From an uncultured Clostridium sp. (GTDB lineage: Bacteria > Bacillota > Clostridia > Lachnospirales > Lachnospiraceae), in contig CAMNRM010000046.1 in NCBI GenBank assembly GCA_946553025.1, positions 1 through 41,121 of the forward strand: a stretch of DNA of 41,121 nucleotides, given 5' to 3'. Below are positions 1 through 41,121 of this stretch, one piece after another. Position numbers and translations under genes: made by a program. Under the pieces are notes generated by a model. That model had not been told where the DNA came from, made no database searches, and was given only the letters and a program-made list of their open reading frames with translations. Within the stretch, counting starts at the first letter, position 1. Each line of letters opens with the position of its first letter.

Positions 1-27
1 TGATATTCCTAGGTTTTCGGCCTTAAA

Positions 28-41
28 AGAACATTTGTTCT
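28..41. promoter_or_regulatory. LexA-like SOS box
   Basis: AGAACATTTGTTCT is a perfect 6-2-6 inverted repeat and fits the Firmicutes LexA operator core GAAC-N4-GTTC. It lies just beyond the stop of the leucine-rich-repeat gene at the left edge, so it would most naturally serve a gene that starts to the left of the window. A single site without its target gene is weak evidence. Confidence 0.4.
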
Positions 42-54
42 GCAAAAGTCAGGT

Positions 55-1098
55 TCACAGCACAAATTTTTTTCTCCGTTCTCCAGGCTCGGCATACTTT
101 CGTCCAAGTTCCATCAGTATCCCCATAGCCAGAGGGTTTCCTTTCTTCCCGGCTTCGTCAAGCATAGCTTCCATACATTTTCCTGTACACCATGCCGCAT
201 TTCCCGCAAAGGTCAGAATCTCCTCCATCTCCTCCTGGCAGCGAAAGGCAAGGCTTACGATCTCTCTTCCATGCTCCATAAGATATTCTTCATACACCCG
301 CCTTCGTTCCCCGCCAAGCTGATGCGGAAACCGCAGCCTTCCCATGGCCAGTTCCGTCACCAGTTCCCCACTCTCCTGCACCTGTATATGTGCAAACAGC
401 TTATCATACACCGGATACTGAAGCTGTGTCCCGCTAAACGCATTGCGGTAGCGGTGTCCGCAGCCGTGCATTTCCTGGGTCAGAATCCGCGCAGGTGTGT
501 TTTCTACGGCCTCTTCAAAATATTCCGGAAAAATAAGCCTTGCCTGCATATCACCTTTTTCATCATAAACCTTCACCCGAAGCGTCTGCCGAAGTTCTGC
601 AAGAACCTCTTTCAGGCAGGATTTCTTTTCTGGCACCATCCGAATATCCAGTTCTCTAATCCCCGAACATCCGGTAAATAATCCTGCCCCCAAATCAAAA
701 ATCGTGCTGTAAACGGTAAGTTTTTCCAGCTTCTCGCAGAGGTAAAAGGCATAAGCCCCGATTTTTCTCACCCCTTCCGGCAAAGAAACCATTTGAAGGT
801 TCCTGGCACAAATCACCGGCGTTCCATCCTCCAAAGCCTCCATATCCAGCAAATCTTCCTGACATTCTTCCCATTCCCACGCTTCTTTGTCGGCATCTTC
901 CCCGCTGATATCTTCCCGAACCTGCGCAAGGTACTTCACCCCTGCCTGCCGCCTGCGCACAATGTCGGCAAAGGCATAAGCCCCGATTTCCCTTACTTCC
1001 TTCCCCTGAATCTTTTCCGGAATCTCCACCTGGCCATCATAGCCAAAACATCGAAGGATACAGACACCCTCCCGTCCCACAGCACAAATCAATTTCAT
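55..1098 (-). CDS. Leucine-rich-repeat (BspA-type) protein
   Basis: This 347-residue protein has no signal peptide or membrane segment. Two copies of the phrase IGAYAF (near residues 38 and 112), each with conserved Leu/Pro positions around it, are typical of BspA-type leucine-rich repeats (LRR_5) common in gut Clostridia. An acidic stretch (about residues 60-90) separates the two repeat segments. The C-terminal half (about 190-347) is not recognisable as LRR and includes a charged helical region with HGREIVSLAFRCQEEMEE. The ATG is preceded by a modest GAGGT ribosome binding site. It is not co-directional with an adjacent operon partner in the window, apart from following the tct operon terminator. 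Function is unknown; a cytoplasmic protein-protein interaction scaffold is a guess. Confidence 0.8.
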   Translation of the reverse strand: MKLICAVGREGVCILRCFGYDGQVEIPEKIQGKEVREIGAYAFADIVRRRQAGVKYLAQVREDISGEDADKEAWEWEECQEDLLDMEALEDGTPVICARNLQMVSLPEGVRKIGAYAFYLCEKLEKLTVYSTIFDLGAGLFTGCSGIRELDIRMVPEKKSCLKEVLAELRQTLRVKVYDEKGDMQARLIFPEYFEEAVENTPARILTQEMHGCGHRYRNAFSGTQLQYPVYDKLFAHIQVQESGELVTELAMGRLRFPHQLGGERRRVYEEYLMEHGREIVSLAFRCQEEMEEILTFAGNAAWCTGKCMEAMLDEAGKKGNPLAMGILMELGRKYAEPGERRKKFVL

Positions 1099-1155
1099 CG
1101 TTATTACCTCAGTATCATAAACCTTTCTGTTACACCATCATAGCACATCCGACCT

Positions 1156-1200
1156 GAAAAGAAAAGACGGTACAGCCCTTATCCTTAGAGCCATACCGCC
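1156..1200 (-). terminator. Rho-independent terminator of the tct operon
   Basis: Read on the minus strand, a GGCGGTA arm (1200-1194) pairs with TACCGTC (1172-1166), with extra inner pairing, and is followed by TTTTCTTTTC. It lies 62 bases past the stop of the MBL-fold gene and ends the tctC-tctB-tctA-MBL transcript. Confidence 0.75.
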
Positions 1201-1205
1201 TGATT

Positions 1206-1232
1206 GTTACTGTTCACATGTTCACAGCAACG
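1206..1232 (+). repeat. Palindromic intergenic repeat, copy 1
   Basis: The core GTTCACATGTTCACAG is flanked by GTTACT and CAACG. The same unit, in either orientation, occurs in several other intergenic gaps of this window (6303, 13721, 19197, 24926, 36856, 39742, 39968). This copy lies between the tct operon stop and its terminator. Confidence 0.65.
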
Positions 1233-1261
1233 CCTGACTTGCTATTCTATCTTTACACATC

Positions 1262-2095
1262 CTACATCAACACCTTCACCTGCCGCACCCGTTCATCGAT
1301 AAAGTCTGCCCAAACCGTATCATCCAGGTAAGGCTGGCTTTCATCGGTATATGTACCTGCCCGGTCGGTAATCAAGATCTGGTTGGGATGGCTTGGCAGG
1401 GCAATATCGACGTGAATTGCCTTCAGCTTTTCGGCATCGTCAAAAAATTTCTGGCGCAGATACGGGGTGAGGTATTTGCTCTGTGCATAGTACTCATCAT
1501 TCATGGTATTTGCTCCCACACCTCCATGCATGGCAACCTGATAGGTTTTTCCGTTGACCGGATTTTTCTCCTCCCAGAAGAAACTTGTACAGCCAATCGT
1601 ATGCCCCGGGGTAAGCATGGTGCGGATGGAAATATCTCCCAGTTTAACCGGACAGTCATCCGAATAAAACGCATCCACCGTAAATTCCTGCGGATGAGAA
1701 TCTTTATCCAAAACCAGGGTTTCTTCCGGGCAGGCTTTCATAAACTCCCAGTCCTCCTTCGACATATAAAGCTTTGCGCCGGTCAGTTCTTTCATGGCAC
1801 GCGCCGCCCCTGTATGGTCAAAATGCGCATGACTGAGCAGAATTTTTTTAATATCCTTTAACTGAAAACCCAAACGATAAATCGAATCAATCATCAGATA
1901 CAAACTTTCAGGAATTGCCGTATCAATTAAAATCAATCCATCTCCCGTATCAATTAAGTAACAGCCCACCCAGGTCTGCCCGGCTACATACCAGGTTCGC
2001 GGGGATACCTGAAAAGGTTCTATCGCCAGACTCCACGGCTGATAAGCGAGAAGTTCCACCGGATTCTTAATTGCCGGGCTGCATTGAAATGACAT
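1262..2095 (-). CDS. MBL-fold metallo-hydrolase
   Basis: This 277-residue protein has the metallo-beta-lactamase metal site: HAHFDH in SHAHFDHTG near residue 90, the third histidine in PGHT, and a late SHP histidine. The overall pattern (WYVAG..WVGCYLIDTGDGLILIDT, then HxHxDH, then PGHTIGCTSFF) is closest to B3-like or subclass-B3-related hydrolases. There is no signal peptide, so it is probably cytoplasmic and not an antibiotic lactamase. It starts 6 bases after the tctA stop with an AAGGAG site, so it is the last gene of the tctC-tctB-tctA transcript. A role in opening a lactone or ester brought in by the transporter is inferred from context only. Confidence 0.85.
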   Translation of the reverse strand: MSFQCSPAIKNPVELLAYQPWSLAIEPFQVSPRTWYVAGQTWVGCYLIDTGDGLILIDTAIPESLYLMIDSIYRLGFQLKDIKKILLSHAHFDHTGAARAMKELTGAKLYMSKEDWEFMKACPEETLVLDKDSHPQEFTVDAFYSDDCPVKLGDISIRTMLTPGHTIGCTSFFWEEKNPVNGKTYQVAMHGGVGANTMNDEYYAQSKYLTPYLRQKFFDDAEKLKAIHVDIALPSHPNQILITDRAGTYTDESQPYLDDTVWADFIDERVRQVKVLM

Positions 2096-2101
2096 CTCGA
2101 A

Positions 2102-3598
2102 TCAATCTCCTTTCTTTCCCTTCATCCTTTCCATCCCCATCCGCAGCAGGGGTGAGAAAATACAAAGGATTCCAATTATCATCAGCACGCAGGAAATCGG
2201 CCGGGTGAAAAAGGCAGCCGCACTTCCGGAATACTGGAACGACTTTAACATATTGCTCTCTAAGGTAGGCCCAAGGATAAAGGCCAGAATCAAGGGCGCT
2301 GTAGGCAGTCCGCCGTAACTCATCAATATACCGATGCACACGAACACCAGCATCATCCCGCATTTATAAAGGCTGCTGGAATCCACATAGGCGCTGACGA
2401 AGGAAATAATAATCAATGCCGGATACATATAGTGATAGGGCACCTTTAAAATCAGCGGAAATACCCGCATTCCCAGGGCCTGGAGCACTAAAACCACCAG
2501 GGCGCAGACCATAACGGTCGCAAACATCAGATAAACCACGTTCCCGCTGTTCTTAAATACCATCGGCCCCATCTCCAGTCCGTGGATGGTCAGAGCACCG
2601 ATGAGCAGGGCGGTTGTGGAATCTCCGGGAATCCCCAGAGCCGCCATAGGTATCATCGAACCGCCGATAGCGGCATTATTCGATACCTCGGAAGCCCAGA
2701 TACCGTCCGGACATCCTTTTCCAAACATCTCCGGTGTCTTGGAAGCATTTCTTGCGCTGGAATAGGCAACCAGGTTGGAAAGCCCGGCACCCATGCCCGG
2801 CAGAAAGCCGATGCCCAGTCCGATAGCAAAGGAACGAACGATATTGACCGCCTGTGCAGCGATTTCCTTTACCGTGATTCCCAGTCCCTTAATGGACTTA
2901 GTATCCACGTCCGGAAGTGCACCGAAGCCTTTTCCATATTCTTCCACAATCCTTGCCACGCCAAAGATACCAATCAGGACAATGGTCATGCCAAGACCGC
3001 TCATCAGATACATATTGTCAAAGACAAACCGCGGTTCGGCGTCAATCGGCGAAAAACCTACGGAAGCAAACAAAAGACCGATGGAAGCCGAAGCAAGCCC
3101 CTTAAACATATTTCCTTTAGAAATGGCAAGTACCATAGTAATCGCCACAAAGCACAGGGAAAAATACTCCCACGGCCCCAGGGCAAAGGCGACATCGGCG
3201 ATTTTCTGGCTTAACAGCGCGGCAAAAAGAGCGCTGAAAAACGTTCCCACAAAGGAGGCAACCATACCGATGGCCAGGGCTTTTCCCGCCTTTCCCGACT
3301 GCGCCATAGGATAGCCGTCATAGCAGGTTGCAACGGAAGACGCCGAACCGGGGATTCCCAAAAGCACGGAACCGATAAAGGAACCGGAGCATCCTCCCAC
3401 CCAGAGGGCAATCAGGAAGATAACCGCAGGGCCGGCCTGCATCGAATAGGTCAGCGGCATAAAAAGCATAACCGCCAGTGTACCGGAAAGCCCGGGAATC
3501 GCCCCGAAAATCAAGCCGATAACCGTTGCACCGAACAAAAGCACCAGGTTAAAGGGCTGGACAATCTGGCTCATAATATAGGGTATAAATTCTAACAT
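2102..3598 (-). CDS. tctA: Tripartite tricarboxylate transporter permease, large subunit TctA
   Basis: This 498-residue, highly hydrophobic protein has about 11-12 predicted membrane segments. It carries both TctA hallmark loops: GAIPGLSGTLAVMLFMPLTY near residue 32, and the second half-repeat with LPGMGAGLSNLVAYSSAR, a conserved SNNAA(I)GGSMIPM stretch and LGIPGDSTTALLIGAL. Length is normal for the family (about 500 aa). With TctB it forms the membrane part of a solute-binding-protein-dependent secondary transporter for di- or tricarboxylates and related acids. It follows tctB by 13 bases in the same operon. The actual substrate cannot be read from sequence. Confidence 0.95.
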   Translation of the reverse strand: MLEFIPYIMSQIVQPFNLVLLFGATVIGLIFGAIPGLSGTLAVMLFMPLTYSMQAGPAVIFLIALWVGGCSGSFIGSVLLGIPGSASSVATCYDGYPMAQSGKAGKALAIGMVASFVGTFFSALFAALLSQKIADVAFALGPWEYFSLCFVAITMVLAISKGNMFKGLASASIGLLFASVGFSPIDAEPRFVFDNMYLMSGLGMTIVLIGIFGVARIVEEYGKGFGALPDVDTKSIKGLGITVKEIAAQAVNIVRSFAIGLGIGFLPGMGAGLSNLVAYSSARNASKTPEMFGKGCPDGIWASEVSNNAAIGGSMIPMAALGIPGDSTTALLIGALTIHGLEMGPMVFKNSGNVVYLMFATVMVCALVVLVLQALGMRVFPLILKVPYHYMYPALIIISFVSAYVDSSSLYKCGMMLVFVCIGILMSYGGLPTAPLILAFILGPTLESNMLKSFQYSGSAAAFFTRPISCVLMIIGILCIFSPLLRMGMERMKGKKGD

Positions 3599-3611
3599 CG
3601 CTCTCCCCTCC

Positions 3612-4076
3612 TTATCCGAACAGCATACCGCCCGGCAGGGTTAAGCCGAAGGCGAATACATAGATAACATAAATAATCACGGCTACAGCTACCGAAAAAA
3701 TAATTCTTCCCTTCAGGCTTGTCTGGCTTCCCCGGGCAAACATCGTCGTAAGTATGTATAAAATCACCGGTGTGGCGATAAGGTAGCCGACCACCGTCAT
3801 TGCGGCAATATAGGCGGCAATCACGGCCAGAGTAATGCCGATCCGAATCCATCCGGCCTTCACCATATAGACCTTTTCTTCTTTTTTACTCATCGTCCCA
3901 TTGACCAATATCCCAAGCCCGCAGACCGCAAATCCGAATGCTGCGATGGTCGGCAGCATCCTTGGCCCCGGGTAGGCACCGGTAATGGGGATGGAAAAGG
4001 AGGTTGTCATAATAAATACAACGATCCCAAGAAGAATCAACACTGCACCGGTTAGCTGATCTCTTTTTATCTTCAT
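3612..4076 (-). CDS. tctB: Tripartite tricarboxylate transporter small permease subunit TctB
   Basis: This 154-residue protein has four predicted membrane segments (about residues 9-28, 38-58, 75-98 and 115-148), as expected for the small TctB subunit. The first helix and the following GAYPGPRMLPTIAAFG stretch are characteristic of TctB. It lies between tctC (81 bases upstream) and tctA (13 bases downstream), the canonical order. An AAGGAAGGA ribosome binding site precedes the ATG. Confidence 0.93.
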   Translation of the reverse strand: MKIKRDQLTGAVLILLGIVVFIMTTSFSIPITGAYPGPRMLPTIAAFGFAVCGLGILVNGTMSKKEEKVYMVKAGWIRIGITLAVIAAYIAAMTVVGYLIATPVILYILTTMFARGSQTSLKGRIIFSVAVAVIIYVIYVFAFGLTLPGGMLFG

Positions 4077-4157
4077 CCTGTCCTTCCTTTCTCTGTCTGC
4101 TTTGGAGTGTGTTCAGAACGTTCTTCCTGCCTAAACACACTCCGGCAAATTCCGTTC

Positions 4158-5150
4158 CTATTTCTTTAACCCAAGTTCCTCAACCACCTCATTAATGCTT
4201 GCCTGCATATCCTGGATGGTCTTTAATCCCTCTTCCTGGCTTAAAAAGGTCATTTCCATGCCGGCAGGAGCCAGGGTTGCTTTTACCTCTTCATTTTCGG
4301 CGGCTGCCGCATAATAATCATGAATCTGCTTTACCAGCTCCGGGTCCATGTTTTTCGGCCCAAGTAAGATAACATTGAGCATCTGGAAGGATAAATCCAC
4401 ACCTAACTCCTCAAAACACGGTACATCGGGAAGCACGGAAGAACGTCCGCCTTCTGCGGTATTGGATACCACCGCCAATGCCTTTGCCTTTCCGGATTCC
4501 ACATACTGCTTGGCCTGGTTGGCATTGACAAGGCAGGCATTAATGCTGTTTCCCACCAATGCAGTTAATTTTTCCGTATCGGAACCGGCTTCCACATACT
4601 TGACTTCAATTCCCGCGGCCTTGGCTAAAAGTCCGGTCTGCACATGGACGGTTCCGCCGGTTTCCACGCCGAACATTAATTCTCCGGGACGGCTCTTTGC
4701 ATCGTTAAGTAAATCATCCAGACTGTTATAAGAAGAATCCCCCGAAACCACCAGGACATTGTTTGCCGGATCTACAGGAACACCTACGGCAATCACACTG
4801 TAATCATCGGCAGCCGACTTGGTAAATACACCGGAAGCGGTTTTAATCAGCATGGTGGTATGGAACTGCATCAGGGTTGAACCGTCCGCCTTTCCTCCTG
4901 CGGTCTTTTCACAGGCAACCATACCGCCGCCGTCCGTGTTATTAACGATGGTCAGCGTGGAACCGGAATCCTTACCCACCTGCGTGGACAATGCCCTTGC
5001 CATAACATCCGTACCGCCTCCGGCTTTTGCCGGAACCTGAATCTCCACACTCTTTGCCCAGCTTCCCGCCTTTGCGCCGCCTCCGCCGCATCCGGCCAGG
5101 GACAATGCCATAATACCTGCCATCACTGCTGCCAACATTTTCTTTTTCAT
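4158..5150 (-). CDS. tctC: Tripartite tricarboxylate transporter substrate-binding lipoprotein TctC
   Basis: This 330-residue extracytoplasmic solute-binding protein starts with MKKKMLAAVMAGIMALSLAGC: a lipoprotein signal with LAGC lipobox followed by a glycine spacer. The mature part has the TctC/Bug pattern: IQVPAKAGGGTDVMARAL near the N terminus, a GTVHVQ loop, LTALVGNSINACLVN, a LPDVPCFEELGVD motif and a helical C terminus. I chose the ATG at 5150 over an upstream in-frame ATG because AAAGGAGAGG stands just before it and the signal peptide begins there. It heads the operon and is divergent from lysR. It captures the acid at the outer membrane face for TctAB. Confidence 0.95.
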   Translation of the reverse strand: MKKKMLAAVMAGIMALSLAGCGGGGAKAGSWAKSVEIQVPAKAGGGTDVMARALSTQVGKDSGSTLTIVNNTDGGGMVACEKTAGGKADGSTLMQFHTTMLIKTASGVFTKSAADDYSVIAVGVPVDPANNVLVVSGDSSYNSLDDLLNDAKSRPGELMFGVETGGTVHVQTGLLAKAAGIEVKYVEAGSDTEKLTALVGNSINACLVNANQAKQYVESGKAKALAVVSNTAEGGRSSVLPDVPCFEELGVDLSFQMLNVILLGPKNMDPELVKQIHDYYAAAAENEEVKATLAPAGMEMTFLSQEEGLKTIQDMQASINEVVEELGLKK

Positions 5151-5202
5151 CCTTTTCCTCTCCTTTGCTTTGTTGATTTTTAATATTTTTTGTTTGTTTT
5201 TC

Positions 5203-5231
5203 TTGAACTCTTTATCTGTTTTGATTATAAT
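5203..5231 (+). promoter_or_regulatory. Sigma-A promoter of the lysR gene
   Basis: TTGAAC (5203-5208), a 17-base spacer and TATAAT (5226-5231) form a near-consensus promoter pointing toward the LysR gene. Its -10 box overlaps the -10 box of the opposite tctC promoter, so the two cannot be occupied at once. Confidence 0.8.
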
Positions 5232-5252
5232 AGACACAATGACTTATTTCAA
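5224..5252 (-). promoter_or_regulatory. Sigma-A promoter of the tct operon
   Basis: On the minus strand TTGAAA (5252-5247), a 17-base spacer and TATAAT (5229-5224) form a near-consensus promoter for tctC. Transcription should begin near 5217. The LysR-type box centred at 5282 is then about 65 bases upstream, the usual recognition-site position for LysR activators. Confidence 0.8.
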
Positions 5253-5273
5253 CTTATGGATTTTTATATTTTA

Positions 5274-5290
5274 TCTTAATCTATTTAAGA
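5274..5290. promoter_or_regulatory. LysR-type regulator binding site (T-N11-A)
   Basis: TCTTAATCTATTTAAGA is a perfect 6-5-6 inverted repeat containing the T-N11-A signature of LysR-type regulators. It lies 14 bases before the lysR start, downstream of the lysR promoter (consistent with autorepression) and about 65 bases upstream of the predicted tctC start site (consistent with activation). Binding by the adjacent LysR is inferred. Confidence 0.65.
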
Positions 5291-5304
5291 CAATAGGAGG
5301 GTTT

Positions 5305-6288
5305 ATGGATTTACGTCAGATTGAAAATATTCTTGCCATTGAACGGGAAGAAAGCATTTCCAGGGCTGCCGAGAAGCTTTACCTTACCCAGTCTGCCCTA
5401 AACCAGCAGCTTCTGCGCCTGGAAAAGGAACTGGGGGTAAAGCTTTTTGAACGAAGGAAGCACAGCATGATTCCCACCTATGCCGGGCGGATTTATCTTG
5501 CCACTGCGCACAGAATGATAGATATGAAACAGGAAACCTACAAGATTATCCATGATATTGCCGAAGAAAATGCAGGAGAAATTGCCATCGCCTATACGCC
5601 GGAGAGAGGATCGCTGATGTTTTCCCAGATCTATCCCTATTTTCACCAGCGCTACCCCCAGATTACCTTCCGTATCCACGAGGCCCGCGTAAAAACGATG
5701 GAACAGCTTGTCCTGCAAAAAGATGTGACGATGGCATTTTGTACCTATGCCGAAGGCTTGAAGCACCCGGATTTGGAATACAGCGATATCGGAAAAGAGC
5801 GGATTATCCTGGGGCTTCCCATCACGCACCCCTTAGCGCACCTGGCCGGGGAGCGAAGCTGGGAAACCTTTCCTGAATTTAACCTGCGCCTGCTTAAAGG
5901 AGAACATTTCGTCCTTTCCTCCCGCGAAACCCGTATCCGCGAGATGACGGACCGCGCCTTTGCCTTGGCAGGCTTTCAGCCCAATGTTCTTTTTGAATCC
6001 ACCAGCACCTCCACCATCGTCAATACCGTGAAAAACCAGGTCTGCCCGGCGTTCTTTCCGCAGTCCTATGTGGAAGCGGATTTCCCCATTGCCTATTTTA
6101 CGGTTTTGCCGGACGATTACTGGATGCGCTGCGCTGCCTACTTAAAAGGTGCTTATCTTACCAAACCCGAAAAATACTTTATTAAGCTTGCCACGCTTTC
6201 CATGCGCGGGGAACTGAAAAACCTTCCCGTTCCCCTGCCCGAACCAAATCAGAATCCTTTACCAACCGATTACAGCCGACCTACGTAA
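5305..6288 (+). CDS. LysR-family transcriptional regulator of the tct operon
   Basis: This 327-residue regulator has an N-terminal winged HTH (residues 1-60: MDLRQIENILAIEREESISR, then AAEKLYLTQSALNQQLLRLE and ELGVKLFERRK) and a periplasmic-binding-protein-like effector domain from about residue 90 (EIAIAYTPERGSLMF). The ATG at 5305 is chosen because GGAGG lies just upstream and the HTH begins at the usual residue 2; longer in-frame extensions run back through the promoter. It is divergent from tctC, the classical arrangement in which the regulator senses the transported acid. The effector is probably the tct substrate (inference). Its stop overlaps a stretch resembling the intergenic repeat. 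Confidence 0.92.
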   Translation: MDLRQIENILAIEREESISRAAEKLYLTQSALNQQLLRLEKELGVKLFERRKHSMIPTYAGRIYLATAHRMIDMKQETYKIIHDIAEENAGEIAIAYTPERGSLMFSQIYPYFHQRYPQITFRIHEARVKTMEQLVLQKDVTMAFCTYAEGLKHPDLEYSDIGKERIILGLPITHPLAHLAGERSWETFPEFNLRLLKGEHFVLSSRETRIREMTDRAFALAGFQPNVLFESTSTSTIVNTVKNQVCPAFFPQSYVEADFPIAYFTVLPDDYWMRCAAYLKGAYLTKPEKYFIKLATLSMRGELKNLPVPLPEPNQNPLPTDYSRPT

Positions 6289-6329
6289 ACAGCAGCTCAT
6301 TCGTTACGGTTCACACGTTCACAGCAACG
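6283..6329 (+). repeat. Palindromic intergenic repeat, copy 2 with adjoining half unit
   Basis: A half unit (ACGTAAACAGCAGC, 6283-6296) is followed by a full unit with core GTTCACACGTTCACAG (6303-6329). Together they fill the gap between the convergent lysR and P-type ATPase genes and abut both stop codons. The inner spacing suggests two hairpins or one longer cruciform. No separate U-tract terminator is seen here. Confidence 0.6.
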
Positions 6330-9026
6330 CTAATTCCTCCCTTCCCGCAAAAGCTTCTGTGCCTGAATAAGAATCGTGGGAAACAGCGCACAGACAAACA
6401 CCGCGCCGACTTCCACCAGCTTTAAATCTGCTGCCATAAAAAGCCGCTGAAGGCCCGGAAGGAACAGTACCCCGGTTAAAAGCAGGACGCCGGCTTCAAA
6501 GGCCATAATACTGTACAGATTGCTTCCCAGACCAAGACGAAGGATGGAATGTGCGCTGCGGCAGTTAAATCCATGGAAAAGCCGTGCCAGTGTAAGGGTG
6601 GTAAATGCCATCGTTGTTGCCACCCTTTCCGGTGTACGCATAAAATTTCCGCCGTTTTCAAAGAAAATCCCTCTTCCGCTCAGAATCGTACTCCCCCCGC
6701 TGCTCATCCCCATGCGGTAAGCCGCCATGGTGCAAAGGGCTATCAGAACACCCTGCACCAGCAAATCTTTCAGAAAATTCCCGTTTAAAATTCCCTCATT
6801 TCCCCTCCGGGGCGGCTGCTTTAAAAGGCCCTCCCCCGGCGGCTCCATGCCGATCGCCAGGGCGGGCAGGGAATCCGTAACCAGGTTGATAAACAAAAGA
6901 TGCACCGGAAGAAAAGGCATGGGAAGGCCCGCAAGCGTTGCATACAGCACGCAGAATATCCCCGCCATATTTCCCGAAAGAAGAAATCCAATGGCATTTT
7001 TAATATTCTGGTACACATTTCTTCCGTTGGCAACCGCCTGGATAATGGTGGAAAAATGGTCGTCTGCCAGAATCATCGCCGCTGCCTCCCGGCTGACCTG
7101 GGTTCCGCTCTTTCCCATGGCAATGCCGATATCCGCCGTTTTCAGCGCCGGCCCGTCGTTCACCCCGTCGCCGGTCATCGCGGTAATCCGCCCTTTTTTC
7201 TGCCATGCCTCCACTATTCTCAGCTTATGCTGGGGCGTAACCCGGGCATAGACATCGATCCGGTCGAGTTTCTCCGAAAGTTCCTTTTCCCCCATCTTTT
7301 CTAATTCCGGCCCGGTAACCACCAGTCCCCCCGGCTCTAAGATCCCGGCTTTGCGGGCAATGGAGGCCGCCGTCACCGGATGATCTCCCGTAATCATTAC
7401 CGGGCGAATTCCTGCGCCCCTGGCTGCTGCCACGGCTGCCTTTGACTCCGGGCGGAGCGGATCGGTAAGCGCTGCCATCCCTAAAAAGGTCAGATCGTGT
7501 TCCCAATCCCGGAAACCTCCTCCCTTCTTTTTGCTTTTTTCACGCCTCTCTTCCTCGCCTTCTTCTCCCCACTCCTTCCCCTCCGGAAGTTTACGGCAGG
7601 CAAAGGCAAGAACACGCATCCCGTCCCTTCCCCACTGCTGGCTCTGCTCCTTTAATTTTCGGATTTCCTCCCCGGATAAATCCTTTACCCCGCTGTTTCC
7701 ATAGATTGTTTTGCAGCAGGAAAGCACGGACTCCAACGCACCCTTGGCAAATATCCACTCGCTTCCGTTTTCTCTGTCCAGGCACCACACGCTCATCCGT
7801 TTGCGCCCGGAATCAAAAGGCTTCTCCCCCTTTCGCGGGAACTTCTGCCGGATGAGTTCAGGTAAAAAGCCCGCTTCCTTTGCCCCCAGGTAGAGGGCGG
7901 CTTCGGTGGGTTCCCCGCTCTGTTCCGATGCATTATTGGCCAAAACGGCAGCCCTCCACAGAAGTTCTTCCCCTTCTTCGGATGTTCCGGGGCAGTAGGT
8001 TTCCTCGGTCTGCATCCGGTTCTGGGTAAGTGTCCCTGTTTTATCCGTGCAGATCACCGACACACATCCCAGGCTTTCCACCGCCTTTAAATCCTTGATA
8101 ATCGCATGTTCCCTCGCCATTTTCTGGGTTCCCATGGCCTGGACAATGGTTACAATCGATCCTAATGCCTCCGGGATTGCCGCCACAGCCAGAGCCACGG
8201 CAAACATTACGGCATTTAACAGCGACTCGCCGCGGTAGAGATCCAGCCAGAATACAATCACGCAGACCACTAAAATTCCTATGGCAAGCCTGCCGGAAAA
8301 CTGTTCCAGACTTATTTCTAAAGGCGTCCTCTTTTCCTCGGTCTTATTCATCAGTCCGGCAATCTGCCCAAGTTCGGATTCCATCCCCACAGCCGTGACC
8401 ACAGCCACGCCGCGCCCTCCGGTAATCTGGGAGCCGGAAAAAATCATATTGGTGCGGCTGGCCAGGGGAACATCCTCTTCTTTAAGTACGCGGATTTCCT
8501 TTTCCACCTCCTGGGATTCCCCGGTAAGGGAACTCTCGTTAAGGCGAAGATCCACAGCCTCCAAAAGCCTTCCGTCCGCCGGTGCCAGATCTCCGCATTC
8601 CAGCACAAGGATATCGCCCACAACCACATTCTCCACCGGAATCTTCTCCCGTTTTCCCTCCCGGATAACCTTGGCCTCCGGTGCTGATAAAGCCCGAAGA
8701 CCTTCTAACGATTTCTGGGCCTTCTGATGCTCCACGGTTCCCAGCACGGCATTTAACAGCAGCACCGCCACGATAACCACGGCGCTTTCCCCATTATCCG
8801 TCATGGCGGAAATCACGGCCGCCGCAATTAAGATCCACACCAGCAAATCCTGAAACTGTTCTAAAAATACCCGCAGACAGCTTTTTTTCTTCTTTTCCTG
8901 AATTTTATTCTTTCCGTTTTCCTTAAGCCTTTTTTCCGCCTCCTGCTTAGAAAGTCCCTGCCGGCTGCTTCCTAACTCCTCTAACACCCTCTGCGAATTC
9001 CATCGATACCACGCTGTCCTCTCCAT
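6330..9026 (-). CDS. Cation-transporting P-type ATPase (Ca2+-type, P-II)
   Basis: This protein of about 898 residues has all P-II domains in order: N-terminal cation-ATPase domain, TGES actuator motif (about 168-171), TM4 signature VAAIPEALG with the site-II glutamate (about 286), phosphorylation site ICTDKTGTLT (Asp about 328), a KGA nucleotide-binding motif, TGDGVNDGPALK hinge, and LLFINLVTDSLPALAIG in TM6. It most resembles calcium exporters. In TM5 the segment SGNMAGI has glycine where SERCA pumps carry the site-I glutamate, suggesting a single-site pump like PMCA/PMR1. I prefer the ATG at 9026 because GGGAGGGG precedes it; an in-frame ATG at 9059 lacks a ribosome binding site. It is monocistronic and convergent with lysR. 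Confidence 0.93.
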   Translation of the reverse strand: MERTAWYRWNSQRVLEELGSSRQGLSKQEAEKRLKENGKNKIQEKKKKSCLRVFLEQFQDLLVWILIAAAVISAMTDNGESAVVIVAVLLLNAVLGTVEHQKAQKSLEGLRALSAPEAKVIREGKREKIPVENVVVGDILVLECGDLAPADGRLLEAVDLRLNESSLTGESQEVEKEIRVLKEEDVPLASRTNMIFSGSQITGGRGVAVVTAVGMESELGQIAGLMNKTEEKRTPLEISLEQFSGRLAIGILVVCVIVFWLDLYRGESLLNAVMFAVALAVAAIPEALGSIVTIVQAMGTQKMAREHAIIKDLKAVESLGCVSVICTDKTGTLTQNRMQTEETYCPGTSEEGEELLWRAAVLANNASEQSGEPTEAALYLGAKEAGFLPELIRQKFPRKGEKPFDSGRKRMSVWCLDRENGSEWIFAKGALESVLSCCKTIYGNSGVKDLSGEEIRKLKEQSQQWGRDGMRVLAFACRKLPEGKEWGEEGEEERREKSKKKGGGFRDWEHDLTFLGMAALTDPLRPESKAAVAAARGAGIRPVMITGDHPVTAASIARKAGILEPGGLVVTGPELEKMGEKELSEKLDRIDVYARVTPQHKLRIVEAWQKKGRITAMTGDGVNDGPALKTADIGIAMGKSGTQVSREAAAMILADDHFSTIIQAVANGRNVYQNIKNAIGFLLSGNMAGIFCVLYATLAGLPMPFLPVHLLFINLVTDSLPALAIGMEPPGEGLLKQPPRRGNEGILNGNFLKDLLVQGVLIALCTMAAYRMGMSSGGSTILSGRGIFFENGGNFMRTPERVATTMAFTTLTLARLFHGFNCRSAHSILRLGLGSNLYSIMAFEAGVLLLTGVLFLPGLQRLFMAADLKLVEVGAVFVCALFPTILIQAQKLLREGRN

Positions 9027-9142
9027 CGCCCCTCCCGCCCTTTCTGTTTTTTCTTCCATAAAGGATATTGGAAACTGCCCGAATTCAGAACCAGGAATAT
9101 CGCCGAAAAGCGTACAAAATGCTTTTCTAAGCCTGGTGAACG

Positions 9143-9151
9143 TGGTATAAT
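9143..9151 (+). promoter_or_regulatory. Extended -10 promoter of the DUF4869-ATPase pair
   Basis: TGGTATAAT is a perfect extended -10 element (TGnTATAAT) about 80 bases before the DUF4869 start. The -35 region at the right spacing (TTTTCT) is poor, as tolerated by extended -10 promoters. It marks the left border of the AT-rich island. Confidence 0.65.
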
Positions 9152-9231
9152 TTACTTTATTACTGGATATTCCTGTTTTATCTATAGATTATTTAGTCTT
9201 TTTATTTTTCGTTAAGAAAGGAGAAATCAAT

Positions 9232-9669
9232 ATGTTGAACATCTTTTTTGGTGACATGAAGGACGTGATTTTTAATACACCGGTATATTTCAAAAACGTG
9301 TATCATGACGAGTGGATAACAGCACCATTATCGGTGGAGATGATTGCGGATGTCGATAAATCAAAAGTCATTGATAGTGGTGTAATCGACAGTCCGGTAC
9401 TCGGGAAAATTCCGCCGACAGGTTTGTCTGGCGGAGTAAAGACATTGATATTAATTGAAAACAGGCCGGACAAAGTATTTAACGCCACGAATTGTGGTAA
9501 TAATTGTGCGAAGTGGCTTTTGAGGATCGCAGAGAAAAAGGACGTGACAATTAATCTTAGATATATGATGAATTTTGGAAAGGGAAATTTTGATATCAGG
9601 GTCTTAAATAATGACCAGGTTGTTCACTGTATGGAGGAACTGGTTTCAGCGGCGATTCAGTATGTGTAG
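9232..9669 (+). CDS. DUF4869 domain protein
   Basis: This 145-residue protein matches my recollection of DUF4869: it opens MLNIFFGDMKD, continues with NTPVYFKNVYHDEWI, an IDSPVLG motif, LSGGVKTLILIENRP, and CGNNCAKWLLRIAEKKDVTI in the middle. The two cysteines of CGNNC are close enough to bind metal or form a disulfide, but nothing proves it. There is no signal peptide or membrane segment. An AAAGGAG site precedes the ATG. The ATPase gene follows after 9 bases, so the two are co-transcribed and translated together. Function is unknown. Base composition is clearly AT-richer than the flanking core genes, indicating transfer. Confidence 0.85.
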   Translation: MLNIFFGDMKDVIFNTPVYFKNVYHDEWITAPLSVEMIADVDKSKVIDSGVIDSPVLGKIPPTGLSGGVKTLILIENRPDKVFNATNCGNNCAKWLLRIAEKKDVTINLRYMMNFGKGNFDIRVLNNDQVVHCMEELVSAAIQYV

Positions 9670-9678
9670 GTGGGGAAA

Positions 9679-10656
9679 ATGAAAGGTAGCATTCATATCA
9701 TTGTACAAAATGAGAGGATAAAGTATGAATTTGTCCTTCGGAGGAATCTTACGATTATCAGAGGAAACAGCGCGACTGGAAAAACAACATTAATAGACAT
9801 GATAAGGGAATATAAAAGCCTTGGTGAGGAAAGCGGGGTTGAATTGTCTTGCGAAAAAGAGTGTGTTGTGATTGAGGGAAATGGATGGGAGAAACAGTTA
9901 TCGGATGTGAGGAAAACGGTCGTGTTTGTGGATGAAGGCAATCGTTTTGTGTCATCCGTGGAGTTTGCACGTTTCATCCAGGGTACAGACAATTATTATG
10001 TATTGGTAACCCGGGAAGGACTTTCAACATTACCTTATAGCGTGGAAGAAATCTATGGAATTCGTTCATCGGGAAAATATGGCGGATTAAAACCCTTATA
10101 TCATGAAATATACCAACTGTATACAGACAAGATGGATATACGGGATTTGACACCAAAGAAAGTTATTACAGAAGACTCAAACGCAGGACATGAGTTTTTT
10201 GCGAGTATGTGTAATGAAATAGGAATCGAATGTGTTTCAGCGGCTGGAAAATCCAATATAGGTTTAGAATTATTAAAATGTAAAGATGAAGACGTTGTTG
10301 TGATTGCAGATGGCGCAGCATTTGGTTCTGAGATAGAAAAGGTTCTGGAAGTAATAGGACAAAAGAAACAAGTGGCTCTATATTTGCCAGAATCCTTTGA
10401 ATGGTTGATTCTGGTGTCGGACGTGTTAAATGATAAAGAAATAAGAATGATGAGTGAGAACTGGGGAACCTATATTGAAAGCAGTCAATATTTTTCGTGG
10501 GAACGGTTTTTTACAGAGTTATTGATAGAAAAGTCGCAAGATAGTTATTTGAAATACAATAAGAAAAAATTAAATAAGGCGTATTTGACGGCGGTAGTTA
10601 AGCGTAAGATTTTAAAACAAGTGAAGTGGTGGAAAGTTAAGTTCTCTATAAATTAA
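9679..10656 (+). CDS. P-loop ATPase partner of DUF4869, possible Toprim-like C-terminal half
   Basis: This protein of about 325 residues has a Walker A near the start (RGNSATGKTT), followed by a beta-rich segment and a Walker B (KTVVFVDEGNRF). It lacks an ABC signature or long coiled coil, so it is a minimal P-loop NTPase. From about residue 155 the pattern changes: TEDSNAGHEFF (acidic residue plus helix), an AAGKSN turn, VVVIADGAAFGSEI (hydrophobic strand ending in acidic residue and glycine), then LPESFEWLIL. This order is reminiscent of a Toprim fold, as in OLD-family nucleases, but the DxD is incomplete. A basic C-terminal tail (KKKLNK..VVKRKILKQVKWWK) could bind nucleic acid. The ATG at 9679 follows GGTGGGG; a GTG at 9670 is the alternative start. 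Gene is last in the pair. Confidence 0.8.
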   Translation: MKGSIHIIVQNERIKYEFVLRRNLTIIRGNSATGKTTLIDMIREYKSLGEESGVELSCEKECVVIEGNGWEKQLSDVRKTVVFVDEGNRFVSSVEFARFIQGTDNYYVLVTREGLSTLPYSVEEIYGIRSSGKYGGLKPLYHEIYQLYTDKMDIRDLTPKKVITEDSNAGHEFFASMCNEIGIECVSAAGKSNIGLELLKCKDEDVVVIADGAAFGSEIEKVLEVIGQKKQVALYLPESFEWLILVSDVLNDKEIRMMSENWGTYIESSQYFSWERFFTELLIEKSQDSYLKYNKKKLNKAYLTAVVKRKILKQVKWWKVKFSIN

Positions 10657-10696
10657 ATTGTTCCTGAACCCCTTTTTTATGTAATGATAAAAAAAT

Positions 10697-10738
10697 AAAC
10701 CGATGGTTAAGACAACAACTTGTCAAAACCATCGGTTT
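10697..10738. terminator. Bidirectional hairpin terminator
   Basis: Outer arms AAACCGATGGTT and AACCATCGGTTT are perfect 12-base complements, with an inner GACAA/TTGTC stem and a CAAC loop: a 42-base near-perfect hairpin. On the minus strand it runs into ATTTTTTTATC and ends the surface-protein gene; on the plus strand the T-run is weaker. It lies between two convergent genes. Confidence 0.85.
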
Positions 10739-10775
10739 GTTAGATTTCAAGATTATATTTTAAAGTTTTATTTGG

Positions 10776-11678
10776 TTAGGAAATCCAAGCACCATCAGCA
10801 CCTACGGAATAGCCATCAGGTGTTGTTGTGGATGCAGACATGGAACCGTCAGGGGACAGGTAATACCATTTGTCAATTAATTGAATCCAGCCTGTAGCCA
10901 TGACACCATCAGGATTTAAGTAGTACCATTTTTCGTTTACTTGAATCCAGCCTGTAGTCATAGTACCATCAGGGTTTAAATAATACCATTTTTCATCTGC
11001 ACGTGCCCAGCCAGTCAGCATATAGCCGGATGAATCGAACAGATACCATTGATTGTTTAGTAAAGCCCATTGTTTTGCCGCCCATTGTCCATCGGCTCTT
11101 TTTAATCGCCATTTTCCGTTTTCGTTTATCCATTCTCCGTTATTGATAGAGGGATTTAATCCGCTTAAAACCGGGTAGGCAACAGATGTTCTGGAGGACG
11201 AAGAACTTCTGGAAGAACCGCCTCGGGAGGAACCTCTGTTTGAGGAGTTCCCATTGGATGTAGTTGTATTGGAAGAACTTGCGGTTGAGGATGTCGTTTT
11301 TGTGCCGGTTTTAATTGCTTTTTTCATGGTTTCAATGGCCTGCTGTAAGTTTTTGGCAGCGTTCTCAAAATCACTTGCAGTACTTTCAGGGCGGGATAGT
11401 GTGGCCTCTGCGGTTTTAATTGCATTTTTCAGTAGTTCTGCATCTTTGGAATGGATGAAGGGTTTGTTGTTTTCAAATTGTGCAGTATCACCGTCAAAAA
11501 TGGAAACTGCTTTTAATTGTTCGTTGGCTGTGGTAATAGTATTTTTTAAATTTTCCTGTAATGAAGATACCTGTATGGGGATAATTTTTAACTCTGTAGC
11601 AGGGATTTTATCACCGGGGGCTATTGCTATAAGATACCACTCATTGTAATAATAATAGTCACCAGAAAACCATGTAAG
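10776..11678 (-). pseudogene. Cut-off C-terminal part of surface protein: helical segment and cell-wall-binding repeats
   Basis: This stretch is open in the same frame as the gene at 11679-13118 from the TAG at 11681-11679 to its own stop at 10776. It encodes WFSGDYYYYNEWYLIAIAPG, a helical FIVAR-like segment (LKNTITTANEQL, LLKNAIKTAEATLSRPESTA, FENAAKNLQQAIETM), a Ser/Thr/Asn-rich linker, and about four choline-binding-type repeats (WYYLNPDGTMTTGW units). There is no ribosome binding site before the first internal ATG (11327), so it is unlikely to be translated independently. Together with the upstream part it would form one protein of about 780 residues. Confidence 0.8.
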
Positions 11679-13118
11679 CTATTTGTTATCAGTAATCATT
11701 ACATTATCTGAAAGATTGATTTGCGGGTAAGTACCCTTCTGAAAATTGCCATTAAAACCCTCTACTGCCGCATAGTTTTTACCACTGGTAATGGCGTCGA
11801 TAGTCACAGTACTATTATCGATATTAACTGTGGCAAAATCCATTAGGGTCAGGGCACCTTCAATAGAAACTTCGGAATTATTTTTTAATGTAAGGGTGCA
11901 TGGAGTAGTGGAATCATATTCGTTTGTTGAATCATTATATCTGCCGCCATTAATCTTCAATCCATATATTACTTCTTCGGGATTTATAGGTTCATTATTA
12001 ATATCAATTTTACAATTACTAAATTCAACATTCATATCATGTTCAATATAATTATATACTCCATTAGAAGGCTGTCCGCTAATCAGGACAGGAATTTGAC
12101 CTGAAGTTAAAAGAAGATCATTACTTTTTATAGTAGAATTAAAAAATTTTCCATTCCAACAGCCAAGGGCAAAAGATTCACATGATATGCTGGAATTATC
12201 GCAGGTAAAGAGATATGATTTCCACCAATCATCTATATTTTTAAGTTCTCCGCCCCAACCAGGAACTAAGGAAAATGTGGGTGTGTTAATTTCGGAGTTT
12301 TTTATTTCTCCAAATCCTGCATGAATATGTTCTTTTGCAGTAATATTGCTGTTAATAGCAACAAAATTTTGTGTTAATATTTTATCTGTATAGATTTTAC
12401 AATTATCCAAAATACTTACATTGTAAATTTCTTCTGCATATATAGTTAGATTAGAAATTTTTTTTTCATAAGCTAAGTGACCAAGCATTTCACCATTGAA
12501 ATGAAGAATAGCATCATCTCCAATTCCTTGAATTTTTGAGAAACCTAATGTGCTATCTAAAGAAACCTCACCAATAATGCTTAATGTTCCTTCTTTTCCA
12601 GTATTCCAATAATCTAGAGAGCATCCATTAATATTGTCTAACCAGATATCGCTACCATCATGGATTAGGATTTTTTGTTTAGAAGTGTCAATTCCTTTTT
12701 CAGATGTAGTGATATAATAACCTTTTTCATTTGCTTCTGTAATTAAATCTCCATCTTTATTATAGCCCTGAACGATTCTGGCGTCTTCATCCCATATGAC
12801 ATGTTCTATACGAATCGGCCCCTTATCCAAATAAAAAATTGTCTGTCCATCTTCTGTATATTCAATGTCTGCCCCTTCCGCAGTTTCCTCTGTAAGCGCA
12901 ACGGTTGCTATCCGATCTTCTTTTCCACTAGCTTCCTCTCTATCGTCTAAGACATTTCCCGTTACTAGAGAATTACTTGGAGAACTTATCTGACATTTTG
13001 GGGAAGAAGTGCTGGACTCGGCAGCCCATGTCCATAACATACTGGATAGCTGAAAATTACACAACATGGCTGTCAGTGTGACAATAGCCAGCTTTTGTCG
13101 TCCTGTTCGTTTTTTCAT
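11679..13118 (-). CDS. Secreted surface protein, N-terminal part ended by in-frame TAG
   Basis: This 479-residue product opens with a Sec signal (MKKRTGRQKLAIVTLTAMLC, cleavage near WTWAA). After a Ser-rich linker come many short strand-and-turn segments (SLDSTLGFSKIQGIGDDAIL, NLTIYAEEIYN, NNSEVSIEGALTLMDFATVN) with regular N/S/I ladders, resembling a right-handed beta-helix or carbohydrate-binding adhesin domain. The reading frame stops at TAG (11681-11679) after ITDNK and then continues open for another 300 codons containing the wall-binding repeats. If the TAG stops translation, the product is secreted but has lost its wall anchor. It is divergent from the XRE regulator. Base composition is AT-rich. 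Confidence 0.8.
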   Translation of the reverse strand: MKKRTGRQKLAIVTLTAMLCNFQLSSMLWTWAAESSTSSPKCQISSPSNSLVTGNVLDDREEASGKEDRIATVALTEETAEGADIEYTEDGQTIFYLDKGPIRIEHVIWDEDARIVQGYNKDGDLITEANEKGYYITTSEKGIDTSKQKILIHDGSDIWLDNINGCSLDYWNTGKEGTLSIIGEVSLDSTLGFSKIQGIGDDAILHFNGEMLGHLAYEKKISNLTIYAEEIYNVSILDNCKIYTDKILTQNFVAINSNITAKEHIHAGFGEIKNSEINTPTFSLVPGWGGELKNIDDWWKSYLFTCDNSSISCESFALGCWNGKFFNSTIKSNDLLLTSGQIPVLISGQPSNGVYNYIEHDMNVEFSNCKIDINNEPINPEEVIYGLKINGGRYNDSTNEYDSTTPCTLTLKNNSEVSIEGALTLMDFATVNIDNSTVTIDAITSGKNYAAVEGFNGNFQKGTYPQINLSDNVMITDNK

Positions 13119-13209
13119 TACTCAAAACCTCCTTAGTTTTATGCTTGTTTCTACCATAAAAATAATTTTGTCATAGCTGTGGCAATATCTGTGACATAAT
13201 CCTTCTTTT

Positions 13210-13266
13210 AGTAGATAAATCTATTATAAATTCCTAAAATTCGTATGTCAAGTAGATTATTCTACT
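13210..13266. promoter_or_regulatory. Two operator-like inverted repeats before the XRE gene
   Basis: AGTAGA-TAAA-TCTATT (13210-13225) and AGTAGA-TTAT-TCTACT (13251-13266) share a 6-4-6 inverted-repeat design, with centres 41 bases apart, close to four helical turns. They lie between the divergent surface-protein and XRE genes and are the most probable operators for that regulator. Binding is inferred. Confidence 0.6.
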
Positions 13267-13323
13267 AATAAACTGTTTTATTTTTTCTCCTCTTGTATAT
13301 CATAAACAGCAGGAGGGAAATCT

Positions 13324-13656
13324 ATGGAGATCGATTACAAGGAAATTGGGCGAAGAATTGCCTTTCGCAGGCATGAACTGGGAATGAAACAGACAGAAGT
13401 GTGTGAACTCTGTTCGCTGAATGAAAAATATCTTTCCAATATAGAGCGGGCAAAATCTATTCCAAGTATAGATGTTATTTTAAGAATATGTGATGCTTTA
13501 AACACAACACCAGATGAGTTCCTTCTTGGAATCCGAAATTCTAATGATGAACGCTTAAAAGAGGAAGTAATTGCAAGGGTTAAGAGCCTTAATTATCGGC
13601 AATTATCTCTGACAAACAGTTTTTTACAGTGGCTTGCGGCAGAAGTGGTGGATTGA
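13324..13656 (+). CDS. XRE-family HTH transcriptional regulator
   Basis: This 110-residue protein has an N-terminal HTH_3 domain (residues 5-62): IGRRIAFRRHELGMKQTEVC, a turn, then LNEKYLSNIERAKSIPSIDV and ILRICDALNTTPDEFLLG. The remainder is a short helical tail ending in FLQWLAAEVVD. An AGCAGGAGGG site precedes the ATG. It is divergent from the surface-protein gene and is preceded by two matching inverted repeats, so it probably autoregulates and controls the surface gene. AT-rich like the rest of the island. Confidence 0.92.
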   Translation: MEIDYKEIGRRIAFRRHELGMKQTEVCELCSLNEKYLSNIERAKSIPSIDVILRICDALNTTPDEFLLGIRNSNDERLKEEVIARVKSLNYRQLSLTNSFLQWLAAEVVD

Positions 13657-13720
13657 GATGTTTGAAAGAAAGTGAGCATTCTAGTTAGAGTGAGTAGAGA
13701 TTGTCTGCGATTGTCCTTTG

Positions 13721-13747
13721 CTACTGTTCACACCTTCACAGTAACTG
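13721..13747 (+). repeat. Palindromic intergenic repeat, copy 3
   Basis: The core TGTTCACACCTTCACAGTAA is a diverged copy of the intergenic repeat family. It lies between the XRE stop and the luxS promoter and marks the right border of the AT-rich island. Confidence 0.55.
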
Positions 13748-13784
13748 TCCTTTCTGAAAATGGAAAAGATTATGTGCTGTAGCA

Positions 13785-13813
13785 TAGAAAATATTTTCGA
13801 TATATGGTACAAT
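13785..13813 (+). promoter_or_regulatory. luxS promoter
   Basis: TAGAAA (13785-13790), a 17-base spacer and TACAAT (13808-13813) preceded by TGG make an acceptable sigma-A promoter with extended -10. The start of luxS follows about 70 bases later. Confidence 0.55.
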
Positions 13814-13881
13814 TTAGCCAGAATGCACGTTGCATCAAAGATAAAAAATTTTAAAATCATTGGAAAAAGGAAGGATTGACC

Positions 13882-14361
13882 GTGGAAAAAATTACCAGTT
13901 TCACAATTAACCATCTGACGCTTCTTCCCGGCCTTTATGTATCGAGGAAAGACCATGCCGGGGATTCTGTCATCACAACATTCGATATCCGCATGACCCG
14001 TCCTAACGCCGAGCCGGTAATGAACACGGCAGAGGTGCATACCATCGAACATCTTGGCGCAACCTTTTTGCGCAATCATCCCGAGTACGCCTCCAAAATT
14101 CTGTACTTTGGCCCGATGGGATGCCGTACCGGATTTTATCTTTTGTTAAGCGGAGATTATTCTTCAAAGGATATTGTCCCATTAATGCAGGAAATGTTTG
14201 CTTTTATCCGCGATTTTGAGGGAGATGTTCCCGGCGCAGCAGCCAGGGACTGCGGAAATTATCTGGATATGAACCTTCCCATGGCAAAGTATCTGGCAAA
14301 GCGTTTTCTGGAAGAGGTTTTAGAAAATATAACGGAAGAACATCTGATTTACCCGGAATAA
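13882..14361 (+). CDS. luxS: S-ribosylhomocysteine lyase LuxS
   Basis: This 159-residue enzyme cleaves S-ribosylhomocysteine to homocysteine and DPD, the precursor of autoinducer-2, completing the activated methyl cycle. The metal site is intact: HTIEH (His53, His57) and Cys124 in ARDCGN. The catalytic cysteine is Cys81 in GPMGCRTG. I choose the GTG at 13882 because AAGGAAGG sits 7 bases upstream and the protein then begins MEKITSFTINHL as usual; an in-frame TTG at 13876 would be too close to that site. It is monocistronic and ends with a strong terminator. MetK, later in the window, makes the SAM that feeds this cycle. Confidence 0.97.
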   Translation: MEKITSFTINHLTLLPGLYVSRKDHAGDSVITTFDIRMTRPNAEPVMNTAEVHTIEHLGATFLRNHPEYASKILYFGPMGCRTGFYLLLSGDYSSKDIVPLMQEMFAFIRDFEGDVPGAAARDCGNYLDMNLPMAKYLAKRFLEEVLENITEEHLIYPE

Positions 14362-14411
14362 GGATTCTTTTCCGTAAAACACTTAAAGCACATAAAATAC
14401 TTAAAGCATGT

Positions 14412-14444
14412 AAAAAGCCGCTGCATTACCCGTCAGCGGCTTTT
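14412..14444. terminator. luxS terminator (bidirectional)
   Basis: AAAAGCCGCTG (14413-14423) pairs with CAGCGGCTTTT (14434-14444) around a 10-base loop. The A- and T-rich flanks allow it to end both luxS and the convergent GH13 gene. Confidence 0.85.
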
Positions 14445-14519
14445 GATGGTCAGGATATCCTTTCCCTGTTCTTTATCCGTTCATTACTTTTTATCTGTTC
14501 TTTCCCTGTTCTCTATCTC

Positions 14520-16544
14520 CTATTCTTCCCCTTCCTTACTGAACAACTTCTTTCCGATATCTTCCTCCGCCTTACTGCACAACTTCTTCCCGATATCTTC
14601 CTCCGCCTTACCGCACAATTTCTTCCCAATAAACACCACAATCGAGCGCGGCTGCACCATGAAGAATTTTTGTTTTTCCAGCAGTTTTTCCTCTCCTTCG
14701 GGGTAAAATCCCTGGACTTCTTTTGCATCGGTATTAAAAACTATATGCCACTTCATCCCCTTAGGAAGGTTCGGAAGGGAAAATTCATGTGGTTCCCAGT
14801 GCATGTTATAGGCGGCAAAAAAGCAGTCGTCCTCTTCTCCCCCGTCCTGTGCGGCATAGGTTCCGCAGTATAAAATTCCAAGCTGCCTGCGGAAACTTTC
14901 AAACTCCGGAAACCAGGCTTTTGTCCCATGATAGGATACATCCGGCATACCGCAGGAGAGATAATCCAGCCCCTTGGGTTCCTGCTTTAAATGGAACATC
15001 GGGTGTTTTTTCCGGAAGCGGATTACCTCTTTGGCAAACGCTAAAATATCGGCATTTGCCTTTACCTGGTTCCAGTTCAGCCAGGAAATCTCGTTATCCT
15101 GACACCAGGCATTATTATTTCCGTTCTGTGTATTTCCAAATTCGTCACCGGCAAGCAAAAGCGGTGTTCCCTGGCTTAAAAAGGTTAAAAGAAAGGAATT
15201 TCTGATTTGTTTGCGGCGCATTTCCACGACTTTTTTCTTCCTGCACGGCCCTTCCACCCCGCAGTTCCAGGAAGCATTGGCATCCGTGCCGTCCTGGTTA
15301 TTTTCCCCGTTTGCCTCATTATGCTTCGTGTCATAGGATACATTATCCATCATGGTAAAACCGTTGACATTCGCCATATAGTTAATTACGCCACAGTCGG
15401 CAGGGTTTCTGCGATTGTGGAAAATCAGGCTGTTTAAAAGGTTTTCATCTCCCTTTAAAAAGCGGCGCATTTCGTTTTGGAAGTAGTCATTATAGATGGC
15501 CAGATGACGGTATTTTCCCCGCGAAACGCCTTCCCAGGAGGGGTAAAAAAGCTTTACCTGGCTTAAATACGGGTCGCTTCCCAGCAGGGAAACCGGTGCA
15601 AATCCCACCAGATGAAAGCCGTCCACATGATATTCCTGTACCCAGTAGCGAAGCACATCCACCACCTGCATCTGAGGTTCCTGCCCCGAAAAAAACATAT
15701 CCAGAATCACTTCCATCCCGGCGCGGTGGAAGGCTTTGACCATATCTTTAAACTCCCAGCCCGGATATTTTTCCTTTTTGGAACAGTAAGAAGCTTTCGG
15801 CGCAAAGGAAAGTCCCGGGATAAAACCCCAGTAATTGACATTAATCTTTTCTTCTTTGGCTTGCTTCTCCAACGATTTTTCCGGCTGACTCTCTGACTGC
15901 TCTTCCGACGGTTTTTCCGGCTTTTTTCCCAGAAGTTTTTCAAATTTTTTATCCAGCTTCCAGATCGTTTTATCCTCCGGAATCACCTCATCAAACTCAA
16001 TACAGGGAAGGAGTTCGACCGTAGTTATCCCAAGTTCCTGCAGGTAGGGAATCTTTTCTGTAATTCCTGCAAATGTTCCCCTGGCCTTTACTTTCGAGGA
16101 CGAATGACGGGTAAATCCCCGCGGATGAAGGCGGTAAATCACGCTGTTTTCATAGCTTAACTGCGGATGCACATCCCCCTCCCAGTCATATTCTTTTTCA
16201 AAAAGCAGCGCATGGAGCACCCTGTTTTCCTCGTGTTTTTCTCCCCAGTTTTCCCTTCCGGAAAAATGCTTTCCATAAGGATCTTCACACAGAACACCAT
16301 CGAATAGATAAGCATAGGCAAGCCCCCGAAAATCTCCTTCCAGGGTAATATTCCATACATCTCCAATCTTGTCTTCCGGCAGCAGGGGAACGGTCTGTAC
16401 AGGTTCGGTTTTTTCCTGTTGAAAGAAAACCAAACTGCAGCTTTCTTTCACCGAAGCAATGGAAAAATGCATCCCGTTTTCTGTTTTCACTGCTCCCATA
16501 GGGTAAATCTGCGGTTCTTCCTTCCTCTTTCTCAATCGCTCCAT
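14520..16544 (-). CDS. GH13-family isoamylase/GlgX-like protein lacking catalytic residues
   Basis: This 674-residue protein has an N-terminal CBM48-like beta domain (about 10-95), a GH13 barrel (about 130-520), and a C-terminal beta domain. Family landmarks remain: VSYDTKHNEANGENNQDG (403-420), LSQGTPLLLAGDEFGNTQNG (456-475), and AWCQDNEISWLNW (479-491). However, region I is DMFFSG (282-287) in place of DxxxNH; region II is GFHLVGF (309-315) where the nucleophile Asp is expected; region III is HLAIYND (347-353) where the acid Glu is expected; and region IV is ANVNGF (391-396) in place of HDGF. It is therefore probably not a glycosidase, perhaps a glycan-binding or regulatory paralogue. A Lys/Glu-rich insert (204-232) and C-terminal tandem repeats are unusual. 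It follows the ABC-F gene by 17 bases. Confidence 0.88.
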   Translation of the reverse strand: MERLRKRKEEPQIYPMGAVKTENGMHFSIASVKESCSLVFFQQEKTEPVQTVPLLPEDKIGDVWNITLEGDFRGLAYAYLFDGVLCEDPYGKHFSGRENWGEKHEENRVLHALLFEKEYDWEGDVHPQLSYENSVIYRLHPRGFTRHSSSKVKARGTFAGITEKIPYLQELGITTVELLPCIEFDEVIPEDKTIWKLDKKFEKLLGKKPEKPSEEQSESQPEKSLEKQAKEEKINVNYWGFIPGLSFAPKASYCSKKEKYPGWEFKDMVKAFHRAGMEVILDMFFSGQEPQMQVVDVLRYWVQEYHVDGFHLVGFAPVSLLGSDPYLSQVKLFYPSWEGVSRGKYRHLAIYNDYFQNEMRRFLKGDENLLNSLIFHNRRNPADCGVINYMANVNGFTMMDNVSYDTKHNEANGENNQDGTDANASWNCGVEGPCRKKKVVEMRRKQIRNSFLLTFLSQGTPLLLAGDEFGNTQNGNNNAWCQDNEISWLNWNQVKANADILAFAKEVIRFRKKHPMFHLKQEPKGLDYLSCGMPDVSYHGTKAWFPEFESFRRQLGILYCGTYAAQDGGEEDDCFFAAYNMHWEPHEFSLPNLPKGMKWHIVFNTDAKEVQGFYPEGEEKLLEKQKFFMVQPRSIVVFIGKKLCGKAEEDIGKKLCSKAEEDIGKKLFSKEGEE
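14535..14630 (-). repeat. 36-base tandem repeat at the 3' end of the GH13-like gene
   Basis: Two nearly identical 36-base units (14535-14570, 14571-14606) and a partial third encode repeats of the 12 residues IGKKLCSKAEED. The reading frame is kept, so the protein tail is lengthened by slippage or recombination. Copy number may vary between strains. Confidence 0.8.
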
Positions 16545-16561
16545 GTATTCTCCCTTCCAGA

Positions 16562-18379
16562 TTATTTCTGGGCAGCGATCTGTTCCGCCAGACTGCTTAA
16601 ATACATCCAGCGTTCCATCTTCTCCTCCAGAATCCTTTCCGTTTTCTCTTTTTCTTCCATCAATTCCTGAAGTCTGCTGTAACTGCTGGAAGCGTCCTCC
16701 ATTGCCTTATCCAACTGGCTTAAACTGTCTTCCAGTTCGGCAATCTCGTCTTCAATATGTTCCCAATCTTTCTGTTCTTTATAAGTAAATTTCAGCTTTT
16801 GCGGGAGATTTTTAGTTTCTTTCCAGTTAGCCTTTTCTGCCTTCTCTCCCCTGGCAGGCAATGCTGCCCCTTCCGATACCATTTCTGCCTCTCTTTTCAT
16901 CTTCGCCGCCTGATAATCGGTAAAGCCGCCCTCGTACTGCTGCATTTTGCCTTCGCCCTCAAAGGCAAAGATCCTCCTCACCACGCGATCCAGAAAATAC
17001 CGGTCGTGAGAAACCGTAATCACAATTCCCTGGAAGCTGTCTAAGTAGTCTTCCAAGATGGTCAGGGTCTGGATATCCAGATCATTCGTCGGCTCGTCCA
17101 GCATCAGAACATTGGGCGCATCCATCAGCACCCGCAAAAGATACAGCCTTCTTCGCTCGCCGCCGGAAAGCTTCCCAACGGTTGTATACTGCATCGAAGA
17201 CGGAAAAAGAAAACGCTCCAGCATCTGGCTTGCACTGATGCTGCCGTCCTTCGTCTTTACATACTCCCCGGCCTGGCGGATATAGTCAATAACCCGACCA
17301 GAAAGATCCATCGGCTCATTTTCCTGGGAAAAATAGCCCAGCTTCACGGTCTGCCCGATATCCACACTTCCTTTATCCGGTTTTACCCACCCGGCAATCA
17401 TTTTTAACAGGGTAGATTTTCCCGCACCATTGGGTCCGATAATCCCGATACGATCATCCTTTAAAAAAATATAGCTAAAGTCCTCCAGAAGCTTCTTTTC
17501 CCCATAGGACTTGCAAAGCCCGAACAGTTCTACCGTGCTCCGCCCCAGTCGGGTTGAAACCGATTCCATCTCGACCTGCTGTTCGGCCTGCGGGCCCTCT
17601 TTATCCCGCAATGCCTCATAGCGCTGGATATGGGCCTTCTGCTTCGTCGCCCTGGCCCTGGCACCCCTCTGCATCCATTCCAGTTCCACCCGCAGGATCG
17701 ACTGGCGCTTGCGCTCGGAAGCCTGTTCCATGTTAAGCCTCTGGGCCTTTCCCTTTAAAAACTCCTCATAATTCCCGGCATAGCGGTAAAGCTTTCCCTT
17801 GTCAAGCTCCACAATCCGGTTCGTCACACTGTCTAAAAAATACCGGTCATGCGTTACCATAAACAGAGCACCTTTAAACTTTTTCAGATACTCTTCCAGC
17901 CAGTCTGCCATCTCGCTGTCCAAATGGTTTGTCGGCTCGTCTAAGATCAGAATATCGGCCTGGGAGAGCAGCACCGAAGCTAAGGCAACCCTTTTTTTCT
18001 GCCCGCCGGAAAGGGTTTCAACCAGGGCAAGATGTTCGGGAATGCCCAGTCGGTTTAACATGGCTTTGGCCTGTGCTTCCAGATCCCAGACCTGCGCCTG
18101 CCCCCTGTTCTCCCTAAGCACGGCTTCCAGAACCGTTTCCCCCTCCTGAAATACGGGGTTCTGGGACAGAAAACGGATCGTCAGGTTATTTCCCCGAACC
18201 ACATAGCCCTCGTCGGCTTCTTCCAGGCCGGCCGCAATGCGCAGAAGGGTGGATTTTCCCGTCCCGTTTATCCCAATCAGCCCGACCTTGTCCCCTTCTT
18301 CCAGGTAAAAACCGGTATCGTCAAAGAGCAGACGCTCGGTATAGGATTTTTTCAGATGTTCAATGGTAATAAGATTCAT
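16562..18379 (-). CDS. ABC-F family ATP-binding protein (Uup-like)
   Basis: This 605-residue soluble protein has two ABC domains. The first has Walker A GINGTGKS (36-43), signature LSGGQKKR and Walker B LILDEPTNHLD; the second has GPNGAGKS, LSGGERRR and VLMLDEPTNDLD. An inter-domain linker contains the basic helix ARATKQKAHIQRYEAL, and a C-terminal coiled coil (about 525-595) is present, as in Uup-type members. No transmembrane part exists, so it acts on ribosomes rather than transport. Known roles of the family are translation quality control and antibiotic resistance; which applies here cannot be told. Its ATG overlaps the exoA stop (ATGA), indicating translational coupling. Confidence 0.93.
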   Translation of the reverse strand: MNLITIEHLKKSYTERLLFDDTGFYLEEGDKVGLIGINGTGKSTLLRIAAGLEEADEGYVVRGNNLTIRFLSQNPVFQEGETVLEAVLRENRGQAQVWDLEAQAKAMLNRLGIPEHLALVETLSGGQKKRVALASVLLSQADILILDEPTNHLDSEMADWLEEYLKKFKGALFMVTHDRYFLDSVTNRIVELDKGKLYRYAGNYEEFLKGKAQRLNMEQASERKRQSILRVELEWMQRGARARATKQKAHIQRYEALRDKEGPQAEQQVEMESVSTRLGRSTVELFGLCKSYGEKKLLEDFSYIFLKDDRIGIIGPNGAGKSTLLKMIAGWVKPDKGSVDIGQTVKLGYFSQENEPMDLSGRVIDYIRQAGEYVKTKDGSISASQMLERFLFPSSMQYTTVGKLSGGERRRLYLLRVLMDAPNVLMLDEPTNDLDIQTLTILEDYLDSFQGIVITVSHDRYFLDRVVRRIFAFEGEGKMQQYEGGFTDYQAAKMKREAEMVSEGAALPARGEKAEKANWKETKNLPQKLKFTYKEQKDWEHIEDEIAELEDSLSQLDKAMEDASSSYSRLQELMEEKEKTERILEEKMERWMYLSSLAEQIAAQK

Positions 18380-19155
18380 GCCTTATCCTTCTCTCCCTCT
18401 TCCCAAAGCGTAAGTTCCACCGGACAGTGATCCGAACCGAGTACCTCCGTGTGGATCACCGCCCCGGCAAGCCGGTCTTCAAGAGCCTTCGACACACCAA
18501 AATAGTCAATCCGCCAGCCGTTATTCTTTGCCCTGGAAGAAAAACGGTAAGACCACCAGGAATAAATCCCTTCTTTATCCGGATAAAAATAGCGGAAGCT
18601 GTCGATGTAGCCCGCGGCCAGAAGTTCGGTAAATTTCCCCCGCTCTTCGTCGGTAAAGCCGGGATTCTGACGGTTTCCCTTAGGGTTTTTTAAATCTATC
18701 GCCTGATGGGCCACGTTTAAATCTCCGCAGAAAATCACAGGTTTCTTTTTCTCCAGTTTCTGAAGATAAGCCCGAAAAGCATCCTCCCAGCGCAGCCGGT
18801 AATCCAGACGGGCGAGCTTTTCCTGGGTATTGGGCGTATAGCAGGTCACGACATAATAATCCTTAAATTCCACGGTAATCACCCGCCCCTCATGGTCGTG
18901 TTCCTCCACACCGATTCCGTAATCCACTGAAACCGGTTTCTCTTTCGTAAACATCGCCGTTCCCGAATACCCCTTCTTCTCGGCATAATTCCAGTACTGA
19001 TGATAGCCCGGCAAATCCAGTTCAATCTGCCCTTCCTGGAGCTTGCTTTCCTGGATGCAGAAAACATCGGCATCCGCTTCTTTCATATACGTTAAAAATC
19101 CTTTCCCCACACAGGCCCGCAGGCCATTGACATTCCAGGATATCAATTTCTTCAT
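18376..19155 (-). CDS. exoA: Exodeoxyribonuclease III / AP endonuclease
   Basis: This 259-residue enzyme of the ExoIII/APE1 family cleaves at abasic sites and degrades duplex ends from 3'. Key motifs are intact: SWNVNGLRA (Asn8), IQESK (Glu36), FCGDLNVAH, WRIDYFGVS, and the closing GSDHCPV. The ATG at 19155 is preceded by GGAGGAAAGACC and starts MKKLISWNVNG as usual; in-frame codons upstream to 19278 are not part of the gene. It is first in the exoA-abcF-GH13 transcript. Confidence 0.95.
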   Translation of the reverse strand: MKKLISWNVNGLRACVGKGFLTYMKEADADVFCIQESKLQEGQIELDLPGYHQYWNYAEKKGYSGTAMFTKEKPVSVDYGIGVEEHDHEGRVITVEFKDYYVVTCYTPNTQEKLARLDYRLRWEDAFRAYLQKLEKKKPVIFCGDLNVAHQAIDLKNPKGNRQNPGFTDEERGKFTELLAAGYIDSFRYFYPDKEGIYSWWSYRFSSRAKNNGWRIDYFGVSKALEDRLAGAVIHTEVLGSDHCPVELTLWEEGEKDKA

Positions 19156-19196
19156 GGTCTTTCCTCCATTCGGTGCATGTTTTATGGCATGAACTT

Positions 19197-19223
19197 CGCT
19201 GCTGTAAGCGTGTGAACCGTAAC
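19197..19223 (-). repeat. Palindromic intergenic repeat, copy 4 (reverse orientation)
   Basis: Read on the minus strand this is GTTACGGTTCACACGCTTAC followed by AGCAGCG, matching copy 2 closely. It lies just upstream of exoA, in the leader or promoter region. Confidence 0.55.
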
Positions 19224-19305
19224 TAAGCCTCTGTCCATAAATTCTGTACACCCTATTTGTTCGATATTTCACCCACACAGCTAGATTATATCATCTCCAA
19301 CCCTA

Positions 19306-19356
19306 AAAGAAAAGAAAAACTTCCCACAAATCAATATGCGGAAAGTTTTTCCTTTT
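19306..19356 (-). terminator. metK terminator
   Basis: On the minus strand AAACTTTCC and GGGAAGTTT form a stem with one mismatch, followed by TTCTTTTCTTTT. It lies about 25 bases past the metK stop. Confidence 0.7.
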
Positions 19357-19378
19357 TTACTATCTTTTATTCCTGGTA

Positions 19379-20569
19379 TTAGCCTAAATACTTCTTCAGT
19401 TCCTCCACCCGGTCAAGTCTTTCCCAGGGCAGATCCAAATCATTTCTTCCAAAATGTCCGTAAGCTGCGGTCTGCTTGTAAATCGGACGGCGCAGATCAA
19501 GCATCTTGATAATTCCTGCCGGGCGCAGATCGAAGTTTTCACGGATAATCTCCACCAGCTTTTCATCGGAAACCTTCCCGGTTCCATAGGTATCCACCAT
19601 AATCGACGTCGGATAGGCCACGCCGATCGCGTAGGAAAGCTGAATCTCGCACTTATCGGCAAGACCTGCCGCAACAAGGTTTTTTGCCACATACCGCGCT
19701 GCATAGGCTGCGGATCGATCTACCTTCGTGCAGTCCTTTCCGGAGAATGCACCGCCGCCGTGACGGGCATAGCCGCCGTAGGTGTCCACGATAATCTTTC
19801 GTCCGGTTACGCCGCTGTCGCCGTGCGGCCCGCCGATAACAAAACGTCCGGTCGGATTAATAAAAAACTTTGTATCCTTATCCACTAAATCCTTCGGAAG
19901 AACCTCATCAAACACATAGTTTTTAATATCTTTGTGAATCTGTTCCTGGCTTACCTCGGCGTCATGCTGCGTGGAAAGAACTACGGCTTCTAAGCGCACC
20001 GGCTTTCCCTGCTCGTCATATTCCACAGTTACCTGGGTCTTCCCGTCGGGGCGAAGATAGGGCAGGGTCTTGTTCTTGCGGACCTCGGTAAGCTTTCTCG
20101 CCAGCTTATGCGCCAGGGCAATCGGATAGGGCATGTATTCCTCGGTTTCATTAGAAGCAAAACCGAACATCATTCCCTGATCGCCTGCCCCGATAGCGTC
20201 TAATTCTTCCTCGGACATGCGGTTTTCCTTGGCTTCAAGCGCCTTATTTACACCCATGGCAATATCCGCAGACTGTTCGTCCAAAGCGACAATCACCCCG
20301 CAGGTATCGCAGTCAAAACCATAATCTGCACAGTCATAACCGATTTCACGCACGGTTTCGCGCACGGTTTTCTGAATATCCACATAGGCGTTCGTGGTAA
20401 TTTCCCCCATCACCAAAACCAGTCCGGTAGTAATCGCCGTTTCGCAGGCAACCCGGCTCATCGGGTCCTTCGCCATCAATGCGTCTAAAATTGCATCCGA
20501 AATCTGGTCGCACATTTTGTCCGGATGTCCTTCGGTCACGGACTCTGAAGTAAATAATCGTTTTTCCAT
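19379..20569 (-). CDS. metK: S-adenosylmethionine synthetase
   Basis: This 396-residue enzyme condenses methionine with ATP to give SAM. All family motifs are visible: [13 protein letters not shown] at the start, the [10 protein letters not shown](F)A loop, a [18 protein letters not shown] stretch and [19 protein letters not shown]. The ATG at 20569 has AAGGAGG upstream and gives the canonical N terminus; in-frame codons back to 20689 run into the leader terminator. It is preceded by an S-box riboswitch and terminator, so it is turned off by its product. It is monocistronic. Confidence 0.98.
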
Positions 20570-20642
20570 CTTTTTCCTCCTTGTAATCCCGGCAGTTTCC
20601 CGCCGTGCAAAAACCGGCCCGCAGGCCAACAAATGATACAGG

Positions 20643-20674
20643 GAAAAAAGAAAAGCCCGCATTTGAGCGGACTT
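20643..20674 (-). terminator. Riboswitch-linked terminator upstream of metK
   Basis: On the minus strand GTCCGC and GCGGGC pair around a TCAAAT loop and run into TTTTCTTTTTT. It immediately follows the S-box aptamer and is about 75 bases before the metK start, as expected for the expression platform of a transcriptionally controlled SAM-I riboswitch. Confidence 0.8.
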
Positions 20675-20698
20675 GAAAGAACTTGGCATTCAAATCCA

Positions 20699-20856
20699 CT
20701 TATTGCTCGACGTGCAAAACTGCCGGAAAACCCGGTCAAGTCCTGCCCTTTCGCTCAGGTTGGCACCTTCCGTTTACTGCCAGGGATGATCTTCCTGACC
20801 CTGCCGGGGTTGCCGTGACTTCACAGATCCTTTGTATCTCCATCACTCTGAATAAG
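20699..20856 (-). ncRNA. SAM-I (S-box) riboswitch
   Basis: The minus-strand leader has the S-box order: P1 strand CTTATT, the AGAGTGATGGAG segment, CTGTGAAGTCACGGCAACC, AGGTGCCAACC, GAGCGAAAGG, and the closing AATAAG that pairs with CTTATT. It lies between a good promoter and a leader terminator in front of metK. High SAM should favour the terminator. One feature departs from the common form: the usual GGGACTGGCCC region reads GATACAAAGGATC. Confidence 0.9.
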
Positions 20857-20893
20857 GGAATCTTTACGAACTTTTCAATTTTCTAACACCATG

Positions 20894-20922
20894 ATCGTAT
20901 AACATATGCCTTAAAATGTCAA
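20894..20922 (-). promoter_or_regulatory. metK promoter
   Basis: Perfect -35 TTGACA (20922-20917), 17-base spacer and -10 TACGAT (20899-20894). It starts 21 bases past the murA stop and drives the riboswitch leader. Confidence 0.7.
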
Positions 20923-20942
20923 GCCTTTTTGTGCAGAATCAT

Positions 20943-22241
20943 TCAGCCCCACCCGGCCTGCAGGCGAAACTTCTGTGCTCCTTTTTCGGAATCCACCTTC
21001 TTAATCACCGCTCCCAGCAAACGGAGTTTTTCATCAAAGCTTTCATAGCCCCGCTGTATGTAGCCGATTTCTTCTACCACCGTGTAGCCGTCCGCCGCCA
21101 GCCCGGCAATCACAAGCGCTGCCCCGGCACGGAGATCCGGCGCATTGACCGAGGCTCCGGAAAAGCCCTTTACACCGTCAATCACGGCTACATTGCCCTC
21201 AACCTTGATATTCCCGCCCATGCGGGTCAGCTCGTCCACATATTTAAAACGGTTTTCAAAAATACTCTCCGTAACGATGCTCGTCCCCTTCGCCAGCGCC
21301 AGGGTTACGGCAATCTGCGGCTGCATATCCGTGGGAAAACCGGGATAGGGAAGCGTATTAATATTCGTATGGTGCTGTACGGGCTTTCCCACCACCCGCA
21401 CGGCATCGTCAAACTCCGTCACCTCACAGCCGATTTCATTCAGCTTTGCCGTTATGGCTTCCAGATGCTTGGGAATCACATTCTTTACCATCACATCGCC
21501 CCGGGTAATGGCGGCGGCGCACATAAACGTCCCCGCCTCAATCTGATCGGGAATAATGGAATATTCTGCGCCGTGAAATTTCTTTACACCCCGGATACGG
21601 ATAATATCCGTGCCGGCTCCCTTGATATTCGCCCCCATGCGGTTTAAAAAGTTTGCCACGTCAACCACATGCGGCTCCTTCGCCGAGTTTTCAATAATCG
21701 TCTGCCCCTCGGCTAAAGCAGCCGTCATCATAATATTAATGGTCGCCCCCACGGAAACCTTGTCCAGATAAATATGAGCGCCCCTAAGGTGCTCCGCCTT
21801 TGCGATAACCGCACCTCTCTCCACCGTAATCTCCGCTCCAAGGGCGCGGAAGCCCTTTAAATGCAGATCAATGGGCCTGCTTCCGATATTGCAGCCCCCG
21901 GGAAGCGGAACCTGCGCCTCCTTATACTTGCCTAATAATGCACCGATAAAATAATACGATGCCCGAATTCTTCTTATATACTCATCCTCCACCGAAACCT
22001 CACCGATCCCGGAGGCATTAATCTTAACGGTATGCCGGTCCAGACGTGTTACCTGACCGCCGATTTCCTCTATCGCTTCCAGCATGACATTAATATCCCA
22101 CACATCCGGAAGATTCTCAATAATCACATCTTCATCCGTCATTATGGCAGCAGCAAGGATTCCCAGAGCAGCGTTTTTTGCGCCGCTGATTTCAACCTCA
22201 CCCACCAACGGATTTCCGCCCTTCATGATATATTGTTCCAT
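20943..22241 (-). CDS. murA: UDP-N-acetylglucosamine 1-carboxyvinyltransferase
   Basis: This 432-residue cytoplasmic enzyme transfers enolpyruvate from PEP to UDP-GlcNAc, the first committed step of peptidoglycan synthesis. It has the inside-out alpha/beta barrel repeats starting MEQYIMKGGNPLVGEVEISG followed by AKNAALGIL. The catalytic cysteine is Cys117 in LPGGCNIGSRPID, so it should be sensitive to fosfomycin. The DLRAGAALVIAGLAADG segment near the C terminus is also canonical. The ATG is preceded by a weak GGTGTAAG. It precedes the metK promoter. Confidence 0.97.
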   Translation of the reverse strand: MEQYIMKGGNPLVGEVEISGAKNAALGILAAAIMTDEDVIIENLPDVWDINVMLEAIEEIGGQVTRLDRHTVKINASGIGEVSVEDEYIRRIRASYYFIGALLGKYKEAQVPLPGGCNIGSRPIDLHLKGFRALGAEITVERGAVIAKAEHLRGAHIYLDKVSVGATINIMMTAALAEGQTIIENSAKEPHVVDVANFLNRMGANIKGAGTDIIRIRGVKKFHGAEYSIIPDQIEAGTFMCAAAITRGDVMVKNVIPKHLEAITAKLNEIGCEVTEFDDAVRVVGKPVQHHTNINTLPYPGFPTDMQPQIAVTLALAKGTSIVTESIFENRFKYVDELTRMGGNIKVEGNVAVIDGVKGFSGASVNAPDLRAGAALVIAGLAADGYTVVEEIGYIQRGYESFDEKLRLLGAVIKKVDSEKGAQKFRLQAGWG

Positions 22242-22410
22242 CTTACACCTCTATATAATGATAGAAAATTCTATCGAAAACGTTAAATGTAGTATTCAGT
22301 AAAACTGTCTTTGCAAGCCATTATATACCAAACAACCGCATTTTGTAAAGGTTACAATGTGAATCCGTTTATTTTTATCGCTTATTTCGGACGAAAAAAG
22401 ACCGTACAGG

Positions 22411-24897
22411 CTATTTTGGCGGAAAAATTACACATAAAAAATCATTTCCCAGCTGTTCAAAATAGGCACCGGCATCATTTAAGCCCATCTTGCTGCTCTC
22501 TCCGGAAAGCGGCTGGTAAATCGTTACATTATACTGATCATAACCTACGAGGTAGCAGGAAAGTCCGCCCTCGGTATAAGCCCGCACAGGATAGCCCTGT
22601 CCCAGAAAATACAGAACCTGGTTTAAGCTGCAGCCCCGGGCATTGAAAAGAAGAACGCCGTCGGCAAAGCGGCGGTTTCCCGTGGCTTCTCCCATATAGT
22701 TGGTAAAACGGCTGATGGATTCTATCTGGTTTTCCACGGCTGCCGTGGTCGGACGATCCACCCTGCACCAGTAAACCTCCTGGCTGCTTCCGGTGACTAT
22801 CCCCATCTTCTCATAGGCCAGTTCTACCGCTTTGGCAAAATCCTGGGTGATTCCTAAAAGATGACCGCCCCCGTAGGCGTAAAAATCCATCCCCGGCGCG
22901 GTGATCGCCGTTCCCAGATTTAATATTTCCGACGAACCGTAGGTGATTTTTTCCGGGGCTGAGCGGTGCACATGACGCCCCCGTTCAATTTCCGCGCCAA
23001 GCTGGACAAAATACAGCTTCTGACGTTTCGCATCGGCGTACCAGCCAATCCCGGCCAGCTTATCATCGGCAATTTCTTCGTTGCAGACAATGGTATCTTC
23101 ATCCACGACCCGGTAAGTATCTCCCGCCACGGACACAATTCTCTGCAGATGAATCCGGCTGTCCCCCACGGAAACCCCGGAGATAAAATAGCCGCTCTTT
23201 TCATAGCGGGTCAGAACATCCATCGTTTCATCCAGAATTTCAATGGCATACATGGGAAGTTCTTCCAGATATCCGTTAATCATCCACTGTGTGTTTTCCC
23301 GTGCAAGCCCGTAGATAAAATCATTGCCCACAAAACCGAGAAGGCGGAGGCTGTCCCCCGAAGTGCTGGTCACATCATTCTTTTCTCCGGTTTCCAGATT
23401 CATCAGATGAATCTGGTGGGACTGGTAGAGCAAAGAACCCTCCTGCCAGGCCAGGCGCTGTCCGTTCTGGCTGATGGCGTAGCCGCCCTCGGGAAGCCCT
23501 TCCGCCACCACCATGGATTCATTGCTGCTTAAATCCACGGCATAAATTCCGGAATTTACTTTAAGATACAGGGTTCCCCCCGTACTTAAGTAGGAGAGCT
23601 CCTCCACATCCAGCTTTAATTTTTCATAGCCGTCTGCCGCAGGGATGAAGAACCGCTCTTCTAACGCATCCTGTTCCGCATTATAGTGGTACAGGGTTAC
23701 TCCGACACAGCCCTCATGGCGTCCCCGGTTCATATAGCCGTAGACCAGAAAATCCACATCCCCCGTGTCCATCGCCCGCAGAACCTTAATCGAATGTTCC
23801 CAAAAGGACGGGGACGCCCCCTCCTCGCTGCTGCTGCGGAAGGAAAATATCCGAATCGCTTTAAGGTCTTCACCGCCCTCATCGTAACTCCAGAGATCGC
23901 CGTTGCTCACAAAGGCGTGGACTTTTCCGTTCTCACTGCTTTTGGCCTGTACCTGGTCATCATTGGTAATGCCCAGCATAATCCGGCTTCCGGTAAAAGA
24001 CTCCGGCGTTCCCATAAAGATCTGATTGGTCCGGCGCTCAAAATCCATCATGTAGATGCGCTGCTCACCCATGCGCATGGTAAAATTATCTTCGACCTCG
24101 TACATTTCCCGGCGGCTTCCCTCACCCTCACAGACCGCCAGATACCTCGTCGTCACCTGCGTCATCGAACCCCTGCGCTCTTTTAACGTCACCTGGAGTT
24201 CCCCCGCCGGTTCCATAGGAAGACCTGCCCAGGTAATCTGTGAAAAGCTGGAATGGATATCCACGCTCCCCAGATTCGTATTATCTCCCGTTGCATCGCT
24301 TTCCAGATAAGTAACCAGTTCCGTGGCCTGATCATAGGAAAAGGTTTTGGCCGAAAAATCAGCCGCCAGATCCACCATCTGCTTCACCGGCGCATTATCC
24401 CCCCATACCACACGGGAATAATAGCGGACAGCGCCGTGATCTGCCGTATCGATGGTCAGGATCAGCGCATATTCCTGGTCCTGCACAAGAAGGTTCTGCA
24501 CGGGAAGCACAGCTTTTACACCGTCCTGCACGGTTTCCCAGTTCTCCACGCGGGTTCGCTCAATTAAACTCGTCAAATCTAGGGAGCGGATCTCATAGTA
24601 GATGCCGGTAACCTGACTCTGGCAGCGGCGGATATGGATGGGCAATGCCCGATCCTCGGGAAGAAAGGCAAGGCTGTCGCGCAGAACCGAGGTATTCATC
24701 TCCTGCACATAGCCGTGAAGGCTGTCCATCTCCCTGCCCAAAATTTCCAGATAAACTACGGGAAGTTCCGGTTCTTCCATGGAAATATATACGGATTCCT
24801 TCCCCGTAGCCCGGACTCTCATCCAGTAAAAATATCCGATTCCTGCTGCAATAAAAATCACAAACAGGATAACTAACCGCTGCAGCACATGCTTCAT
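22411..24897 (-). CDS. Membrane-anchored propeller-like protein with C39-peptidase-like C terminus
   Basis: This 828-residue protein has one N-terminal membrane helix (VILFVIFIAAGIGYFYW, about 9-25) and an otherwise extracytoplasmic body. The middle (about 230-640) has many short strands with repeating aromatic/Asp turns (GDLWSYDEGGEDL, GGTLYLKVNSGIYAVDLSSN, NGQRLAWQEGSLLYQSHQIH), as in beta-propellers. The C terminus (about 735-828: LLFNARGCSLNQVLYFLGQG then SCYLVGYDQYNVTIYQPLSG) resembles the C39-like papain fold. The cysteine of ARGC is present, but the usual histidine before GYD is replaced by Cys, so activity is doubtful. No characterised homologue is recognised. It is probably conserved in this clade; it stands alone between murA and prs. 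Confidence 0.8.
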   Translation of the reverse strand: MKHVLQRLVILFVIFIAAGIGYFYWMRVRATGKESVYISMEEPELPVVYLEILGREMDSLHGYVQEMNTSVLRDSLAFLPEDRALPIHIRRCQSQVTGIYYEIRSLDLTSLIERTRVENWETVQDGVKAVLPVQNLLVQDQEYALILTIDTADHGAVRYYSRVVWGDNAPVKQMVDLAADFSAKTFSYDQATELVTYLESDATGDNTNLGSVDIHSSFSQITWAGLPMEPAGELQVTLKERRGSMTQVTTRYLAVCEGEGSRREMYEVEDNFTMRMGEQRIYMMDFERRTNQIFMGTPESFTGSRIMLGITNDDQVQAKSSENGKVHAFVSNGDLWSYDEGGEDLKAIRIFSFRSSSEEGASPSFWEHSIKVLRAMDTGDVDFLVYGYMNRGRHEGCVGVTLYHYNAEQDALEERFFIPAADGYEKLKLDVEELSYLSTGGTLYLKVNSGIYAVDLSSNESMVVAEGLPEGGYAISQNGQRLAWQEGSLLYQSHQIHLMNLETGEKNDVTSTSGDSLRLLGFVGNDFIYGLARENTQWMINGYLEELPMYAIEILDETMDVLTRYEKSGYFISGVSVGDSRIHLQRIVSVAGDTYRVVDEDTIVCNEEIADDKLAGIGWYADAKRQKLYFVQLGAEIERGRHVHRSAPEKITYGSSEILNLGTAITAPGMDFYAYGGGHLLGITQDFAKAVELAYEKMGIVTGSSQEVYWCRVDRPTTAAVENQIESISRFTNYMGEATGNRRFADGVLLFNARGCSLNQVLYFLGQGYPVRAYTEGGLSCYLVGYDQYNVTIYQPLSGESSKMGLNDAGAYFEQLGNDFLCVIFPPK

Positions 24898-24925
24898 TCA
24901 TCTACCTGCCTTTAATGCTTATTTC

Positions 24926-24956
24926 GCTACTGTTCACAGATTCGACCTACATGAAC
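24926..24956 (+). repeat. Palindromic intergenic repeat, copy 5 (diverged)
   Basis: GCTACTGTTCACAGATTCGA and following ACCTACATGAACA contain the TGTTCACA half and the ACCTAC(A/G)TGAACA half seen beside copy 2. It lies between prs and the propeller-like gene. Confidence 0.4.
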
Positions 24957-24963
24957 AATAACC

Positions 24964-26139
24964 TTATTTCCTGTTCCTGTATGCATCCAGACAGCGATTG
25001 ATTCTCTTTGTCGGATTCAGCAGATCGCTTAAGGAGGCATCGTGGTTTAAGTTATCAATAATCAGGGCAATGTACTTGCTCATATCCACATCAATATAGT
25101 AAGGCCGGGAAAGAAGTTCCGGCGTCTGGTACACCAGATTGGTGGTAAGAATCCGGTCAATTAAACCACGTTCATAATATTCGTCAAACTTTTCCAGTCC
25201 ATTCGTAAACAAACCAAAGGTTGCACAGATAAAGACCTTTCTTGCCTTTCGGTTCTTTAATTCCGCGGCCACGTCCAGCATACTTTCCCCGGAGGAAATC
25301 ATATCGTCGATAATTAAGACATCCTTTCCCTCCACATCCGAGCCCAAAAACTCATGGGCTACGATGGGATTTCTCCCGCCGACAATCTTTGTATAGTCAC
25401 GGCGCTTGTAAAACATTCCCATATCCAGCCCCAGGACATTGGCAAAATACACGGCACGGCTCATCGCGCCTTCATCGGGGCTAATCACCATCATATGGTT
25501 GCTGTCAATATCCAGTTCCGTTTCATGCTTTAACAGATGCTTGATAAACTGATAGATCGGCTGCACCGTTTCAAAACCTTTTAAGGGAATGGCATTCTGC
25601 ACCCTGGGGTCGTGCGCGTCAAAGGTAATAATATTCTCCACGCCCATGCGCACCAGTTCTTCTAAGGCCAGACCGCAGTCTAAGGATTCCCTTCCCGAAC
25701 GCTTATGCTGACGGCTTTCATAGAGGAAGGGCATAATCACGTTAATTCTCCTGGCCTTTCCCGCTGCCGCGGCAATCAGACGCTTTAAATCCTGAAAATG
25801 GTCGTCCGGCGACATATGGTTTTCCATACCGCACAGATGGTAGGTCAGACTGTAATTGCAGACATCCACCATAAAATATAAATCATCTCCGCGCACGGAT
25901 TCTTCCAGCATCCCTTTTCCTTCCCCTGACCCAAAACGAGGGGTTTTTGCACCGATAATATAGCTGTCCCTCTGATATCCGGAAAATGCTATGGTTGATT
26001 TATGTTCACTTTCTCTTTCCTTTCTCCAGGCAACCAGATACTTGTCCACCTTCTGGCCAAGAGCAGCGCAGCTTTGTAAAGGAATCAGTCCAAGGGGTCC
26101 TACAGGTATGGTTTCTATGATCTTTTCTTCGTACAGCAT
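24964..26139 (-). CDS. prs: Ribose-phosphate pyrophosphokinase (long form)
   Basis: This enzyme of about 391 residues makes PRPP from ribose 5-phosphate and ATP for nucleotide, His and Trp synthesis. The PRPP-binding loop VLIIDDMISSGESM is near residue 280, and the ATP/flag region includes FDAHDPRVQNAIP. It belongs to the longer (390-aa) variety frequent in Lachnospiraceae rather than the usual 315-aa form. I choose the ATG at 26139 because GGAGGA lies 5 bases before it; the ATG at 26151 has that site inside the coding region and no site of its own. Confidence 0.93.
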   Translation of the reverse strand: MLYEEKIIETIPVGPLGLIPLQSCAALGQKVDKYLVAWRKERESEHKSTIAFSGYQRDSYIIGAKTPRFGSGEGKGMLEESVRGDDLYFMVDVCNYSLTYHLCGMENHMSPDDHFQDLKRLIAAAAGKARRINVIMPFLYESRQHKRSGRESLDCGLALEELVRMGVENIITFDAHDPRVQNAIPLKGFETVQPIYQFIKHLLKHETELDIDSNHMMVISPDEGAMSRAVYFANVLGLDMGMFYKRRDYTKIVGGRNPIVAHEFLGSDVEGKDVLIIDDMISSGESMLDVAAELKNRKARKVFICATFGLFTNGLEKFDEYYERGLIDRILTTNLVYQTPELLSRPYYIDVDMSKYIALIIDNLNHDASLSDLLNPTKRINRCLDAYRNRK

Positions 26140-26271
26140 ACGTTCCTCCATGAATTAAGATTGTGTAACTTAAATTTCTCATTTGCTGATTTCTTATGGC
26201 ATTCACTATCTTTATCATTTCTTACTTTTCTTTTATATCATCTGGCGGGTAGATTCGTCAAGATATGTCCC

Positions 26272-27252
26272 TTACATTTTCAGGCGGATATCCTCCCCAT
26301 ACAGGGGAATCACCGTATAATTGCTCATCACCCGCGAGGCAACCCTGTCCGTGTACTCGTCCCGCAGACGGTCTAAGGAGAGGTTGGTGGAAATAATCGT
26401 AGACTTCTGGCTCAATAATCTCTGGTTAATACAGAAAAAAAGCTGAGAAGAGGTAAAGCTGTTATTCAGTTCCGTTCCCAGATCGTCAATAATCAACAGA
26501 TCGCAGTCTAAAATAAAAAGATACATATCTTTCATCTCTTCCTCGGTCTGATGGGTAAAGCGGTATTTGGAAAACACCTCAAATAAATCATGGGCGGACA
26601 GATAAATTACCGAGTGGTAGCGGTCAATCAGCTCCTTGGCAATACAGTTGGTCAGAAAGGTTTTCCCGCGCCCGGTCGTCCCGGTAAACAAAAGGTTTCC
26701 CCCTTTTTTGTCAAAGTCTTCGACAAAGTCCACACACCACTGGCGAACCTTCTTCATATACTGGGCTACGGTTGTCCCTATCGCCGGTTCGATCGCCTTA
26801 TCGTCAAAATAATCCTCATTAAAGGTCGTAAAATTTTCTTTTTCCAGCACATGCTCTATATTGGACTGGGCATAGAGAAGGCGGATCTGGCGGCGCAGGA
26901 AGCAATGGCATTTCTTCCCCTCCTTCGTATAGCCGGTATCCTCACAGTTCGCACAGCGGTAGTGCATCTCCATATAGTCTGCGGGATAGCCCCGGGAGGC
27001 AAGAAGGATGGCTTTCTGCTCCCGCAGATCGGCAATCTCCTCCCGCAGCCGTTCCTGTGCCGACGCATCGCCGCCAAGAAGCTGCCTGCCCCGCAAAAGC
27101 GCCCTGGTGCTCACTTCCTGATCCAGTTCCCAAACTGCCGGAAGTTCTTCATAGACTTCCTTAATCCTGGCATCCTGGGCATGTTTATTTCTTAGCTGCT
27201 GGGCCTGATACTCCCGCATAATCTCCTGATACTGCGAATTGCTCAATGCCAT
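26272..27252 (-). CDS. dnaC: DnaC/DnaI-type helicase loader ATPase
   Basis: This 326-residue AAA+ protein has a zinc-binding motif (CANCEDTGYTKEGKKCHC, about 97-114), Walker A TGTTGRGKT, Walker B LLIIDDLGTE, and a C-terminal sensor region STNLSLDRLRDEYTDRVASR. This is the layout of the helicase loader DnaC/DnaI. It is 12 bases downstream of the DnaD-like gene, so the two form a primosome pair. Loading the replicative helicase is the inferred role. Confidence 0.93.
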   Translation of the reverse strand: MALSNSQYQEIMREYQAQQLRNKHAQDARIKEVYEELPAVWELDQEVSTRALLRGRQLLGGDASAQERLREEIADLREQKAILLASRGYPADYMEMHYRCANCEDTGYTKEGKKCHCFLRRQIRLLYAQSNIEHVLEKENFTTFNEDYFDDKAIEPAIGTTVAQYMKKVRQWCVDFVEDFDKKGGNLLFTGTTGRGKTFLTNCIAKELIDRYHSVIYLSAHDLFEVFSKYRFTHQTEEEMKDMYLFILDCDLLIIDDLGTELNNSFTSSQLFFCINQRLLSQKSTIISTNLSLDRLRDEYTDRVASRVMSNYTVIPLYGEDIRLKM

Positions 27253-27264
27253 AACTTACTCTCC

Positions 27265-28275
27265 CTATTTTTCCATCCTGGCCCTTACCTTTTCCATCAT
27301 CAGCGAATCATAGCTTGTACTGCTCTGTTCAAAGTTATGGAAGTGGTTGACGGCTTTTGACTTTTTCTTTTTCTCCTCGCCCTTTTCCTTCTCCTGCTTC
27401 TGTCTTATCATATCCAGATCTTCCACATCCGAAAGATTTTTCACCCCTGCCTTTTTCCACACGCTTAAAATCTTATTGGCATAGGCAAAGCTTGGGGTGT
27501 GCGTCGCCTCAATCGTCCGGTTGCAGGCTTCAAGCACCACTTCCCGGCTGAATCCGTAAGCCCCGAACCAGGTTTCTATAAATCGCTTTTCCGTATCTGC
27601 CGGGCGGCGGTCATTTAATCCGAAAGCCTTCATCACGGCAAAAGAATCCTTGTTAAAGCTTGCGCTGTAAGCCTTGGCTTCCTCAACCGTAACCAGACGT
27701 TTCTGGTGCCAGTTTAAAGCCACCGTTTCCATATAGCGGATGCTGACATGGCCGTTCTGGACACAGTATTCCACCAGATACTCCAAAAGTTCAGCCGGAA
27801 GCCCCAGTTCCCCGTAAAGATAGGCAAAGATCTGGCACTCCCTCTGCGTAAACACCTTATTCATATACTTTTGGGCAATGTAAATCAACTGGGTAAAATC
27901 CTCATCCTCGGAAAGACGGCTGACCAGTTCTTTTGAGTAAACCGGCTTTACCGGGTTTTGTGCCGGTTCTGCAGAAGGCTCGGACACAGGTTCTTCTTTT
28001 TTTAAGGCTTCCCTTTCCTTTTCTTTCCCTGCCAAAACCCCCTCTTTCTTCCAGTAGGCAATCGCCCGCTTTACATCGCCCTCGGTGTAGTGAAGCGCCT
28101 CGGCAATCTCCCCCAGAGAAAGGGATTTTCCTGCATGGCGCAGAAGGTAGAGATAGACTTTAACATAATCCCCGTTCGCCCCTGCCATGTACTGATCGAT
28201 AAACTGGTTCGCTACCAGTGTGGCATTCACCTGAAAACCTTCATTAAACTCCCACGTCATCCTCTTCATCTCCAT
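27265..28275 (-). CDS. dnaD: DnaD-family replication protein
   Basis: This 336-residue protein has an N-terminal winged-helix region (about 12-90: IDQYMAGANGDYVKVYLYLL.., LSLGEIAEALHYTEGDVKRA) and two DnaD/DnaB_2 helical domains (about 128-200 and 215-290) with the diagnostic FAYANKILSVWKKAGV. Between winged helix and domain is a charged linker; a Lys/Glu-rich tail follows. DnaD links DnaA to helicase loading in Firmicutes. Several in-frame ATGs (28275, 28269, 28260) are possible starts; the internal GGAG favours 28260, so the start is uncertain by five codons. It is upstream of dnaC and preceded by DnaA boxes. Confidence 0.92.
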   Translation of the reverse strand: MEMKRMTWEFNEGFQVNATLVANQFIDQYMAGANGDYVKVYLYLLRHAGKSLSLGEIAEALHYTEGDVKRAIAYWKKEGVLAGKEKEREALKKEEPVSEPSAEPAQNPVKPVYSKELVSRLSEDEDFTQLIYIAQKYMNKVFTQRECQIFAYLYGELGLPAELLEYLVEYCVQNGHVSIRYMETVALNWHQKRLVTVEEAKAYSASFNKDSFAVMKAFGLNDRRPADTEKRFIETWFGAYGFSREVVLEACNRTIEATHTPSFAYANKILSVWKKAGVKNLSDVEDLDMIRQKQEKEKGEEKKKKSKAVNHFHNFEQSSTSYDSLMMEKVRARMEK

Positions 28276-28348
28276 TAGCTTCTTTTCTGTTTTCCTGCTC
28301 CCGATAAAAGCATCTTACCACAAGGTCGAAAAAAAGGAAATAGCCCCT

Positions 28349-28549
28349 TTATCCACCGCGGATGCTGCAAAAAATTGTGGATAATGTGGATAATTTGGTG
28401 GATTTCTTTTCTTTTCGTCGGTCGAATCCTGTCGAAATTAAGGGAATTCAAGGGTTTTTTCAATTGTCAGCTTATTTTTTATGTAAATAGAAACATCCAC
28501 ATAGCTTCTTTACATAAAATGTTGAAAACTATGTGGATATTGTGGATAA
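28349..28549. promoter_or_regulatory. Cluster of DnaA boxes upstream of dnaD
   Basis: Perfect TGTGGATAA boxes lie at 28376-28384, 28385-28393 and 28541-28549, with one-mismatch boxes at 28349-28357 (TTATCCACC on plus) and 28532-28540 (TGTGGATAT). Four of them form two back-to-back pairs with no gap. The 275-base gap between murC and dnaD is AT-rich. This suggests DnaA control of the dnaD-dnaC promoter or a DnaA-titrating site; no dnaA/dnaN genes are present, so it need not be an origin. Confidence 0.7.
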
Positions 28550-28550
28550 C

Positions 28551-29933
28551 TTACTTCCCTAACAGCTTTTCTCCCACTTTTACAATATCTCCAGCCCCCA
28601 TAGTTATCAACAAATCCCCGGGAACACAATTTTCTAAAATAAATGTTTCAATTTCATCAAAGGAGGGCAGATAATGCGCATGTTTTCCATATTCTTCCAT
28701 TTTCAAGGCAATATCGTTCGCACTCACCCCCAGTTTATTCACTTCCCTTGCCGCATAGATATCCGCAAGAATCACTTCATCCGCCGCAAGAAGCACCCGG
28801 GCAAAATCATCCAGAAGAGCGGCTGTCCGGCTGTAGGTGTGAGGCTGGAAGGCGCACCAGATTTTTTTGTGCGGGTAATTCTTTGCCGCAGCCAGCGTTG
28901 CTGCAATCTCCTGCGGATGATGGGCGTAATCGTCGATAATCGTCAGTCCGCCCACTTCCCCCTTCACTTCAAACCTGCGGTTCGTCCCGTGGAAATGGCC
29001 AAGCCCACGCTTAATCGCTTCCATAGGAATATCCAGCGCCCTTGCCGCTGCAATCGCCGAAAGCGCGTTATAGACATTGTGCTCTCCGGGAACGCCAAGG
29101 CTTATCGTCCCTTCCGGTTTGTTATCCACAAGAAGCGTAAACGACGGCCTTGCCCAGGCATCGTAGGTAATATCTGCGGCGCTGTAATCGCTCTTCTCCG
29201 GATCGCTTCCAAAGGTAATTACCTTACAGGAAAGTCCGCTTAAAAACGCATCCAGACGTTTGATATCACTGTTGATAATTAAGATCCCCTTCTCATCCAG
29301 CTTTTCGGCAAACAGGCGGAAGGAGTGGCGGATATCCTCGATATCCTTAAAGAAATCCAGGTGATCGGCCTCAATATTTAAGATAATTTCCATGGTCGGG
29401 AAAAACGATAAAAAGCTGTTGGTATATTCGCAGGCTTCCGTGACAAAAAGCTCGGAACCGCCCACCCGGATATTCCCCCCGATGGTTTCCAAAATCCCGC
29501 CCACGGTAACCGTAGGGTCGGTTTCGGCTGCCAGAAGAATTTCCGTAAGCATGGAGGTCGTCGTCGTCTTTCCATGAGTTCCGGAAATATTAATGGCATG
29601 ACGGTAGTTCTGCATCATCTCCCCCAAAAGTTCTGCCCGGGTCAGCAGGGGAATCCCCTTCTCCTTTGCCGCTGCAAACTCCGGGTTATCCGGGTGAATC
29701 GCCGCCGTATAGACCACAACATCGATGCCGTCGCGGATATTCGACGCCCTCTGCCCGTAGTCAATCCGCGCCCCCTGCTTTTCCAGGATTTCCGTTAATT
29801 CCGTTTTATGTGCGTCAGAGCCGGACACGCAAAAGCCCTCCTGAAGAAGAATCTGCGCCAATCCGCTCATGCTGATTCCTCCAATCCCAATAAAATGAAC
29901 TGCTTCCGGTTTGCTGAAATTGATTTGATACAT
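28551..29933 (-). CDS. murC: UDP-N-acetylmuramate-L-alanine ligase
   Basis: This 460-residue enzyme adds L-Ala to UDP-MurNAc in peptidoglycan synthesis. The N-terminal Rossmann motif is HFIGIGGISMSGLA; the ATP loop is SGTHGKTTTTSM; DDYAHHP near residue 340 is diagnostic of MurC. I choose the ATG at 29933 because GGAGGA is 5 bases before it; a GTG at 29945 is in frame but includes that site. Its stop abuts the DnaA-box region. Confidence 0.97.
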   Translation of the reverse strand: MYQINFSKPEAVHFIGIGGISMSGLAQILLQEGFCVSGSDAHKTELTEILEKQGARIDYGQRASNIRDGIDVVVYTAAIHPDNPEFAAAKEKGIPLLTRAELLGEMMQNYRHAINISGTHGKTTTTSMLTEILLAAETDPTVTVGGILETIGGNIRVGGSELFVTEACEYTNSFLSFFPTMEIILNIEADHLDFFKDIEDIRHSFRLFAEKLDEKGILIINSDIKRLDAFLSGLSCKVITFGSDPEKSDYSAADITYDAWARPSFTLLVDNKPEGTISLGVPGEHNVYNALSAIAAARALDIPMEAIKRGLGHFHGTNRRFEVKGEVGGLTIIDDYAHHPQEIAATLAAAKNYPHKKIWCAFQPHTYSRTAALLDDFARVLLAADEVILADIYAAREVNKLGVSANDIALKMEEYGKHAHYLPSFDEIETFILENCVPGDLLITMGAGDIVKVGEKLLGK

Positions 29934-30012
29934 GGCTTCCTCCACTATAATTTTTAGTTTCGTGACGCAATTAAGTATACAACAAACGGGGCGGAAAATC
30001 TATACTTAAAAC

Positions 30013-30054
30013 AAAAAAGCCCTGCTGCTTTCCGGATGCCGGAAAGCGCAGGGC
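30013..30054 (-). terminator. queT terminator
   Basis: On the minus strand GCCCTGCGCTTTCCGG and CCGGAAAGCAGCAGGGC form a long stem with one bulge, followed by TTTTTTGTTTT. It lies 13 bases after the queT stop. Confidence 0.9.
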
Positions 30055-30066
30055 CTGTCCAATAAT

Positions 30067-30570
30067 TTAAGCAAAATTTCGATGAAAGATAAGGTTCCTG
30101 TAACGCTCTAATGTAAGCAAAAGCATATTTCCCAGTACGCCAATCGCAAGGACTTCACCGATTCCCACGGTAACCATCGCGACGGGAATCAAATCGGGAG
30201 AACCATAGGCATAGCGGAGAACCCACGGGATAATGATCGTATTGGCCAGAATCGGCGGAAGGCACACCAGCCATTTATTCACCTTTCCAAGATAAAGCGA
30301 ACCTGCTGCCCCGATAAGCGTCGCCAGGCTTCCAAAGATAATATCAAGCCCTGCTGCCCCGCAGAGGATATTGGAAAGAAGGCATCCCACGAACAGTCCG
30401 GGAACGGCGGCCGGGGTAAAGAAGGGCAGGACGCACAGGATTTCCGAAATCCGAAACTGCACCGGGCCAAAAGAAATCGGTGCAAACACCATCGTCAGGA
30501 CGATATAAACCGCCGCAATCGCTGCACCATAGGTTACGTAGTAAATTGGTTTGTTTCTTGTTTTCTCCAT
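30067..30570 (-). CDS. queT: QueT family transporter (queuosine precursor ECF S-component)
   Basis: This 167-residue protein has about five membrane helices and the QueT signature: YGAAIAAVYIVLTMVFAPIS, then FGPVQFRISEILCVLPFFTP, then GLFVGCLLSN. QueT proteins are substrate-binding (S) units of energy-coupling-factor transporters that import a queuosine precursor such as preQ1. No ECF ATPase or T-component lies nearby, so it must use a shared module. A preQ1-type leader overlaps its ribosome binding site. It is monocistronic. Confidence 0.92.
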   Translation of the reverse strand: MEKTRNKPIYYVTYGAAIAAVYIVLTMVFAPISFGPVQFRISEILCVLPFFTPAAVPGLFVGCLLSNILCGAAGLDIIFGSLATLIGAAGSLYLGKVNKWLVCLPPILANTIIIPWVLRYAYGSPDLIPVAMVTVGIGEVLAIGVLGNMLLLTLERYRNLIFHRNFA

Positions 30571-30580
30571 TGTTTTCTTC

Positions 30581-30622
30581 TCCTTTAGTTTTGTTTTTCG
30601 TCAGGAAGGTTTCGAACTGACG
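30581..30622 (-). ncRNA. Candidate preQ1-I riboswitch
   Basis: The minus-strand leader has stem CGTCAG/CTGACG closing the loop TTCGAAACCTTC, followed by an A-rich tail (AAAAACAAAACTAAAGGAG). This is the small preQ1-I layout (stem, UUC-starting loop, A-rich tail for the pseudoknot). The tail runs into the AAAGGAG ribosome binding site of queT, so control would be translational. The downstream gene fits the ligand. Confidence 0.72.
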
Positions 30623-30679
30623 TTGTTTTAAAACCCGCTTAGCTGCTTCTTTCTTCATCAGCCATGCGGACAGTACATT

Positions 30680-30708
30680 AGTATACGATCATTTCCGAAA
30701 ATTTGCAA
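30680..30708 (-). promoter_or_regulatory. queT promoter
   Basis: TTGCAA (30708-30703), a 17-base spacer and TATACT (30685-30680) form a good sigma-A promoter about 60 bases before the preQ1-like hairpin. Confidence 0.7.
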
Positions 30709-30751
30709 CACCTGTAAAAAAACTTTGCACATAAACTTCATTCTGTGCAGC

Positions 30752-31060
30752 CTACACTAAAAATAATTCCAGCAAAAAGACAATCCCGCACGCCCCCACA
30801 GCCACTTTAAGAAGGCTTGCGCCGCAAAAGGCCAGAACCAGGGCAGCAAGAAATCCGGCAGCCCCGGAGTACACGCTCGATGTCGCTGTAATAATACCGG
30901 GAAAGGTCATTACCGATAAGGTTACATAGGGCACATAGTATAAAAAGGAGCGGATAAATTTATTTTTTATCGGCTTGCGGATCAGGGTCAGCGGCAGTAC
31001 GCGGATTAAATAGGTGGTCACGGCCATCACCAGAATATAGGCATATACATTATTTTTCAT
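30752..31060 (-). CDS. azlD: Branched-chain amino acid exporter small subunit AzlD
   Basis: This 102-residue protein has about four membrane helices with the AzlD motif ATTYLIRVLPL-like (VTTYLIRVLPLTLI) near the N terminus and YYVPYVTLSVMTFPG. The ATG at 31060 follows GGAGGGGG; codons upstream overlap azlC and are not part of it. It overlaps the azlC end by 11 bases, and the pair forms a two-component exporter for branched-chain amino acids or analogues. Confidence 0.9.
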   Translation of the reverse strand: MKNNVYAYILVMAVTTYLIRVLPLTLIRKPIKNKFIRSFLYYVPYVTLSVMTFPGIITATSSVYSGAAGFLAALVLAFCGASLLKVAVGACGIVFLLELFLV

Positions 31061-31781
31061 CTTCTTCCCCCTCCTCATGAATCGGGAACAGCACGGCTCC
31101 GGCTCCGGCAATCAGTACGGTTAAAAGGATGATCCGCATTCCGGAGGACAGGCTGCTTATTCCCGGCAGATACGTAAAAAGCAGGCTTGCCCCCATGGAA
31201 ACGGCAATCATTCCTGCCAGGATTTTATCCTTCCTTGCCGGAGGAACGACCACGGCGATAAACATGCCGTAGAGGGCAACGTTCAGGGCAGAGAGCACGC
31301 GGGCGGGCAGGATATTCCCGGATACCACGCCCAGCCACGTTCCAAGGGTCCATCCGGGAACGGCGACACTGATTGCCCCGTAAACATAATAAGGGCTTAA
31401 AGCCTGTCCCGCCCCCGTGCCTATGGCAATCCCGAAGATCTCATCCGTGATTCCATAAGCCATCAGAAGACGGTGGAAAAAAGGCATTTTCGGCGAAAGC
31501 TTCTGGGAAAGGGCGCAGGACATCAGGCAGTAGCGCAGATTGATAATAAACTGTGTCCCCGCCATCTCCATATAGGCAGCCCCCGCAGCCATCAGCGAAA
31601 GCCCGGCAAACTCCCCGGCAGAAGTGACATTTGTAAAGGACATCAGCGCCGCCGAAAACGCCTTCATCCCCAGATTTCCCGCGGCAATCCCAAGGCTGAA
31701 GGACACGGCAAGATAGCCCAAAGCAATGGGGATTCCGTCACGAATCCCCCGTATGTACCAGGTACGATGATTAGTTTCCAT
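31050..31781 (-). CDS. azlC: Branched-chain amino acid exporter large subunit AzlC
   Basis: This 243-residue protein has about 7-8 membrane helices. It opens IRDGIPIALGYLAVSFSLGI and continues with SLMAAGAAYMEMAGTQFIIN and LRYCLMSCALSQKL, all characteristic of AzlC. It starts 6 bases after the MATE gene stop and overlaps azlD. The MATE-azlC-azlD order suggests one efflux operon; a shared substrate is not implied. Confidence 0.93.
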   Translation of the reverse strand: METNHRTWYIRGIRDGIPIALGYLAVSFSLGIAAGNLGMKAFSAALMSFTNVTSAGEFAGLSLMAAGAAYMEMAGTQFIINLRYCLMSCALSQKLSPKMPFFHRLLMAYGITDEIFGIAIGTGAGQALSPYYVYGAISVAVPGWTLGTWLGVVSGNILPARVLSALNVALYGMFIAVVVPPARKDKILAGMIAVSMGASLLFTYLPGISSLSSGMRIILLTVLIAGAGAVLFPIHEEGEEDEK

Positions 31782-31787
31782 GGTTCG

Positions 31788-33182
31788 TTACTCCTTTTCT
31801 TTTACCAGGGACAAGGCTTTCTTTTTCCAGTTCCCCAGCCGGTAAAATACGATGGTGATTACAGCGCCGAGCACCCAGGAAAAGAGCAGGGAGATCCAGA
31901 TACACTCATACCTTCCCTTGGGAAATTCAGGTGTTTTCGTAAGCCAGGCAATCCCGTAAGCCAGAGGAATTCGGATGGCAACCGTAGTCACCATGGAAAT
32001 CCACATCGGCGTCATGGTATCCCCGGCCCCGCGCATAATCCCGGATAAACTCTGGGTCACCGCCATGGCAATGTACCCGGCAGATAAAATCGCCATCATC
32101 CTTGCACTCACATTCACCAATTCTTCTGTGCTGGTAAAAATTGCCATCAGATGGTGCCCGAAAAGAAGAATCAAAGCGGTAATCGACGCAGAGATCCCTA
32201 CGGCAAGAAGGGTTCCCTGTTTTGCCCCCTGCTGTACGCGCTCATACTCCCGCGCACCTACATTCTGCCCGGAATAGGTCGTCATCGCGGTTCCAAAGGA
32301 GAAGTTCGGCATCATGGCAAAGCCGTCCACACGCATAATAATAACATTGGCGGCAATAATCAGTTCGCCGAAGCTGTTGGTCAACGACTGCACGACAACC
32401 ATAGCCAGGGAAAAGATCGCCTGGGTAATGCCGGAGGGAAGGCCCAGGCGCAGAACCGTAAAAATATTCTCCCGATCCGGTCTTAAATACGAAGGATGCA
32501 TATCGAACAAATGCCCCATCCGCCGAAGCTTGACCAGACATAAAAACGCCGATGCAAGCTGGGCAATCACGGTAGCCAGGGCCACCCCGGCCACCCCCAT
32601 CTTCAACCCGGCAACAAACCAGAGATCAAGGATAATATTCAGCACCGTAGCCACCAGAAGATAGGCCAGCGCCGAAAGAGAGTCCCCCAGTCCCCGCAAA
32701 ATCCCGCAGAAAATATTATAGTAAGCCACCCCGGCGATGCCCATCAAAAGGATGAACAGATAGGAAGCACACCAGTCCATAATGCTCTCCGGCGTGTCCA
32801 GCATCCGAAGCACCGGGCGGATCAGCGCGGCACAGCAGACCATTAAAAGCAGGGAGGAAAGCGCGGTTAATGTGATGGAACTTCCGATGGTTTTTGATAA
32901 ATTTTCCCGGTCATGGGAGCCGAAATACTGGGAAACCATAATACTTACCCCCATGGAAATTCCCACAAACAGCACCAGGAGCAGGTTTAAAATCGGACTT
33001 GCGCTTCCCACGGCCGCCAGTGCGTTATCGCCCACATACCGGCCCACGACAATGCTGTCCACCGTATTATAGAGCTGCTGGGCAATGTTTCCAATCAGCA
33101 TGGGAACCGTAAAAAGCACAATTTTTTCCCAGGGCCGCCCGGAGGTCATATCTACCTGCGCAAATAATTGTTTAACATTCAT
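31788..33182 (-). CDS. MATE family efflux transporter
   Basis: This 464-residue protein has 12 predicted membrane helices in two similar halves. MATE signatures include PMLIGNIAQQLYNTVDSIVVGRYVG near the start (SIVVGRYVG), GSASPILNLLLVLFVGISMG and, in the second half, MMPNFSFGTAMTTYSGQNVGA followed by ALSGIMRGAGDT-like LSGIMRGAGDTMTPM. It exports cationic compounds with Na+ or H+; the substrate is unknown. AAGGAG precedes the ATG. It leads the MATE-azlC-azlD group. Confidence 0.95.
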   Translation of the reverse strand: MNVKQLFAQVDMTSGRPWEKIVLFTVPMLIGNIAQQLYNTVDSIVVGRYVGDNALAAVGSASPILNLLLVLFVGISMGVSIMVSQYFGSHDRENLSKTIGSSITLTALSSLLLMVCCAALIRPVLRMLDTPESIMDWCASYLFILLMGIAGVAYYNIFCGILRGLGDSLSALAYLLVATVLNIILDLWFVAGLKMGVAGVALATVIAQLASAFLCLVKLRRMGHLFDMHPSYLRPDRENIFTVLRLGLPSGITQAIFSLAMVVVQSLTNSFGELIIAANVIIMRVDGFAMMPNFSFGTAMTTYSGQNVGAREYERVQQGAKQGTLLAVGISASITALILLFGHHLMAIFTSTEELVNVSARMMAILSAGYIAMAVTQSLSGIMRGAGDTMTPMWISMVTTVAIRIPLAYGIAWLTKTPEFPKGRYECIWISLLFSWVLGAVITIVFYRLGNWKKKALSLVKEKE

Positions 33183-33229
33183 TCGTCCATGTTCTCCTTT
33201 CTCATTTGCTTATTTTTTTATAAAACACC

Positions 33230-34159
33230 CTAACGCAGATCGGAAAATGGCTTCCTCTGCGTCAGACTGTTGACTTCCAGCTTATCCAGAATCTGATGGG
33301 CGTCCGCCTGCGGATGGGTAACACAGATCCGGTATACGGTTTCCACAAATACAGGCTCTACCCGCAGGTTTTTCGCCACCCATTCGATGGCTTCCCCCCG
33401 CTTCATCAGCCGCATAATTTTTGCGATAACAAAGAGCTGATCCCTCTGCCCTGACCGTTCGGCAATGCGCTCCCGCAGCCTTTTTTTCCTGCCGGGGCTT
33501 TCCTGCTGTTCTTCTGTTTCCCCTGTTTTCTCTGCCTTTTCTGTTTTCTCTGCTTTTTCCGCCTTCTCCGCACATTCTGCCTGTTTTGTCTTTTCTGCCT
33601 GCACCTGTCTTTTGGCTTCTTCCATGTGTTTATTTTCCGTGCACGCTTTCAGGCAAAATACTTCATTTTCCTTTTCCACCGCAATCTGCCCGTCTTCTTC
33701 ATTTAAAAATAATGTTTCCAACTGACATTCATCTTCTTTTAATGTAAGCACCGCCATCGACAGCGGCAGGGTAAAGCGGCGGTAGCCGCAGCTTCCGGGA
33801 TTCAGCCAGAGCCGCCCGTTCTGCTGCTTTTTAAAGTACATATGGGAATGTCCGAAGATAACCACCTGTGCATCCTGTACATCCCCGGGGATATCCGCCT
33901 GATCATGCACCAGAAGAAACCGGTAATCCCCCAGCTTAAAGCGGCGGATCAGCGGAAGCTGCTCTGCCCAGTCATGATCATTATTTCCCCGGACGGCGTA
34001 TAAAGGCTGCTTAATTTTCAGCTTATGAAACACCATCTGATTATCAAAATCGCCTGCATGAATCACCACATCGCAGGACTGAAGAATCCTTTCCACCTCT
34101 GGGCGCAGCAGTCCGTGAGTATCGGAAATCACTGCTGCGCGGATTGGTTCATTTATCAT
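33230..34159 (-). CDS. YfcE-type metallophosphoesterase with charged linker and helical C-terminal domain
   Basis: The first 165 residues are a complete calcineurin-like phosphoesterase: SDTHG (12-16), GDFDN (36-40), GNND (58-61), VHD (84-86) and GHSHMY (103-108). Then comes a low-complexity Ala/Glu/Lys linker (about 180-222, AEKAEKAEKTEKAEKTGET) and a helical C-terminal domain (about 240-300: LFVIAKIMRLMKRGEAIEWV then AKNLRVEPVFVETVYRICVT) that reads like a helix-turn-helix. Usual YfcE proteins end near residue 165-180, so this is an extended form. The substrate is unknown. An AGGAG site precedes the ATG. Confidence 0.88.
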   Translation of the reverse strand: MINEPIRAAVISDTHGLLRPEVERILQSCDVVIHAGDFDNQMVFHKLKIKQPLYAVRGNNDHDWAEQLPLIRRFKLGDYRFLLVHDQADIPGDVQDAQVVIFGHSHMYFKKQQNGRLWLNPGSCGYRRFTLPLSMAVLTLKEDECQLETLFLNEEDGQIAVEKENEVFCLKACTENKHMEEAKRQVQAEKTKQAECAEKAEKAEKTEKAEKTGETEEQQESPGRKKRLRERIAERSGQRDQLFVIAKIMRLMKRGEAIEWVAKNLRVEPVFVETVYRICVTHPQADAHQILDKLEVNSLTQRKPFSDLR

Positions 34160-34261
34160 AGCTGTTTCTCCTGTTCATCATCTATTTTGCTGTCTGTAAC
34201 CCACCGTTTCCATTTCCTCTTTATCTTCCCCATAAATCCTAACCGCTGCCGTTTTATACAT

Positions 34262-35149
34262 TTACAGCAGTCCATAGCCTTCCATCAATGCCTTCAATTC
34301 CCCTTTTCTCTCCGGTGCCAAAGGGACAAGCGGAAGGCGGCAGTCCTCCCTGCACATGCCCATAAGCGACAGCGCCGCCTTCACCGGGATCGGGTTCACG
34401 TCCCAGAACATGGCATTCATCAGCGGCAAAAGCTTTAGCTGCAGCGCTGTGCTCTCCAAAACTTTCCCCTCCCGAAAAAGCCGGCAGAGTTCTGCCGTTT
34501 CTTTCGGCATAATATTTCCCAGAACCGAGATCACACCCCGTCCGCCCAAAGACAATACCGGAAGGATCTGATCGTCATTTCCCGAATAGATATCCAGGCT
34601 GTCCCCGCAGAGCGCCGCTATCTGTGCCACCTGGGAGAGGTTCCCGCTGGCTTCTTTTAATCCACAGATATTCGGATGCTTTGCCAGCCGCCGGCAGGTT
34701 TCCGGGCAGATATTCACTCCGGTCCTTGTCGGAACATTGTAAAGGATCACCGGAAGCCTAACCTGATCGGCAATGGTTTCAAAATGCCGGATTAGCCCTT
34801 CCTGCGAGGTTTTATTATAGTAGGGCGTTACCAGCAAAATCCCGTCGGCCCCGGCAAGTTCTGCCTCCCGAGAAAGCATGGCCGCCTTTCGTGTATCGTT
34901 GCTCCCTGTCCCAAGAATTACAGGAAGCCGCCCATCCACCCTGCGGATCACAAATGCCGCAAGCTCGTTTTTTTCCTTATCGGTGAGCGTCGATGCCTCC
35001 CCCGTCGTTCCCATAACGACCAGGGCATCCGCCCCATGTTCTATCTGAAATTCCAAAAGCCCGTGAAGGGCCGGATAATCAATCCCTCCGCTGCCGTCCA
35101 TCGGCGTAACCAAAGCGGTTGCCATACCGGTAAATATTCTGCGTTTCAT
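34262..35149 (-). CDS. dapA: 4-hydroxy-tetrahydrodipicolinate synthase
   Basis: This 295-residue class I aldolase condenses pyruvate with aspartate semialdehyde to 4-hydroxy-tetrahydrodipicolinate (HTPA). Landmarks: GTTGEAST near residue 46, YNVPTRTG with the catalytic Tyr (about 136-143), GLKEASG with the Schiff-base Lys (about 164), and YSGNDDQILPVL. The ATG at 35149 gives the usual length; no strong ribosome binding site is visible there, and codons back to 35413 run through the promoter region. It is divergent from dpaA-dpaB, whose product uses HTPA, and it has a sigma-K-like promoter, so it may serve spore dipicolinate synthesis rather than (or as well as) lysine. Confidence 0.94.
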   Translation of the reverse strand: MKRRIFTGMATALVTPMDGSGGIDYPALHGLLEFQIEHGADALVVMGTTGEASTLTDKEKNELAAFVIRRVDGRLPVILGTGSNDTRKAAMLSREAELAGADGILLVTPYYNKTSQEGLIRHFETIADQVRLPVILYNVPTRTGVNICPETCRRLAKHPNICGLKEASGNLSQVAQIAALCGDSLDIYSGNDDQILPVLSLGGRGVISVLGNIMPKETAELCRLFREGKVLESTALQLKLLPLMNAMFWDVNPIPVKAALSLMGMCREDCRLPLVPLAPERKGELKALMEGYGLL

Positions 35150-35179
35150 AGCACAGTCCAATCCATAGGGTTCTCTGTT

Positions 35180-35208
35180 TACCATATGCCCAAAACGGAC
35201 AGCAGGTT
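35180..35208 (-). promoter_or_regulatory. Sigma-K-like promoter of dapA
   Basis: On the minus strand AACC (35208-35205), a 16-base spacer and CATATGGTA (35188-35180) match the sigma-K consensus mACm-N16-CATAnnnTA. It lies 30 bases before the dapA start. Confidence 0.6.
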
Positions 35209-35232
35209 CCTGAAACGGACAGCAGATTCCTG
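35193..35232. repeat. 20-base tandem duplication in the dapA-dpaA promoter region
   Basis: Two adjacent 20-base copies (35193-35212 and 35213-35232), each beginning AAACGGACAGCAG, differ at one base. The first contains the -35 element of the dapA sigma-K-like promoter; in the second the same place has lost the match. Confidence 0.8.
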
Positions 35233-35281
35233 CATAGAAATAAAGCATCCCATTCGCCCGAATCCGTGTAAAACAGCCAGG

Positions 35282-35310
35282 AACAAAAATACTGACTTTC
35301 GCATATCTTA
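35282..35310 (+). promoter_or_regulatory. Sigma-K-like promoter of dpaA-dpaB
   Basis: AACA (35282-35285), a 16-base spacer and CATATCTTA (35302-35310) match the sigma-K consensus mACm-N16-CATAnnnTA. It lies about 70 bases before dpaA; in Bacillus the dipicolinate synthase operon is a known sigma-K target. Confidence 0.7.
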
Positions 35311-35380
35311 CAGGGTGAACAAAAACATTATTCCCTATACAAAAAACAACAAAAATCATCCCCAAATTATGGAGGTTTTT

Positions 35381-36235
35381 ATGTGCGCAAGTTCCGAACA
35401 TGTCACTGACCATATCTGCGTTATCCGCGGGGACTCCCGCCAGGAATATCTGGCCGGACTCCTTCGCCGGGAATACCTTCCGGTTTCCTTTCTTCAGGAG
35501 CCGGATAAAGAAAGCCTTGCAGGCGGCAGCGTGATTATTGCTCCCACACCGTTTACAAAGGATCAGAAGACCATCTTTTCACATCCAAAGCTTACTATCG
35601 ACGATTTTCTCTCTTTCCTTCGCCCCGGACAGATGCTTTTTGGTGCAAACCTGCCCCAGAAGGTCAGAGATTACTGCGGCAAACATTTTGTCGGCTTTTT
35701 TGATTTTATGGACGACGAAGAGATTGCCGAAAAAAACGCGGTTGCCACCGCCGAGGGCGCAGTCTGCGAGGCCATCGCACACAGCCCGGTAAACTTGGAA
35801 GACAGTTTTTGCCTATTAGCCGGATATGGGCGCTGCGGGCGTGTTCTTGCCAAAAAGCTTAAGGCACTGGGTGCTAAAATCATCGTCCTTGAATCTGATC
35901 CTGCGCGGCAGAATCTCGCAAAAAAAGAAGGCTTTTTCTGTATACAAAGCCATGCACTTGCCCGGTTCCTGGAAGAAAATCCGGTTCTTTTTTTCTTTAA
36001 TACGGCACCCTGCCCTATTTTCGGAGAGGAGATTCTGGAAAAGACACATCCCGATATTACCATTATCGATATTGCTTCTGCTCCTGGAGGAACGGATTTT
36101 GATTACTGCCAGAAGACCGGAAAAACAGCCCTTTTATGCCCCGGCCTTCCCGGAAAATACGCGCCAAAATCCTCTGCACAGATTCTTTGCGGCGCTGTTT
36201 TGGCTTATCTTTCCTCTTTGGAGAAACAAAAATAA
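35381..36235 (+). CDS. dpaA: Dipicolinate synthase subunit A
   Basis: This 284-residue NAD(P)-binding protein (SpoVFA) acts with DpaB to oxidise HTPA to dipicolinate in the mother cell for export to the spore core. The N-terminal domain has the motif VIIAPTPFTKDQ; the Rossmann fold is LAGYGRCGRVLAKKLKALGA (GxGxxG) followed by IIVLESDPAR. The C-terminal end has PGLPGKYAPKSSAQI, typical of DpaA. The ATG at 35381 is preceded by GGAGG at 5-base spacing; the in-frame ATG at 35369 would contain that site. It is slightly short compared with the usual about 290-300 aa. Confidence 0.93.
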   Translation: MCASSEHVTDHICVIRGDSRQEYLAGLLRREYLPVSFLQEPDKESLAGGSVIIAPTPFTKDQKTIFSHPKLTIDDFLSFLRPGQMLFGANLPQKVRDYCGKHFVGFFDFMDDEEIAEKNAVATAEGAVCEAIAHSPVNLEDSFCLLAGYGRCGRVLAKKLKALGAKIIVLESDPARQNLAKKEGFFCIQSHALARFLEENPVLFFFNTAPCPIFGEEILEKTHPDITIIDIASAPGGTDFDYCQKTGKTALLCPGLPGKYAPKSSAQILCGAVLAYLSSLEKQK

Positions 36236-36264
36236 AATCTAAAACATCCAAAGGAGGTTTTCTT

Positions 36265-36843
36265 ATGACATTAGCCGGAAAAACCATCGGTTTTGCCTTT
36301 ACCGGTTCCTTCTGCACCTTCAGCGCAGTCGAAAAACAGGTGGCCTCGCTCCTTGATCTGGGCGCTGATATACAGCCTGTTTTTTCTGCAAATGTGCAGA
36401 CCATGGACTCCCGTTTCGGCAGCACCAGCGAATATATCAAACACATCACTTCCCTTACCGGGAACAAGCCCATCCTTACCATGGAGGAAGCCGAACCCAT
36501 CGGCCCGTCCGCCTGCTTGGATATCCTGCTCATTTCCCCCTGCACCGGGAACACTTTAGCAAAACTTGCCAACGGCATTACGGATACCTCGGTGCTGATG
36601 GCCGCCAAAGCCCATCTCCGCAATCAAAAACCCCTGGTCATCTCCATCTCCACCAACGATGCCCTGGGAATGAATTTTAAAAATATCGGTCTGCTCTATA
36701 ACACAAAAAACATTTATTTTGTTCCCTTTGGACAGGACAATCCGGAGAAAAAACCAAATTCTTTAATTGCCCGGACAGAACTGACGGCAAAGACCTTAGA
36801 ACTTGCTCTGGAAGGAAAACAAATCCAGCCGGTCATCGTCTGA
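36265..36843 (+). CDS. dpaB: Dipicolinate synthase subunit B
   Basis: This 192-residue flavoprotein-fold partner (SpoVFB) begins MTLAGKTIGFAFTGSFCTFS and contains the flavoprotein-like signature LISPCTGNTLAKLANGITDT and the C-terminal VPFGQDNPEKKPNSLIA typical of DpaB. An AAGGAGG site precedes the ATG. It follows dpaA by 29 bases and shares its transcript. Its presence indicates a sporulating ancestor. Confidence 0.95.
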   Translation: MTLAGKTIGFAFTGSFCTFSAVEKQVASLLDLGADIQPVFSANVQTMDSRFGSTSEYIKHITSLTGNKPILTMEEAEPIGPSACLDILLISPCTGNTLAKLANGITDTSVLMAAKAHLRNQKPLVISISTNDALGMNFKNIGLLYNTKNIYFVPFGQDNPEKKPNSLIARTELTAKTLELALEGKQIQPVIV

Positions 36844-36855
36844 TGTGCTGACACA

Positions 36856-36880
36856 GTTCCTGTGAACTATAAACAGTAAC
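36856..36880 (-). repeat. Palindromic intergenic repeat, copy 6 (reverse orientation)
   Basis: Read on the minus strand this is GTTACTGTTTATAGTTCACA followed by GGAAC, a diverged copy of the family. It lies between the convergent dpaB and shikimate-kinase-like genes. No strong U-tract is seen. Confidence 0.5.
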
Positions 36881-36905
36881 CTGACCGATTCCATTTATCA
36901 TTTCA

Positions 36906-37460
36906 TCACCTCAGCAGGTTTAACATCGCATCCAGTTCCCTGCGCTCCGCCGCCAGCTTTTTTTCCATCAGGAGGCGGAGCCTGTCCACCGTCTGCCCGG
37001 GCTGGAAACACCCCTCCTCGCTGACTACAATATCCGCGTAGCGCTCGTAAAGCGGCACGCGCTCATCATATAAGTCCCGCAGGGTAAACCCCGGTTTTAA
37101 GGCCACACCACGGTCAACGATGTTTCCCACCCGGCGTTCAAGTTCCTCAAAACTCATCTTTAAATAAACGATTTCACTGATTTCCTTTAAATGCTGCATG
37201 GCCCTCTCGCCGTAAATCACGGAACCGCCCGGCGCAATCACGGATTTTTTCACTTCCAGTTCTGCGTTTACCCGCTCTTCCACCTGTAAAAATCCCGAAA
37301 GCCCCTCCTTGGCGATAATCTCCTTTAACAGCCGCCCTTCCTTCTCCTGGATTAAGATATCCACATCCACGAAGGAATAGCCCAGGCGCTTGGCTAAAAG
37401 TACGCCTATGGTGCTTTTCCCGGAAGACGGCATACCGATTAAGGTGATATTTGGCTTCAT
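36906..37460 (-). CDS. Shikimate-kinase-like P-loop kinase
   Basis: This 184-residue protein has the shikimate kinase layout: P-loop GMPSSGKST (9-17), VDVD (31-34), PGGSVI (77-82), lid region RGVALKPGFTLRDLYDERVP and a C-terminal helix. The substrate-contacting FRxxE motif of true shikimate kinases is replaced by FLQVE (57-61), so the key arginine is absent, while a GG pair is kept. It could phosphorylate another small substrate, or be a low-activity AroK. Its ATG overlaps the flavin reductase stop by 4 bases (ATGA), so the two are coupled. No other shikimate pathway gene is nearby. Confidence 0.82.
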   Translation of the reverse strand: MKPNITLIGMPSSGKSTIGVLLAKRLGYSFVDVDILIQEKEGRLLKEIIAKEGLSGFLQVEERVNAELEVKKSVIAPGGSVIYGERAMQHLKEISEIVYLKMSFEELERRVGNIVDRGVALKPGFTLRDLYDERVPLYERYADIVVSEEGCFQPGQTVDRLRLLMEKKLAAERRELDAMLNLLR

Positions 37461-38041
37461 TTTTTCCTTCCCTTCTCTACAGAATATCCAAATTTCCCCA
37501 ATCGCTCACCCAAACCAAAATACTCCCCGTGCGAATAGGCCACCAGCCCTGTCGAATTCAGATGAAACTTCCCCTTTGCATCCATAAAATCCGTATCCAC
37601 AGCCACCTCTGTAACTTCTGCCACAAACATATCATGGCTTCCCAGGGGAATAACCTGGCGCACCTTACACGCTAAGTTCACCGGGCTTTCTGCAATTCCC
37701 GGCACCATACTGTGTTCCATCTTTTGTTCCGTCAGACTGCACGCCTTGAATTTATCCGCATCCCGCCCGGACTTTACCCCGCACCAGTCCGCAGCAAAGG
37801 CCAGATCCTTCGTCACCAGATTAATCACAAACTCCCCGGTTTCCCGGATAATTGCATAAGAATACCGCTCTTTGCGCACCGAAATCGATACCATGGCCGG
37901 GGAGGAACAGACCGTCCCCGCCCAGGCAATGGTGATGATGTTGGGTTTCTCCCCCGGCCGCTGACAGCTTACCAGGACAGCCGGAAGCGGATAGAGGAGG
38001 TTTCCCGGCTTCCAGAATTCTTTCTTTACCTGTTTTTTCAT
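37457..38041 (-). CDS. Flavin reductase family protein
   Basis: This 194-residue protein is of the flavin-reductase-like (FMN-binding split barrel) family: PGNLLYPLPAVLVSCQRPGE at the start, NIITIAWAGTVCSSPAMVSI, then VRKERYSYAIIRETGEFVIN, and GSHDMFVAEVTEVAVD. Such proteins bind FMN and reduce it or small thiols. It begins directly after the pyrophosphatase stop and overlaps the shikimate-kinase-like gene, so the three form one transcript. Confidence 0.92.
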   Translation of the reverse strand: MKKQVKKEFWKPGNLLYPLPAVLVSCQRPGEKPNIITIAWAGTVCSSPAMVSISVRKERYSYAIIRETGEFVINLVTKDLAFAADWCGVKSGRDADKFKACSLTEQKMEHSMVPGIAESPVNLACKVRQVIPLGSHDMFVAEVTEVAVDTDFMDAKGKFHLNSTGLVAYSHGEYFGLGERLGKFGYSVEKGRKK

Positions 38042-39712
38042 CTATTCCTCCGCAATCATAATTCCCGGCACAAGCTGTTTTTTTCGGGAAACAACCCCGG
38101 GAAGACTGACGATCTGCTCATTTTCCGTATCCTTATCATTTTCCGTATCCAGATGGAAGGCTTTTACGATAAGCTGCTTTGCCCCCGTTCCCTCACATAA
38201 CAGTTCCGTCGATTCGGTCAGGATATTGGTCAGCATAAAGAACAGCATATCCATACCGTGGGCTTTGAGGGCTTCTTTAAGGTAGGGAAGCATACGTTCC
38301 TTTAATTCCTCAAGTTCTTCTGCATTCACCGAACTGATCTGGCCTACGCCAAAGGTCAGCTTGCCCGCCTCAAACTGCTTAAAGTCCTGATAAAAAACTT
38401 CTTTATTGCTCTTACCCTTAAGGTTGCTTGCCGCGGCAAACATCTTATTGGCATAGCTTTCCACTTCAATTCCGGCAATGGCTGCAAGCTCTAAAGCGGT
38501 CTGCTTATCTACGGCTGTACAGGTGGGCGAACGGAACAGCAAAGTATCGGAGATAATGGCGCTGCACAAAAGCCCGGCAATCTCCGGCTTCACCTCCACA
38601 CCGGCCTCCCTATACATCTGGTAGACAATCGTCGCCGTGCAGCCTAATGGCTGGTTGCGGAAATACACCGGAGAGATCGTTTCCACCGCCCCAATCCGAT
38701 GGTGATCGATAATTTCCTGAATATCCGCGCCTTCGATGCCGTCCACCGCCTGGCTCTTTTCGTTGTGATCCACGAGGATAACCCCTTTGCCGCGGGCACC
38801 CAGAAGGTTTCTGCGGGAAATCATGCCCTTATAATGGCCGTTTTTATTCAGAATCGGGAAGTCCCGGTGACGCTTGCTGGTCATCACCTCTTTGACATCA
38901 TCAATAAAATCATCTTCGTCAAAGGTGGTCAGATGCTCGGTTTTCATAAAATAGCTGATGGGCATACTCTGGTTAATCAGACGGGCAGCGGTATAGGTAT
39001 CGTAGGGCGTGGTGATAATTACGCAGCCCCGCTCCTGCGCCATCTTGCGGATGGTTTTGGAAACCCCCGCCCCCTCGCAGACGATAATACATCCCGCTTC
39101 CATCTCAATGGCACAGAGCTGGGATTCATAGCGGTTTCCTAAAATAACCAGATCGTGGGGTTCTATATAAAACTCCATCATATCCGGGTTTGCCGCGGCG
39201 ATTAACACCTTTCCCTCGGAAAAAAAGTCGTCTTCCTCGCCCAGAAGCATCACACCCTCCAAGGTTTCCACAATATTGGAATACTGGGTGTGTGCCTTGG
39301 AGAGAATACTGCTGTCGTAGACATTCATATAAGATTTTGTCAGATCCCCGACCGTAATCAGCCCTTCCAGAAGGCCGCTGTCCGTCACCGCAGCCAGGGT
39401 AACGACATTATCCTTCTGCATCAGGTTCCAGGCTTTTTTCAGGGAGATATTCTTCCACACCCCCGGCGTTTCCCGGATCTCGATATCCTTTACCTGGGTC
39501 TGTACGGTCTGTACCAGATCCGGCTTTTTCATATGAAAATAATCCAGCACAAACTGGGTTTCCGAATTCACTTTCCCAGCCCGGGCCGGCTCATAGATAT
39601 TTCCTGTCGTCTTTTGTTTTAAATTGGCATAGCAAATCGCTGAACAGATAGAATCTGTATCCGGATTTTTATGACCAATCACCAGCGTCTTTCTCTTGTT
39701 CTTATCTGCCAT
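38042..39712 (-). CDS. ppaC: Mn-dependent inorganic pyrophosphatase with CBS and DRTGG regulatory domains
   Basis: This 556-residue family-II (DHH) pyrophosphatase has the catalytic motif GHKNPDTDSICSA (13-25) interrupted by a regulatory insert (about 70-310): CBS domain (KDIEIRETPG..LITVGDLTKSYM), DRTGG domain (about 165-255, with VILGNRYESQLCAIEMEAGC), and second CBS domain (VKEVMTSKRHRDFPILN). Catalysis resumes with LVDHNEKSQ, the DHH motif (IDHHRIG, about 338-344), and DHHA2 (about 420-535). The CBS pair binds adenine nucleotides in known members, so activity should follow cell energy state. A GGGAGGAG site precedes the ATG. Confidence 0.95.
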   Translation of the reverse strand: MADKNKRKTLVIGHKNPDTDSICSAICYANLKQKTTGNIYEPARAGKVNSETQFVLDYFHMKKPDLVQTVQTQVKDIEIRETPGVWKNISLKKAWNLMQKDNVVTLAAVTDSGLLEGLITVGDLTKSYMNVYDSSILSKAHTQYSNIVETLEGVMLLGEEDDFFSEGKVLIAAANPDMMEFYIEPHDLVILGNRYESQLCAIEMEAGCIIVCEGAGVSKTIRKMAQERGCVIITTPYDTYTAARLINQSMPISYFMKTEHLTTFDEDDFIDDVKEVMTSKRHRDFPILNKNGHYKGMISRRNLLGARGKGVILVDHNEKSQAVDGIEGADIQEIIDHHRIGAVETISPVYFRNQPLGCTATIVYQMYREAGVEVKPEIAGLLCSAIISDTLLFRSPTCTAVDKQTALELAAIAGIEVESYANKMFAAASNLKGKSNKEVFYQDFKQFEAGKLTFGVGQISSVNAEELEELKERMLPYLKEALKAHGMDMLFFMLTNILTESTELLCEGTGAKQLIVKAFHLDTENDKDTENEQIVSLPGVVSRKKQLVPGIMIAEE

Positions 39713-39741
39713 AAACTCCTCCCTGTCCGGCAGCGGTTATA

Positions 39742-39766
39742 TTCCTGTTCACATGTTTACAGCAAC
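39742..39766 (+). repeat. Palindromic intergenic repeat, copy 7
   Basis: TTCCTGTTCACATGTTTACA followed by GCAAC matches the family consensus with the CACATGT centre. Confidence 0.65.
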
Positions 39767-39967
39767 AACCTTTCCACCGCATTGATCTTCATTTGTTTAC
39801 ATATTGTTCATAATTTATCTATGTACTGTTCATAATTATTTTTTATACTAATTGCATAGAAAGTTACAAAAAGCTTTCTTTTAATTAGACAATTTGCACA
39901 TAGATTTTTCATAATTACCCCGGTTGAACAGCAGCCGGGGCTCCTCATTTTTATCGGGAAGATTTCT

Positions 39968-39995
39968 CGCTGCTGTGAACATGTAAACAGCAGCG
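39968..39995. repeat. Palindromic intergenic repeat, copy 8 (most symmetrical)
   Basis: CGCTGCTGTGAACATGTAAA followed by CAGCAGCG is almost a perfect palindrome around ACATGT, with only two mismatched positions per arm. It lies just before the nucleotidyltransferase stop and could act as its terminator-like hairpin. Confidence 0.7.
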
Positions 39996-40040
39996 ATTTC
40001 TCTTCCCGATGTTTCATTTTAAGCACATCGCAGGCACGGG

Positions 40041-40961
40041 TCAGAACAGCTTCTCCGGATAAACCCCGTCCTTAACCAGCTGGCGGATGGACTCGATAAC
40101 TGCCGCTTTATCCTCCTGGTAGGTCACGCCAAACCACTTATCCTTCGTATCGAGCACCTGTACAACCGCTTTTTTCTCCTGTACCATCTTATCGATAACC
40201 TTGGGCAGAAGATATTCGGCTTTAAGATTTCCCTCCGGAATCTGGCGCAGGAACTCCGGAAAGCCTTTTTCCAGTTCCTCTAAAAATGCAGGAGGAAGTC
40301 CCCACATATTCATCGAAACCAGCTGTCCTTCATGAATTTCTACCGGAACGCCGTCCTCATTCTCCGCATAAAAACCGTCGGCCTTCCTCTCGATGGCAAA
40401 GGTTTCTTCCACCTTCTTTAATGTCCCGTCCTCAGCAACATCGCAGACACCCCGGGTTACTGAACCGTTCTCGCTCAATGTGTTTTCCAGGGCAAAGCCC
40501 GCCATACATAAGGCCATGGGCTCTTTCGTTTCGTCCATATGCCCGACCATATAGTCATGAACCTTGCGGAATCCTTCTTTTCCGTAGTAGTCGTCTGCAT
40601 TAATCACCAGAAACGGCTCATGCACCAGATCCTTCACCATAAGAACCGCATGACCGGTTCCCCACGGCTTCTTCCTTCCCTCCGGTGCCGAAAATCCCTC
40701 CGGAAGTTTATCCAGTTCCTGATAAGCATACTCCACCCGGGCAATCTTCTCAATCCGGTTTCCGATAATCTCCTTAAAATCCTTCTCCAAATCCCGGCGG
40801 ATAATAAAGACAATCTTGGTAAATCCTGCTTCCAGGGCATCATGAATCGAATAATCCATGATAATCTCCCCGCTTGGGCCAACTGCTGCCAACTGCTTAA
40901 TTCCCCCGCCAAAACGACTGCCAATCCCCGCAGCCATAATCACTAATGTAGTATCCTTCAT
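40041..40961 (-). CDS. Sugar-phosphate nucleotidyltransferase
   Basis: This 306-residue protein opens with a nucleotidyltransferase signature MAAGIGSRFGGGIKQLAAVG (GxGxRxxx..K), followed by IIMDYSIHDALEAGF and, further on, VINADDYYGKEGF with the metal-binding aspartates, and GNLKAEYLLPKVI plus WFGVTYQEDK near the end. It resembles UTP- or CTP-using pyrophosphorylases for sugar phosphates that are common in Clostridia; the exact sugar cannot be read. It is monocistronic with a good ribosome binding site (AAAGGAGAAGGGC). Confidence 0.88.
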   Translation of the reverse strand: MKDTTLVIMAAGIGSRFGGGIKQLAAVGPSGEIIMDYSIHDALEAGFTKIVFIIRRDLEKDFKEIIGNRIEKIARVEYAYQELDKLPEGFSAPEGRKKPWGTGHAVLMVKDLVHEPFLVINADDYYGKEGFRKVHDYMVGHMDETKEPMALCMAGFALENTLSENGSVTRGVCDVAEDGTLKKVEETFAIERKADGFYAENEDGVPVEIHEGQLVSMNMWGLPPAFLEELEKGFPEFLRQIPEGNLKAEYLLPKVIDKMVQEKKAVVQVLDTKDKWFGVTYQEDKAAVIESIRQLVKDGVYPEKLF

Positions 40962-41022
40962 AGCCCTTCTCCTTTTTTCATTCCATTTTCTATCTTTTTA
41001 TCTTTAGCATCTTCTATTAGTG

Positions 41023-41031
41023 AGTATAGCA
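41023..41031 (-). promoter_or_regulatory. Extended -10 promoter of the nucleotidyltransferase gene
   Basis: On the minus strand TGCTATACT (41031-41023) fits the extended -10 TGnTATAAT with one mismatch, about 65 bases before the start. No convincing -35 is seen. The rest of the right edge (41032-41121) shows nothing recognisable. Confidence 0.55.
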
Positions 41032-41121
41032 CAGAACGAAGCAAATAGCTACACCTTTTACGGAAGCGATAGTGTAACTTTACCTGGGGAACCCAAAGGG
41101 CAGACTTTCCCCTGCACTTTT

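Follow-up and report, generated by a model that had tools for sequence, protein, structure and literature searches.

A mobile DUF4869 cassette in which ABC-type ATPase motifs lie on two small proteins beside a putative Toprim-like effector

Genes and flanking signals of the cassette

The window, by which the whole analysed stretch of 41,121 nucleotides from an uncultured Clostridium sp. of the Lachnospiraceae is meant, contains a cassette of two adjacent plus-strand genes. It is flanked on the left by a gene for a cation P-type ATPase and on the right by a convergent minus-strand gene for a choline-binding-repeat protein. The first cassette gene (component A, 9232-9669) encodes a DUF4869 protein of 145 aa, which is a full member of PF16163 (E 4.4e-58; 195.1 bits against a gathering cut-off of 28.9) and for which NCBIfam, PHROGs and PADLOC gave no match at E up to 1. 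The second gene (9679-10656) encodes a protein of 325 aa that could be aligned with 21 other fusions, and consists of a P-loop ATPase part (component B) followed by a putative Toprim-like domain (component C, 10123-10653). These genes, the DUF4869 assignment and the motifs GNSATGKT, VVFVDEG, TEDSNAGHEFF and VVVIADGAAFG, all present in the second protein, were as an earlier note on this DNA had described them. The 9-base spacing given there holds for the ATG start at 9679; the alternative GTG start at 9670 gives a protein of 328 aa.

The signals around the genes were less clear than the same note had suggested. A ribosome-binding-site-like AAAGGAG (9217-9223, plus strand) precedes the DUF4869 gene. 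The extended -10-like motif TGGTATAAT, proposed as the cassette's own promoter, is present at 9143-9151 on the plus strand, but there are three copies of the pattern in the window where chance would give 1.41, and it was not reported by a -35/-10 scan, which asks for a -35 partner; it was kept as a weak candidate promoter. The hairpin at 10694-10741 (arms 10694-10715 and 10720-10741, 86% complementary) had been read as a terminator of the cassette. Its T-run is on the minus-strand side, and it was therefore interpreted as a signal of the convergent gene at least; a terminator scan returned none on either strand, so no terminator of the cassette was confirmed. The GC content of the cassette (0.35-0.40) differs from that of the left flank (0.51-0.58), but the right flank is equally AT-rich (0.30-0.44), so that the AT-rich contrast claimed for both sides applies to the left neighbour.

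Occurrence, gene order and mobility

The Pfam PF16163 model gave 15 matches in the genome that contains the window, 11 of them over the cut-off. With a wider profile built from 14 A proteins of this genome, 18 matches were found, one of which was a fragment (model positions 2-42), leaving 17 loci. A profile of the ATPase part, searched in this genome, gave 20 matches; 17 adjoined the 17 A loci and three weak ones lay elsewhere. Among 299 genomes sampled from the same bacterial family, 58 had a match including the window's own, and the other 57 carried 1 to 5 each. In two phylum samples, which contain few members of that family, the window's genome was the sole positive (1/398 with PF16163 and 1/378 with the wider profile). 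The accumulation of 17 loci in one genome, against 1 to 5 in 57 others, raises the question of why so many divergent versions should be gathered there.

Components were counted as whole when one open frame covered at least 85% (A and B) or 60% (C) of the respective profile. All 17 A loci of the window's genome have a B component (15 whole); a whole C was found in 8 of them, a partial C in 3 (one at a contig end) and none in 6. A further 40 loci came from other genomes: 39 of the 57 other positive genomes contributed their best A match each, and a genome of the same genus added one. These included 35 with B (32 whole) and 5 with A alone, one of the latter (L112) lying 461 bases from the end of its contig; C was whole in 30, partial in 5 and absent in 5. 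B was also present in 20 of 23 additional loci. The linkage of the genes predicted by the earlier note was thus supported, for loci seen from the side of A: the 40 and 23 loci were collected through A and give no measure of the frequency of B without A. The gene orders A-[BC], [BC]-A, A-B-C and C-A-B were all seen. As C is a separate gene in the last two, it was regarded as a third part of the cassette, fused to B in the window.

The A and B pair was nevertheless found outside the family, in plasmid-collection records of Ruminococcus albus 7 and Collinsella aerofaciens, besides a record of Agathobacter rectalis, one R. albus B+C copy carrying the annotation 'translation initiation factor 2'. 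Five fecal contigs with both genes had been deposited as UNVERIFIED phage, phage being the depositors' label. On the virus contig L081/L091 the cassette is placed beside integrase-like frames; in L091 these flank it at 4990-5457 and 7333-8055, and long common stretches were noticed by eye. The virus contig L092 (IMGVR_UViG_3300028797_000159), which also carries RtcB and tRNA-His guanylyltransferase genes, has a DUF4869 frame (6001-6453) with one in-frame stop at a position that is usually Trp, and no B partner was found beside it. Recoding was considered for this phage and set aside: translation table 4 does not open the frame, and the gene was therefore read as a damaged copy.

Two other loci of the window's genome had additional genes. 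Upstream of its own cassette, L031 (G000 contig C13, 1864-3719) has another set of genes, for a P-loop protein of 181 aa and a protein of 292 aa that bears FEDS and DLDD motifs; the set appears to be related to B and C but to have a different first gene. In L021 (G000 contig C71, 3186-3965, minus strand), a gene read as nucleoside-phosphorylase-like follows [BC]-A after 21 bases on the same strand.

The DNA of the window's cassette is 85-89% identical to that of three others (L001, L002 and L003), up to window position 10636. The homology starts at window position 9217 with L003 and at 9229 with L001, and L002 begins at a contig end. Among all fetched loci, 17 pairs had a cassette match of at least 78% over at least 500 bases, and 16 of these had no common flanking DNA (defined as a match of 250 bases or more), in keeping with the variable placement that the earlier note had proposed. 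Pairs without a flank match included ones from different genera (L126/L128, 87.8% over 1481 bases; L128/L129, 84.6% over 1549; L083/L098, 78% over 1402). The exception was L001/L004, with a cassette match of 97.5% and seven flanking blocks in common, which places both in the same region of related assemblies. The near-identical cassette of L004 (7421-8485) is broken, its ATPase frame continuing into sequence that was interpreted as the tail of a type I restriction subunit. At all similarity levels, a flanking match was also found in 3 of 399 cassette-matching pairs. In L001 and L003 the shared sequence extends about 40-60 bases upstream of the genes and about 45 bases downstream. This pair had suggested terminal inverted repeats, but two further groups, each of five cassettes, did not show them, and no element termini were found.

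A tree of 76 A proteins, based on few columns and with long branches for the window's genome, was used to assess the origin of the 17 loci. The 16 rows from this genome require 9 label changes, at least 7 of them forced by starred branches; shuffled labels require 14.9, and 0/500 shuffles were as low as 9. Two groups of 5 and 4 rows contain only copies from this genome. The copies therefore represent several lineages that are partly clustered. By these comparisons, relatives of the cassette have passed from one bacterial genus to another as bare genes.

Between close relatives, dN/dS ranged from 0.04 in each component up to 0.12 in A, 0.20 in B and 0.24 in C; in the A-B-C group some dS values were saturated (>1). 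For the A protein of the window it was 0.04 against L001 and 0.06 against L003. Judged by these ratios, all three components are under purifying selection, and a range of 0.04-0.24 in the compared pairs means that the cassette is more than a chance arrangement. The cassette is real, mobile and conserved.

To assess the genomic neighbourhood, 150 of the 153 ORFs neighbouring the 40 loci were searched with PADLOC at E 1e-15, and so were 146 of 154 ORFs taken from these genomes as a control; the control left out 8 long ORFs, and one control region gave no ORF. PADLOC families numbered 89 among the neighbours against 39 among the controls, the first 25 of each being listed. Neighbours matched type III CRISPR (Cas10, Csm6-like, Cas6), type II restriction-modification, AbiEi, DpdF and AriA (2 members), none of which were among the 25 of 39 control families listed. 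The controls did match mad3, mad2, PDC and DndA/SspA, with mad3 having 4 neighbour and 6 control members. Since generic families of the mad3 kind occur on both sides and several PADLOC models can match one protein, no statistic is claimed. The 25 of 170 neighbour Pfam families that were listed include HpaII endonuclease and Schlafen AlbA_2 together with many housekeeping families (RecA, GcpE, triosephosphate isomerase, topoisomerase). ORFs near three cassette copies of the window's genome, read from their translations, are presumably BrxL-, AbiEii- and AbiEi-like, and the region of L001 and L004 holds fragments of type I restriction genes. The location next to defence genes or phages that the earlier note had anticipated was therefore seen in part, as many neighbours are housekeeping genes, and a link of the cassette to defence islands has modest support.

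Motifs and folds of the three components

Component A has an ABC-signature-like LSGGVK at residues 65-70 (9424-9441, plus strand). The strict pattern [LIMV][SAT]xGxK, a resemblance at the level of the motif, was present in 69 of 72 A proteins, the three exceptions reading LSGGVQ, LSGSVK and LSGGLQ. A second motif, CGNN at residues 88-91 (9493-9504, plus strand), is of the form [CM]GxN in 71/72, and by our reading this CGxN motif may occupy the place of the Walker B/D-loop. In hhalign, A aligned with an AAA_21 set on the signature region with E 0.003 at a probability of 10%; the reversed control gave E 0.71, and one of 200 shuffles was equally good. When the DUF4869 model was compared with known structures, 40 of the 50 matches listed were ABC, SMC, RecN or GajA ATPases and 6 were Csn2 (our own count), and a sequence search against solved structures gave no informative relative for A. 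SGGVKT was also considered as a degenerate Walker A. As the motif lies at a helix start (in a low-confidence part of the model) and aligns with AAA_21 signatures, this reading was dropped; GxxxxGK[ST] occurs in 0/72 A proteins.

Component B, of about 140 aa, has a Walker A motif (GNSATGKT, residues 29-36, 9763-9786, plus strand) and a Walker B motif (VVFVDEG, residues 81-87, 9919-9939, plus strand) that is conserved in the alignments: D85 is invariant in alignments A1 and A7, and E86 in A7. B+C had no Pfam or NCBIfam family above the curated cut-off, and its PHROGs and PADLOC matches were weak and partial, the best being LmuB (E 7.5e-5, residues 5-42). The B profile, compared with AAA_21 and OLD sets only, matched both over 43 columns confined to the Walker A region (E 4.4e-7 for AAA_21, reversed control 0.36; E 5.6e-6 for OLD, reversed control 0.17). 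The reference sets were small (18 AAA_21, 8 DUF4435 and 8 OLD sequences), and in their collection PF14491 was found in 2/150 and 9/348 genomes and PF20469 in 16/61. Structural matches for residues 4-127 include ABC, MutS and p97 chains. One sequence search against solved structures gave P-loop matches and another gave nothing below E 0.2. A STAND/AAA+ assignment of B would also be compatible with its weak nSTAND3, AAA_22 and AAA_14 matches, which stand beside weak matches of the ABC kind.

Taken together, the ABC hallmarks are divided between the two proteins at the level of motifs. Walker A is present in 62/64 B proteins and 0/72 A proteins, and the A-type signature pattern, so widespread in A, is found in 0/64 B proteins, 6/64 having a looser LSxG-like string after Walker A.

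In component C, an ED pair (E165-D166, 10171-10176, plus strand) that may bind metal after strand 1 is present near the start of 51/52 C domains. A single aspartate after strand 3 (D211, 10309-10311, plus strand) is found in 52/52, in the form DGA in the window; DxD is found in 0/52. F240-E241 of PESFEW (10396-10401, plus strand) conforms to an FE/IE-type pattern in 51/52. The C profile aligned with that of DUF4435, which we take to be the family of AriB of PARIS, over 87-88 columns with E 0.004-0.005, an HH-suite probability of 7-8% and 0/200 column shuffles as good, and the E, G, D and FE positions keep the same order in both. Comparison with the OLD set gave E 0.13 and 0.013 in two runs, again with 0/200 shuffles as good, and Pfam gave neither a DUF4435 nor an OLD-like Toprim match on B+C.

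The predicted model of C was poor, with pLDDT of 58-74 over residues 161-210 and <55 beyond. Its strand and helix order fits Toprim, but its best structural matches were receiver and designed Rossmann folds, and no Toprim chain was among the 50 matches listed for the B+C model; nor did a sequence search against solved structures give an informative relative of C. The ATPase-Toprim order proposed by the earlier note thus keeps its profile support and lacks the canonical DxD, and the low-confidence model agrees with it in strand and helix order. Some separate C proteins have a C-terminal cysteine cluster such as DCxC (L024 5072-5863, L027 4466-5281, L028 2740-3303, L031 4821-5657), which is absent from the fused C of the window.

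A possible split switch, its alternatives and known systems

These motifs, with weak profile and structure evidence, support a model in which A and B would form the two halves of one ABC-type switch. A could be a P-loop-less descendant of an ABC/OLD-type ATPase that pairs with B, so that the Walker motifs of B and the signature of A would close one composite ATP site. ATP-dependent opening and closing of the A-B clamp might then restrain or trigger C, which as a Toprim-like (DUF4435/OLD-like) domain may cut or bind nucleic acid. The outcome would be anti-phage, abortive or addictive, comparable to OLD and PARIS, although both the activity of the effector and a role in defence are inferred. That a split switch controls a Toprim-like effector in such a conflict role is the likeliest of the readings considered, and is proposed tentatively, at somewhat less than an even chance. 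The earlier suggestion of DUF4869 as regulator, sensor or antitoxin is narrowed by this model to a P-loop-less, ABC-like partner of B. The fuller proposition, that a Walker half and a signature half on two small proteins gate a Toprim-like effector whose acidic site has been rewritten, as a new class of ATPase-effector conflict system that moved between genera as bare genes and reached 17 divergent copies in one genome, is possible but rather doubtful.

The cassette might instead be a selfish, toxin-antitoxin-like element in which A and B hold a toxin C inactive and which spreads by addiction, not through host defence. The transfer of the genes alone and their 17 divergent copies in one genome would agree with this, as would the solitary cassettes that adjoin housekeeping genes and the seven loci of the window's genome in which B is whole but C is not (L019, L020, L023 at a contig end, L025, L026, L029 and L032). 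Among the 40 other loci, however, a whole B is lacking in 8 and a whole C in 10, so that loss is hardly lopsided, and three conserved parts including an ATPase exceed the needs of a usual toxin-antitoxin pair; such an element is unlikely, though worth serious consideration. It is quite improbable that C, instead of being a nuclease, is a sensor or ligand-binding domain of a receiver- or Rossmann-like kind, within a regulatory ATPase module that has no conflict role. The C model that gave matches of that kind is poor, the DUF4435 alignment with its shared residue order points elsewhere, and horizontal transfer with frequent decay would be unusual for core regulation.

A true member of PARIS or the OLD (class 4-like) proteins in miniature, with diverged AriA/AriB or OLD, would account for the ATPase and Toprim-like part, apart or fused as reported for PARIS (PMC10568477), and for a weak PADLOC AriAB match to B+C (E 0.0027, residues 21-55 only). 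Neither Pfam DUF4435 nor OLD Toprim was matched, however, B is short and has no signature pattern, DUF4869 is an extra partner and DxD is missing, which makes membership very unlikely. The view that a DUF of no known role lies by accident beside a stray P-loop protein, for which the absent PADLOC match of A and the weak partial matches of B could be cited, is refuted by the linkage in 17/17, 35/40 and 20/23 loci and is scarcely credible.

If the split-switch model is correct, DUF4869 gains a testable molecular role, that of supplying the signature half to an ABC-type switch, and immunity of the OLD/PARIS kind gains a minimal, split form. Because the signature-like motif is conserved on the partner, gating of Toprim effectors could be tested with two small proteins. 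A literature search on DUF4869 found no paper in the library searched, and the novelty of the cassette stands against the literature searched and PADLOC-DB 2023 only.

The window's A protein is a full member of DUF4869 (PF16163), yet the Pfam model misses diverged copies of the family (11 over the cut-off against 17 loci in this genome). Like the heads of ABC, SMC and RecN proteins, DUF4869 has a signature-like motif and a fold order suggested by its model, but Walker A is missing in all 72 proteins. PARIS comprises the ABC ATPase AriA and the Toprim nuclease AriB. The cassette resembles it in having an ATPase and a Toprim-like part, separate or fused, and in the alignment of C to DUF4435 proteins (E 0.004); it differs in its minimal B domain, its conserved DUF4869 partner, and its lack of a DUF4435 Pfam match and of DxD. 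For OLD proteins, PMC7049728 reports that the ABC signature has degenerated in class 1 and is missing from one protein of class 2. The fused form of the cassette has the arrangement of the OLD family (OLD, Gabija GajA and retron OLD), with an N-terminal P-loop ATPase and a C-terminal domain of Toprim order, but unlike in OLD its signature-like motif is conserved and is carried by a separate small protein.
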